Below are positions 1-43,584 of a DNA stretch of 43,584 nucleotides, piece after piece (positions within the stretch are counted from its first letter, which is position 1; the number at the start of each line of letters is the position of its first letter). The position numbers and the translations under genes are program-made. The stretch is from the NCBI GenBank assembly GCA_947455705.1, contig CANGPO010000015.1, forward strand, positions 1-43,584, read 5' to 3'. A model generated the notes under the pieces. It ran no database searches. It was not told where the DNA came from and saw only the letters and a program-made list of their open reading frames with translations. The DNA is from Actinomycetota bacterium. Lineage in GTDB: Bacteria; Actinomycetota; Actinomycetes; S36-B12; CAIYMF01.

Positions 1-1587
1 CACGATCCCGAGGCGGTTCAAGGTCGGCCACTGACGGATCTTGTTGACGAAGAACAGCGTGAGTTGTTGTCGCGGATGTTCCTAGCGATGGCGGGACGGC
101 ACGACGATGGTGTCGTCCATCGTGAAGTCGTTGAGGTGGGTCTGCTTTCTGGCCGAAGAGTCGAATCGGTGCCCTACGAGTTGACGATCGTCGACCTCCA
201 TGATGATCCGATCGTCTGCGGTTATGTAGTGACCGCCCATGACGTGAGCCGACTCCGAGCCGTCAGCCGGGCACTTGAACATCAGGCAATGCATGACGAA
301 CTCACCGAGTTGGCGAATCGACGGCTACTCCTGCAACAGTTGGAAGCCTGGCACCATGACGACGTTACCTATGCCATCGCCTACATAGATATCGATCGCT
401 TTAAGCCGGTCAATGACCTATTCGGCCACGAGTCTGGAGATCGGGTTCTGCGCACATTAGCTGGGCGTTTGATCGACGCGATGGACAGATATCGCGAGGC
501 GATCGTGGCCCGGTTGAGTGGTGACGAATTCGTCGTGGCGGTGCCGGTGGATCGCGAAACCGCAGAGTTGGGGTCGGCAACGGTTCACGCGACGGTAGCG
601 GAAGTGTTTGATCGACCGATCTATCTTCCGGCGGGCCCAATCAACCTCACGGCGAGTATTGGGGTGTCGACCGGTGACGGACGCGAGAGTGTAGGTGACG
701 TTATCGCTCGCGCCGATGACGCCATGTATCTGCGTAAGCGCGAATCCCGCGGTGGCCCACCTATGACCCTGGTGGATAACAAGGCCAGACGGGAGCTTGC
801 CGAAGAGCTCGTTGGTGCAATCGATCGTGGCGAAATCGTCGTGCATTACCAGCCCATTGTCGACCTACTTACCAGGGAAATCGACGGCGTTGAGGCTCTG
901 GTGCGCTGGCATCACCCCACGAGTGGTCTGCTAGCCCCCGGGGCATTTCTATCGATCGCACAGGACATTGGCCTCGATGCAGATCTTGATCGATATGTCT
1001 TGAGCGTCGCTGCTCATGCGGTGGCGCAAGGTATTGCGCAGTACGGGCGAGAATTCCGATTGACTGTGAACGTCTCCGCACCGCATCTTGTCGACGTGAC
1101 CACACCCGACTACGTTGCAGAGGTTCTGCGATCGTCCGGGCTCAAGCCGGAGTTGCTATGGCTTGAGATCACTGAGCATGCGGTGTTGCAGCGTTCCGGC
1201 ATCGGCCCATCGACCACAACGATGGCCGCCTTCAAGCACCTCGAACAGATGGGTGTTCGGATTGCAATCGACGATTTCGGCACTGGGTTTTCGTCGCTTT
1301 CATCTCTTATGAATTACCCGATCAAGATGGTCAAGATCGACCAGTCGTTTGTCAGTGGAATCCCCACGGATCAGCGCAGCGTCGCCATGGTTGAGTCGCT
1401 GTTGACCCTCGGCAAGCGGATGGGGATCACGACGGTCGCGGAAGGCGTTGAGCGGCAGGAGCAACTCGATGCACTGGCCGAGCTGGGGTGCCGGCTTGGT
1501 CAGGGATATCTGTTGGGGCGGCCTAGTCCCTATCTTCCCTACGAGATTCAGGGCACACCGATGCGGGTACTGCGTTCGATGACCTGA
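1..1587 (+). CDS. PAS-GGDEF-EAL cyclic-di-GMP turnover protein (5' end outside window)
   Basis: The frame is open from base 1, so the N-terminus lies outside the window; the TTG at 64 is only an internal codon. The first ~90 visible residues look like the end of a PAS sensor domain. A diguanylate cyclase domain follows, with SGDEF at 517-531 replacing GGDEF, and then a phosphodiesterase domain with an intact EAL motif (892-900), a DDFGTG motif, the KID segment and the late VAEGVE glutamate. The EAL half should therefore be able to hydrolyse c-di-GMP. SGDEF variants are active in some cyclases, so the first half may be active or a regulatory GTP-binding domain. No RxxD inhibitory site is visible just before SGDEF. 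No transmembrane segment is seen in this part. The signal sensed is unknown. The next gene starts 139 bp downstream and is unrelated. Confidence 0.93.
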   Translation, partial: HDPEAVQGRPLTDLVDEEQRELLSRMFLAMAGRHDDGVVHREVVEVGLLSGRRVESVPYELTIVDLHDDPIVCGYVVTAHDVSRLRAVSRALEHQAMHDELTELANRRLLLQQLEAWHHDDVTYAIAYIDIDRFKPVNDLFGHESGDRVLRTLAGRLIDAMDRYREAIVARLSGDEFVVAVPVDRETAELGSATVHATVAEVFDRPIYLPAGPINLTASIGVSTGDGRESVGDVIARADDAMYLRKRESRGGPPMTLVDNKARRELAEELVGAIDRGEIVVHYQPIVDLLTREIDGVEALVRWHHPTSGLLAPGAFLSIAQDIGLDADLDRYVLSVAAHAVAQGIAQYGREFRLTVNVSAPHLVDVTTPDYVAEVLRSSGLKPELLWLEITEHAVLQRSGIGPSTTTMAAFKHLEQMGVRIAIDDFGTGFSSLSSLMNYPIKMVKIDQSFVSGIPTDQRSVAMVESLLTLGKRMGITTVAEGVERQEQLDALAELGCRLGQGYLLGRPSPYLPYEIQGTPMRVLRSMT

Positions 1588-1624
1588 TCCACCCGATCGC
1601 GGCAGATCCGTGTCGGGCGGTGGA
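1588..1624 (+). terminator. Weak hairpin after the GGDEF-EAL gene
   Basis: Immediately after the stop codon, TCCACCCGA (1588-1596) can pair with TCGGGCGGTGGA (1613-1624) if two bases bulge. There is no T tract after it, so termination here is only a possibility. Confidence 0.3.
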
Positions 1625-1691
1625 GACACCATTGGGGGTCACAGGTTGGTTGCAGTCGAAGATCATGACCCTTGCAATGTGGTCGAGGTTG

Positions 1692-1726
1692 TTGACGCGT
1701 TAGGCGTGGTCTGATTCACTCCGAAC
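1692..1726 (+). promoter_or_regulatory. Candidate leaderless promoter of the peptide-ABC operon
   Basis: TTGACG (1692-1697), a 17-bp spacer and TTCACT (1715-1720) lie exactly 6 nt before the ATG at 1727. No Shine-Dalgarno sequence precedes that ATG. The -35 is good and the -10 is poor. The geometry matches the other likely leaderless starts in this window. Confidence 0.35.
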
Positions 1727-3412
1727 ATGGTGAGTATGCAGAGTCCTGACGAGTCGCCCCTATCCGCCCTCGTGAGTCGTCGCTCCGTGCTGCGAGCGGC
1801 CCTTCTTACCGGCACTTTTGTGGCCGTGCCGGGCCTGCTGAGCGCTTGTGCTCCGCCGACGAACACTGCGGTGGTGAACAAGTCGATCAAGGTTGGCTGG
1901 AAGTCAGACATCGACACCTTCAACCCGCTCACTACCGCGACCACTGAGGCGATCGAAGTTCAGTCGCTGATCTACGACACGCTGAGCGCTTACGGCCTGG
2001 ACCTCAAGCCAGAGCCCTCGTTGGCCACCTCGACCACTCAAGAGGGTGTGACGATCACCTACAACCTGCGCGAGGGTGTTACGTGGCATGACGGCAAGCC
2101 ATTTACCGCCGATGATGTGGTCTTCACGTATGACTTGATCGGAAAGAATCAACTCGGTATCAATGCGCAGTACTTCACGGACTTCGTATCAGTGACGGCT
2201 CCGGATGCAAAGACTGTGGTTGCGACCTTCAAGTCACCCCAAGCTTTTGACCCGGGTTTGGTCGTGCCGATCTTGCCGAAGCACATTTGGTCAGCCATGT
2301 CAGTGGACGATATCCAAAAGGCCACCAACGACAAGCCGGTTGGAACAGGTCCGTTCACATTCAAGGCTCGCACCCAGGGTCAGACGGTAAGCGTCGCGCG
2401 CAACGAGACGTGGTGGGGCGAAAAGCCAGCAGCCACAGGCGCTTCATGGACTGTCTACACCAACGATGACTTGATGGCGCAGGCTCTCAAGAATGGCGAA
2501 ATCGACATCATTCCGCAGGTCCCACCGACCGTTTTCAAGGGACTTGAAGGAAACAAAGACCTCACATCTGTAAATCTCGATTCGTTCTCGTTCCATCACA
2601 TCGGCTTCAATCTGTGTAAGAAGCCAGCGTCGAAGGGCAATCCGCTCCTTCTCGACAAGAATGTGCGTCAGGCTCTCGGATACGCATTCGATCGCAATCA
2701 GATTGCGCAGATCGCCTATGCCGGCTACGCCTCCCCAGGTGGATCCATTCTCATGCCATCGTTCGGCGACTATTACTGGGAACCTACGGGTGACGAAGTA
2801 ATCGACAACAATCCCGAAAAGGGCAACGCCCTTCTCGACGCTGCCGGTTACACCGCCAAAGACGGCAATGGAATCCGGCAGACCAAAGATGGCAAGCCGC
2901 TGGAGTTTCGCATCATTGCGATCGCGACAACGTCGGTTGATGTGCGCACGGCCCAGCTTTTCCAGGCCAGTGCGCAAAAGGTCGGCATCAAGTTGAACTT
3001 CTCAACCGTGGATTCCGACACGATGGGCTCAACTGTCTATAACATTGATGCACCCGACTGGGACATCTTCGTGTGGGGCTGGGACAGCGGCGTGAACGAT
3101 CCCAGCTACATGCTTGGAGTTCCGTTGACCAGCCAAATCGGTGGCAACAACGACGTCTTCTACTCGAACCCGGCCTACGACGATTTGTACGTCCAGCAGG
3201 CGAGTGAACTCGATCAGGCAAAGCGGATCGAGTTGGTAAAGCAGATGCAGAAGATGTTCTACGAAGACACCGCATACCTGGTGGCGGTCTACCAGAAGAA
3301 GTTGCAGGCATACACCAATGCAGGTTTTGCGGGTTGGACCCAGACTCCTGGTGGAATGATCTTCAACTTCACGCGTGACAACTACCTGAAGGTCAAGCCG
3401 GCCGGCTCGTAA
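1727..3412 (+). CDS. Peptide-type ABC transporter substrate-binding lipoprotein (SBP family 5)
   Basis: A 561-residue extracellular solute receptor of the DppA/OppA family. The N-terminus carries a twin-arginine signal (SRRSVLRAALL, around residue 17) ending in a lipobox (LSAC, about residue 40), so it should be exported by Tat and anchored to the outer face of the membrane by a lipidated cysteine. The mature part shows the family pattern DTFNPL near its start, the YNLREGVTWHDGKPFTADDV block near residue 110, and the NxxVRQALGYAFDRNQI block near residue 310. It heads an operon with two permeases and two ATPases and delivers ligand to them. Family members bind di- or oligopeptides, but some bind other amines, sugars or metals; the ligand cannot be read from sequence. 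Start chosen at 1727; an ATG at 1736 is possible. Confidence 0.93.
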   Translation: MVSMQSPDESPLSALVSRRSVLRAALLTGTFVAVPGLLSACAPPTNTAVVNKSIKVGWKSDIDTFNPLTTATTEAIEVQSLIYDTLSAYGLDLKPEPSLATSTTQEGVTITYNLREGVTWHDGKPFTADDVVFTYDLIGKNQLGINAQYFTDFVSVTAPDAKTVVATFKSPQAFDPGLVVPILPKHIWSAMSVDDIQKATNDKPVGTGPFTFKARTQGQTVSVARNETWWGEKPAATGASWTVYTNDDLMAQALKNGEIDIIPQVPPTVFKGLEGNKDLTSVNLDSFSFHHIGFNLCKKPASKGNPLLLDKNVRQALGYAFDRNQIAQIAYAGYASPGGSILMPSFGDYYWEPTGDEVIDNNPEKGNALLDAAGYTAKDGNGIRQTKDGKPLEFRIIAIATTSVDVRTAQLFQASAQKVGIKLNFSTVDSDTMGSTVYNIDAPDWDIFVWGWDSGVNDPSYMLGVPLTSQIGGNNDVFYSNPAYDDLYVQQASELDQAKRIELVKQMQKMFYEDTAYLVAVYQKKLQAYTNAGFAGWTQTPGGMIFNFTRDNYLKVKPAGS

Positions 3413-3421
3413 TCTTTCACT

Positions 3422-4387
3422 ATGCCGCCACTCCTGCGCAGGTTCTTAGTTCTGTGCGCCTCGATCTTTGCGATCTTGACGTTCAACTTCTTTCTATTCC
3501 ATGTGATCCCCGGCGACCCCATCCGGTTGATTGCTCGCTCACAGCGGTTATCGCCTGAGCAGGTGGAGAAGTTGCGTCAGGCTTATGGTCTCGACGGATC
3601 CATTTTCTCCCAGTACCTGACGTACCTAAAGAATCTGGCGCATGGAGATCTCGGCTACTCGTTCGCATTGCACGAGAACGTCAGCGACATCGTCGGCCGA
3701 GCGCTGCTTAACACGCTGATTCTGTTGACGGTGTCGACGACTGTGGTTGTCCTACTCGGCATCATCATCGGAGTTTTTGCAGGCTCGCGGCAAGGTTCAA
3801 CCTCTGATTCAGCAACTGTCGTGACGTCGTTGGTCTTCTGGAGTTTGCCGACATTCTGGGTAGGGATGCTTCTAGTTTTCATCTTCGGAGTGTGGATCGG
3901 TGGTTTGCCCATCTCGGGAATCACCACTCCCAATGCTGAATATCAGAACTATTTCCAGTACATCGCCGATATCGCGCGACATTTGATCTTGCCCACACTT
4001 ACTTTGGCACTGGTTGACATCGCATTCTTTGTGATCATCACGCGCACCTCGTTGATAGAAGTGATGAGCGAGGATTACATGTTGACTGCCCGGGGCAAGG
4101 GCTTGTCGCGCCGAACAATGGTCTGGAAACACGCGACGCGCAATGCGCTGCTTCCCGTCGTAACTGCATCGGTTCTGTACATCAGTGCACTAGTCGCTGG
4201 CGCGATTCAGGTTGAAGTGGTGTTCTCGTGGCCCGGTATGGGGTTGCTGACGTATAACTCTGTGTTGGCCCGCGACTATCCGACCCTCGAAGCGTGCTTC
4301 CTGATAATCTCGGTCGCCGTTCTGGTTGCCAACTTCATTGCCGACCTGGTCTATCGTCGTCTTGACCCACGAGTGGCGGTGGCATGA
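3422..4387 (+). CDS. Peptide-type ABC transporter permease, DppB/OppB type
   Basis: A 321-residue inner-membrane permease. An N-terminal membrane segment (LRRFLVLCASIFAILTFNFF) is followed by the family's FxVIPGDP-type motif (here FHVIPGDPIRLIA), an extracytoplasmic loop and about five more hydrophobic segments. The EAA-like coupling loop reads DYMLTARGKGLSRRTMVWKH, about residue 220. It starts 9 bp after the binding-protein gene and overlaps the next permease gene by 4 bp (ATGA), which suggests translational coupling. It forms the heterodimeric membrane channel with the product of the next gene. Length and motifs are normal; substrate unknown. Confidence 0.93.
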   Translation: MPPLLRRFLVLCASIFAILTFNFFLFHVIPGDPIRLIARSQRLSPEQVEKLRQAYGLDGSIFSQYLTYLKNLAHGDLGYSFALHENVSDIVGRALLNTLILLTVSTTVVVLLGIIIGVFAGSRQGSTSDSATVVTSLVFWSLPTFWVGMLLVFIFGVWIGGLPISGITTPNAEYQNYFQYIADIARHLILPTLTLALVDIAFFVIITRTSLIEVMSEDYMLTARGKGLSRRTMVWKHATRNALLPVVTASVLYISALVAGAIQVEVVFSWPGMGLLTYNSVLARDYPTLEACFLIISVAVLVANFIADLVYRRLDPRVAVA

Positions 4388-5286
4388 TGACATTCGAGCT
4401 TTCGGCGAGCGATGAGTCGACGGTTGTCCAGTCGACGGGTTTGTCCGCAATGCTGCGTTCGATCTGGGCCGATCGCCTTGGTCGAGTCGGTCTGATTCTT
4501 TTGGCTGTGACCGCCGTTGTAGCGATCGTTGGGCCCATGATCTTTCCGTTCGACCCAACGGACGTAGGCTCGGACGCATCGACGATTCTGCAGCCACCCT
4601 CAAGCGAGCATTGGCTCGGAACGGATGAACTCGGTCGAGACGTGTTCCGAGAATTCATTGCGGGCGCCCGGATCTCGCTGTTCGTCGGCATTATGGCAAC
4701 CCTGATCTCAACGGTGATCGGCGCGGGTATCGGCATCGTGGCTGGTTACTTTAGAGGGCCATTGGACACCACACTGATGAGTGCAACGGACTTCTTCCTC
4801 GTGATCCCTGCGCTGCCGCTGATGATCGCTATGGGTGCGATCTTCGGGCAAAACCTCGTCATCATCATCTTGGTGATCGGATTGCTGTCATGGCCACGAA
4901 CGGCCCGCATTGTGCGCTCGCAGACCCTTTCGTTGAGGCAGCGTCAGTACGTCTCACGCGCCAAGTCGTTGGGCGCATCAGATGCACGCATCATCAGGCG
5001 CAATGTCGCGCCTCACGTCATGCAGTTGATCGTGGCCAACACCATTCTGGTGGTCGCCGGATGCATTTTGGCCGAGGCGACGCTGAGCTTCATCGGCCTT
5101 GGCGATCCTGATCGAATCTCGTGGGGTTCGATGTTGCACTTTGCCTTCGTGTCGGGAGCGGTTGGCCTCGGTGCGTGGTGGTACTTCTTACCACCGGGTC
5201 TGGGCATCTTGGTTGTCGTGCTTGGATTTACCTTGGTCGGTCATTCGTTTGAGCGCATTGCCAACCCCCGATTGAAGGGTGAGTGA
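4384..5286 (+). CDS. Peptide-type ABC transporter permease, DppC/OppC type
   Basis: A 300-residue membrane permease. A cytoplasmic N-terminal tail and the first membrane segment ([20 protein letters not shown]) precede the typical DppC block [24 protein letters not shown] near residue 80, then five further membrane segments and an EAA-type coupling loop ([18 protein letters not shown], about residue 190). The start codon overlaps the stop of the preceding permease gene (ATGA), and its own stop shares a base with the ATG of the next gene, so production of the subunits is probably coupled. It pairs with the DppB-type subunit to form the pore. Confidence 0.93.
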
Positions 5287-6284
5287 TGAGCCTTCTCGAG
5301 GTACGCGATCTGCGGGTGTCCTATGGATCCGAGGATGGTGACGTACACGCCGTTGATGGTGTCAGTTTGTCGATTGATGCCGGCGAGTTTGTCGGGCTCG
5401 CCGGTGAATCTGGTTGCGGCAAAACGACCATGGCAATGGCCATCCCGCAACTTCTTCCTCGCAATGCACGGATTTCGTCCGGATCGGTCACCTTTGACGG
5501 TGTTGATCTCAGTGCTCTGGACGAGCAGGAGATGCGCAAGTACCGCTGGAAGGATATCTCTGTCGTCTTCCAAGGCGCTCTGAACGCTTTGAATCCGGTT
5601 CAGACCATTGGTAGCCAAATCGCAGAGCCGATTCGGGTTCATGATTCATCGGTATCGTCAGCTGAAGCTGACGATCGCATGCGCGAATTACTTGAGGCTG
5701 TTGGCATTCCGTCGCGACGCTCTGATGATTACCCACATCAATTCTCCGGCGGAATGCGTCAGCGCGTGATGATCGCGATGGCACTTGCATGTCGCCCTCG
5801 ACTTGTCATCGCAGACGAACCAATTACGGCCCTTGACGTTATGACTCAGGCTCAGATCATCGACCTCTTACAGAGCTTAAGTGCCCGCTACAACCTAGCC
5901 ATGTTGCTCATTTCCCATGATCTTTCGGTACTGGCCCAGACATGTGATCGCGTGGCAGTCATGTACGCAGGAAAGATGGCGGAAACGGGGCCTGCCCAGG
6001 ATGTCTTCGGCGAGACCGATGGGGTTGCTAACGCACAACATCCCTACACTCAGCGGCTATTGCGTGCGTATCCCAACATCCACCGGGAGAGAGTGTTCAT
6101 CGACGGTATCCCGGGCTCCCCACCAGATCTTTCCCGACCGCAACAGGGCTGTCGTTTTCAGGCTCGCTGTGATGTTGCGGTTGATTCGTGCGCCACAGTC
6201 GAGCCCGCCTTGGTGTCGCTCGGCGCTGGGCATCAGGCCGCCTGCCATCTGGTTTCGGGACCTGGATCGGAGATCACCTCATGA
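5286..6284 (+). CDS. Peptide-type ABC transporter ATPase, DppD/OppD type
   Basis: A 332-residue cytoplasmic ATPase that powers import through the two permeases. Walker A is GESGCGKTT (residues 40-48), the ABC signature FSGGMRQR and Walker B LVIADEP follow, and the H-loop is in [10 protein letters not shown]. The C-terminal oligopeptide-transport extension holds four cysteines (GCRFQARC, then two more); in M. tuberculosis OppD an equivalent cluster binds an iron-sulfur centre, so the same may hold here. The ATG at 5286 is preferred over a GTG at 5283 because AAGGGTGAG lies just upstream. It overlaps the following ATPase gene by 4 bp. Confidence 0.93.
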
Positions 6285-7324
6285 CAGCTGAGCCAATCAG
6301 GCCGGCAGAGCACCCGTCAGACCGGTTGCCGATTCTTTCTATCGAAGACCTGCACGTCGAGTACAAGGTGAAGAATCCGAACGGTCGCGGCAAGAGCATC
6401 GCCCGTGCGGTAGATGGCGTCAGTCTCTCCCTGTACCCAGGGGAAACCCTTGCGGTTGTTGGTGAATCGGGCAGCGGCAAAACCTCGATCGCGAATGCGG
6501 TGATGAGGCTCATCGACGCAAGCTCTGGCCGCATTGTGTTCGATGGTGTTGATCTCGTTCCACTCAAGGGTAAACAGCTACGTCAGTTACGCCCCCGCTT
6601 GCAGATGATCTTCCAAGACCCGTTCGAATCCTTGGATCCGCGGATGAGCGTCATGGACACGGTGATCGAGCCGCTAGTAATCAATGGCATCGGCGCCTCT
6701 GACGCAGATCGACGTGCGCTAGGGCTTGCTGCCCTTGAACGTGCGGGACTGACTCCGGCAGATCGGATCGCCCGACGATTCACCCATGAACTCTCCGGTG
6801 GTCAACGTCAGCGGGTGGCAATCGCCGCGGCCATGATCTTGGAGCCGTCGATCGTCGTCGCGGACGAACCGGTGTCGATGTTGGACGTTTCCCTGCGTGC
6901 CGGAATTCTTCGTCTCATGGCCGATATGCGGGACCGTCTCGGCGTTGCCTATCTGTTCATCACTCATGACTTGTCGTTGGCCTGGATGTTTGCGGACCGC
7001 ATTGCCGTCGTCTATCTCGGCAGGGTTGTCGAAGAAGGTTCGCCCGTTGAACTGATCAACAATCCACAGCATCCGTACACCAAGGCCTTGGTATCGGTAA
7101 TCCCCGTTCCCGAGACTGCCGCCACCGCGAATCGCACGGTGCTCACCGGTGAGATTCCGAACCCGACTGCTATTCCGGTGGGGTGCCGGTTCCATCCGAG
7201 ATGCCCGCTCTACCGAGAGCAATCCGAACCCGATGTGTGCCGCACTCACGATCCGATGTTGATGCGCACGTCCACGCAAAGCGTGCATCGCGCGGCATGT
7301 CATTTCGTGGCTACGGTCGACTAG
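6281..7324 (+). CDS. Peptide-type ABC transporter ATPase, DppF/OppF type
   Basis: A 347-residue cytoplasmic ATPase, partner of the preceding subunit. Walker A is GESGSGKTS (residues 61-69), followed by signature LSGGQRQR, Walker B IVVADEP and the H-loop in LFITHDLSL. The C-terminal extension again contains four cysteines (GCRFHPRC, then two more), the usual oligopeptide-transporter tail. The frame is open further upstream, but the ATG at 6281 overlaps the previous stop as ATGA and gives the normal family length, so longer starts are rejected. It is the last gene of the importer operon. The next gene, a sugar kinase, is convergent and ends only 35 bp away. Confidence 0.93.
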
Positions 7325-7359
7325 TCAACTGCTGCAGCCGGTTGTGGCCGGTTCGTCAG

Positions 7360-8850
7360 CTACGAGGTACGTGAACGCACCTCGTCGTGACGCCGGCGAA
7401 GGTGCTGCCAGATCGACGCATTTTCCGGTCGTGGCATGGTTTCCAATTCAGCCACGTGGTGTGTCGGTAGTGGATCCACTCCCAATGCTGCGGCGAGCAG
7501 AAGCGCTGCTCCAACCGCAGAGTGCGGTGACTGTACGTTTCCGCATCGATGTGTTGGGCGCCCCGTCGCATCGGCGAGCTCGGCGAGTGCGAGCTGATCT
7601 ATCCCTTGTCCGGCGACGTGGATTGCTCCGTGATTCGACGTCGTTTCATCCCAGACCGCCAGGCACCGAGCTGACTCATTGGTGATACTCGTGAGCAATG
7701 CCCTCCCCATGTGCGCGGCACTCGTGTGCAGAGTCATGCCTTCGATGACGCCCGTGAGTGACGGATCCCAAAGCGCGCCTTGCTCACCGGGCGCGAGATA
7801 GCCAAGCATTGTTGGAACGTCAACCGAATCGGGTGGGATGGACCGCGCCATAGCGACGAGATCGTCGGGTGACGTGAGACCCATCAGATCAGCTAGCCAT
7901 GCCACTGCCGACCCGGTAGCAAGTAGATCCATCTCGTGGCCGTAGCCCTCTAATGCCAACGGGGTCACCAAGAATCGGTGCTGCGGATCGTAATGCCGGT
8001 GATCGGAGATTCCCACGATCACCGTTGATGTACCTGCTAAATAGATCACATCGCCTGACGCGGTCACGCCAAGGCCGAGGATTGCTGCCATGGCATCGGC
8101 AGCACCGACAGCGATGGGTAGGCCGATCGGAAGGCCCAACTCGTGCGCGCGCTCATCGGTGATGCGGTAGGTGGTCGTTGAGTCGGTGACAGGTGACAGC
8201 TGCGGCAAGGCTCGGCCGGTTAAAACCTCGGCCCTACCGGTGATCGCAGTGGAGTAGGTGCCCGTTGACAAGTTGTACGCACCGGTACCCGTCGCAGTTG
8301 CCGGATCCGTCGCGATCTGTCCGGTCAGCCAGTGCAGTACCCAATCTTTCGCGCTAAGAAGGTGCAACCCCTGGGTGGCAGTTGTAGGGGGTAAGTCGTC
8401 GACGATGCGCGCAAACATGGGGAGTAGATAACGGCCATCAACCCATTGGCCGGTCTGCTCGTAGAGCGATTGTTCTCCAACCGCATCGCGCAGCATCCGT
8501 CCTTCATCTTCGGCTCGCGCGTCTTCCCACGTCACCGCGGGGTGTAGTGGATTGCCCGTGTCATCGGAGACGACCAGAGTTGGGATCATTGCCGATAGGC
8601 CAATTCCCGACCACGCATGTGGTGACGCAACTTTCGCGAGATCCCTGATTACCGCAGTGAGGGCCTTCACCCAGTCACGTGGGTCCTGCTCCGAGGCGCC
8701 GGCGATCGGTCGATGCGTCGGATAATCCGCACGCGCGGATGCAACCGTCTCGCCTGTGACGTCAAGGGCAACGCCCTTAAGCCCCGACGTCCCCACGTCG
8801 AGTCCGATGAAGAACTCGCCTCGTGACGTCATCTCGTCACCGCTGTGCAC
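7360..8850 (-). CDS. FGGY-family carbohydrate kinase (xylulokinase-like, substrate unknown)
   Basis: A 496-residue sugar or polyol kinase. The first phosphate-binding motif (GLDVGTSGLKGVALD) is near residue 16, followed by the xylulokinase-like segment EQDPRDW and, later, a GIGLSAMIPTLVV stretch where true xylulokinases have GQMHG. A DAMAAILGLG segment and a C-terminal HVAGQGIDQLALAEL segment match the second ATP-binding half. The altered GQMHG region argues against plain xylulokinase, so the substrate is left open. The GTG at 8850 lies 5 bp after the aminotransferase stop and an ATG at 8832 is equally possible. It is the distal gene of the kinase/aminotransferase unit and probably shares its GntR control. 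Confidence 0.85.
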   Translation of the reverse strand: MHSGDEMTSRGEFFIGLDVGTSGLKGVALDVTGETVASARADYPTHRPIAGASEQDPRDWVKALTAVIRDLAKVASPHAWSGIGLSAMIPTLVVSDDTGNPLHPAVTWEDARAEDEGRMLRDAVGEQSLYEQTGQWVDGRYLLPMFARIVDDLPPTTATQGLHLLSAKDWVLHWLTGQIATDPATATGTGAYNLSTGTYSTAITGRAEVLTGRALPQLSPVTDSTTTYRITDERAHELGLPIGLPIAVGAADAMAAILGLGVTASGDVIYLAGTSTVIVGISDHRHYDPQHRFLVTPLALEGYGHEMDLLATGSAVAWLADLMGLTSPDDLVAMARSIPPDSVDVPTMLGYLAPGEQGALWDPSLTGVIEGMTLHTSAAHMGRALLTSITNESARCLAVWDETTSNHGAIHVAGQGIDQLALAELADATGRPTHRCGNVQSPHSAVGAALLLAAALGVDPLPTHHVAELETMPRPENASIWQHLRRRHDEVRSRTS

Positions 8851-8855
8851 GTGAC

Positions 8856-10220
8856 CTAGCGGTTCCGGTTTTCAGAGGCCAAGACGTCGAAGGCTTCAGC
8901 GGCCGCTACCAAGGTGCGATCGATGTCTTCATTGGTGTGTACCAGTGAGACGAAGAGGTTCTCAAACTGCAACGGGTGGAATAGAACTCCACGGGTGATC
9001 ATCTCCTGCCACCAACGCGTGAACATCGCCTCGTCGGCGTATTGCTCGGCGTCTCGCCAGTCTTTGATCTCGTGATCGGAGAACCACAGTTGGAAGACTG
9101 TGCCAAGACCGTCTACGCGCGCAGCGATACCGCTATCGGCGGCGATCTTGCGCAGGCCGTCGGCCAGTCGATCACCAATGGCCCGCTGACGGTCATACAG
9201 GCCAGGCTCGGCTAGTACATCCATCGTGGCTGAAACGGCAGCACAGGCAACAACATTCGCGTTGTATGTGCCTGAGTGCGAGTATCGTCCCTCGGCGATC
9301 ATGCTCATCGCTTCATGTGAGCCACCAAGTGCGGCAACGGGGAATCCGCCGCCGAGGCCCTTGGCTAGAGTGGTGAGATCGGGAGTCACTCCGAAGAATT
9401 CCTGTGCGCAACCACGGGCGAACCGGAACCCCGTGATGACCTCGTCGAAAATCAGCAGTGAACCGTGCTTGATGGTCTCTGATCGAAGCAATTCGAGGTA
9501 GCCAGGCTCGGGCAGGATGCAACCGGTGTTGAACACTGCGGGCTCGGTGATGACCGCAGCAATTTCGTGGCCTCGTTCGTTCATCAGCTTCACGAAACTA
9601 TCTGGGTCGTTCCACGTAAGAACAATCAATGTGTCGGTGAGTTCCAGAGGCACGCCGGGGCCGGCTGCAACCGGACGAGGGCTCTGCTTCGGGCCTGCCA
9701 GTTTTGGATCAACGTGGTTGCTCCAATAAACCGTGTCCTGCCAGCCGTGGTAGTGACCTTCGAATCGAACGATCATGCGTCGACCGGTATGGGCGCGAGC
9801 CAGTCGTACGGCGCTGCCAACTGCTTCACTTCCGGAGTTCGTAAAGCGAACCTTTTCGATTCCTGGCACAGCGGCAACGACCTTTTCGGCCGCCTCGATT
9901 TCGAGTTCGTACGGCAACCCGAAACAGGTGCCGTACTCGGCGATGGCGTCGGCAACGGCCTTGGTGACTACTGGGTGCCGATGTCCAAGGATCATCGGGC
10001 CTAGGCCGAGCAGGTAATCGATGTACTCATTGCCATCAACGTCTGTGAGCCGTGAACCGGTGCCCTGCTTCATGAATGGGGGATAGGGGGACCAGCCGAA
10101 CTTGACGGTTCGTGCACTACTGCCGGCGCCGGCCGGGATGGTTTGGCTGGCCCGCGCGAACAGTGACTTCGACGTAGGGGTTTGCGCGTTGTAGGCCGAA
10201 ACGAACGACGATTCCGTCAT
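8856..10220 (-). CDS. Class III PLP aminotransferase, glutamate-1-semialdehyde aminomutase-like
   Basis: A 454-residue PLP enzyme of fold type I. The N-terminal third has the HemL-like DVDGNEYIDYLLGLGPMILGH pattern, with NSGSEAV for phosphate binding. The PLP-binding aspartate lies in IFDEVITGF (D259) and the Schiff-base lysine in TTLAKGLGGG (K287). HemL makes 5-aminolevulinate for haem, but nothing else of haem synthesis is nearby and the N-terminal active-site region departs from HemL (PAGAGSSART instead of the usual GGVNSPVR type). Together with an FGGY kinase and a GntR regulator this suggests a catabolic aminotransferase or aminomutase acting on an amino acid or amino sugar; that role is inference. 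The ATG at 10220 is chosen because GAGAGA lies just upstream; a GTG at 10232 is also in frame. Confidence 0.85.
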   Translation of the reverse strand: MTESSFVSAYNAQTPTSKSLFARASQTIPAGAGSSARTVKFGWSPYPPFMKQGTGSRLTDVDGNEYIDYLLGLGPMILGHRHPVVTKAVADAIAEYGTCFGLPYELEIEAAEKVVAAVPGIEKVRFTNSGSEAVGSAVRLARAHTGRRMIVRFEGHYHGWQDTVYWSNHVDPKLAGPKQSPRPVAAGPGVPLELTDTLIVLTWNDPDSFVKLMNERGHEIAAVITEPAVFNTGCILPEPGYLELLRSETIKHGSLLIFDEVITGFRFARGCAQEFFGVTPDLTTLAKGLGGGFPVAALGGSHEAMSMIAEGRYSHSGTYNANVVACAAVSATMDVLAEPGLYDRQRAIGDRLADGLRKIAADSGIAARVDGLGTVFQLWFSDHEIKDWRDAEQYADEAMFTRWWQEMITRGVLFHPLQFENLFVSLVHTNEDIDRTLVAAAEAFDVLASENRNR

Positions 10221-10314
10221 GGTCTCTCTCACATCGTGTTGGCGGTCAAGGTTGGCCGTTGCCCGCAGAATCGTGGCCTGCGAGCCTTAGCGTCCATCGA
10301 CTACCGATGAATAT

Positions 10315-10321
10315 TGTGTAT
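10315..10321 (-). promoter_or_regulatory. TGTGTAT motif in the aminotransferase promoter region
   Basis: The heptamer TGTGTAT (ATACACA on the minus strand) lies about 95 bp before the aminotransferase start. The same heptamer occurs three times upstream of gntR. It could be a half-site for a regulator or part of a minus-strand -10 region (ATACACAATAT). Confidence 0.3.
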
Positions 10322-10369
10322 GCAGACCTTAGCAGTCGTTCCGATGATCTGGATCCCATGAACGGTGTC

Positions 10370-10393
10370 GTTAACTAAACCTTTGGTTAACGA
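10370..10393 (-). promoter_or_regulatory. Palindromic candidate operator between gntR and the aminotransferase gene
   Basis: Two 11-bp arms, CGTTAACTAAA and TTTGGTTAACG, are separated by CC; 10 of 11 positions match in inverted orientation. The site includes the stop codon of the gntR gene (10387-10389) and lies about 150 bp upstream of the aminotransferase ATG. A dimeric GntR-family repressor typically binds such a palindrome. No T tract follows, so a terminator is less likely. That the neighbouring regulator binds it is inference. Confidence 0.5.
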
Positions 10394-11178
10394 ATGGAAG
10401 ATATTGACCATGAGCCAGAGTGCGTTTGGGGGAGTACCTGACGATCAGTCCGTCCGGATAAATAGAACGTAAAGCCGTCGACGGGATACACCTGTTCAAA
10501 ACAATCAAATGGGCTCCCGTCCACCGAAAAACTGACGCCGCGAATTCGAGCAACGAGATCGCGTCCCGTCAGAGCCAGGCTCTTACGGTCGGCTGGTGTT
10601 GGTTTGATGATCTCAAGTTGTTGCTCCTCGTATGCGTCGACAAGTCCAAAGCGATCACCGAGAAGTTGATAGAGCGAGCCACCATGGCCAACGAGCGCAT
10701 CACCGAGTTCAGGAGCCAAATCGACTGGTATGTAGGACGTTTCGCTGATCATCGGCCGATCGGCAATGAAACGGAGGCGACGAATACACCAGACGGCGGT
10801 CTGTTCTGTCATGGCCAACGCCGTACTGATATCTGCGGACGCGAATCCTTGGGTTACGTCCAGGAGCTTCGTACTGACTCGCTCGCGCTCAACTCCTCCG
10901 GTCATCGTGGCCAGCAGGCCGCCGGCCAATGCCGGGCTCGTCAGGATGCGTTCGGCGGCGACAAACGTCCCGACGCCTTGGTGACGACGGACGCGGCCAG
11001 CTCGTTCAAGTTCGTCAAGGGCGCGACGCACGGAAATGAGGCTGACGTTGGCGAGGTCGCCCAATTCCTTGTTGGTTGGGAGGCGATCGCCGGGCTGCAT
11101 TTTGTTGTCGGCGATCATCGTCTCGATCAACGTCATGACCTGCTCGTACCGCAGTTGTTCGCGGCGGTCTAGCAGCAT
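10387..11178 (-). CDS. GntR-family transcriptional regulator (HutC/UTRA subfamily)
   Basis: A 263-residue DNA-binding regulator. Residues 10-75 form the winged helix-turn-helix, with the family signature PGDRLPTNKELGDLANVSLISVRRALDELERAG. The remaining ~170 residues form a UTRA ligand-binding domain (around ISETSYIPVDLAPELG and YELQ-type segments), which in this subfamily binds small sugars, amino acids or their phosphates and releases DNA. A clear ribosome site (GGGAGG) lies before the ATG. The gene is upstream of, and in the same direction as, the aminotransferase and kinase genes, with the palindrome at its end. It probably controls these two genes and perhaps itself. The inducer is unknown. 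Confidence 0.92.
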   Translation of the reverse strand: MLLDRREQLRYEQVMTLIETMIADNKMQPGDRLPTNKELGDLANVSLISVRRALDELERAGRVRRHQGVGTFVAAERILTSPALAGGLLATMTGGVERERVSTKLLDVTQGFASADISTALAMTEQTAVWCIRRLRFIADRPMISETSYIPVDLAPELGDALVGHGGSLYQLLGDRFGLVDAYEEQQLEIIKPTPADRKSLALTGRDLVARIRGVSFSVDGSPFDCFEQVYPVDGFTFYLSGRTDRQVLPQTHSGSWSISSIR

Positions 11179-11237
11179 CGCGTAGCCCTCCCATCCGAAT
11201 CGTTTATTGGATCAGACGATAGGGCATGTGCGGCGAT

Positions 11238-11292
11238 TGTGTATATCGACAGGCACACTATGCGCTGTGTGTATATGGGCCCGTCTGTGTAT
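11238..11292 (-). repeat. Three direct TGTGTAT repeats upstream of gntR
   Basis: TGTGTAT occurs at 11238-11244, 11268-11274 and 11286-11292, and once more in the aminotransferase promoter region at 10315. The first two continue as TGTGTATAT. They lie 60-115 bp before the gntR start and could be regulator binding sites. This 176-bp gap otherwise contains nothing recognised. Confidence 0.4.
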
Positions 11293-11354
11293 GCGTGAGT
11301 GGGCGCGCTGCCGCCCGACAGATGATGCGCGGGCGTTTGGTGCCGGTAGTGGTG

Positions 11355-12788
11355 TTAGTCGCGGAATGTACGCGAGTAGCGGCAATCGTGGCGGCTCACC
11401 CAGACTGCGTGACCATCCACCACGGGCCCGATCGTCAACCGCTCGGGTAGCCGCGGATCTGTTCCCTCTCGAAACACACCGGGGGCAATTTCGACAAGTT
11501 CAACCGTGCCAGGTGCCTCGACGCCGTTGGGAGCGACGAGCCACAACTTTGAGTCGGCAGCAGCGATCCGTAGATGGGTAAACCACGGGCTAAATGAACG
11601 GTAGTGCCCGACAAATGAGGCGTATCGCTCGTCGACGCTGCCATCGTTACCGCGTGGAAGGGTGGGTCGTGGCGCGGCGGAATACGTTGGGAGTTCAAAC
11701 AGTGAAACCGGAGTGTTCTCAACGTCACCGCGGACGAGGTCGAATGCGGCGCGTGCCAGCCATTGAGCGCCGGGTGCGTCGCCGGGCGCGTTGGTCAGGA
11801 CGACAACCCCAAATCCGCGGGTGAGTTCACCTATCAAGAACGTCGAGTAACCGACCATGCCACCACCATGAGTGATGCACGGCTCGTTGTGGATGTGTTC
11901 GATGTTGATACCCAGTGCATAGCGGGAGTAACCGGGTGCCGGTTCGCCTCCTGGTGACGTTGGCGTGATCATCGCGGTATGCGACTCAGGAGTAAGGACG
12001 CGCTCACCGTCAAGTTCGCCACCGTTGAGCAGCATCGCGAGATACCGGCCCATGTCACCTGCGGTAGAAGCGATATTGCCATCCACGGCGGAGATCTCAA
12101 ACCAGGTTGCGGGGGCTAGTGCGTCGCCTGGGCGCCATGGCTGATCCTCGTGAACCGGCTGGCTGCCAACCGCCATCCGGCTTCGATCGTCATCGGTGAT
12201 CGTGGTGATGGTATTCGGCATATCGACGATGTCGAGTATCCGCTCCTTCATCACATCGGTAACCGGTTTGCCGGCGACGGCACTCACAACAACTCCGAGT
12301 GTCATGAAGCCAACATTCGAGTAATGAAAGATGGAATCAGGTGCGGAGCCGGTGTGGCTGGTGTGTAGTGCGTGAACTTGAGCGAGTTCGTCGGGCCACG
12401 AGTCAGACCCCATGATCAGGCCCGATGAATGGTCGAGCAGATGACGCAGCGTGAAAGGCGGAAACTCGCTCTGCACGCAGAACCATGGAACGTGCTGCTC
12501 GACGGTGTCGGTGAGTGCGAGTTTGTCATCGTCGACGAGCGCTAAAACCGCAAGAGCAGTGAAAGATTTGCTGATCGAGCCGATTTCAAACAGGTGATCG
12601 GTTCGCATGGGCGTATGGCCGGTGGGGTCTGCGAACCCAGCGCTGAGCGTGTGCACAACGTGCCCGCCTTTGACGATACCGATGCTCACACCCGGCGCGG
12701 CGAGGCCGTCAACGAAAGCTGTGGCCAGGGCGTGAAGCGCTGCTGTGGTGGGTTCACTCAGTTGTGCGCTGGGCTTCGAGTCATCCAT
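11355..12788 (-). CDS. Serine beta-lactamase-fold hydrolase (class C / esterase / D-aminopeptidase type)
   Basis: A 477-residue serine hydrolase of the beta-lactamase/transpeptidase-like fold. The catalytic motif SxxK is SISK (S71-K74), the YxN motif is YSN (Y156) and the third motif is HGGG (H307), the usual set for class C beta-lactamases, EstB-type esterases and D-amino acid amidases. No signal peptide is seen from the chosen ATG at 12788, so it may be cytoplasmic, which speaks against penicillin resistance. The frame is open to 12923, but that leaves an Arg/His-rich 45-residue extension running into the divergent MFS gene; 12788 leaves 84 bp between the two starts. C-terminal ~110 residues form a beta-rich extension common in this family. 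Substrate unknown. Confidence 0.85.
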   Translation of the reverse strand: MDDSKPSAQLSEPTTAALHALATAFVDGLAAPGVSIGIVKGGHVVHTLSAGFADPTGHTPMRTDHLFEIGSISKSFTALAVLALVDDDKLALTDTVEQHVPWFCVQSEFPPFTLRHLLDHSSGLIMGSDSWPDELAQVHALHTSHTGSAPDSIFHYSNVGFMTLGVVVSAVAGKPVTDVMKERILDIVDMPNTITTITDDDRSRMAVGSQPVHEDQPWRPGDALAPATWFEISAVDGNIASTAGDMGRYLAMLLNGGELDGERVLTPESHTAMITPTSPGGEPAPGYSRYALGINIEHIHNEPCITHGGGMVGYSTFLIGELTRGFGVVVLTNAPGDAPGAQWLARAAFDLVRGDVENTPVSLFELPTYSAAPRPTLPRGNDGSVDERYASFVGHYRSFSPWFTHLRIAAADSKLWLVAPNGVEAPGTVELVEIAPGVFREGTDPRLPERLTIGPVVDGHAVWVSRHDCRYSRTFRD

Positions 12789-12860
12789 GGGTAGATCTTG
12801 CCCGAAATCCTGGGGTCTCGTGGCCACGGCACCACCGAAGGCTGTTCGTCGCTGATGCGT

Positions 12861-12872
12861 CATGATTGAGCA
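12861..12872 (+). promoter_or_regulatory. Candidate -10 box for a leaderless MFS start
   Basis: CATGAT (12861-12866) lies exactly 6 nt before the ATG at 12873, and no ribosome site is seen. It fits the window's pattern of a -10 hexamer just before the start codon, although the first base is not the preferred T. Confidence 0.35.
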
Positions 12873-14654
12873 ATGGCAGTGGACGAGACGTCGGCGCGCC
12901 CGTCGTGGCGCGAGCGCGACCATCCGCGCTACAAGTGGGTCGCATTGTCGAATACAACGCTCGGCTTGACGATGGCCACGATCAATTCGTCGATCGTGCT
13001 GATCTCGTTGCCAGCAATCTTTCGTGGGATTGATCTGGATCCTTTGAATCCCGCAAATGTGAGCTACCTGCTGTGGATGTTGCTCGGCTTCTTGCTCATC
13101 ACTGCCGCACTGGTTGTGACGTTCGGTCGACTAGGGGATTTGCAGGGTCGAGTTCGCATTTACAACATGGGATTTCTGGTCTTCGCGCTGTCCTCTATTG
13201 CCTTGTCGCTCGTACCGTGGAATGGGTCTGCCGGTGCTCTCTGGCTCATCGGATTCCGCGCCGTCCAAGCTGTTGGTGCAGCCATGATCATGGCTAATGC
13301 CACTGCGATTCTCACCGACGCTTTCCCGGTGAACCAGCGCGGTATGGCGCTTGGGGTAAACCAGGTGGCTGCCATTGCCGGTTCGTTCCTTGGCCTGGTG
13401 ATTGGCGGGGTCTTGAGTGAGTGGCATTGGCGGGCAGTGTTCTGGGTCAGTGTGCCATTCGGCGTGATCGGAGCCATCTGGTCTTATGCGTCGCTGCACG
13501 AAGTGGGCGTTCGACATAAGGGCAAACTCGATGTGCCAGGCAACCTGACCTTCGCGCTTGGGCTCACGATGCTCCTTACCGGAGTCACGTACGGGCTTCA
13601 GCCTTACGGCGGCTCTGCCATGGGATGGGGTAACCCGTGGGTGTACGGCTCGTTGATCGCTGGAGTTGGTCTGCTCGTTCTGTTCGTTGTGGTTGAGCAG
13701 CGGGTAGACGATCCGATGTTCCACATGAGCTTGTTTAAGATCCCAGCTTTCGCACTGGGCAACCTTGCTGGCCTCTTAGGTTCGATCTCCAGAGGTGGCC
13801 TTCAGCTCATACTGATCATTTGGCTTCAGGGAATCTGGCTTCCACGCAGGGGTTACTCGTATGAAAGCACGCCTCTGTGGGCAAGTATCTTTCTGGTGCC
13901 GCTCACGATCGGGTTCCTGGTTGCCGGCCCCGTCTCCGGCTGGTTGAGTGATCGGTACGGAACCCGTCGCTTCACAGTTCTCGGCGCAGTGATCTCTGCG
14001 GTGTCGTTTCTCGGCTTAGTCGTACTACCAGTTGACTTCGCGTATGTGGTTTTCGCCTTCCTGATTTTCATGAACGGCGTTGGCTCAGGCATGTTCTCGT
14101 CACCTAATGCATCGGTGGTCATGAACAGCGTGCCGGCGGCGCAACGTGGCGCGGCTTCAGGAATGCGCATGACTTTTTTCAACGCGGGCTCTGCGGTATC
14201 GATCGGAGCCTTCTTCTCATTAATGGTTGTGGGCTTGGCGCATTCACTCCCGGCAACTTTGGCAACCGGCCTCATCGCGCAGAAGGTTCCCAGCGATGTA
14301 GCCCATCAGCTCGCGAGCCTTCCGCCGGTTGGCATTTTGTTCGCAGCGTTCTTGGGGATCAATCCGATTGCATCGCTACTTGAGCCGACCGGTCTGCTTA
14401 ATGTGTTGCCGCCAGAGAACATTGCGACGCTTACGGGCAATCAATTCTTCCCAACGCTGATCTCATCTCCGTTCCAATCTGGATTGGCTCTTGTGTTTGG
14501 CATCGCGGCGGCGATGATGTTCATCGCAGCAGTTGCCTCGTGGTTTGCAAGTTCACCAATTGCAAATGTTTCGCAAGTTGAGAGTGGTGACCGGCTTGGC
14601 GAAGAGCCGAAAGACTATGTGCGCGTTGAGAATCCCGACGCCGAGCTAACCTAA
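12873..14654 (+). CDS. MFS drug-type efflux transporter, DHA2 (14-TM) family
   Basis: A 593-residue membrane protein with about 14 hydrophobic segments. Segment 1 region reads LGLTMATINSSIVLISLPAI, with the loop 2-3 motif GRLGDLQGRVRIY (family motif A) near residue 90, and a second motif-A-like loop GWLSDRYGTRRF near residue 355. Size and motifs match DHA2 proton-driven exporters such as EmrB or QacA, whose substrates are lipophilic cations or antibiotics; the substrate here is unknown. A longer-than-usual loop near residue 510 (PTGLLNVLPPENIATLTG) is typical for actinobacterial members. It is divergent from the beta-lactamase-fold gene, so the two may share control. Confidence 0.9.
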   Translation: MAVDETSARPSWRERDHPRYKWVALSNTTLGLTMATINSSIVLISLPAIFRGIDLDPLNPANVSYLLWMLLGFLLITAALVVTFGRLGDLQGRVRIYNMGFLVFALSSIALSLVPWNGSAGALWLIGFRAVQAVGAAMIMANATAILTDAFPVNQRGMALGVNQVAAIAGSFLGLVIGGVLSEWHWRAVFWVSVPFGVIGAIWSYASLHEVGVRHKGKLDVPGNLTFALGLTMLLTGVTYGLQPYGGSAMGWGNPWVYGSLIAGVGLLVLFVVVEQRVDDPMFHMSLFKIPAFALGNLAGLLGSISRGGLQLILIIWLQGIWLPRRGYSYESTPLWASIFLVPLTIGFLVAGPVSGWLSDRYGTRRFTVLGAVISAVSFLGLVVLPVDFAYVVFAFLIFMNGVGSGMFSSPNASVVMNSVPAAQRGAASGMRMTFFNAGSAVSIGAFFSLMVVGLAHSLPATLATGLIAQKVPSDVAHQLASLPPVGILFAAFLGINPIASLLEPTGLLNVLPPENIATLTGNQFFPTLISSPFQSGLALVFGIAAAMMFIAAVASWFASSPIANVSQVESGDRLGEEPKDYVRVENPDAELT

Positions 14655-14987
14655 TCGAGGTGTGCTTGCAATGCGGCGCATCTCACTTTTTGGAATGAGT
14701 TTGGAAACTCGGAGCTGTTCTGTTTAGGTAAGGGCATGTCTGGAACCGCGCTCACACGTCGACGCACTGTCGACTTGATGCGTGTGTGTTCCTGCCGCTG
14801 TCTGCGCGTCGGCTAGCTGCCTAATCTCACGTAATGCGTGACGATTTCTCGCCACATTGACATGTGCGCCCGCTAGTCGACGAGGACGTACCTATCTTGC
14901 TATGCATCTGCGCCCGGATGGTCATCGCCGGGTTCAGCTACGCACGTCTACACGCCTTTTCATTCCCCTGATTATTGGAGTACTCGA
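14655..14987. other. Gene-free stretch between the MFS and carbonic anhydrase genes
   Basis: No convincing coding frame is seen in these 333 bp. There is a small perfect hairpin GAGTTTGGAAACTC (14697-14710), a possible weak end signal for the MFS gene. An interrupted palindrome, TCACG (14827-14831) and CGTGA (14837-14841), may be a regulator site for the carbonic anhydrase gene. A TTGACA at 14857 has no matching -10 at the right distance. Confidence 0.4.
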
Positions 14988-15566
14988 ATGTCTGTATTAC
15001 CTGAAGTTATCGCCGCCAACGATGCCTACGTTGCCGATTTCGGCGACAAGGGTTCGCTTGCTCTGCCGCCGGCTCGCCAGTTCGCAATTCTTACCTGCAT
15101 GGATGCGCGTCTCGACCCAGCAAAGTACGCGGGCTTGTCCGAAGGGGATGCGCACGTCATCCGCAATGCGGGTGGTCGGGCAAGTGACGATGCGATCCGC
15201 TCCCTTGTTATCTCGTACAAGCTTCTGGGTACCAAGGAGTGGTTCGTCATTCATCACAGCAACTGTGGGATGGAGTTCTTCACCGATGAGGTCATTCGTG
15301 GCCTGCTCTCAAGCAGTCTCGAGACCGCGGCCCTGGGTGCCGATGGCTTCACTGATATTGGTTCCGGCCCCGGATCTGAAGCGGGCAAGTACATCAACTG
15401 GCTCACCATCAAGGACAACGCCCAGAGCGTCGTGGAGGATGTCGAGCGGATTCGCAACCACCCGCTAGTTCCAGCGGGAATACCGATCTATGGCTACATC
15501 TACGACGTTGAAACCGGACGTTTGGTGGAGATCCCGCAAGCAACCAAGGTTGGCGCAGCCTCGTAA
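14988..15566 (+). CDS. Beta-class carbonic anhydrase
   Basis: A 192-residue cytoplasmic enzyme for the reversible hydration of CO2 to bicarbonate. The zinc ligands are visible: C37 in CMDAR, and H90 and C93 in HHSNCG; D39 and R41 of the same CxDxR motif form the conserved catalytic dyad. It is close to the short type found in mycobacteria (Rv1284-like) rather than plant-type enzymes, judging by length and the HHSNCGM sequence. The start has a ribosome site GGAG 7-8 nt upstream. It is transcribed alone and ends at a strong hairpin. Carbonic anhydrases supply bicarbonate for carboxylation reactions, and no specific partner is encoded nearby. Confidence 0.93.
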
Positions 15567-15576
15567 GGTCCGTGCA

Positions 15577-15631
15577 CAAAGACATCGGTGGGAGAGTGGG
15601 TATGGGAGCCCCTCACCCACCGATGTCTTTG
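15577..15631. terminator. Bidirectional hairpin terminator
   Basis: A perfect 16-bp inverted repeat: CAAAGACATCGGTGGG at 15577-15592 pairs with 15616-15631 across a 23-nt loop. It starts 10 bp after the carbonic anhydrase stop and ends 28 bp before the 3' end of the convergent secreted-protein gene, so it can serve both. The outer bases are A/T-rich but there is no long T tract. Confidence 0.75.
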
Positions 15632-15659
15632 TTCGAGGTGTTATGGACGTGCTGCGCGG

Positions 15660-17087
15660 TTACGCCAACTTGAATGACGACGTCAATCGCGCGGTGGTGA
15701 GTGCCGCTCCGGTGTACGTCCGCACGTTGCCGGCGTTGTCCTGAATCCGGATGCGCCATAGGTTCCACGTGCCCTTGGGGCTCGATGAAGGTGCGAAGGT
15801 GTGCATCCGCCAAACGCCGTTCAGCGCTGTACCGCTGTAACGGCAGCGATTGATCGCGGCCTTAACTGAGCACAGGACGTCGGTCGTGACGAAAGTAATC
15901 GCCGGGGCCGTTGGCTTGGCAACAGACTTGTAGTCGACCCACATTTGCTTGACACCCGAGATGTTGTCTAGGGCGTGCACCTTGATCGCGGTGTCGAAGG
16001 TTCCGGCCGCGACCTTCACCGTCGGGTTCAGCACAGTGACCGCCGCAACGGTTGGGCCGTCGACATCGCCGATGCCCGTTTGCGTGAAGCTTGCCGAAGC
16101 GTTGGCATTGGCAAGATCGATATCAATATCGTCGAGCCGATTCTTTGCCGCATCGACCAAGCTAACGTTGGTCAACTGGTACGTGCCCTGAGCAGACCAG
16201 CGCTTCACCAGGAAGTAGACCAAGTACGAGCCATCGAGCGTTGTTCCACCGGCCTCGCGGCAGACGTACCCGTACTGGCCCACGAGCGCAGGAATGGCTG
16301 CAGGGGCCGGACAGGTCCGGCCGGCGTATGCGGAGGTGACAATCTCAGGAGCGAGGTACTGCGTGACACCGTTGACCACGATTGCGCGACGGAAGCGGGC
16401 GCTGAGCAAAAAGATCCCGGAGAGATCGTCAGTTGCGTGGACGCGCATCGACGCGATCGCGTTCTGTTGAGCCGAGTTGACGGACGCGGTGAGCATCTCT
16501 GTGGAGACCAACGCTGGCGCTACATCGTCACCGGCACCATTCTGGTTGAAGCCTGTTGTGGTGTTCTTGGTCCCGTAGTAGTCGAGATCGAGTCGCTTGG
16601 CCAAGCTGTCGAGAGCTTCAACCCGGTCTAGGGCGTACAGGCCCTTGGTAGACCATCTGGGTAGCTGAGTTCGCAGTTCGAAGATTCCGTTGGCGACAGT
16701 GCCCGATACCAAGCACATCGTTGTGTCACCATCAACGGGAGACTTGGCATGGTTTGCCGTCGTGCATTCCTTGCGCGCGTTAGCAGCGATGCGCAGCGAG
16801 GCGGCGAACACGACGATGTTCGCCTTAACGTCGGGTGCGGGATGGCGGTAGAACGTGAGGCGCACATCGGTGATGTTGGCCTTAGGCGAGCCCACGAGGC
16901 GCACACGCACCGCAACTTCGCGGTCCGCGGCACTGGTGTCGACACTCGGCGTCACGATTGTGACACCGGCAAGTGTTGGCGTGGTCGCCACCGTCGCGGC
17001 GGAACTGGTAGGTCCGCCCATAGCGAGCATTCCAAGGCTGAGTGCGGTGGCCGCGCATCCGGCGGTAAGTCTTCCCCGTAGATTCAT
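15660..17087 (-). CDS. Secreted protein with three repeated beta-type domains
   Basis: A 475-residue protein with a Sec signal peptide (charged NLRGR, hydrophobic core to about residue 22, cleavage near SSAA, residues 28-31). The rest is three homologous units of about 130-150 residues (about 35-184, 188-339 and 344-475). Each starts with a VxxVHAxD-like strand (DLSGI or NISGV), contains two cysteines (C108/C125, C259/C276, C406/C415), and ends with a W-S-x-x-G-x-Y/W-x-L motif followed by DxAxN-like residues. The cysteine pairs probably form one disulfide per unit. This resembles Ig-like or bacterial adhesion/binding modules, but I do not recognise a named family. No anchor or catalytic motif is visible, so it is probably released or loosely attached. 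Its function is unknown. Confidence 0.8.
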   Translation of the reverse strand: MNLRGRLTAGCAATALSLGMLAMGGPTSSAATVATTPTLAGVTIVTPSVDTSAADREVAVRVRLVGSPKANITDVRLTFYRHPAPDVKANIVVFAASLRIAANARKECTTANHAKSPVDGDTTMCLVSGTVANGIFELRTQLPRWSTKGLYALDRVEALDSLAKRLDLDYYGTKNTTTGFNQNGAGDDVAPALVSTEMLTASVNSAQQNAIASMRVHATDDLSGIFLLSARFRRAIVVNGVTQYLAPEIVTSAYAGRTCPAPAAIPALVGQYGYVCREAGGTTLDGSYLVYFLVKRWSAQGTYQLTNVSLVDAAKNRLDDIDIDLANANASASFTQTGIGDVDGPTVAAVTVLNPTVKVAAGTFDTAIKVHALDNISGVKQMWVDYKSVAKPTAPAITFVTTDVLCSVKAAINRCRYSGTALNGVWRMHTFAPSSSPKGTWNLWRIRIQDNAGNVRTYTGAALTTARLTSSFKLA

Positions 17088-17099
17088 TTGGCAATAGTA
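17088..17099 (-). promoter_or_regulatory. -10 box for a leaderless start (secreted repeat protein)
   Basis: On the minus strand TACTAT (17099-17094) stands exactly 6 nt before the ATG at 17087. No ribosome site is present. The distance places the transcription start at or next to the A of ATG. No clear -35 is seen. Confidence 0.5.
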
Positions 17100-17235
17100 G
17101 GCATCACTTTTGTTCGGTGACCTGCTGGTTAACCGTTCCGGGGTAACAATTGCCCCCTAGCGGATCAGCAGCATTACTTACCGTGATCGCAACAGCGCTC
17201 AACGTCACCGTTCTATGCGAATTGAAAGAGTTGGT

Positions 17236-18891
17236 TTACTCGTTTGAGTAGACCAACTCACCTTCGACATACGTACGCGTTACCTGCGTGTCTGCAATGG
17301 TGTCCGCCGCGGCGGCGAACGGATCACGATTCAAGACGACGAGATCGGCATACGCACCCTGCGCAAGGTGGCCGGCCAGATTGTCGTTGTGCATGATGCG
17401 GGCGGTTCCGGAGGTGTAGGCGCTATAGGCCTGAGCCAAGGTGAGTTGGTTGTGCGCGTACAACGGCTCGGCGTAATCGCCCGTGGCTCCAGGGCCAACT
17501 CGATTTACCGCAACGTGCATACCCTCTAGCGGATTGGCCGACGAAACTGGCCAGTCACTACCTGCCGCGAGACGGCTGCCTGCACGAAGCAACTCTGCGA
17601 ACGGATACTGCCATGACGATCGTGGCTCACCGAGGAATGGAATCGTGAGTTCATCCATTTGCACTTCGTGACATGCCCACAGCGGCTGCGCGTTAGCTGT
17701 TGCGTTGAGCCGGGCAAATCTCGGGATGTCGTCCGGATGTACAACTTGAAGGTGAGCTAGGTGGTGGCGGTTATCGGTTGGACCATTCTTTGCCAGCGCG
17801 ACCTCGATCGCATCCAGTGCTTCGCGTACTGCGCGGTCGCCGAGCGAATGAAAGTGCACCTGGAAGCCAGCAGCATCAAGGGTTGTGACGTATTCGCGAA
17901 GTGCGATCGGATCCACGAAGCTCAGCCCTGAGTTCTCCGTCGAGCAACCGCAACCATCTAGGTAAGGCTCGGTCATGGCGGCCGTGTAGTTTTCGGCCAC
18001 GCCGTCCTGCATGATCTTGATCGTGGTTCCCCGGAATCGTCCGACGACGGCTTCGGCACGACGATCGATCAGATCCTGGATTTGATCAGCACTGCGGTTG
18101 CGATCCCACCAGAGGCATCCCACGACGCGAGCCTTCAGGTCGCCATTGCGAGCGGCCTTGATGTACGTCGGCAGAATGTCATCGTTGCCGAATACCTCAC
18201 CGACTGCGGCATCCTGCCAGCCGGTAATGCCGAGGGAGAACATGTGCTTCTGCGCAGCCATCAACCCGGCGTAATCCGCTTCCGGTGTAGAGCCTGGCAC
18301 GAGTCGATCTACGAGAGACATGGCGCCCTCGTGCAGGGTTCCGGCGGGGAAGCCGTCGGGCTCACGTTCGATACGTCCGTCGCTGGGATCTGCAGTGGCT
18401 GCTGTAATGCCCGCGATCTCAAGGGCTTTGGTGTTCACCCATGCGCCATGACCATCGCGATTTGTTAAGAACACGGGACGGTCGGGGACGACCGCATCAA
18501 GCATCTGTCGTGTCGGAGTGCCGTTGGGGAAGTCACCCATGTGCCAGCCGGCCCCGCTGATCCACGCCACGTCGGGATGGGATTGGGCGTAGGCGCGTAC
18601 TAGCTCAATCGTCTCGTCGGCTGAGTGGGCGCCATGGACATCGCATAGAAGCATGTTGACGCCGGCGAGCAGCGGATGGGCGTGCGAATCCTGAAAACTG
18701 GGGGACAGAAGCTTCCCGGAAATGTCGACGATGTCCGTGGACGAGTCGGTGAGATCGCGAATCTGCTCATCGGTTCCAATCGCGGCAATTCGTCCATCGC
18801 GAATCGCAACGGCAGCACGCTGCGGTGCACCGAGGGCTTCGCTGAAGATAGATCCGCCGACGAAAGCAGTGGTGATCTTTGAATCCGACAT
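17236..18891 (-). CDS. Amidohydrolase family 3 protein (YtcJ-like)
   Basis: A 551-residue metal-dependent hydrolase of the amidohydrolase superfamily. An N-terminal beta domain (to about residue 62) leads into the metal-binding HxH motif in QDSHAHP (H70, H72). Further metal-ligand regions are visible in FHSLGDRAV, HHLAHLQVV and GSDWPVS. The C-terminal part contains the NPLEGMHVAV and YTSGTARIM segments typical of Amidohydro_3/YtcJ proteins, which cleave N-acyl amides, formamides or similar bonds in the cytoplasm; substrates of most members are unknown. The ATG at 18891 is chosen because AAGG lies at a suitable distance; an ATG at 18897 is too close to it. The next gene upstream is a remnant, so it seems to be transcribed alone. 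Confidence 0.88.
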   Translation of the reverse strand: MSDSKITTAFVGGSIFSEALGAPQRAAVAIRDGRIAAIGTDEQIRDLTDSSTDIVDISGKLLSPSFQDSHAHPLLAGVNMLLCDVHGAHSADETIELVRAYAQSHPDVAWISGAGWHMGDFPNGTPTRQMLDAVVPDRPVFLTNRDGHGAWVNTKALEIAGITAATADPSDGRIEREPDGFPAGTLHEGAMSLVDRLVPGSTPEADYAGLMAAQKHMFSLGITGWQDAAVGEVFGNDDILPTYIKAARNGDLKARVVGCLWWDRNRSADQIQDLIDRRAEAVVGRFRGTTIKIMQDGVAENYTAAMTEPYLDGCGCSTENSGLSFVDPIALREYVTTLDAAGFQVHFHSLGDRAVREALDAIEVALAKNGPTDNRHHLAHLQVVHPDDIPRFARLNATANAQPLWACHEVQMDELTIPFLGEPRSSWQYPFAELLRAGSRLAAGSDWPVSSANPLEGMHVAVNRVGPGATGDYAEPLYAHNQLTLAQAYSAYTSGTARIMHNDNLAGHLAQGAYADLVVLNRDPFAAAADTIADTQVTRTYVEGELVYSNE

Positions 18892-18932
18892 CGTCATCCT
18901 TATGTGCGCCCCGTGACCGATGTGGTGAACCT

Positions 18933-18949
18933 ATCGGACAGTTTCCGAT
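18933..18949. promoter_or_regulatory. Small palindrome upstream of the amidohydrolase gene
   Basis: ATCGGA and TCCGAT flank the spacer CAGTT, about 45 bp before the amidohydrolase start. It may be a regulator site. It is also just downstream of the methyltransferase-like remnant, where it could act as a short hairpin. Confidence 0.3.
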
Positions 18950-18986
18950 CAAGCAGTAAGTCCCGGGTAGTCGGCTCTGAATTGCT

Positions 18987-19148
18987 CTACTTCGTTCCGA
19001 CAATGCAGCGGGCGGCGCCAGGGATGTGAACGCGCACATCCTTCATGTAGCTTCCCACTGAAGCAATCACACGATTCGCGATTCGCTCTCCGGTCGCTTC
19101 GTCTGTCTTCCGCAGAGCCGCAACCGCGAGCGAGACGTGCTCGCTCAT
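18987..19148 (-). pseudogene. 3' remnant resembling a class I SAM-dependent methyltransferase
   Basis: A 53-residue reading frame with natural-looking codon use (SLAVAALRKTDEATGER, then a hydrophobic helix and VHIPGAARCIVGTK). The pattern, a helix with ATGER followed by a basic/hydrophobic helix and a final strand IPGAA-x-x-IVG, resembles the C-terminal end of small SAM-dependent methyltransferases. The SAM-binding part is missing. The homology-like region stops at about 19150, precisely where the recombinase fragment on the other strand begins, so it looks like a gene cut by an insertion or deletion. The frame continues upstream only as antisense to that fragment. Family assignment is from recall of the pattern and is uncertain. 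Confidence 0.4.
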
Positions 19149-19154
19149 CAGGAC

Positions 19155-19361
19155 TCGCCGGTGTTCAGCCGCCGCGACGCCGGCTACATCCCCGTCTGCA
19201 GCCTCCACAGGGTGTTCTGGCCCGACCGTGAGGCGGCCGGACGCCCAGATCTGCACGTCCACGACCTACGCCGCACTGGAGCCGCAGTGGCGGCCACCAC
19301 CGGCGCCACCCTCGCCCAGGGCAAGGTAATCGACCTCAAGGCCCGCAGCGTCACCGGCTGA
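19155..19361 (+). pseudogene. Tyrosine recombinase (phage-type integrase) fragment
   Basis: Residues encoded from 19155 to about 19316 read like the middle of an actinobacterial phage-type integrase: SRRDAGYIPVCSLHRVFW, AAGRPDLHVHDLRRTG and then AATTGATLA. HDLRRTG contains the H-x-x-R box (H and R of the active site). After ATLA the normal continuation (ELMARLGHS and the final HxxxY active-site tyrosine region) is replaced by an unrelated 14-residue tail and a stop. The N-terminal DNA-binding and first catalytic arginine regions are absent too. It therefore cannot be active and marks a decayed integrative element. The linked tRNA-Arg gene with a duplicated 3' end 2.3 kb away supports this. 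Confidence 0.75.
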
Positions 19362-19692
19362 CTTCTGGGCTGAGCCAACAACCGGGCGCGTGGTAAGGAT
19401 TGCGCCCTCATCGCAACTACCGCCGTAGGAGTTGAGGATTGAACCCGAGCCCTGGCATTTTCTTACCTTGTCAATGCGCCGTGAGCTACAGGCCTTTTGG
19501 GTCGAGCGGATGCGGTATCACCGTTGCATTAGTTGCCGGCTGCTCGATGATTACTCCCGCGAACAGTTCGGTAGCGCCGTGTGCCCGTCCGTCGTGCCTC
19601 GAAAGTTACCTCCGACGTCCCACCTGAGAGTAATGTCATCCCCGGCGGGTGGTTCTCGGACGAACTCCCCGATGCGCAAACCTAGGGGGGTT
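19362..19692. other. Gene-poor stretch in the element remnant
   Basis: Nothing convincing is coded between the recombinase fragment and the secreted-protein start. The frame of the downstream gene is open through part of it, but the residues (many Cys, Arg, Ser, Pro) do not look like protein. A short frame at 19439-19627 has a chance lipobox-like stretch. The last bases hold the ribosome site AGGGGGG of the next gene. Confidence 0.4.
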
Positions 19693-20592
19693 ATGAAGCG
19701 CCGAATTGTCCTGATCGCGGTAGCAGTTGCCGCTTCATCGATTTGGGCGCCGCTGCTCTGGGCTAAACCGGCAATGGGCGGCTCGCAGCTAGAGATCCTG
19801 GTCGTTACGACAGGCAATGAGAGTGATGCTGAGGCGATCGCGAATATGTCCGCCAAGGACCCTCAGTACCGCACGGACGCTATGGCACTCATCGAGGGGT
19901 GGAAGTCTTCGATCGCGTCTGGTGACTCACTGGACTTGCGAGGCCTGACCTCGCCGCTCACTGCGCAAAGGCAGCTCGATCAGCTGTCGGCGCTGTCAAG
20001 TCGGATCAGCACACAGTTTGCATCTGTCTCGCACACCGCTGTCACGCAGCCGCCCGGAAGCGCCACCCCAGTGGAGTCGGCCGGAACGTCCCTCATTGCC
20101 AGCGACACGGTGGCAGTAGCGGCGGTGGATGGCGGAGATCCCAACTCTTTTGCGGTTCGGGGCGTCGTCGGGAGTGGTCGGACATCGTGGACCAAGATCG
20201 GGTTGATCGTTGCAGCGCACTTCTGCAACCTACAAGGCTGCCAAGCGGATACGGACCGATTCTCCTGCACGGTCACTGTCAATCCGGGCGCTGTCACGAG
20301 CAAGATCGGTTCCCCTCTGTGCTTGTACTCGCCGAACGCCGGAAACTTCGGCAATAAGCACTACCAGTTGTGGGCGATCAACCGCGGCAGCGTTGTCGGA
20401 AGCGCGAACACCGGCGATGTGTCGGGCTCGGGGACCTACTACGTCTCAAGTACAGGGTCCCTCCGCGGAACGGCGCTCACCGTGGCCATCACGTTGTGGG
20501 TCTTTCTCAATCCGTTCGGGTCGTACACGGCGGATGGCGCGAAGACGCCGGACGCTACTTGTCACACGACAGACAACGTCTGTGTCTACTGA
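19693..20592 (+). CDS. Secreted hypothetical protein with six cysteines
   Basis: I do not recognise this 299-residue protein. The ATG at 19693 begins a clear Sec signal peptide (KRR, then hydrophobic VLIAVAVAASSIWAPLLWA, with AKPA as the likely cleavage site near residue 25) and has an AGGGGGG ribosome site 2-3 nt upstream. The frame is open from 19432, but the upstream residues look random. After the signal come an acidic/polar helical part (about 30-110), a Ser/Thr/Ala-rich linker and a C-terminal domain with cysteines at 178, 183, 192, 210, 290 and 297, plus a hydrophobic stretch (GTALTVAITLWVFLNPFG, about 260-276). Disulfides are likely. It sits between the recombinase fragment and the attachment-site repeat, so it is probably cargo of a lost mobile element. 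Confidence 0.7.
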   Translation: MKRRIVLIAVAVAASSIWAPLLWAKPAMGGSQLEILVVTTGNESDAEAIANMSAKDPQYRTDAMALIEGWKSSIASGDSLDLRGLTSPLTAQRQLDQLSALSSRISTQFASVSHTAVTQPPGSATPVESAGTSLIASDTVAVAAVDGGDPNSFAVRGVVGSGRTSWTKIGLIVAAHFCNLQGCQADTDRFSCTVTVNPGAVTSKIGSPLCLYSPNAGNFGNKHYQLWAINRGSVVGSANTGDVSGSGTYYVSSTGSLRGTALTVAITLWVFLNPFGSYTADGAKTPDATCHTTDNVCVY

Positions 20593-20648
20593 GTCTGGGT
20601 GAGTGGAATGAGTCGAAACGAGTTGCGCACTTGAACAGGGAGCGAGTT

Positions 20649-21122
20649 ATGCCCCGCCGGGATCTCGTTCCACGGGAGCTGGGCACGCCGGTTTGGATGG
20701 TCGCGCGGGGGGATTCCGCGACCGCCGTCTTTCACGGAGTTGCGGCAACGGAGGAGGGCGTCTTTTGCGTCCTTGACGTATTGGGTCAGGACTGCGATCT
20801 CTCGCTGGGATTTGGTCTTGATGGACCAGGCGGTTCGCAAGAGCCGCAGGTCTGGTTGGAGGTACTCAGTGCGGATGGCGATGTTGGCGATTCGCATCTG
20901 TCACAACTCGTAGCCGGGGAGGGCGGGCGATCTGACGACGGACTGGAGCGCTGGACGTTTCGACTTTGGTTTCCCCTAGACCTCGATGCAACCAAGTCCG
21001 CCACACTGCACATCCGCTGGGCGATGCTCGAACCGAAAGACGGCGAGGTGCAACTGTCCCTCGAGGCGCTGAAGTCCGCCGCGGCGCAGGCGGTGCGATT
21101 CCAGGACCTTAAAGTGCTTTGA
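20649..21122 (+). CDS. Hypothetical protein, 157 residues
   Basis: I do not recognise this protein. It begins at an ATG with a good ribosome site (AGGGAGC, 8 nt upstream), 56 bp after the secreted-protein gene, so the two may be co-transcribed. No signal peptide or membrane segment is seen. It is acidic (many Asp, Glu and Gly) and its alternating hydrophobic pattern (TAVFHGVAATEEGVFCVLDV, then WTFRLWFPLDLD) suggests a beta-sandwich or similar fold, ending in a helix (EVQLSLEALKSAAAQAV). The short frame, location and lack of relatives that I know of suggest cargo of the decayed element. Confidence 0.65.
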   Translation: MPRRDLVPRELGTPVWMVARGDSATAVFHGVAATEEGVFCVLDVLGQDCDLSLGFGLDGPGGSQEPQVWLEVLSADGDVGDSHLSQLVAGEGGRSDDGLERWTFRLWFPLDLDATKSATLHIRWAMLEPKDGEVQLSLEALKSAAAQAVRFQDLKVL

Positions 21123-21143
21123 GCAATCGGCCGCGAACGCGTC

Positions 21144-21416
21144 TCAGACGGTCAGCAGACAAGCGCATTGCAAGACCGTCGCTCCGCCAGACGAGAGCCC
21201 ATGCGGGGCAATGGTTTCCCAGATTGTGCCGTTCTCTGACGTGCGATCGTTCAGAAGGTTGTCTGGTGCCAGAACGATGCTGACCGTTACAGTGACGACC
21301 AGGTGAGTGATGCTGGCACGGCTGGGCGTCGCATGGCTGTTCATCGCGAGGGGGGCAGAGATCGGCGATGGCGTCACGTTCGCGAACCTCCATTCCCCTC
21401 CCAGTGCCACGGCCAA
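21144..21416 (-). CDS. Possible small hypothetical protein (doubtful)
   Basis: A 90-residue minus-strand frame, convergent with the preceding gene. It has mostly G/C third positions and one hydrophobic stretch (ITHLVVTVTVSIVLA). No ribosome site is clear and I recognise no family. It could be a real small gene, a remnant, or chance in a region without other coding sequence. Confidence 0.2.
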   Translation of the reverse strand: MAVALGGEWRFANVTPSPISAPLAMNSHATPSRASITHLVVTVTVSIVLAPDNLLNDRTSENGTIWETIAPHGLSSGGATVLQCACLLTV

Positions 21417-21517
21417 ACGATCAAGATCGCGGCGATGACTCCTCTGGCTCCACGAAGCGGAGCGCCCGGCAGGGCAAGAGGCGAATCACACCAGTGGAAG
21501 CCTCTGAAAGCCCCACG

Positions 21518-21541
21518 TGGCACGAAATGTGGCACGAGATC
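21518..21541 (+). repeat. Two adjacent 12-bp tandem repeats, candidate integrase arm sites
   Basis: TGGCACGAAATG (21518-21529) is followed directly by TGGCACGAGATC (21530-21541), with 10 of 12 bases equal. They lie 42 bp from the duplicated tRNA end at 21584. Phage-type tyrosine recombinases bind short repeated arm sites near the core attachment site, so this is a plausible remnant of such sites; that is inference. Confidence 0.5.
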
Positions 21542-21583
21542 CGGAAAATCGCTGAAATCCCTTGTTACCATTGAAGAAGTTGA

Positions 21584-21598
21584 GTGCCCCCGGCAGGA
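21584..21598. other. Attachment-site remnant: 15-bp copy of the tRNA-Arg 3' end
   Basis: GTGCCCCCGGCAGGA (21584-21598) is identical to 21691-21705, which is the acceptor/T-stem end of the tRNA-Arg gene. Integrative elements that use tRNA 3' ends leave exactly such a direct repeat. The 107-bp spacing means only a sliver lies between the two copies, so this may be the outer end of a deleted element or one of several stacked events. The location beside arm-like repeats and in the same locus as an integrase fragment supports the reading. Confidence 0.65.
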
Positions 21599-21604
21599 CC
21601 CGTC

Positions 21605-21622
21605 GAATCGCTTTCGCGATTC
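21605..21622. terminator. Short perfect hairpin beside the attachment repeat
   Basis: GAATCGC (21605-21611) pairs with GCGATTC (21616-21622) around TTTC. It could be a weak terminator or just part of the attachment region. Confidence 0.3.
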
Positions 21623-21646
21623 TCCGGACCTGACTGTGTCATGAGA

Positions 21647-21692
21647 ACGCCCTTTCCTAACCCCGCACTCGTGCGAGGTTAGGAAAGGGCGT
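21647..21692 (-). terminator. Terminator hairpin of the tRNA-Arg gene
   Basis: A perfect 16-bp inverted repeat (21647-21662 with 21677-21692, arm ACGCCCTTTCCTAACC) encloses a nested GCAC-TC-GTGC hairpin. It begins at the last base of the tRNA on the minus strand, so it fits a factor-independent terminator of the tRNA transcript; GTTCT follows. It might also stop read-through from the plus strand. Confidence 0.75.
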
Positions 21693-21763
21693 GCCCCCGG
21701 CAGGATTCGAACCTGCGCGCATGCCTCCGGAGGGCACCGCTCTATCCCCTGAGCTACGGGGGC
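21692..21763 (-). tRNA. tRNA-Arg (anticodon CCG)
   Basis: A complete cloverleaf fits on the minus strand: acceptor GCCCCCG with CGGGGGC and discriminator A; D-arm GCTC-AGGGGATA-GAGC; anticodon stem GTGCC/GGCAT with loop CTCCGGA, giving anticodon CCG (plus-strand 21728-21730) that reads CGG; variable loop of 4 nt; T-arm GCAGG-TTCGAAT-CCTGC. The 3' CCA is not encoded. It sits divergently, 48 bp from the arginyl-tRNA synthetase start. Its 3' end is duplicated at 21584, so it has served as an integration target. Confidence 0.96.
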
Positions 21764-21798
21764 CAGGAGTGCAATGACCCTATCAGCGCCCATGTCGG

Positions 21799-21810
21799 TA
21801 GGCTCACCCC
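21799..21810 (+). promoter_or_regulatory. -10 box for a leaderless argS start
   Basis: TAGGCT (21799-21804) lies exactly 6 nt before the ATG at 21811. No ribosome site is present, so transcription probably starts at the ATG itself. No convincing -35 is seen. Confidence 0.45.
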
Positions 21811-23478
21811 ATGACCCCCGAGGTACTTTCTGCAGCGATTCGCCACGCAGTTGTCGTATGTGTTGAGCGCGGCGATGTGAGTTTGGCACCAGAGCAGGTT
21901 CCGCACGAGGTCGTTGTGGAGCGGCCAAAGAACCCCGAGCACGGCGATTACGCGACGAATGTTGCTCTTGTGCTCGCAAAGCCCGCGGGAAGTAACCCGC
22001 GTGCTGTCGCGGAGCTTGTTGCCGGCCAACTGCGCGAGGTCGAAGGTATTGCCAAGGTCGACATCGCTGGGCCTGGCTTCCTTAACATCACCCTCGATGC
22101 AGCTTCTCTAGGCGAGACGGCTCGCAAGGTTGTGGTGGCGGGGGAGACGTACGGTCACATCGACCGCTACGCCGGCGTGCACTTCAACGTCGAATTCATT
22201 TCGGCCAACCCAACCGGTCCGTTGCACCTCGGTCACACGCGCTGGGCGGCGGTCGGCGATGCCCTGGCACGCGTCCTTGAAGCAGCCGGCGCCACGACGG
22301 CCCGCGAGTTCTACATCAACGACCGTGGCGTGCAGATGGATAAGTTCGGCCAGTCGATCGAGGCCCGCGCATTGGGCACCGACGTACCAGAGGGTGGATA
22401 TCAGGGCGCCTATGTCGACGATCTTGCCAAGCAGGTTGTCGCGGCGGACCCGAACATCATCAACCTGCCTGAGCCAGATCGTTATGAGGCGTTCCGCGAG
22501 GCAGGATATGCCCTGCAGCTTCAACAGCAAAAGGACGTGCTCGACAACTTCAACACCCACTTCGACGTCTGGTACTCCGAGCGCACCTTGCACTCGTCGG
22601 GTGCGGTTGATCGTGGCTTCGAGAAACTGCGCGCCGAGGGTCACGTTTTCGAGTTAGACGGCGCAACGTGGCTGCGCACAAGTGAATTCGACGACGATAA
22701 AGACCGAGTGCTTATCAAGGCTGACGGCGAGCTCACCTACTTCGCTTCGGACACCGCTTACTACGTTGACAAGCGTGCCCGTGGCTTCGACGTCTGCATC
22801 TACCTGCTTGGTGCAGATCACCACGGCTACGTTAATCGACTTCGCGCTGTGTCGGCCTGTGCTGGCGACGATCCGGACGTCAATATCGAGGTGCTGATCG
22901 GGCAACTCGTCAAGATGTTCAAGAACGGTGAAGAGGTCAGGCTTTCGAAGCGCGCTGGCAACTTGATCACCCTTGAAGATCTGGTTGACGAGGTCGGCGT
23001 AGATGCGGCCCGTTACTCGCTGATTCGGTACCCCGTCGACAGTCCGTTGACGCTTGATCTCGATCTACTGGTTTCGCGCACGAACGACAATCCGGTCTAT
23101 TACGTTCAGTACGCTCACGCTCGGATTTCGTCTGTCCTACGTGGCGCCGCGGATCTCGGAATCGATTGGCGCACAGCGGATTTCGACCCATCGCTACTGA
23201 CTCACGATCGCGAGGCATCGCTCCTTGGGGCCATCGCGGAGTTCCCACGGGTGGTGGCCTCAGCATCAGAGCTTCGAGAGCCACACCGCATCGCACGCTA
23301 CCTCGAAGAACTTGCCACGGCCTATCACAAGTTTTATGACGTCTGCCGGGTGCTACCGGGTGCAGACGCGGAGCTCGAGCCAATCAACATTTCTCGACTC
23401 TGGCTCTGCGCCGCCGCTCGTCAGACCTTGGCCAATGGCCTTGGGATTCTGGGAGTGAGTTCACCGGAACGGATGTAG
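21811..23478 (+). CDS. argS: Arginyl-tRNA synthetase
   Basis: A 555-residue class I aminoacyl-tRNA synthetase that charges tRNA-Arg with arginine in the cytoplasm. Residues 1-110 form the N-terminal Add-1 domain that holds the D-loop. The Rossmann catalytic domain has the HIGH-type motif HLGH in ANPTGPLHLGHTRWA, about residue 145; the KMSKS position reads RLSKRAG, the short form found in ArgRS proteins of this type. The C-terminal DALR anticodon-binding domain contains YYVQYAHARI and ends in LANGLGILGVSSPERM. The length is normal. The gene is next to a divergent tRNA-Arg and 54 bp before lysA, the order usual for actinobacteria. Confidence 0.97.
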   Translation: MTPEVLSAAIRHAVVVCVERGDVSLAPEQVPHEVVVERPKNPEHGDYATNVALVLAKPAGSNPRAVAELVAGQLREVEGIAKVDIAGPGFLNITLDAASLGETARKVVVAGETYGHIDRYAGVHFNVEFISANPTGPLHLGHTRWAAVGDALARVLEAAGATTAREFYINDRGVQMDKFGQSIEARALGTDVPEGGYQGAYVDDLAKQVVAADPNIINLPEPDRYEAFREAGYALQLQQQKDVLDNFNTHFDVWYSERTLHSSGAVDRGFEKLRAEGHVFELDGATWLRTSEFDDDKDRVLIKADGELTYFASDTAYYVDKRARGFDVCIYLLGADHHGYVNRLRAVSACAGDDPDVNIEVLIGQLVKMFKNGEEVRLSKRAGNLITLEDLVDEVGVDAARYSLIRYPVDSPLTLDLDLLVSRTNDNPVYYVQYAHARISSVLRGAADLGIDWRTADFDPSLLTHDREASLLGAIAEFPRVVASASELREPHRIARYLEELATAYHKFYDVCRVLPGADAELEPINISRLWLCAAARQTLANGLGILGVSSPERM

Positions 23479-23520
23479 TCGTGGTACTCAGGCCGTCGAC
23501 GCGAGTTCGCAGGCCGCGGG

Positions 23521-23532
23521 TAGCCTTGTCCC
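23521..23532 (+). promoter_or_regulatory. -10 box for a leaderless lysA start
   Basis: TAGCCT (23521-23526) lies exactly 6 nt before the lysA ATG, with no ribosome site. GTCGAC at 23495-23500 is a weak -35 candidate at a rather long spacing (20 bp). Confidence 0.45.
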
Positions 23533-24966
23533 ATGCGTGCACATCCAGCCGGCCCCCGTCATGGCGACATGGTCTCTGCCTTGGGTACGCCAACCGCACC
23601 TGTTGATTCAGAATCACTGCACGAGCTGTCACCAATCGTCTGGCCGAAGAGCGTCTTGCGTGCACGTGGAAAGGACCTCACAGCACAGTCGCTCGAGGTG
23701 GCCGGTGTCGATGTTCGCGACATCGCCGATGAATTCGGCACCCCGCTTTTCGTTCTCGACGAGGCAGATTTCCGTTCACGTGCAGCCGCTTTTCGTCGGG
23801 CGTACGACGATGACGAGATTCCGGGCACGGTGTATTACGCAGGTAAGGCATTCCTGTCTGCCACCACGTTGCGCTGGCTCGCCGACGAGGGTCTCAACCT
23901 CGACGTGTGCTCAGGTGGGGAGTTGGCGCTGGCCTTGCGAGCAGGGTTCCCGACTGATCGCATCTCGTTCCACGGAAACAACAAGAGCCATGACGAGATA
24001 GATGCCGCAGTTATCGCCGGAATCGGCAGTTTCGTCATCGACTCCTTCGAAGAGATCGCCCGAGTCGCCGCGGCGGCAACGCGACATGATGTGATCGTCA
24101 ACGTTCTGGTGCGGGTAACCGTCGGCGTTGAGGCTCACACGCATGAGTTCATCGCCACCGCGCACGAGGATCAGAAGTTCGGGCTTTCGTTGAGTACCGG
24201 TGCCGCTGCCGAAGCGATCCGACGGATCGTGAAACTGCCGTCCCTGAACCTGATCGGCCTGCACTCGCATATTGGCTCGCAGATTTTCGACGAGGCCGGC
24301 TTCGAAGTTGCTGCCCACCGACTCGTCGGACTTGCAGCCGCAGTGCGCGATGAACATGGCTTCGAGGTTGACGAACTCAATCTTGGTGGCGGCATGGGGA
24401 TCGCGTACCAATCCGACGATGATCCGATGACGGCCGATGAGATGGCGAGCCTACTGCGCGGGATCATCAAGCGCGAGTGCGCCGGTTACGGCCTTCGCCT
24501 GCCGCATATCGCCGTCGAACCAGGCCGAGCGATCGTTGGTCCGTCAATGTTCACCCTGTATCGCGTCGGCACGGTGAAAGAGATCGACCTTGGTAACGGA
24601 CATGCTCGTCGCTATGTCAGCGTCGATGGTGGAATGAGTGACAACATTCGCACCGCCCTCTACGACGCTGAATACACGGTTCGGTTGGCTTCGCGGGTGT
24701 CAGAAGCCGACGCAGTGCTATCCCGCGTGGTCGGTCGGCACTGCGAATCTGGTGACATCGTTGTGCGTGATTGCTGGCTTCCAGGCGACGTGACCGCTGG
24801 TGACCTAGTGGCCGTGGCCGCCACGGGTGCCTACTGCCGCGCGATGGCCTCGAACTACAACTACGTGCCGCGCCCAGCCGTTGTGGGCGTTTGTGAGGGT
24901 AAGGCCAGTCTGGTTCTTCGCGGGGAAACCATCGACGACCTACTCGCCTTCGATCCTGCGCTCTAG
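23533..24966 (+). CDS. lysA: Diaminopimelate decarboxylase
   Basis: A 477-residue PLP enzyme of fold type III (alanine racemase-like barrel) that converts meso-diaminopimelate to L-lysine, the last step of the pathway. The PLP lysine is K105 in YYAGKAF. The phosphate-binding LNLGGGMGI and EPGRAIVG motifs and the C-terminal substrate site (GRHCESGDI, with C for the second subunit, and ASNYNYVPRP) are present. The N-terminal MRAHPAGPRHGD is typical of actinobacterial LysA and supports the start at 23533; there is no ribosome site. It precedes hom-thrC-thrB as in mycobacteria, where aspartate-family synthesis genes cluster. Confidence 0.97.
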   Translation: MRAHPAGPRHGDMVSALGTPTAPVDSESLHELSPIVWPKSVLRARGKDLTAQSLEVAGVDVRDIADEFGTPLFVLDEADFRSRAAAFRRAYDDDEIPGTVYYAGKAFLSATTLRWLADEGLNLDVCSGGELALALRAGFPTDRISFHGNNKSHDEIDAAVIAGIGSFVIDSFEEIARVAAAATRHDVIVNVLVRVTVGVEAHTHEFIATAHEDQKFGLSLSTGAAAEAIRRIVKLPSLNLIGLHSHIGSQIFDEAGFEVAAHRLVGLAAAVRDEHGFEVDELNLGGGMGIAYQSDDDPMTADEMASLLRGIIKRECAGYGLRLPHIAVEPGRAIVGPSMFTLYRVGTVKEIDLGNGHARRYVSVDGGMSDNIRTALYDAEYTVRLASRVSEADAVLSRVVGRHCESGDIVVRDCWLPGDVTAGDLVAVAATGAYCRAMASNYNYVPRPAVVGVCEGKASLVLRGETIDDLLAFDPAL

Positions 24967-24979
24967 CCAGAGCTGGCAG

Positions 24980-25000
24980 GTGGCTGGTGTTGCCGGCCAC
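24980..25000 (+). terminator. Weak hairpin after lysA
   Basis: GTGGCTGG (24980-24987) and CCGGCCAC (24993-25000) pair with one mismatch around TGTTG, 13 bp after lysA. No T tract follows. The gap to hom (186 bp) otherwise shows only the hom ribosome site; I see no T-box or clear leader peptide. Confidence 0.3.
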
Positions 25001-25152
25001 CCGTTGTTCACCCTGAGTAAAGACCGTCTAGTGATGATTAGGCCGAATGTGCTGAAAAGTCGCGGGTCGGTGTCCCAACCTTGGCCCGTAAATGGCACGC
25101 TAGGTAATCGCGAGTACGACTCGTATGAACTTTTCACTGTCTAAGGAGCGCG

Positions 25153-26451
25153 ATGAGCACCCCAACCGAAATCACCGTTGCATTGCTCGGTGGTGGCACG
25201 GTCGGTAGTCAAGTAGCCAGGTTGCTCGGCGAATCAGCCGGTGACCTCACGGCTCGCGTGGGTGTGCCGCTGCGCTTGACGGGTGTTGGCGTGCGCGACA
25301 CGTCGAAGGCTCGCGATGGTATCGACGCATCGCTCATCACAGGCGATCTCGAGGCGCTGGCTGCATCGGGTGCCGACATCGTGGTCGAGGTTATGGGCGG
25401 TATCGAGCCAGCGCGTTCATTGATCTTGTTAGCCATGGAGAACGGCTCCTCGGTGGTCACCGCTAACAAGGCGCTACTCGCTGCCGACGGTCACACCCTG
25501 CACGCGGCGGCGGAAAAGTACGGCGTTGACCTTTATTACGAAGCCTCGGTTGCCGGTGCCATCCCGCTGCTTCGCCCGCTGCGAGAGTCGTTGGCTGGCG
25601 ACAAGGTTCGGCGAGTGATGGGCATCGTGAACGGCACCACCAACTTCATCCTGACGAAGATGGATGAAGAAGGAGCCGACTACGCCGAAGTACTTGCTGA
25701 GGCGCAGGCCTTGGGCTATGCCGAAGCGGATCCCACTGCCGACGTCGAAGGGCATGATGCTCAGGCGAAAGCCGCGATCCTTGCTGGCTTGGCTTTTCAC
25801 ACCCGCGTATCGATGGATGACGTTTCGTGCGAAGGAATTTCGAAGGTTTCAGCGCAGGATGTTCAGGCCGCGCGTGAGATGGGTTTCGTCATCAAGTTGC
25901 TCGCCATCGCTGAGCTAAGTGAAGACGAGCAAGGAGTTATCGTTCGCGTTCATCCGTCGATGGTGCCCCGGAATCACCCGCTTGCTGGTGTTCGCGGCGC
26001 CTTCAATGCCGTGTTCGTCGAAGCCGAGTCGGCTGGCCAGGTCATGTTCTACGGCCGCGGTGCGGGCGGTGCGCCAACAGCATCAGCGGTCCTGGGAGAC
26101 ATCGTCGCAACCTCGCGAAATCGCGTGGCTGGCACCCGCGGACCGGGTGAATCAACGTACGCAGATCTTGACGTCCGCAACATCGGTGACGCAGTGACTC
26201 GTTACTACGTGAACCTGCATGTTGCTGATCGCCCAGGTGTGCTTGCCGCAGTGGCGCAGGCATTCGCCGACAACGGGGTCAGCATTCAGAACGTGCGACA
26301 GGATGGTCACGGCGATGAGGCTGGACTCATCGTGCGCACCCACACTGCTCGTGATTCAGATCTTGCTGCGACGATGGAGCAGTTACGCCGCAACGACGCG
26401 GTACGTGCTGTAGTCGGTGTCATGCGTGTTGAAGGTGAGGACGGTCGATGA
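25153..26451 (+). CDS. hom: Homoserine dehydrogenase
   Basis: A 432-residue cytoplasmic enzyme that reduces aspartate semialdehyde to homoserine with NAD(P)H, the branch point to threonine and methionine. The nucleotide-binding motif [15 protein letters not shown] is at about residues 10-25. The catalytic domain includes [21 protein letters not shown] and [11 protein letters not shown]; the C-terminal ~80 residues ([21 protein letters not shown] onward) are an ACT domain, usually the site of threonine feedback inhibition. The ribosome site AAGGAG lies 5 nt before the ATG. It overlaps thrC by 4 bp (ATGA), and so heads a hom-thrC-thrB operon. Confidence 0.97.
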
Positions 26452-27521
26452 GTGCGACTGCGGGAGCGCCGCAATGGCGTGGAGTTATTGAGGAATACCG
26501 CGATCGCCTTCCGGTGACGGAGAAGACCCCCGTAGTCACCTTGCGCGAAGGCGGCACACCGCTCGTTGCTGCATGTGTACTTTCCGAGATGACGGGCTGC
26601 GAGGTATGGCTCAAGGTTGAGGGCCAGAACCCGACCGGATCTTTCAAGGATCGCGGCATGACGATGGCAATCTCGATGGCCGCCCAAGAGGGTGCAAAGG
26701 CCGTCATCTGTGCCTCTACTGGCAACACCTCAGCTTCAGCAGCGGCCTATGCCGTCAAGGCCGGAATGATCTGTGCAGTTCTCGTGCCGCGCGGCAAGAT
26801 CGCGATGGGAAAGCTAGCCCAGGCCCTGGTTCATGGAGCCCACCTACTTCAGGTAGATGGAAACTTCGACGACTGTCTCACCCTTGCACGTAAGTTGAGT
26901 GAGCACTACCCAGTCGCGCTCGTTAACTCGGTTAACCCAGCACGCATCGAAGGTCAAAAAACTGCGGCCTTCGAAATCGTCGACTTCCTTGGTGATGCGC
27001 CGGATATTCACTGCCTCCCGGTCGGTAACGCTGGCAATATCACCGCGTATTGGAAGGGTTTCACCGAGTACAAAAACGATGGAATGGCTACCAAGCGACC
27101 ACGTGAGTGGGGATTCCAAGCCGCTGGTTCAGCCCCCATCGTCAATGGTGCTCCGGTGCTATCACCGTCAACAATCGCTACGGCTATTCGCATCGGTAAC
27201 CCCGCGTCATGGGAGCAGGCGATCAATGCCCGCGATGAATCCGGTGGACGTATTGAAGCCGTCACTGATCGAGAGATTCTTTCTGCCTACCGCCTGTTGG
27301 CATCGAAGGAAGGCGTTTTCGTCGAGCCGTCCTCGGCCTCCTCTGTTGCCGGCCTTCTGCAGCTACATGCGGCCGGTCAACTCGACCCCGGTCAGCGCGT
27401 AGTGTGCACGGTTACGGGCCACGGTCTTAAGGATCCTGAATGGGCCATTGCCGGGGCGCCAACACCGCAAGGTGTCGCAGTTGACGCACATGAGGCTGCG
27501 GTAGCGCTTGGCTTGGTCTGA
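26448..27521 (+). CDS. thrC: Threonine synthase
   Basis: A 357-residue PLP enzyme (fold type II) that converts O-phosphohomoserine to threonine and phosphate. The PLP lysine is K67 in [10 protein letters not shown], and the phosphate-binding loop is GNAGN (in [14 protein letters not shown]). It is the short actinobacterial/mycobacterial form without the long N-terminal domain of E. coli ThrC. It overlaps hom by 4 bp, so it is translationally coupled to it, with GAAGGTGAGG inside hom as a possible ribosome site. thrB follows after 57 bp. Confidence 0.97.
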
Positions 27522-27578
27522 GGTATCTGATTGTCACGTACGTGTTTCTGCCGTTGATATCGATTCAGGGAGGTTGCG

Positions 27579-28520
27579 ATGAGCGTGAGCGGACGTCCCA
27601 CCTTCCGTGCCGCCGCTACCCGGGTGCGCGTTCCAGCAACCTCGGCCAATTTGGGTCCGGGTTTTGACGCATTCGGCCTTGCGGTCACCCTCTATGACGA
27701 TGTTGTCGCTCAGGTGACGGACGAATCTGGTGTCCGCGTCGATGTTCACGGCGAGGGGGCCGACGGCGTACCCCGTGATCATCGTCACCTCGTCGCCAAG
27801 ACGATGATGCGTGCATTTGACGCCATGGGTGGACGACCGCGCGGGTTGGATTTGGTCTGCGCAAACCGCATTCCGCATGGTCGGGGCCTCGGCTCATCTG
27901 CTGCTGCGATTGTCAGCGGATTGGTTCTGGCTCGTGCGTTGGTTGTCGGTGGTGATGAGCGACTCGTCGATGCGGATCTACTTGAACTAGCGGTCGAGAT
28001 TGAGGGCCACCCCGATAACGTCGCGGCATGTCTCTATGGCGGAGCAACGATCGCGTGGACCCGTGCCGCAGGCGAGCATCCGCTGATTGGCGTTTTGCCA
28101 CTGTCACCGTCACCTGACATCGTCCCAGTTGTCTGTGTGCCCAGCACGTCAGTTGCTACCAAAAAGGCCAGATCGCTTCTGCCAGAACATATTCCACATG
28201 CCGATGCTGCGTGGAATGCTGCGCGTGCAGCGATGCTGTCGATCGCATTGACGCAGCGAACCGATCTGCTCTTTGAGGCGACGGACGATCGTCTACATCA
28301 GCACTACCGTCGTTCGGCATTTCCACGCAGCAGTGATCTGGTTGAGAAATTGCGCGCCGCTGGTATTCCGGCTGCCATCAGCGGAGCTGGCCCGACGGTG
28401 ATCGCATTTGCCACCGCTGACAGCGCTGCGGATGTTGCGTTACTGGCCGGCGCTCGGTTCACCACAGACATTCTTGGCATCGATCGCGAGGGTGCTCGGA
28501 TCGTCGCCCTGGACTCCTGA
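27579..28520 (+). CDS. thrB: Homoserine kinase
   Basis: A 313-residue GHMP-family kinase that makes O-phosphohomoserine from homoserine and ATP. The N-terminal VPATSANLGPGFDAFGLA and the phosphate-binding loop PHGRGLGSSAAA (residues 99-110) are intact, as is the C-terminal GHMP motif AAISGAGPTVIAF. A strong ribosome site GGGAGG precedes the ATG. It closes the threonine operon. The gap to rho is 305 bp. Confidence 0.97.
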   Translation: MSVSGRPTFRAAATRVRVPATSANLGPGFDAFGLAVTLYDDVVAQVTDESGVRVDVHGEGADGVPRDHRHLVAKTMMRAFDAMGGRPRGLDLVCANRIPHGRGLGSSAAAIVSGLVLARALVVGGDERLVDADLLELAVEIEGHPDNVAACLYGGATIAWTRAAGEHPLIGVLPLSPSPDIVPVVCVPSTSVATKKARSLLPEHIPHADAAWNAARAAMLSIALTQRTDLLFEATDDRLHQHYRRSAFPRSSDLVEKLRAAGIPAAISGAGPTVIAFATADSAADVALLAGARFTTDILGIDREGARIVALDS

Positions 28521-28825
28521 CCTGTTGTAGACCCAACCGTCTCGGCTTCGGGTACCGCCATCATGATGACGTGTTTGACCGTGGGGGAGACGCAGCCTCG
28601 TTCGGGGTGATACTCTGGGAGTGCTCCTGAACCTTTTGATCCGGTCCTCTCCGGCAAAAGCACTGGTAAACGGGCCTCCCAATATCTTGACACTCGGGAT
28701 CCTTCCCGCCCGCCTCCGGAAGGATGCAGTCGCTTCCACTGACGTTCATCTGAACGCCGTGAGCGAACGCGTACACCCACCGATGGATGTGCGTATGACA
28801 CCTCCGTCTCGGAAAGGTTTGCTCG
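28521..28825 (+). other. Long leader region upstream of rho
   Basis: This 305-bp gap contains no convincing gene. It holds a TGATACTCT segment (about 28608-28616) that could be a -10 region, and a perfect 8-bp hairpin (ATCCTTCC, 28699-28706, with GGAAGGAT, 28718-28725, loop of 11). rho in several bacteria is autoregulated through a long leader; the same may hold here, which is inference. A GAAAGG ribosome site precedes the rho start. Confidence 0.4.
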
Positions 28826-30733
28826 GTGACCGAGACCACCCAGAACACCCGTAAGTCAGGCGGCCTCTCGACGATGCTGCTGCCCGAACTCAAGTCGCTT
28901 GCCGGCTCGCTGGGAATCCCAGGTGCGTCGGGGATGCGCAAGGCCGATCTTGTGTCGGCCATTAGCGCCAAGCAGGGCGGTGGATCATCATCCCGTCCAG
29001 AACGCTCCGCCAGTTCAGAGGCGCCGGCCCGTGAGCCGCAGTCCGCTGAATCAGGTGAGCGCCCAGAGTCGCGTGAATCGCGCCCGACGGATGAGGCTGG
29101 CGATCGTGGCCCGCGTCAGAGTCGCCAGCGTGACCGCGGCCGTGGACCACGTACCGATCGCGAACCGCGTCAGGATTCGGGCTCTGCCGATGATCGTTCG
29201 GCGGCACAGTCGTCGGACGCCACCAGTGAACGCACGAACGACCGCAATAGCAGTGATCGCAACAGCAGCGATCGCAACAACAGTGATCGCAACAGCAACG
29301 ATCGCAATAGCAGTGATCGCAACAGCAGTGATCGCAACAGCAGTGAACGCAACAGCAGTGAACGCAACAGCAACGACCGCACGAACAACGATCGGAACAA
29401 CAACGCCGACCGTGGCGATCAGGGCGGGTTTGATGACGACCGCAATGGCCGCAATCGCCGTCGCCGTCGGGGCCGTGATCGTCAGGGCACCGGCTTTGAA
29501 CGCAACGATCGCAACGATCGTCAGAGCCGTGACCGTCGCCCACGTGGCATGGAGGGCGACTTTGAATACAACGAGGATGACGTTCTCGTTCCAGTAGCCG
29601 GCATCTTGGACATCATGGACAGCTACGCCTTCGTCCGCACGAGTGGCTACCTGCCAGGTCCTAACGACGTCTATGTCGCGCTATCGATGGTGAAGCGTTT
29701 CGGACTTCGCAAGGGCGATGCCGTCACAGGCATGGTCCGCCAGCCGCGTGAAGGTGAAAAGCAGCAGAAGTTCAATCCTGTTGTTCGCATCGACACCGTG
29801 AATGGTGCAGAGCCAGAGGCGTCCAAGGGTCGAGTCGACTTCAACAAGTTGACCCCGCTCTACCCGCAGGAGCGGTTGCGCCTTGAGACTGAGCCAGCGA
29901 ACCTCGTAACCCGAGTTATCGACTTGGTTGCCCCGATCGGTAAGGGTCAGCGCGGTCTGATCGTTAGCCCGCCGAAGGCAGGTAAGACGATGGTTTTGCA
30001 GGCAATCGCCAACGCCATCACAACCAACAATCCTGAGGTCCACTTGATGGTCGTCCTGGTTGACGAGCGTCCTGAGGAAGTCACCGATATGCAGCGCTCG
30101 GTTAAGGGTGAGGTCATTGCCTCGACCTTCGACCGCCCTGCCGAGGATCACACCACGGTTGCTGAACTCGCCATCGAGCGAGCAAAGCGCCTTGTGGAAC
30201 TTGGCCATGACGTCGTCGTACTTCTTGACTCGATGACCCGCCTCGGTCGTGCCTATAACTTGGCAGCACCAGCAAGCGGGCGAATCCTGTCCGGTGGTGT
30301 TGATTCAGCAGCCCTGTACCCGCCAAAGCGATTCTTCGGTGCTGCTCGCAACATCGAAAACGGTGGTTCGTTGACGATTTTGGCAACGGCACTCGTCGAG
30401 ACCGGATCCAAGATGGACGAGGTCATCTTCGAGGAGTTCAAGGGCACCGGAAACATGGAGCTCAAACTCGATCGCAAGCTTGCTGACAAGCGGATCTTCC
30501 CTGCGGTTGACGTTGATTCATCAGGTACCCGTAAGGAAGAAATCCTGATGGCACCAGATGAGCTCAAGACCGTTTGGAAGCTGCGTCGAGTACTTCACGC
30601 ACTTGATCAGCAGCAAGCCATTGAATTGCTGCTCGGCAAGTTGCGCGAGACCAAGAGCAACATCGAATTCCTGCTTCAGGTACAGAAGACCACTCCGGTC
30701 GCTGTGGGTTCGTCGAACGACGACGAATACTAG
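28826..30733 (+). CDS. rho: Transcription termination factor Rho
   Basis: A 635-residue hexameric RNA helicase that ends transcription at Rho-dependent sites. The Rho N-terminal helical domain ([14 protein letters not shown], about residues 17-45) is followed by a long basic/polar insertion of about 190 residues, as in other actinobacterial Rho proteins. It contains eleven five-residue repeats around RNSSD (138-192). Then come the OB-fold RNA-binding domain ([20 protein letters not shown]) and the RecA-like ATPase with Walker A PPKAGKT (about 382-388), Walker [11 protein letters not shown] and the R-loop region [19 protein letters not shown]. Translation starts at GTG (28826). The insertion is thought to bind RNA in relatives. 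No neighbour overlaps. Confidence 0.97.
29237..29401 (+). repeat. 11 in-frame 15-bp tandem repeats inside rho
   Basis: Eleven units of 15 bp, with commonest form AGTGATCGCAACAGC, run without gaps from 29237 to 29401. Several units are identical and the others differ at few positions. Each unit encodes five residues around S-D-R-N-S, so gain or loss of units keeps the frame. This is the likely product of replication slippage. Confidence 0.95.
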
Positions 30734-30884
30734 GCGCACTGTTTCGTCCCGAAATCGTCACCATTTGGCCGTCACGGGTCAGCGGTGGCACACTTAAAGT
30801 CCGCAGGTATGGCGTCAGTGTCATCCCTAAGGTTCCGGTTCACGCACCAGGTGCGACCCGGCGCCACGAAATGAGGAGTTAGTC

Positions 30885-31106
30885 GTGCAACCCGATATTC
30901 ACCCCAATTACGTCGAGACGACGGTTACCTGCAACTGCGGTAACTCGTTCACGACCCACAGCACCCGTCCCAGCGGTCAGATTCACGCTGAGGTATGCAA
31001 CCAGTGTCACCCGTTCTACACGGGTAAGCAGAAGATCCTTGACACCGGTGGCCGCGTTGCCAAGTTTGAGAAGCGTTTCGGTGGCGGCAAGAAGGCCGAC
31101 GCTTAA
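30885..31106 (+). CDS. rpmE: Ribosomal protein L31
   Basis: A 73-residue protein of the large ribosomal subunit. It is the cysteine-containing, zinc-binding form: C-N-C in TCNCGNS and C-N-Q-C in [11 protein letters not shown], so it is the paralogue used when zinc is sufficient. It starts at GTG with a strong GAGGAG ribosome site. It lies between rho and prfA, as in most actinobacteria, and is followed by a hairpin. Confidence 0.97.
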
Positions 31107-31116
31107 CACGTGACGT

Positions 31117-31179
31117 TGGGGCGTCGCATGACCATTGACGCCGGCGAAATGCCGCGCATCTGGTTATTGCGACGCCCCA
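31117..31179 (+). terminator. Branched hairpin terminator after rpmE
   Basis: TGGGGCGTCGCA (31117-31128) pairs perfectly with 31168-31179; the 39-nt loop contains a small inner hairpin (CGGC-GAAAT-GCCG). It lies 11 bp after the rpmE stop; CTTTCATGTTC follows. Confidence 0.6.
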
Positions 31180-31213
31180 CTTTCATGTTCTGACCGTGAT
31201 TGTCCCAAGGCGA

Positions 31214-31248
31214 TAGCCGCCAGTTGTTAGCCGCCAGTTGTTAGCCGC
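31214..31248 (+). repeat. 14-bp tandem repeat before prfA
   Basis: TAGCCGCCAGTTGT occurs twice in tandem (31214-31227, 31228-31241) and half of a third unit follows (31242-31248). It is 40 bp upstream of the prfA start. Nothing is known about its role; slippage or a regulatory site is possible. Confidence 0.8.
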
Positions 31249-31287
31249 GATGTACCGCGGACTCGTTATTCACTTTCGGGAGTCGTC

Positions 31288-32367
31288 GTGTTTGAGGCAG
31301 TTGAAGCACTCGTCGACGAGTACGTCGATCTTGAAGGCAAGCTTGCCGATCCGGGCATTCACGCCGATCAGAACGCCGCCCGCAAGTTAGGCCGACGTTA
31401 TTCGCAGTTGCGTCCGGTGATCTCCACATACCGCGCCTGGCTACAGGCTGGGGAGGATCTCGAGGCGGCACGTGAGCTTGGTGCCGACGATCCAGCCTTC
31501 CGTGCTGAGGCTGAGGCGTTGGCGATCCAGCAGCAGGAACTTGCCGATCACCTTGCTCTCCTTCTCATTCCTCGGGATCCCCTTGATGACTCAGACGTCA
31601 TCATGGAAATCAAAGCCGGTGAAGGTGGCGATGAATCGGCACTGTTCGCGGGCGACCTCTTGCGCATGTACCTGCGCTATGCGGAACGACGTGGCTGGGC
31701 GACCGAAGTTATCGAGTCTGAGCAATCAGATCTGGGTGGCTATAAGGACGTCACGGTTGCCGTGAAGTCTCGTGGTGTTGCTGAGCCTGGTGAATCACCG
31801 TTCGCTCGTCTCAAATACGAGGGCGGTGTACATCGCGTGCAGCGTGTGCCGGCGACGGAATCACAAGGCCGCATCCATACCAGTGCCGCGGGTGTTCTGG
31901 TTCTGCCGGAAACTGAGGATGTTGAGGTCGAGATCGATCCCAACGACCTACGTATTGATGTGTACCGCTCGAGTGGTCCTGGTGGTCAGAGCGTTAACAC
32001 CACAGACTCGGCCGTACGCATAACGCATATTCCCACTGGCGTCGTCGTGAGCTGTCAGAACGAGAAGAGCCAGCTGCAAAACAAAGAGTCGGCCATGCGT
32101 ATTTTGCGCGCGCGTCTGGTCGCATTGGCTGAAGAGGCGGCTGCCAAAGAAGCCTCAGATGTACGTCGTTCTCAGGTCCGTACCGTCGATCGAAGTGAGC
32201 GAATCCGTACCTACAACTTCCCGGAGAATCGCATTAGCGATCACCGAGTGGGATTCAAGGCATACAACCTCGATTACGTTCTCGACGGTGAACTCGAACC
32301 GATGATCCAAGCGTGTGTTGACGCTGATCTCGCGGCCCGGATGGCTGCACTGGGCGACGCGTCCTAA
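31288..32367 (+). CDS. prfA: Peptide chain release factor 1
   Basis: A 359-residue factor that ends translation at UAA and UAG. The tripeptide anticodon is PAT (188-190, in [10 protein letters not shown]) and the GGQ motif that triggers peptidyl-tRNA hydrolysis is residues 232-234 ([13 protein letters not shown]). PAT identifies RF1 rather than RF2, which has SPF. The start is GTG at 31288, with GGGAG upstream. The stop shares one base with the ATG of prmC, which methylates the glutamine of GGQ, a common functional pairing. Confidence 0.97.
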
Positions 32368-33278
32368 TGGCCGCATGGACGCCGCCTCAACGAACGCTTC
32401 GCGACACCCTCGTTGATGCGGAACGGCGGCTCGCTGGTGCAGGGGTGAGCACGCCGAGAGTTGATGCCGAACTCCTACTGAGCCATGTCCTTGAGATTCC
32501 GCGTGGCCGGCTGTTCCTGTCTGATCCGATCGACGCTGGTGATCAGGTTCGTTTTGAAACCCTGATTGCTCGACGTGCTTCTAGGGTTCCTCTACAACAC
32601 CTCGTTGGGGAAGCGCCATTTCGGCACCTCGTACTACAGGTTGGCCCCGGCGTTTTCGTACCGCGGCCAGAAACCGAAACGGTCGCTGAGTTCGCGATCC
32701 GCACGCTTCGCGAGAGTGCCGACGAGCGGCTTGCCGTCGATCTGTGCACCGGCTCGGGCGCCATTGCCCTGGCTTTGGCCACTGAAGTTCCAGGCTCAAT
32801 TGTTCACGCCGTTGAGCGTGAAGATGATGCGGTGGAGTGGACGCGTCGCAACATTGATGCCCTACACGATCAGCTCGTGGCAGTAAATTCCCAAGTGGTT
32901 CTTCACCATTCGGATGCAACCACCGTGCATGAGCACTTACTCGCCAATCTCAATGGCCGGGTTGATGTGGTCGTTACGAATCCACCGTACATTCCGACGG
33001 CGGCTGTCCCACGCGACCCTGAGGTGCGTGAGTTCGATCCGCCCGCAGCGCTCTACGGAGGCGCTGATGGACTTGAGGTTGTTCGTGGAATCGTCCATGC
33101 TGCGTGGTCGCTACTTCGGCCTGGCGGTGCGTTAATCATCGAACACAGTGATCAGCAGGGTGAAGCTGCCGCTGATCACGGTGTACCGCACGTCGTCAGA
33201 GCGATGGGCTTTGTGGACGTTGCTGATCACGTAGACCTCGCCGGCCGCGATCGAGTGACGACGGCTCGTCGTCCTTAA
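32367..33278 (+). CDS. prmC: Release-factor glutamine N5-methyltransferase
   Basis: A 303-residue SAM-dependent methyltransferase that methylates the glutamine of the release-factor GGQ motif. The N-terminal helical domain (1-75) recognises the release factor. The SAM-binding motif is LAVDLCTGSGAIALALA (about 122-138), and the catalytic NPPY motif is residues 205-208 (VTNPPYIPT). PRPETE (about 99-104) is also conserved in the family. It overlaps prfA by one base (TAATG). tsaC follows after a 61-bp gap. Confidence 0.95.
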   Translation: MAAWTPPQRTLRDTLVDAERRLAGAGVSTPRVDAELLLSHVLEIPRGRLFLSDPIDAGDQVRFETLIARRASRVPLQHLVGEAPFRHLVLQVGPGVFVPRPETETVAEFAIRTLRESADERLAVDLCTGSGAIALALATEVPGSIVHAVEREDDAVEWTRRNIDALHDQLVAVNSQVVLHHSDATTVHEHLLANLNGRVDVVVTNPPYIPTAAVPRDPEVREFDPPAALYGGADGLEVVRGIVHAAWSLLRPGGALIIEHSDQQGEAAADHGVPHVVRAMGFVDVADHVDLAGRDRVTTARRP

Positions 33279-33339
33279 TGTCTGACGCGATCGGCGAGCG
33301 TTACCTGCCGAATCCGGATCAATACGGCAGGATCATGGT

Positions 33340-33984
33340 GTGACGCTGACCTTTTACATGGATAACCCCGTCGATCGGATTCGCGGAATCTCGGCAGCGG
33401 CAACGGCCGTGGGCCGGGGCGATCTTGTCGTACTTCCGACCGACACCGTGTACGGCATTGGTTGTGATGCCTTTTCGCCCGCATCCGTTACAGCACTGCT
33501 TGCCGCAAAGGGCCGCGGTCGCGATATGCCCGTGCCTGTGCTCGTGGGTCACCCAAATGTCGTTGATGGTCTTGCCTACGATCTGAGCCCAGTTGCCCGC
33601 GACCTTATCGACGGTTTCTGGCCCGGTGCGCTTACGGTCGTCGTGAAGGCCCAGCCGTCATTGGCGTGGGACTTGGGGGATGTGGACGGAACAGTGGCAG
33701 TGCGGATGCCGCTGCACCCTGTTGCAATCGAAGTTCTGCGCATGACGGGCCCCATGGCTGTCAGCAGTGCCAACCGATCGGGATCTACGCCGGCCACCAC
33801 GGCCGAAGAAGCCCTCGAGCAATTGGGGGAGGATGTGGCGATCTACCTCGAGTCGGGACCGTGTGGTGAGCCAATTCCGAGCACCATCGTTGACCTAACC
33901 GGCACAGTGCCGCGGGTGGCTCGACTTGGCGCGATCGATCTAGACACCCTACGCACTGTCTGCCCTGAGATCGTTTCCGACTAG
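33340..33984 (+). CDS. tsaC: Threonylcarbamoyl-AMP synthase (Sua5/YrdC family)
   Basis: A 214-residue enzyme that makes threonylcarbamoyl-AMP from threonine, bicarbonate and ATP for the t6A base modification of tRNAs reading ANN codons. The YrdC domain is complete: LPTDTVYGIGCDAF (about 32-45), AKGRGRDMPVPVLV with the conserved basic K-x-R, and MAVSSANRSG; the C-terminal Sua5 domain is absent, so it is the short form. It starts at GTG without a ribosome site; CAGGAT stands 6 nt before it, so a leaderless start is possible. It lies at its usual place between prmC and glyA, often called ywlC. Confidence 0.93.
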   Translation: MTLTFYMDNPVDRIRGISAAATAVGRGDLVVLPTDTVYGIGCDAFSPASVTALLAAKGRGRDMPVPVLVGHPNVVDGLAYDLSPVARDLIDGFWPGALTVVVKAQPSLAWDLGDVDGTVAVRMPLHPVAIEVLRMTGPMAVSSANRSGSTPATTAEEALEQLGEDVAIYLESGPCGEPIPSTIVDLTGTVPRVARLGAIDLDTLRTVCPEIVSD

Positions 33985-33993
33985 AGTGCACGC
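33982..33993 (+). promoter_or_regulatory. -10 box for a leaderless glyA start
   Basis: TAGAGT (33982-33987) overlaps the tsaC stop codon and lies exactly 6 nt before the glyA ATG. No ribosome site is present between the genes. Confidence 0.4.
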
Positions 33994-35262
33994 ATGACGA
34001 CGCCGACACCTGCTTGGGGCCCGGACTTCTCCGCCCTCCAAGCTCTTGATCCAGACATCGCTCGCATCCTCTTGGCTGAGCGTGACCGCCTCAATGCTGG
34101 CCTTCAGTTGATCGCCAGTGAAAATTTCACCTCACCGGCCGTGCTTGCAGCATTGGGTTCAACCCTGTCGAACAAGTACGCCGAGGGATACCCCGGCCGC
34201 CGTTACTACGGTGGCTGCGAGGTTGTCGATGAAGCCGAGTCGCTCGCGATCGATCGCGCCAAGGAGTTGTTCGGCGCTGATCACGCCAACGTCCAACCAC
34301 ATAGTGGTGCAAGTGCGAACATCGCCGCCTACGGTGCGTTCTGCAAGCCGGGCGATACTGTTCTGGCGATGGCCCTGCCACATGGTGGCCACCTAACCCA
34401 TGGTGCTGGTGTTTCTTTCAGCGGTAAGTGGTTCAACGCCGTGCATTACGGCGTAAGCCAGACCACTGAAGACATCGACTATGACCAGATGCGTGACCTT
34501 GCTCGCGAGCATCGTCCGAAGATGATTATCTGTGGTGGATCGGCGATCCCGCGTTTGATCGACTTTGCGGCCTTCCGTGAAGTTGCCGACGAAGTCGGAG
34601 CCATCTTGATGGTTGATGCGGCCCACTTCATTGGTCTTGTTGCAGGCAAGTCCATTCCGAGCCCAGTGCCGTACGCGGACGTCGTCACATTTACCACCCA
34701 CAAGGTTCTGCGTGGCCCACGCGGCGGCATGCTCGTGTGCAAGGCTGAGCATGCGGCCGCTCTAGACAAAGCCGTCTTCCCGATGATGCAGGGCGGTCCG
34801 CTCATGCACGGTGTGGCGGCCAAGGCTGTTGCCCTCAAGGAGTGCGCAACCCCGGAGTACCAGGCATACACCCGTCAGGTGATCGCCAACTCAATCGCGC
34901 TCACCGATTCGTTGGCCGAGCACGGAATGCGACCTGTCTCGGGTGGTACCGACACCCACTTGTCACTGCTCGACCTGCAGGGCATTGGAGTGACGGGTGC
35001 CGAGGCTGAGGCCCGTGCGGGTGCCGCCCGGATCGTTCTGAACAAGAATGCGATCCCATACGATCCGGCACCGCCGAGCATTGCCTCAGGCATCCGGGTC
35101 GGAACGCCGTCAACGACGACGCAGGGCATGAATGAGGACGATATGCGGGTGATCGCCTCCCTGATTGCACGTGCCGTCAAGGACACGGACGGTTCGGATA
35201 TCCCGCTGGTGGCCGAGGAAGTCTCAACATTGGTGGCAAGTAAGCCTGCTTATGCCGCATAA
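33994..35262 (+). CDS. glyA: Serine hydroxymethyltransferase
   Basis: A 422-residue PLP enzyme (fold type I) that interconverts serine and glycine and feeds one-carbon units to tetrahydrofolate. The PLP lysine is K237 in TFTTHKVLRGPRGG. The N-terminal SENFTS segment, YYGGCEVVD and NVQPHSGASAN are conserved. It begins 9 bp after the tsaC stop and is followed by the wecA-like gene after 26 bp, so it may belong to the same unit. A glyA copy at this place is known in other actinobacteria such as Streptomyces. Confidence 0.96.
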   Translation: MTTPTPAWGPDFSALQALDPDIARILLAERDRLNAGLQLIASENFTSPAVLAALGSTLSNKYAEGYPGRRYYGGCEVVDEAESLAIDRAKELFGADHANVQPHSGASANIAAYGAFCKPGDTVLAMALPHGGHLTHGAGVSFSGKWFNAVHYGVSQTTEDIDYDQMRDLAREHRPKMIICGGSAIPRLIDFAAFREVADEVGAILMVDAAHFIGLVAGKSIPSPVPYADVVTFTTHKVLRGPRGGMLVCKAEHAAALDKAVFPMMQGGPLMHGVAAKAVALKECATPEYQAYTRQVIANSIALTDSLAEHGMRPVSGGTDTHLSLLDLQGIGVTGAEAEARAGAARIVLNKNAIPYDPAPPSIASGIRVGTPSTTTQGMNEDDMRVIASLIARAVKDTDGSDIPLVAEEVSTLVASKPAYAA

Positions 35263-35288
35263 CCAGGAATCCATAGGACACTAGAAAC

Positions 35289-36380
35289 GTGCGCGAGTAC
35301 CTCCTGTGCCTTGTGATCGCTGCGGCGGTCACCTACCTGACGACTCCGGTCGCGCGGGCATTGGCGTTGCGCTGGGGTGCCATGGCGCAGGTGCGAGATC
35401 GTGACGTGCACGATAAGCCAACGCCGCGCATGGGTGGCTTGGCTATGGCCGCAGGCTTGTTGGCGGCCATGGCGGTCGCCCGTGAATTGCCGTTGATGAG
35501 TTCGGTGTTCCACGGGTCATCAGAGCCAAAAGCCCTGCTGCTCGCTGCGGGAATTCTTGTTGTCCTAGGCATGATCGACGACAAATGGGGATTGGATGCG
35601 CCGACGAAGTTCGCCGGCCAAGCTCTAGCCGCAGCGGTGATGGCCATGCAAGGCATCGCGATCGTCTGGCTGCCCATTGGTGGCACGTTCGTACTGGATC
35701 CGGTGACGTCGGTTCTGTTAACCGTTCTCGTTGTTGTGGTTTCGGTGAATGCGATCAACTTCATTGATGGACTTGATGGACTAGCCGCAGGAATCGTCGG
35801 CATTGGTTCGCTGGCGTTCTTCACGTACTCGTATCTGCTGTCGTACGAGTACGGGTTCACACGAGCGACGTTGGCGGCCCTCACCTCGGCGATCCTGGCT
35901 GGTATGTGCGCCGGATTCCTGCCGCACAACCTGAATCCGGCTCGGATCTTCATGGGGGATACCGGATCCATGCTGATCGGCCTGCTGCTGGCTACGTCGG
36001 TGATCACGCTGGTGGGTCAGCTCGATCCCAATGTCATCGCAGGCCCGTCCTTCGTACCCGCGCTTCTCCCGATCCTTCTGCCCGCCGCCGTTTTGGCGGT
36101 GCCGATGGCCGATCTGCTCTTGGCAATCATCCGACGCACCAGGGCTGGCCGAAGCCCGTTCACGCCGGATAAGCAGCACCTGCACCACCGACTCCTCGAA
36201 CTCGGCCACAGCCAACGGCGCGCAGTCTGGCTCATGTACGCATGGACCGGACTGCTGGCATTTAGCGCGGTCAGCCTTGCCTTTGTACCGCCGGGAGTGG
36301 CGGCCCTGTGGTTTGCCTGCGGTTTCCTGGCTCTGGTCTTGGCAGTGCGCTGGCCGAAGTTGCAGGCGGCTCGCCAGTAG
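35289..36380 (+). CDS. wecA: Polyprenyl-phosphate glycosyl-1-phosphate transferase (WecA-like)
   Basis: A 363-residue integral membrane enzyme of the MraY/WecA/TagO family with about 11 hydrophobic segments. It transfers a sugar-1-phosphate, normally GlcNAc-1-P, from a UDP-sugar to the polyprenyl-phosphate carrier at the cytoplasmic face and begins cell-surface glycan assembly. Characteristic motifs are MIDDKWG (the magnesium-binding aspartates), NAINFIDGLDGLAAG, NPARIFMGDTGSM and the HLHHRLLELGHSQRRAV cytoplasmic loop, which distinguishes WecA-like enzymes from MraY. In mycobacteria the neighbour of the same place (Rv1302) starts arabinogalactan synthesis. It starts at GTG, 26 bp after glyA. 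Confidence 0.93.
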   Translation: MREYLLCLVIAAAVTYLTTPVARALALRWGAMAQVRDRDVHDKPTPRMGGLAMAAGLLAAMAVARELPLMSSVFHGSSEPKALLLAAGILVVLGMIDDKWGLDAPTKFAGQALAAAVMAMQGIAIVWLPIGGTFVLDPVTSVLLTVLVVVVSVNAINFIDGLDGLAAGIVGIGSLAFFTYSYLLSYEYGFTRATLAALTSAILAGMCAGFLPHNLNPARIFMGDTGSMLIGLLLATSVITLVGQLDPNVIAGPSFVPALLPILLPAAVLAVPMADLLLAIIRRTRAGRSPFTPDKQHLHHRLLELGHSQRRAVWLMYAWTGLLAFSAVSLAFVPPGVAALWFACGFLALVLAVRWPKLQAARQ

Positions 36381-36516
36381 GTGCTTGCGGGTCTTCCGAT
36401 GTACCTCGTGGCTGGCACATCACCCACCTGGCCATGGGCCGATTACCGTTCTGAGGCCTGATTTTCTTGGATCTTGCGACCGCCGACCACTGGGATCGAC
36501 CCGGTGCCTTGGCGTG

Positions 36517-36527
36517 TATGATCCGCT
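36517..36527 (+). promoter_or_regulatory. -10 box of the ATP synthase operon, candidate leaderless start
   Basis: TATGAT (36517-36522) lies 5 nt before the ATG at 36528. It is the best -10 match in the window. TCGACC at 36496 is a weak -35 at 15-bp spacing. Transcription would begin at or beside the ATG. Confidence 0.5.
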
Positions 36528-36800
36528 ATGAAACGTCACCTTCGGCAATTTCTGGGGCAGTCCATGACTGAGCAGGAACCAACGCCGGATGAGCCGACTT
36601 CCGTGAAGGAACTACCCGGAGCCCTAGCCTTTGTGGGGATGGGTACGACCATCGCGGGATCGGTCGGATTAGGTGTCGGATTGGGATTGTGGGCAGATTC
36701 ACATTGGGGCAGTGCCCCGTGGGGATTGGTCATTGGTGTCGTGATTGGATCGGCCCTAGCAGTTGCCGCTGTGGCCGGCCAGGTTCGTCGCTACCTGTGA
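36528..36800 (+). CDS. atpZ: AtpZ/AtpI-type small membrane protein
   Basis: A 90-residue protein with two membrane segments (about 31-55 and 60-80; ALAFVGMGTTIAGSVGLGVGLGLWAD, with a GLW motif, then GLVIGVVIGSALAVAAVAG). Small two-TM proteins of this type start many atp operons and are thought to help magnesium or calcium uptake and assembly of the c-ring. The ATG at 36528 follows a -10 box directly (leaderless); an ATG at 36564 (MTEQEP) with GGGG upstream is an alternative that would remove the basic tail. It is the first gene of the operon. Confidence 0.8.
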   Translation: MKRHLRQFLGQSMTEQEPTPDEPTSVKELPGALAFVGMGTTIAGSVGLGVGLGLWADSHWGSAPWGLVIGVVIGSALAVAAVAGQVRRYL

Positions 36801-36902
36801 ACGACATGGCTCGAAACGCACTAAGTTCTGTCGGAAAGTTTGGTCCGAGATTCATCCGCATGAGCCGCGCACCGGCTCACGACTGAAGGGGTAGAGATCA
36901 CC

Positions 36903-37367
36903 GTGGCTTTCTCCGACCTTCAGGCCGGCACTCTCGAAAAGATCTTACGCCCCACGGTATTTGCCGCGATCGGCATCGGTGTTGTCGCCGCCTTGATCGC
37001 ATGGTGGCTCGGTGCGCCGCTGGCAAGTTACGGAATCGCATTCGGTGTTGGGGTTGCGATTTTGAATGTTCGGATTCTCGGTAGCGGAGTCATGAAGGCT
37101 CAAACCGACGAGCCCGACGGCAAGCAAATCAAGGGACTTCTCCGCAACAGTTCGGCGATGCGGTTGGTGCTGATCACTGCCATTGTGATTGGGTTAGTGC
37201 TCTGGATGCCCCCTCTTGGTATTGGTGCCATGGTTGGGCTGGTAATTTTTCAGATTGCATTCGTAGTAAATGCGGGACGAGCGGTGGTTTCGTCACGCGC
37301 ACTGCTTACTGATTCGGCTCCGACGTCCGCGTCCGGTACCGTGTCAGCGCCAGAAGAGACCGGGTGA
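36903..37367 (+). CDS. atpI: ATP synthase protein I (AtpI)-like membrane protein
   Basis: A 154-residue protein with four hydrophobic segments (TVFAAIGIGVVAALIAWWLG, LASYGIAFGVGVAILNVRIL, MRLVLITAIVIGLVLWMPPLG, and MVGLVIFQIAFVVNAG). The N-R-I-L and L-R-N-S-S-A-M-R sequence at the second and third segments fits AtpI proteins, which help assemble the c-ring. It starts at GTG with AGGGG about 10 nt upstream. It is followed by atpB 10 bp after its stop. Confidence 0.85.
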   Translation: MAFSDLQAGTLEKILRPTVFAAIGIGVVAALIAWWLGAPLASYGIAFGVGVAILNVRILGSGVMKAQTDEPDGKQIKGLLRNSSAMRLVLITAIVIGLVLWMPPLGIGAMVGLVIFQIAFVVNAGRAVVSSRALLTDSAPTSASGTVSAPEETG

Positions 37368-37377
37368 GAGGTAGACA

Positions 37378-38115
37378 GTGAACTTCCTGACCAGCGCTTT
37401 GCTCGCCGACTCAACTATTGACGTCGGCGGTCACGCGGCTCAGATCGAGGTCTTCGGTATGAAGATCAACATGGACATCGTGTGGGCGACACTATTCGCC
37501 GCCGCGGTCGTCCTTGGTTTTGGCTTCATTGCTCGTAACCGCGTCACCTCCGGCGTACCTGGCAAACTCCAGCTCATTTGGGAAACGCTTGTTGAGCAGA
37601 TCAGCGGGATTGCGGAGTCAGCAATCGGCCCACAGGCCAAGAAGTTCGTTCCTCTCGCGGTCGGCCTTTTCACCTTCATCCTGACCTGTAACTGGATGGA
37701 ACTGATCCCGAGCGGTCACAATCCCGAGTGGCTCCCAGCACCAACGGCCGACGTTAATCTTCCGCTCGCTATGGCCGTGACGGTCATCTTCCTGGTGCAC
37801 TACAACTCGATCAAGGCGCGCGGAGTCGGTGGCTACTTCAAGCACTACCTGACTCCGTACCCGGTGATGCTGCCGATCAACATCATCGAAGAGGTCACCA
37901 AGCCAATTACGCTCACTTTCCGACTCTTCGGAAACATCTTCGCCAGTGTGTTGATGGTCTCGGTTCTGACCGCGCTGCTGCCACTGTGGGCCGTCCCGAT
38001 CGGTGAGTTGATCTGGAAGCCATTCGCCATGTTCATCGGCGGTATTCAGGCCTTCATCTTCACGCTTTTGACTCTCATCTACCTCGGTATCGGAATGTCA
38101 ACCGAGGAACACTAA
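37378..38115 (+). CDS. atpB: ATP synthase Fo subunit a
   Basis: A 245-residue membrane stator subunit with the two half-channels for protons. Five to six hydrophobic segments are seen. The essential arginine lies in the segment ITLTFRLFGNIFA, and the C-terminal GGIQAFIFTLLTLIYLGIG helix is typical. It starts at GTG after GAGAGGT. It is separated from atpE by 137 bp, containing a strong hairpin. Confidence 0.96.
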   Translation: MNFLTSALLADSTIDVGGHAAQIEVFGMKINMDIVWATLFAAAVVLGFGFIARNRVTSGVPGKLQLIWETLVEQISGIAESAIGPQAKKFVPLAVGLFTFILTCNWMELIPSGHNPEWLPAPTADVNLPLAMAVTVIFLVHYNSIKARGVGGYFKHYLTPYPVMLPINIIEEVTKPITLTFRLFGNIFASVLMVSVLTALLPLWAVPIGELIWKPFAMFIGGIQAFIFTLLTLIYLGIGMSTEEH

Positions 38116-38121
38116 GATCTA

Positions 38122-38149
38122 CCGACACCTCGGTTCGTCGAGGTGTCGG
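38122..38149 (+). promoter_or_regulatory. Strong hairpin between atpB and atpE
   Basis: CCGACACCTCG (38122-38132) pairs perfectly with CGAGGTGTCGG (38139-38149) around GTTCGT. No T tract follows, so it is more likely an mRNA stability or processing element than a terminator. Subunit c is needed in about ten copies, and an element at this place could raise expression of atpE relative to atpB; this is inference. Confidence 0.75.
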
Positions 38150-38252
38150 ATGTACGGCACGACAGCTCAAACTGAACGAACTGCACGGAATTATCAGCAC
38201 GATCACCTAAGCAACAGCAGTCAATGCACGAACCCGAACAGTGGAGGAAGAC

Positions 38253-38516
38253 ATGGCAGACCCAGGGCTCGATAGCGCGATCCGTATCGCGGGCGCCCTC
38301 ATCGGTGGCGGATTGGCGCTTGCCGGTGGTGCTGCAGGCGCAGCTATCGGTGACGGTCTCGTCGGTAGTTCGACGATTCAGGCAATTGCTCGTCAGCCAG
38401 AGATCGAGAGCAAAGCACGTCAGTACTTCTTCCTGACCGTTGGTCTGGTTGAAGCTGCGTACTTCATCAACCTGCTCTTCATGGTCGTTTTCGTTTACGT
38501 CTTCTCTGCAAAGTAG
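38253..38516 (+). CDS. atpE: ATP synthase Fo subunit c
   Basis: An 87-residue hairpin of two membrane helices that forms the rotating ring. The proton-carrying carboxylate is E67 in GLVEAAYF, and the polar loop is ARQPE (46-50), which contacts gamma and epsilon. The first helix lacks the glutamine of sodium-dependent rings, so protons are the likely ion. The ATG at 38253 has the strong ribosome site GGAGGAAG; an upstream GTG at 38241 lies inside that site and is rejected. Confidence 0.97.
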
Positions 38517-38591
38517 AACCTTGGCTTACGCCAGTCCCGGACTGGCATTTGAGAGCACGACGTAGTTGGAACCGAACTGGAGAGCGTTGAA

Positions 38592-39119
38592 GTGGGAAAC
38601 CTAGCTGAGGACATTTTCCTCCTGCCGAACGGCACATTCTTTGTCGAGTTGGCAGTGTTCCTGTTCATCGTCTTTGCATTGATGAAGTGGATTCTTCCAC
38701 CCATCAATAAGGCGTTGGAGGACAGGCAGAACCAGATCCGCACCTCACTTGAGGCTGCGGATGTGGCGGCTGCCGACGCTGCTGCTGCCGACGCTGAGCG
38801 CCGTGCTGCACTCGAAGAAGGTCGACGTCAGGCAAGTGAACTCATTGCCACTGCGCAGGCCGATCGTGCCTCCATCGTTGATGGTGCACGTAAGGAAGCG
38901 ACCGATGCTGCTGCGGCAGTGACGGCGCGAGCAGAGGCATCGTTGAGCGCCGAGCGCGCCTCGACGTTGGCTTCACTTCGTCGTGAGGTTGGCACCCTTG
39001 CCATCACGCTTGCGGGCAAGGTGGTTGGTGAGTCGCTAGCCGATGACGAGCGTGCTCGTGCAACGGTCGACCGCTTCATCGCTGATCTCGAAGCACAGGC
39101 GAACGGAGCGTCGAACTGA
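38592..39119 (+). CDS. atpF: ATP synthase Fo subunit b
   Basis: A 175-residue stator stalk subunit. One N-terminal membrane helix (FVELAVFLFIVFALMKWILPP, about 16-37) is followed by a long, highly charged alanine-rich coiled coil (about 45-165) that reaches the F1 head. It starts at GTG with GGAGAG upstream. Its stop shares a base with the ATG of atpH (TGATG), so the two stalk parts are translationally coupled. Confidence 0.96.
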   Translation: MGNLAEDIFLLPNGTFFVELAVFLFIVFALMKWILPPINKALEDRQNQIRTSLEAADVAAADAAAADAERRAALEEGRRQASELIATAQADRASIVDGARKEATDAAAAVTARAEASLSAERASTLASLRREVGTLAITLAGKVVGESLADDERARATVDRFIADLEAQANGASN

Positions 39120-39928
39120 TGCTCGGCTCATCGCGTCAATCCCTCTCGGCGTTGCAGGCATCTGTTGATGCCCGTCGCGACGAGCCGGGCTTTGATGCCG
39201 TGTCTCCTGACTTGCTTGCCGTGGCTGGTGTTCTGGGTGGCGAGAAGTCGCTCAGCGTGGCCCTGGCTGACGCTGGTCAGGCAGCGCCGGTACGTACTGG
39301 AATCGTGGAGTCACTCTTCGCTTCGCGGATCAATCCGGTGTCACTGGCCATCCTCAAGGACATCGTGTTGGCACGATGGTCTAGTGAGCTAGACCTTGTT
39401 GAGGCAGTGGAATCAACGGGTGCACAGGCTGCGTTCATCGAGGCTGAGAAGCAGGGTGTTCTGGATCGAGTCGAGGATGAGCTCTTCACCTTCGGTCGCG
39501 CCGTAGATGAGTCAGCGGAGCTTCAAATGACGCTCACCGACCCGTCACTGGGTGCTGATCGCAAGGGCGCGATTGTTCGCGACATCGTTGGTCCGACAGC
39601 GAGCCCCATCACGACCGAACTTCTCACGTATTTGGCCGGCAACCTTTACGGTCGACGACCCGCCTCGGCCGTTGAGAATCTGGGCCGCATCGCCAGTGAG
39701 CAGCGCAGTCAGGTTCTGGCTGAGGTGCGCACGGTGATCGCGCTCACTGATGAGCAAAAGTCACGGCTCACTGCGGCACTGAGCACGCTGCAGAACCGCC
39801 AGGTTCGCCTCAACGTCGTCATCGACCCTGAGGTACTGGGTGGGATTGTCGTGCGGATCGGTGACGATGTCATCGATGGAAGTGTGGCCGCACGTCTTGA
39901 ACAAGCTCGCCGCGCTGTCACGGTCTGA
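39119..39928 (+). CDS. atpH: ATP synthase F1 subunit delta
   Basis: A 269-residue subunit that joins the b stalk to the alpha/beta head. The N-terminal part is helical and the conserved C-terminal pattern LNVVIDPEVLGGIVVRIGDDVIDGS is present. It is much longer than the ~178-residue proteobacterial form, as in Streptomyces and other actinobacteria; it is not the b-delta fusion found in mycobacteria. It starts one base into the stop of atpF, with weak ribosome site. Confidence 0.95.
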   Translation: MLGSSRQSLSALQASVDARRDEPGFDAVSPDLLAVAGVLGGEKSLSVALADAGQAAPVRTGIVESLFASRINPVSLAILKDIVLARWSSELDLVEAVESTGAQAAFIEAEKQGVLDRVEDELFTFGRAVDESAELQMTLTDPSLGADRKGAIVRDIVGPTASPITTELLTYLAGNLYGRRPASAVENLGRIASEQRSQVLAEVRTVIALTDEQKSRLTAALSTLQNRQVRLNVVIDPEVLGGIVVRIGDDVIDGSVAARLEQARRAVTV

Positions 39929-39950
39929 CCGTAAAGCGCTCTGAACGACC

Positions 39951-39996
39951 GAAAGCACTGCACGAACTGATTCGCTGAAAGAACTGCACGATCTGA
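39951..39996 (+). repeat. 20-bp near-identical direct repeats in the atpH-atpA gap
   Basis: GAAAGCACTGCACGAACTGA (39951-39970) and GAAAGAACTGCACGATCTGA (39977-39996) match at 18 of 20 positions and are separated by six bases. The core GAACTGCACG is also present in the atpB-atpE gap at 38178-38187. A role in mRNA processing or expression is possible but not shown. The gap, 157 bp, otherwise has only the atpA ribosome site. Confidence 0.8.
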
Positions 39997-40085
39997 GTGA
40001 ATTGAACGAGCACGACCTGTACATAGCAAAGACTTGACCAGATTTGATGGCGTCAACAACGGCGCGAGGAAGAGAGCAGGACACC

Positions 40086-41717
40086 ATGACGGAGCTAACG
40101 ATCCGGCCGGAGGACATCCGCGACGCGATCGAGCGGAACGTCGAGTCGTATGCACCCGAGACAACCCGTGAGGTTGTTGGGCGCGTTGTCGAGACCGGTG
40201 ACGGAATTGCGCGCGTAGAGGGTCTGCACTCGGCGATGACCAACGAGTTGCTCGAATTCGAGGGCGGCTTGCTGGGTCTGGCGCTCAACCTAGATGTACG
40301 CGAGATCGGTGTCGTCCTCCTAGGAGACGGCTCGAAGATCGAGGAAGGTCAGTCGGTCAAGCGCACCGGCGAGATCCTTTCGGTACCGGTTGGGGATGGC
40401 TACCTCGGCCGGGTCGTTGACCCGCTGGGTAATCCCATCGACGGCCTTGGCGCGATCGTCCCCGAGGCACGCCGCGTGCTTGAACTTCAGGCACCATCGG
40501 TTGTTCAGCGTCAGCCCGTTAAGGAGCCGATGCTCACCGGGATCAAGGCCATCGACGCCATGACTGCTATCGGTCGCGGACAGCGCCAGTTGATCATTGG
40601 TGACCGTCAGACCGGTAAGACGGCCGTGGCCATTGATACGATCATCAACCAGAAGCAGAACTGGGAGTCAGGCGACCCCAAGAAGCAGGTCAAGTGCATC
40701 TACGTCGCGATCGGTCAGAAGGGTTCCACGATCGCTGCGGTCAAGGGCGCCCTTGAGGATTACGGCGCGATGGCCTACACAACCATCGTTGCTGCTCCTG
40801 CTTCAGACCCCGCAGGCTTCAAGTACCTCGCCCCGTACACCGGCTCGGCCATTGGCCAGCACTGGATGTACCAGGGCCAGCACGTTCTGATCATCTTTGA
40901 TGACCTGAGCAAGCAGGCCGAGGCCTACCGCGCAGTTTCGCTACTGCTGCGTCGTCCGCCGGGCCGCGAGGCTTACCCCGGTGACGTCTTCTACTTGCAC
41001 TCACGTCTTCTCGAGCGTTGTGCAAAGCTCTCTGATGAGCTTGGCGCTGGTTCGATGACGGGTCTGCCCATCATCGAGACGAAGGCCAACGACGTGTCGG
41101 CGTACATCCCGACCAACGTTATTTCGATCACCGATGGTCAGTGCTTCCTTGAGTCTGACCTCTTCAACTCGGGTGTTCGCCCAGCTATCAACGTGGGTGT
41201 TTCAGTTTCCCGCGTTGGTGGTTCGGCACAGCCAAAGGCCATGAAGAAGGTCGCTGGTCGCCTCCGTCTTGACCTGGCTCAGTTCCGTGAGCTTGAGGCC
41301 TTCGCCGCATTCGGTTCAGACCTCGATGCTGCTTCCAAGGCTCAGCTTGAGCGTGGATCGCGTCTTGTTGAGCTACTCAAGCAGGCTCAGTACCAGCCGT
41401 TCCCGATGGAAGAGGAAGTCATCTCCGTGTGGTGCGGTACCACCGGCAAGATGGATGACGTCCCGCTGGAAGATATCCGTCGTTTCGAGCGTGAATTCCT
41501 CGACTACCTCAAGCGCGATCACGTAGGTGTCATCGAGAGCATCCGCAGCAGTGCGGATCTGTCCGACGACAGTGTGCGTCTTCTCGAAGGTGCAGTTGCA
41601 ACGTTCAAGCGCAGTTTCATCACCAGCGCAGGTCACTCGCTGGTGAACGAAGCTGCCGTAGCTGCGCTGGCCGAAGAAGAGGTCGAGCACGCCGCGATTA
41701 CCCGGGTCAAGGGCTGA
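40086..41717 (+). CDS. atpA: ATP synthase F1 subunit alpha
   Basis: A 543-residue subunit of the catalytic head with the regulatory nucleotide site. The beta-barrel N-terminal domain, Walker A GDRQTGKT (172-179) and the P-loop neighbours ([18 protein letters not shown]) are conserved. The ATG at 40086 follows an AGGA ribosome site and gives the usual [10 protein letters not shown] start; the frame is open to an ATG at 40044, but that extension is rejected. A C-terminal extension of about 30 residues ([20 protein letters not shown]) fits actinobacterial alpha subunits. Confidence 0.97.
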
Positions 41718-41730
41718 GGTTCGCTGACAC

Positions 41731-42642
41731 ATGGGTTCCCAGCTCAGGGTCTTCCGACGACGGATCAAGTCCGTCCAGGCGACCAAGAAGATCACGAAGG
41801 CGATGGAGCTTATTGCTTCCTCGCGCATCGTGAAGGCTCAGCAGCGTGTTGACGCTGCGAGTCCTTACACGCGTGAACTGATCCGAGCGATCTCAGCGGC
41901 TGCCTCGACGCACACTGGTAATCACCCGCTCCTTGAGACCAACGTGGTCGATCGCAAGCGCGCGGCCGTGCTGGTCATTACCTCGGACCGTGGTCTTGCT
42001 GGTGGCTACTCGTCATCTGCGATTAAGGAAGCTGAGCAATTATCTGTTCTGCTCTCGTCGCAAGGCCTTGAGATCGTGCCGTTCCTTGTTGGCCGCAAGG
42101 CTGTTGGTTACTACAAGTTCCGAGGCCGAGCGATTCGCGCCTCATGGACTGGGTTCACCGACCAGCCGCAGGTTGAGAATGCCAAGGAGATCGCGGCCTC
42201 ACTCATCGAGGCTTTCCATTTGCCATTGAACGAAGGTGGTGTTGACGAGATCCATATCGTTTACACGAACTTCCAATCGATGGTTACCCAAAATCCAGTG
42301 GTTCGTCGCATTCTTCCCCTCGAAGTTCAGGAGAAGACCGCCGCTGAGGCAACGGCAGCAGGCCAAGGCCCGTTCCCGCTGTACTCATTCGAACCATCGG
42401 CGAAGGCAGTTCTCGATGCACTTCTTCCGAAGTACGTCGAGAATCTTGTCTACACATCACTGCTGCTTTCAGCAGCCTCAGAACATGCAGCTCGTCGTCG
42501 GGCTATGAAGGCCGCGACGGATAACGCAGAAGAACTGATCAAGAACCTGTCACGACAGGCAAACCAGGCCCGCCAGGCCGAGATTACCCAAGAAATCAGC
42601 GAGATCGTCGGTGGCGCCGACGCACTCTCCGCATCCGCATAG
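41731..42642 (+). CDS. atpG: ATP synthase F1 subunit gamma
   Basis: A 303-residue central rotor shaft. The N-terminal helix (QLRVFRRRIKSVQATKKITKAMELIASSRI), the central Rossmann-like domain with SDRGLAGGYSS, and the C-terminal helix (AARRRAMKAATDNAEELI, then RQAEITQEISEIVGGADAL) are all seen, so it is complete. It starts 13 bp after atpA and ends 15 bp before atpD. Confidence 0.97.
   Translation: MGSQLRVFRRRIKSVQATKKITKAMELIASSRIVKAQQRVDAASPYTRELIRAISAAASTHTGNHPLLETNVVDRKRAAVLVITSDRGLAGGYSSSAIKEAEQLSVLLSSQGLEIVPFLVGRKAVGYYKFRGRAIRASWTGFTDQPQVENAKEIAASLIEAFHLPLNEGGVDEIHIVYTNFQSMVTQNPVVRRILPLEVQEKTAAEATAAGQGPFPLYSFEPSAKAVLDALLPKYVENLVYTSLLLSAASEHAARRRAMKAATDNAEELIKNLSRQANQARQAEITQEISEIVGGADALSASA

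Positions 42643-43584
<942 letters not shown>

Follow-up and report, generated by a model that had tools for sequence, protein, structure and literature searches.

In Escherichia coli, rtT RNA (the tyrT repeats) illustrates how tandem units can lie behind a tRNA gene, each of them with a copy of the 3' end of that tRNA. Integron attC sites have conserved ends around a variable palindrome and occur in arrays, while the hairpins of REP/RAYT and IS200-type elements are preceded by a GGAG-like foot. Fragments of tRNA ends found beside tRNA genes are usually read as footprints of mobile elements. Islands that target tRNA or tmRNA genes with tyrosine integrases are treated in the work on Islander (PMC4383910) and on AICEs (PMC3218068).

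The locus described here belongs to a window of 43,584 nucleotides, the whole stretch of DNA that was analysed, from an Actinomycetota bacterium. A tRNA-Arg(CCG) gene (21691-21763, minus strand) lies there in a stretch flanked by an amidohydrolase gene and argS, two genes as ordinary as the initial annotation had stated. The exact 15-bp 3' end of this tRNA, GTGCCCCCGGCAGGA, is found at 21691-21705 and again at 21584-21598, and both this copy and its spacing of 107 bp had been given exactly. The match is not due to chance, since copies recur in relatives, with four of them in G007, tRNA included. The spare tRNA-Arg 3' end (21584-21598, minus strand) abuts the right arm of an integrative element, as indicated by the sequence repeat and by comparison with relatives. 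The explanation considered here has two layers, the scar of an element at a tRNA end and a family of repeat units, and its chances appear about even.

The integrative element

The C-terminal remnant of a UbiE-like methyltransferase, already annotated as a methyltransferase-like tail, lies at about 18990-19166 on the minus strand (tblastn, 56.9% identity over 58 aa to an ORF of G010:C172 that matches PF01209/PF13649). It overlaps the start of an integrase pseudogene (19137-19361, plus strand), which was aligned with integrases of 381 aa from G002 and G009. Residues 1-268 of 381 are gone, as is an internal block of 36 residues that presumably held the catalytic tyrosine. The integrase fragment reported initially is thus present but is not truncated at both ends, its C-terminal part being kept. 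It is too worn to give a Pfam match at E<=1, and its PHROG integrase match reaches just E 0.075; the 381-aa frame is open in both G002 and G009, with PF00589 matches at E about 7e-13 and 8e-13.

The two orphan genes of the initial annotation, both on the plus strand, encode 299 aa (19693-20592) and 157 aa (20649-21122). Neither has a family match, and G007 provides the sole match to each among the 19 loci compared (99%). They are probably cargo of the element, and the 299-aa product is likely to be exported, judging by eye from its N-terminus, MKRRIVLIAVAVAASS. A further stretch (21154-21315, no strand assigned) has a counterpart, 74% identical, inside the element of G009. The tandem repeats also claimed for this region were not recovered: Tandem Repeats Finder gives no array within 18987-21763, its three rows lying at 29.2-31.2 kb.

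On sequence comparison with the element ends of relatives, the 123 nt at 21461-21583 (no strand) are the right attachment arm, with which integrase elements in related genomes terminate on the right. This arm is identical at 121/123 positions to G007 and 109/123 to G009, and at 96-101 positions over 124-135 to five other element ends, against 66-73 over 140-146 for four alleles without it. It holds two copies of GTGGCACGA (21517-21525 and 21529-21537), which look like integrase arm sites.

Both arm-free alleles and fuller relatives were found. G001, G003, G004 and G010 keep the tRNA without this arm, while G005, G002 and G009 carry more complete elements. The relative in G005 is a 5.8-kb element located between the amidohydrolase gene and argS, with a split integrase and about 3 kb of other ORFs preceding its left core. 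Related elements whose two ends share a contig, so that their size can be measured, are 4.2 and 5.8 kb long; their integrase is at the left end and their cargo differs. The same-family integrases, the G005 element and the arm-free alleles support the scar of an integrative element announced at this tRNA, and the comparison supports the occupation of the outer copy of the tRNA-Arg end by a small tyrosine-recombinase element.

A tyrosine integrase gene is found inside the element, though broken in the window, and of the core repeats only the right one is present. Comparison of the left ends of the G002, G005 and G009 elements with 15.0-21.7 kb of the window returned the core alone and chance-level matches. 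The locus was accordingly filed as a decayed remnant rather than as an element. In the simplest course of events, a single deletion would have removed the left end, the N-terminus of the integrase and the front of the methyltransferase gene. The far copy of the tRNA end was lost, as had been suggested among the possibilities. Overall, the observations of the initial annotation were mostly right and its interpretation is supported in part.

Repeat units behind tRNA genes

From comparison with other units, the 107 bp between the two copies (21584-21690, minus strand) are one worn unit of a separate family of repeats that lie 3' of tRNA and tmRNA genes. Along the tRNA strand, each unit consists of a terminator-like hairpin (H1), an antisense arm of 9 nt directed against the T-loop and the 3' half of the T-arm of the same tRNA, GGAGGAG, a variable hairpin (H2), CGACGG and a spare 3' half of the same tRNA. 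In the window, H1 is a long hairpin immediately 3' of the tRNA (21647-21692, minus strand), and the T-arm-like module with H2 (21594-21635, minus strand) matches a covariance model with 34.9 bits; of the arm, the portion corresponding to the T-loop is gone, as is most of GGAGGAG. The plus strand of this unit folds well too (z -6.88). The units that were read, a part of the total, measure about 60-180 bp. The window has one unit at tRNA-Arg(CCG) and its near relative G007 has three. The unit count varies between close relatives, whole units at a time. Arrays are found with and without integrative elements, also behind other tRNA genes.

Because MAFFT put the variable hairpins in the wrong register, the first model, R1, was built from four units; it recovered all four that had been left out (those of the window and G006, and units 2 and 3 of G007). 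L094 and L121 were withheld from both alignment searches; for R2, the loci L098, L119, L122 and L123 were set aside as well, and no match above E 0.0003 was kept. Model matches occur in 80 of 148 genomes of the order, and in 67 of 131 outside the family from which the model came. Presence is patchy across genomes: G004 and G016 have no unit at E<=0.1, and G004, G010, G014 and G016 have none with R2 at E<=0.001. A pattern scan gave 75 stretches, and every organism named in a title was actinobacterial. Among 82 pattern matches, 66 lay at most 150 nt behind a tRNA or tmRNA, compared with none in each of three control directions. Similarly, the 3' end of a tRNA is repeated behind its own gene in 8/40 cases in G000 and 8-9/39 in G007 (two runs with a slightly different start), with 0-3 recurrences in each of three control directions. 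Carriers include groups with named strains (Phycicoccus, Terrabacter, Pedococcus, Knoellia and Rarobacter), and GGAGGAG and CGACGG are also found in another class of the phylum, behind more than 10 tRNA species. Viral contigs gave no match to the single pattern tried (T-loops giving ATTCG or AATCG), on which basis carriage of the units by phages was rejected. A literature search, mostly at record level, found no description of this tRNA-end unit.

Possible strand exchange of the tRNA 3' half

Covariation in H2 and the outer stem is marked: both sides differ in 134 cells, whereas shuffles average 40 and 0/500 of them reach the observed value. By two measures the signal is weaker: shuffles were as high in 18/500 (A7, which is fitted to its own structure) and 6/500 (A3) for pairs changed on both sides, and in 105/500 (A7) and 41/500 (A3) for further pair types. 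The arm follows its own tRNA: in 108 pairs, genes without the TTCRANN motif being skipped, it shows 0.54 mismatches per 9 positions, against 1.82 when re-paired and 1.57 in the best of 500 shuffles; for the loop part, the values are 0.16 per 5 positions, 0.96 and 0.80. Four of these 108 pairs, with 4-5 mismatches and probably not units, were kept in the mean and dropped from the count of mismatch types.

In H1, G.T pairs outnumber A.C pairs (29 vs 9), and where the arm faces the T-loop its mismatches comprise 6 wobbles, no A.C and 1 other, as expected for an RNA of the tRNA strand. H2 alone shows a non-significant 9 to 2 (p 0.065), and the whole arm, with 14 wobbles, 9 A.C and 17 others, has no wobble excess.

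These units might act at the RNA level, through a strand exchange that replaces the 3' half of the tRNA, a mechanism that falls somewhat short of an even chance. Some transcripts would read through H1 into the module, the arm would capture the real 3' half of the tRNA in the read-through transcript and the spare 3' half would pair with the 5' half, yielding a tRNA-like RNA with an enlarged T-loop. The exchange fold was lower in energy in 51 of 62 cases and not favoured in the other 11 (units with at most 1 mismatch in 13 positions of the spare end and 1 in 10 of the arm), by nearest-neighbour energies that take no account of tRNA tertiary structure or folding order. The arm pairs with the T-half with a probability of 0.67, against 0.06 with shuffled arms, and the T-half is preferred over the spare end in 61/73 cases of a set without arm filter. 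H1 resembles an intrinsic terminator in some of the units, 25/66 having at least 5 T in 8, so that transcription may seldom reach the module. Being worn, the unit of the window is unable to perform the exchange as drawn. The GGAGGA/GA loop might form a k-turn. Visual inspection led to the rejection of a spliced T-loop intron, since T-loop bases are absent from the spare half.

More tentatively still, the family could be an undescribed class of actinobacterial RNA elements behind tRNA and tmRNA genes, whose antisense arm and spare half would form a strand-exchange switch in tRNA maturation.

Alternative explanations

The main rival to RNA strand exchange, although unlikely, is that the unit is a miniature gene-free DNA cassette which a recombinase inserts at a tRNA 3' end, bringing a terminator and restoring the tRNA as an island does. 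The direct repeats of the tRNA end that bound the units fit this proposal, as do the choice of tRNA and tmRNA ends, which are classical integration targets, the differing unit counts of close relatives and an array that only one of G008 and G010 has, next to flanking sequence homologous in both (640/776 aligned positions identical). However, unit number (R1, E<=0.1) does not correlate with the number of tyrosine recombinases among 17 genomes (Spearman 0.09, p 0.74), so that tracking of integrase number was rejected, and G001 and G015 have units yet just two PF00589 matches, presumably XerC and XerD. Nor is there a gene between the copies in the units read, or a match to the one pattern tried in viral contigs, and an attachment site is not expected to hold an inverted arm copying the T-loop of each tRNA.

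It is less probable still that the units are selectively weak repeats, combining a terminator with a tRNA-end copy and spread by slippage or homologous recombination, with template switching in an H1-centred quasi-palindrome keeping the arms complementary. One side of the window unit does match unit 1 of G007 and its other side unit 3, and at tRNA-Ser(GCT) of G000 a palindrome replaces the module; but the recurrence of GGAGGAG and CGACGG in another class and behind so many tRNA species points to constraint.

Spare ends can act as extra attachment sites for integrases, the window being a probable case. Here and in G007, the element arm adjoins the outermost of the spare ends instead of the tRNA. 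That they serve as decoys luring integrases away from the tRNA is nonetheless improbable. The arm joins a tRNA itself in G009, G002, G006 and G005:C192, and a repeat unit presumably stands at the far end of the G009 element, whose two ends are on different contigs. Units could also have been inserted later between tRNA and element, and decoys would leave the antisense arm and the module without a role.

The other origin initially offered for the 107-bp spacing, several events stacked at the tRNA with these 107 bp as the remains of one of at least two ordinary integrations, is very improbable and was rejected: stacked islands are known at tRNA genes (PMC3218068), but the 107 bp match a unit that also lies behind other tRNAs and in genomes that lack the arm of this element at the locus.

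Comparison with known systems

A structured unit with a tRNA-specific arm thus recurs behind many tRNA species in several actinobacterial groups. An effect on tRNA maturation would make it a level of tRNA control that has so far gone unrecognised; action as DNA would make it a cassette system free of genes, which could give rise to false island boundaries.

The window element itself is ordinary and decayed. Like the tRNA- and tmRNA-targeting islands, it has a core formed by a tRNA 3' end, an integrase and a displaced copy; unlike them, the repeat units, about 60-180 bp in those read, have no integrase. A retroelement or group II intron derivative was rejected, no reverse transcriptase (PF00078, RVT_1) being found in 17 genomes. 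The GGAG-like foot before a hairpin is shared with REP/RAYT and IS200-type hairpins, but IS200/REP-type transposition was rejected in the same way, the Y1 transposase (PF01797) being found in 0/17 genomes of the family, among them 15 with unit matches at E<=0.1. Like integron attC sites, the units have conserved ends and a variable palindrome and form arrays, whereas those read contain no gene cassettes, being too short for ordinary genes, and their ends follow the tRNA. An Rfam scan of 12 loci and the window gave only tRNA above threshold over the units, all else being sub-threshold, with no rtT match. Repetition of the tRNA's own 3' end behind its gene is a feature shared with rtT RNA; unlike it, the units described here lie behind many tRNA species and tmRNA, and carry both an arm antisense to the T-arm and a covarying hairpin.

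Decay of the integrative element at tRNA-Arg(CCG)

The tRNA-Arg(CCG) gene occupies 21691-21763 on the minus strand, and an exact second copy of its last 15 bp (GTGCCCCCGGCAGGA in the plus-strand reading; the core) lies at 21584-21598, 107 bp apart, as initially annotated. The region 18987-21763 is bordered by an amidohydrolase gene (PF07969) and by argS (named so at first reading), whose frame is 78-95% identical in relatives. Tandem Repeats Finder reported none of the tandem repeats attributed to this interval. The same program found an array of 15-bp repeats (8.7-10.7 copies) at 29239-29399, and Rfam matched an L31-Actinobacteria ribosomal protein leader at 30829-30865 (41.6 bits).

When a 2.9-kb query was aligned to 60 genomes, the window's own included, near-complete alignments were confined to that genome (G000, where the window makes up all of contig C15) and to its relative G007 (99%); parts of it aligned elsewhere within the genus. 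Its right 137 nt, with the core at their end and without the 107-bp spacer, recur twice each in G002 and G005, and also in G006 and G009, directly followed by tRNA-Arg (CCG or CCT) in all these places except contig C11 of G005. Identity over the 123 nt beside the outer core (the element arm) reaches 121/123 in G007, 109/123 in G009 and 96-101 of 124-135 aligned positions at five other ends, while in G001, G003, G004 and G010, whose tRNA-Arg lacks such an arm, it is 66-73 of 140-146.

In G002 and G009, the left core is followed by a 381-aa integrase frame (PF00589, E about 7e-13 and 8e-13). The window ORF 19137-19361 corresponds to the C-terminal part of this integrase; the first 268 residues are absent, and so is an internal block of 36 containing the RIGHSTPAMALRYQHA stretch and expected, for this family, to hold the catalytic tyrosine. 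Of the truncation at both ends proposed in the initial annotation, the N-terminal loss thus stands, and the C-terminal one does not, since the remnant aligns to the C-terminal part. The G005 element, located between amidohydrolase and tRNA-Arg/argS, measures 5.8 kb core to core, carries an ABC-transporter ORF as cargo and appears to have its integrase split into two frames; about 3 kb of other ORFs separate the amidohydrolase from its left core. The G002 element (4.2 kb) lies at tRNA-Arg(CCT), and that of G009 is spread over two contigs, sizes being given for the other two. The arm, the integrase remnant and these fuller elements establish that the suspected scar at tRNA-Arg(CCG) is real; as such, the integrative element is ordinary.

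The window's element has lost its left core: of the left ends seen in G002, G005 and G009, only the core and chance-level matches turn up in the window at 15.0-21.7 kb. Near 19137-19166, the integrase remnant overlaps the tail of the methyltransferase gene (about 18990-19166); the simplest history would therefore be a single deletion that took the left core together with the front of each gene. Matches to the c-di-AMP riboswitch occur in three relatives, close to tRNA-Arg or to an end of the element (loci L053 3633-3754, L044 7732-7908 and L038 2185-2325).

A repeated unit behind tRNA genes

The 107-bp spacing had been ascribed to loss of the main element together with the far copy or to stacked events. 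Sequence comparison instead identifies the spacer as a worn representative of a family of tRNA-end units in actinobacteria. Read on the tRNA strand, such a unit comprises a terminator-like hairpin (H1), a 9-nt antisense arm, GGAGGAG, a second hairpin (H2), CGACGG and a spare tRNA 3′ end. At tRNA-Arg, G007 has four cores (tRNA counted, as also for G008 and G006) spaced by 112, 116 and 107 bp; there are four and two on contigs C428 and C255 of G008, two in G006, one with a mismatch, and three each in G015 and G012 (another genus of the family). One side of the window unit matches G007 unit 1 and the other matches unit 3, a pattern that suggests collapse by recombination. A unit also lies at the left end of the G009 element (the link between its two contigs being inferred), as would follow from entry of the element at the tRNA of a native array. 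Furthermore, G008 and G010 form a presence/absence pair: sequence on the far side of the array is homologous in both (640 of 776 aligned positions identical, score 419 versus at most 16.5 in 20 shuffles), and G010 has no unit at that tRNA.

Ten stretches representing nine units, that of the window in two lengths, gave folding z-scores from -2.97 to -8.57 on the tRNA strand; the plus strand of the window unit also folds well (z -6.88). In a 7-row alignment (6 distinct), both sides changed in 5 of 12 pairs, all in H2; of 500 shuffles, none reached the covariation score, 6 had as many such pairs, and 41 had as many pair types. A covariance model built from four units (R1) matched in 15 of the 17 family genomes (E<=0.1). 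The alignment of 71 matches (64 distinct) was fitted to its structure and had 96.4% paired cells; its last few members are probably chance matches. In it, 134 cells changed on both sides versus a mean of 40, which none of 500 shuffles equalled; weaker measures were reached by 18 (pairs changed on both sides) and 105 (pair types). Over 66 distinct cases, the median length of H1 is 19 pairs, and 25 of them show five or more T in eight on the 3′ side; H1 therefore resembles a terminator. G.T exceeds A.C in H1 (29 to 9, p 0.0017); the excess in H2 (9 to 2, p 0.065) is not significant.

ARAGORN, set to tRNAs only, was run on forty places matched by R1. A tRNA (Gly, Ser, His, Ala, Pro, Leu or Thr) lies directly upstream in 25, and each of these units ends, judged by eye, in a copy of the 3′ end of that same tRNA, which in some carries a mismatch. 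The remaining 15 comprise contig ends, tmRNA ends, arrays without adjoining tRNA (for example, one with a tRNA-Pro-type end on G000 contig C11) and locus L121, which looks like a chance match; the tRNA-less arrays may have been displaced by islands. Within 450 nt downstream, the own 13-nt end recurs with at most two mismatches for 8 of 40 tRNAs in G000 and 8 of 39 in G007; a repeat count gave 8 and 9, versus 1, 0 and 1 of 40, and 1, 1 and 3 of 39, for the three control directions.

These close relatives differ in unit counts at Arg, Ser(CGA), Gly(CCC) and Ala(GGC). Behind tRNA-Gly(CCC), G007 (L181/L197, contig C55) directly carries several TGGCACG repeats resembling integrase arm sites, in place of which G000 has two units. 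At tRNA-Ser(GCT), G007 has a normal module, while in G000 (L198, contig C37) a near-perfect palindrome, composed of the two sides of the CGACGG end, replaces the GGAGGAG module. Two loci behind tRNA-Ala (L090 and L215) show a second unit type, with tRNA-end copy, terminator and hairpin, without GGAGGAG or CGACGG. An ALIL pseudoknot match lies at 870-1001 of L088 (G000 contig C76; 51.2 versus the Rfam threshold of 50 bits).

Distribution and mobility

Across the order, a second model (R2), built from 52 matches, detected units in 80 of 148 genomes (E<=0.001), 13/17 within the family and 67/131 outside it. In a phylum sample, at least 6 of 396 genomes match (E<=0.0001), the window's own included; only 14 candidates were scored per genome, and this search will have missed some units. 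A pattern for one T-loop kind hit 75 stretches among 84,980 species genomes; titles naming an organism are all actinobacterial, the remainder reading 'uncultured bacterium', and the stretches include Nanopelagicales, Intrasporangiaceae genera, Rarobacter, Ruania, Demequina, Alpinimonas, Microthrix and an Acidimicrobiales genome. Sixty-six of 82 pattern matches lie within 150 nt behind a same-strand tRNA or tmRNA, versus none in three control directions; 14 follow tmRNA, Tyr and a tRNA called SeC by ARAGORN are also among them, and 55 carry the adjoining gene's end with no more than 2 mismatches in 13. Among the remaining 16, a tRNA or tmRNA lies at 155-202 nt in six; for the other ten, ARAGORN finds none upstream in the locus. 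Viral contigs gave no match to this pattern.

As for what could move the units, PF00589 proteins occur in all 17 family genomes. G001, G004 and G015 have only two each, presumably XerC and XerD; units are present in two of these genomes. Unit count (R1, E<=0.1) does not correlate with integrase count (Spearman 0.09, p 0.74), and neither Y1 transposase nor reverse transcriptase models matched in the 17 genomes.

Antisense arm and possible role

For 108 distinct pairs, each a candidate unit and its adjacent tRNA or tmRNA, the 9-nt stretch preceding GGAGGA was set against the reverse complement of T-loop positions 56-60 together with four T-stem bases from the same gene. Mismatches average 0.54 (0.16 in the five loop bases), versus 1.82 (0.96) with shuffled partners and 1.57 (0.80) in the best of 500 shuffles; part of the units came from the loop-type-restricting pattern, and the shuffle keeps composition. 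By kind (104 pairs), there are 14 wobbles, 9 A.C and 17 others, mostly at the outermost position; the five T-loop positions hold 6, 0 and 1. No exact partner for the loop bases of the antisense arm exists in the spare end of the unit itself, and this tracking is therefore not explained by an internal hairpin. Pairing with the real tRNA does explain it, and DNA templating in a quasi-palindrome would do so as well.

We tentatively favour an RNA role by strand exchange, in which the antisense arm would capture the 3′ half of the real tRNA and the spare half would replace it; a DNA cassette ranks next. By secondary-structure energies only, the exchanged fold lies below the cloverleaf in 51 of 62 distinct tRNA-plus-unit RNAs. 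Over 73 RNAs, again at the level of secondary structure, the antisense arm has a mean pairing probability of 0.67 with its own T-half versus 0.06 when shuffled, and of 0.09 versus 0.15 with the spare end; the T-half is preferred over the spare end in 61. Both sets exclude the window's worn unit.

Comparison with known systems

Across the units of the window and 12 loci, no Rfam family except tRNA reached threshold, and the part of the literature covered contained no description of this unit. The closest known system is, we presume, the rtT repeat of E. coli tyrT.
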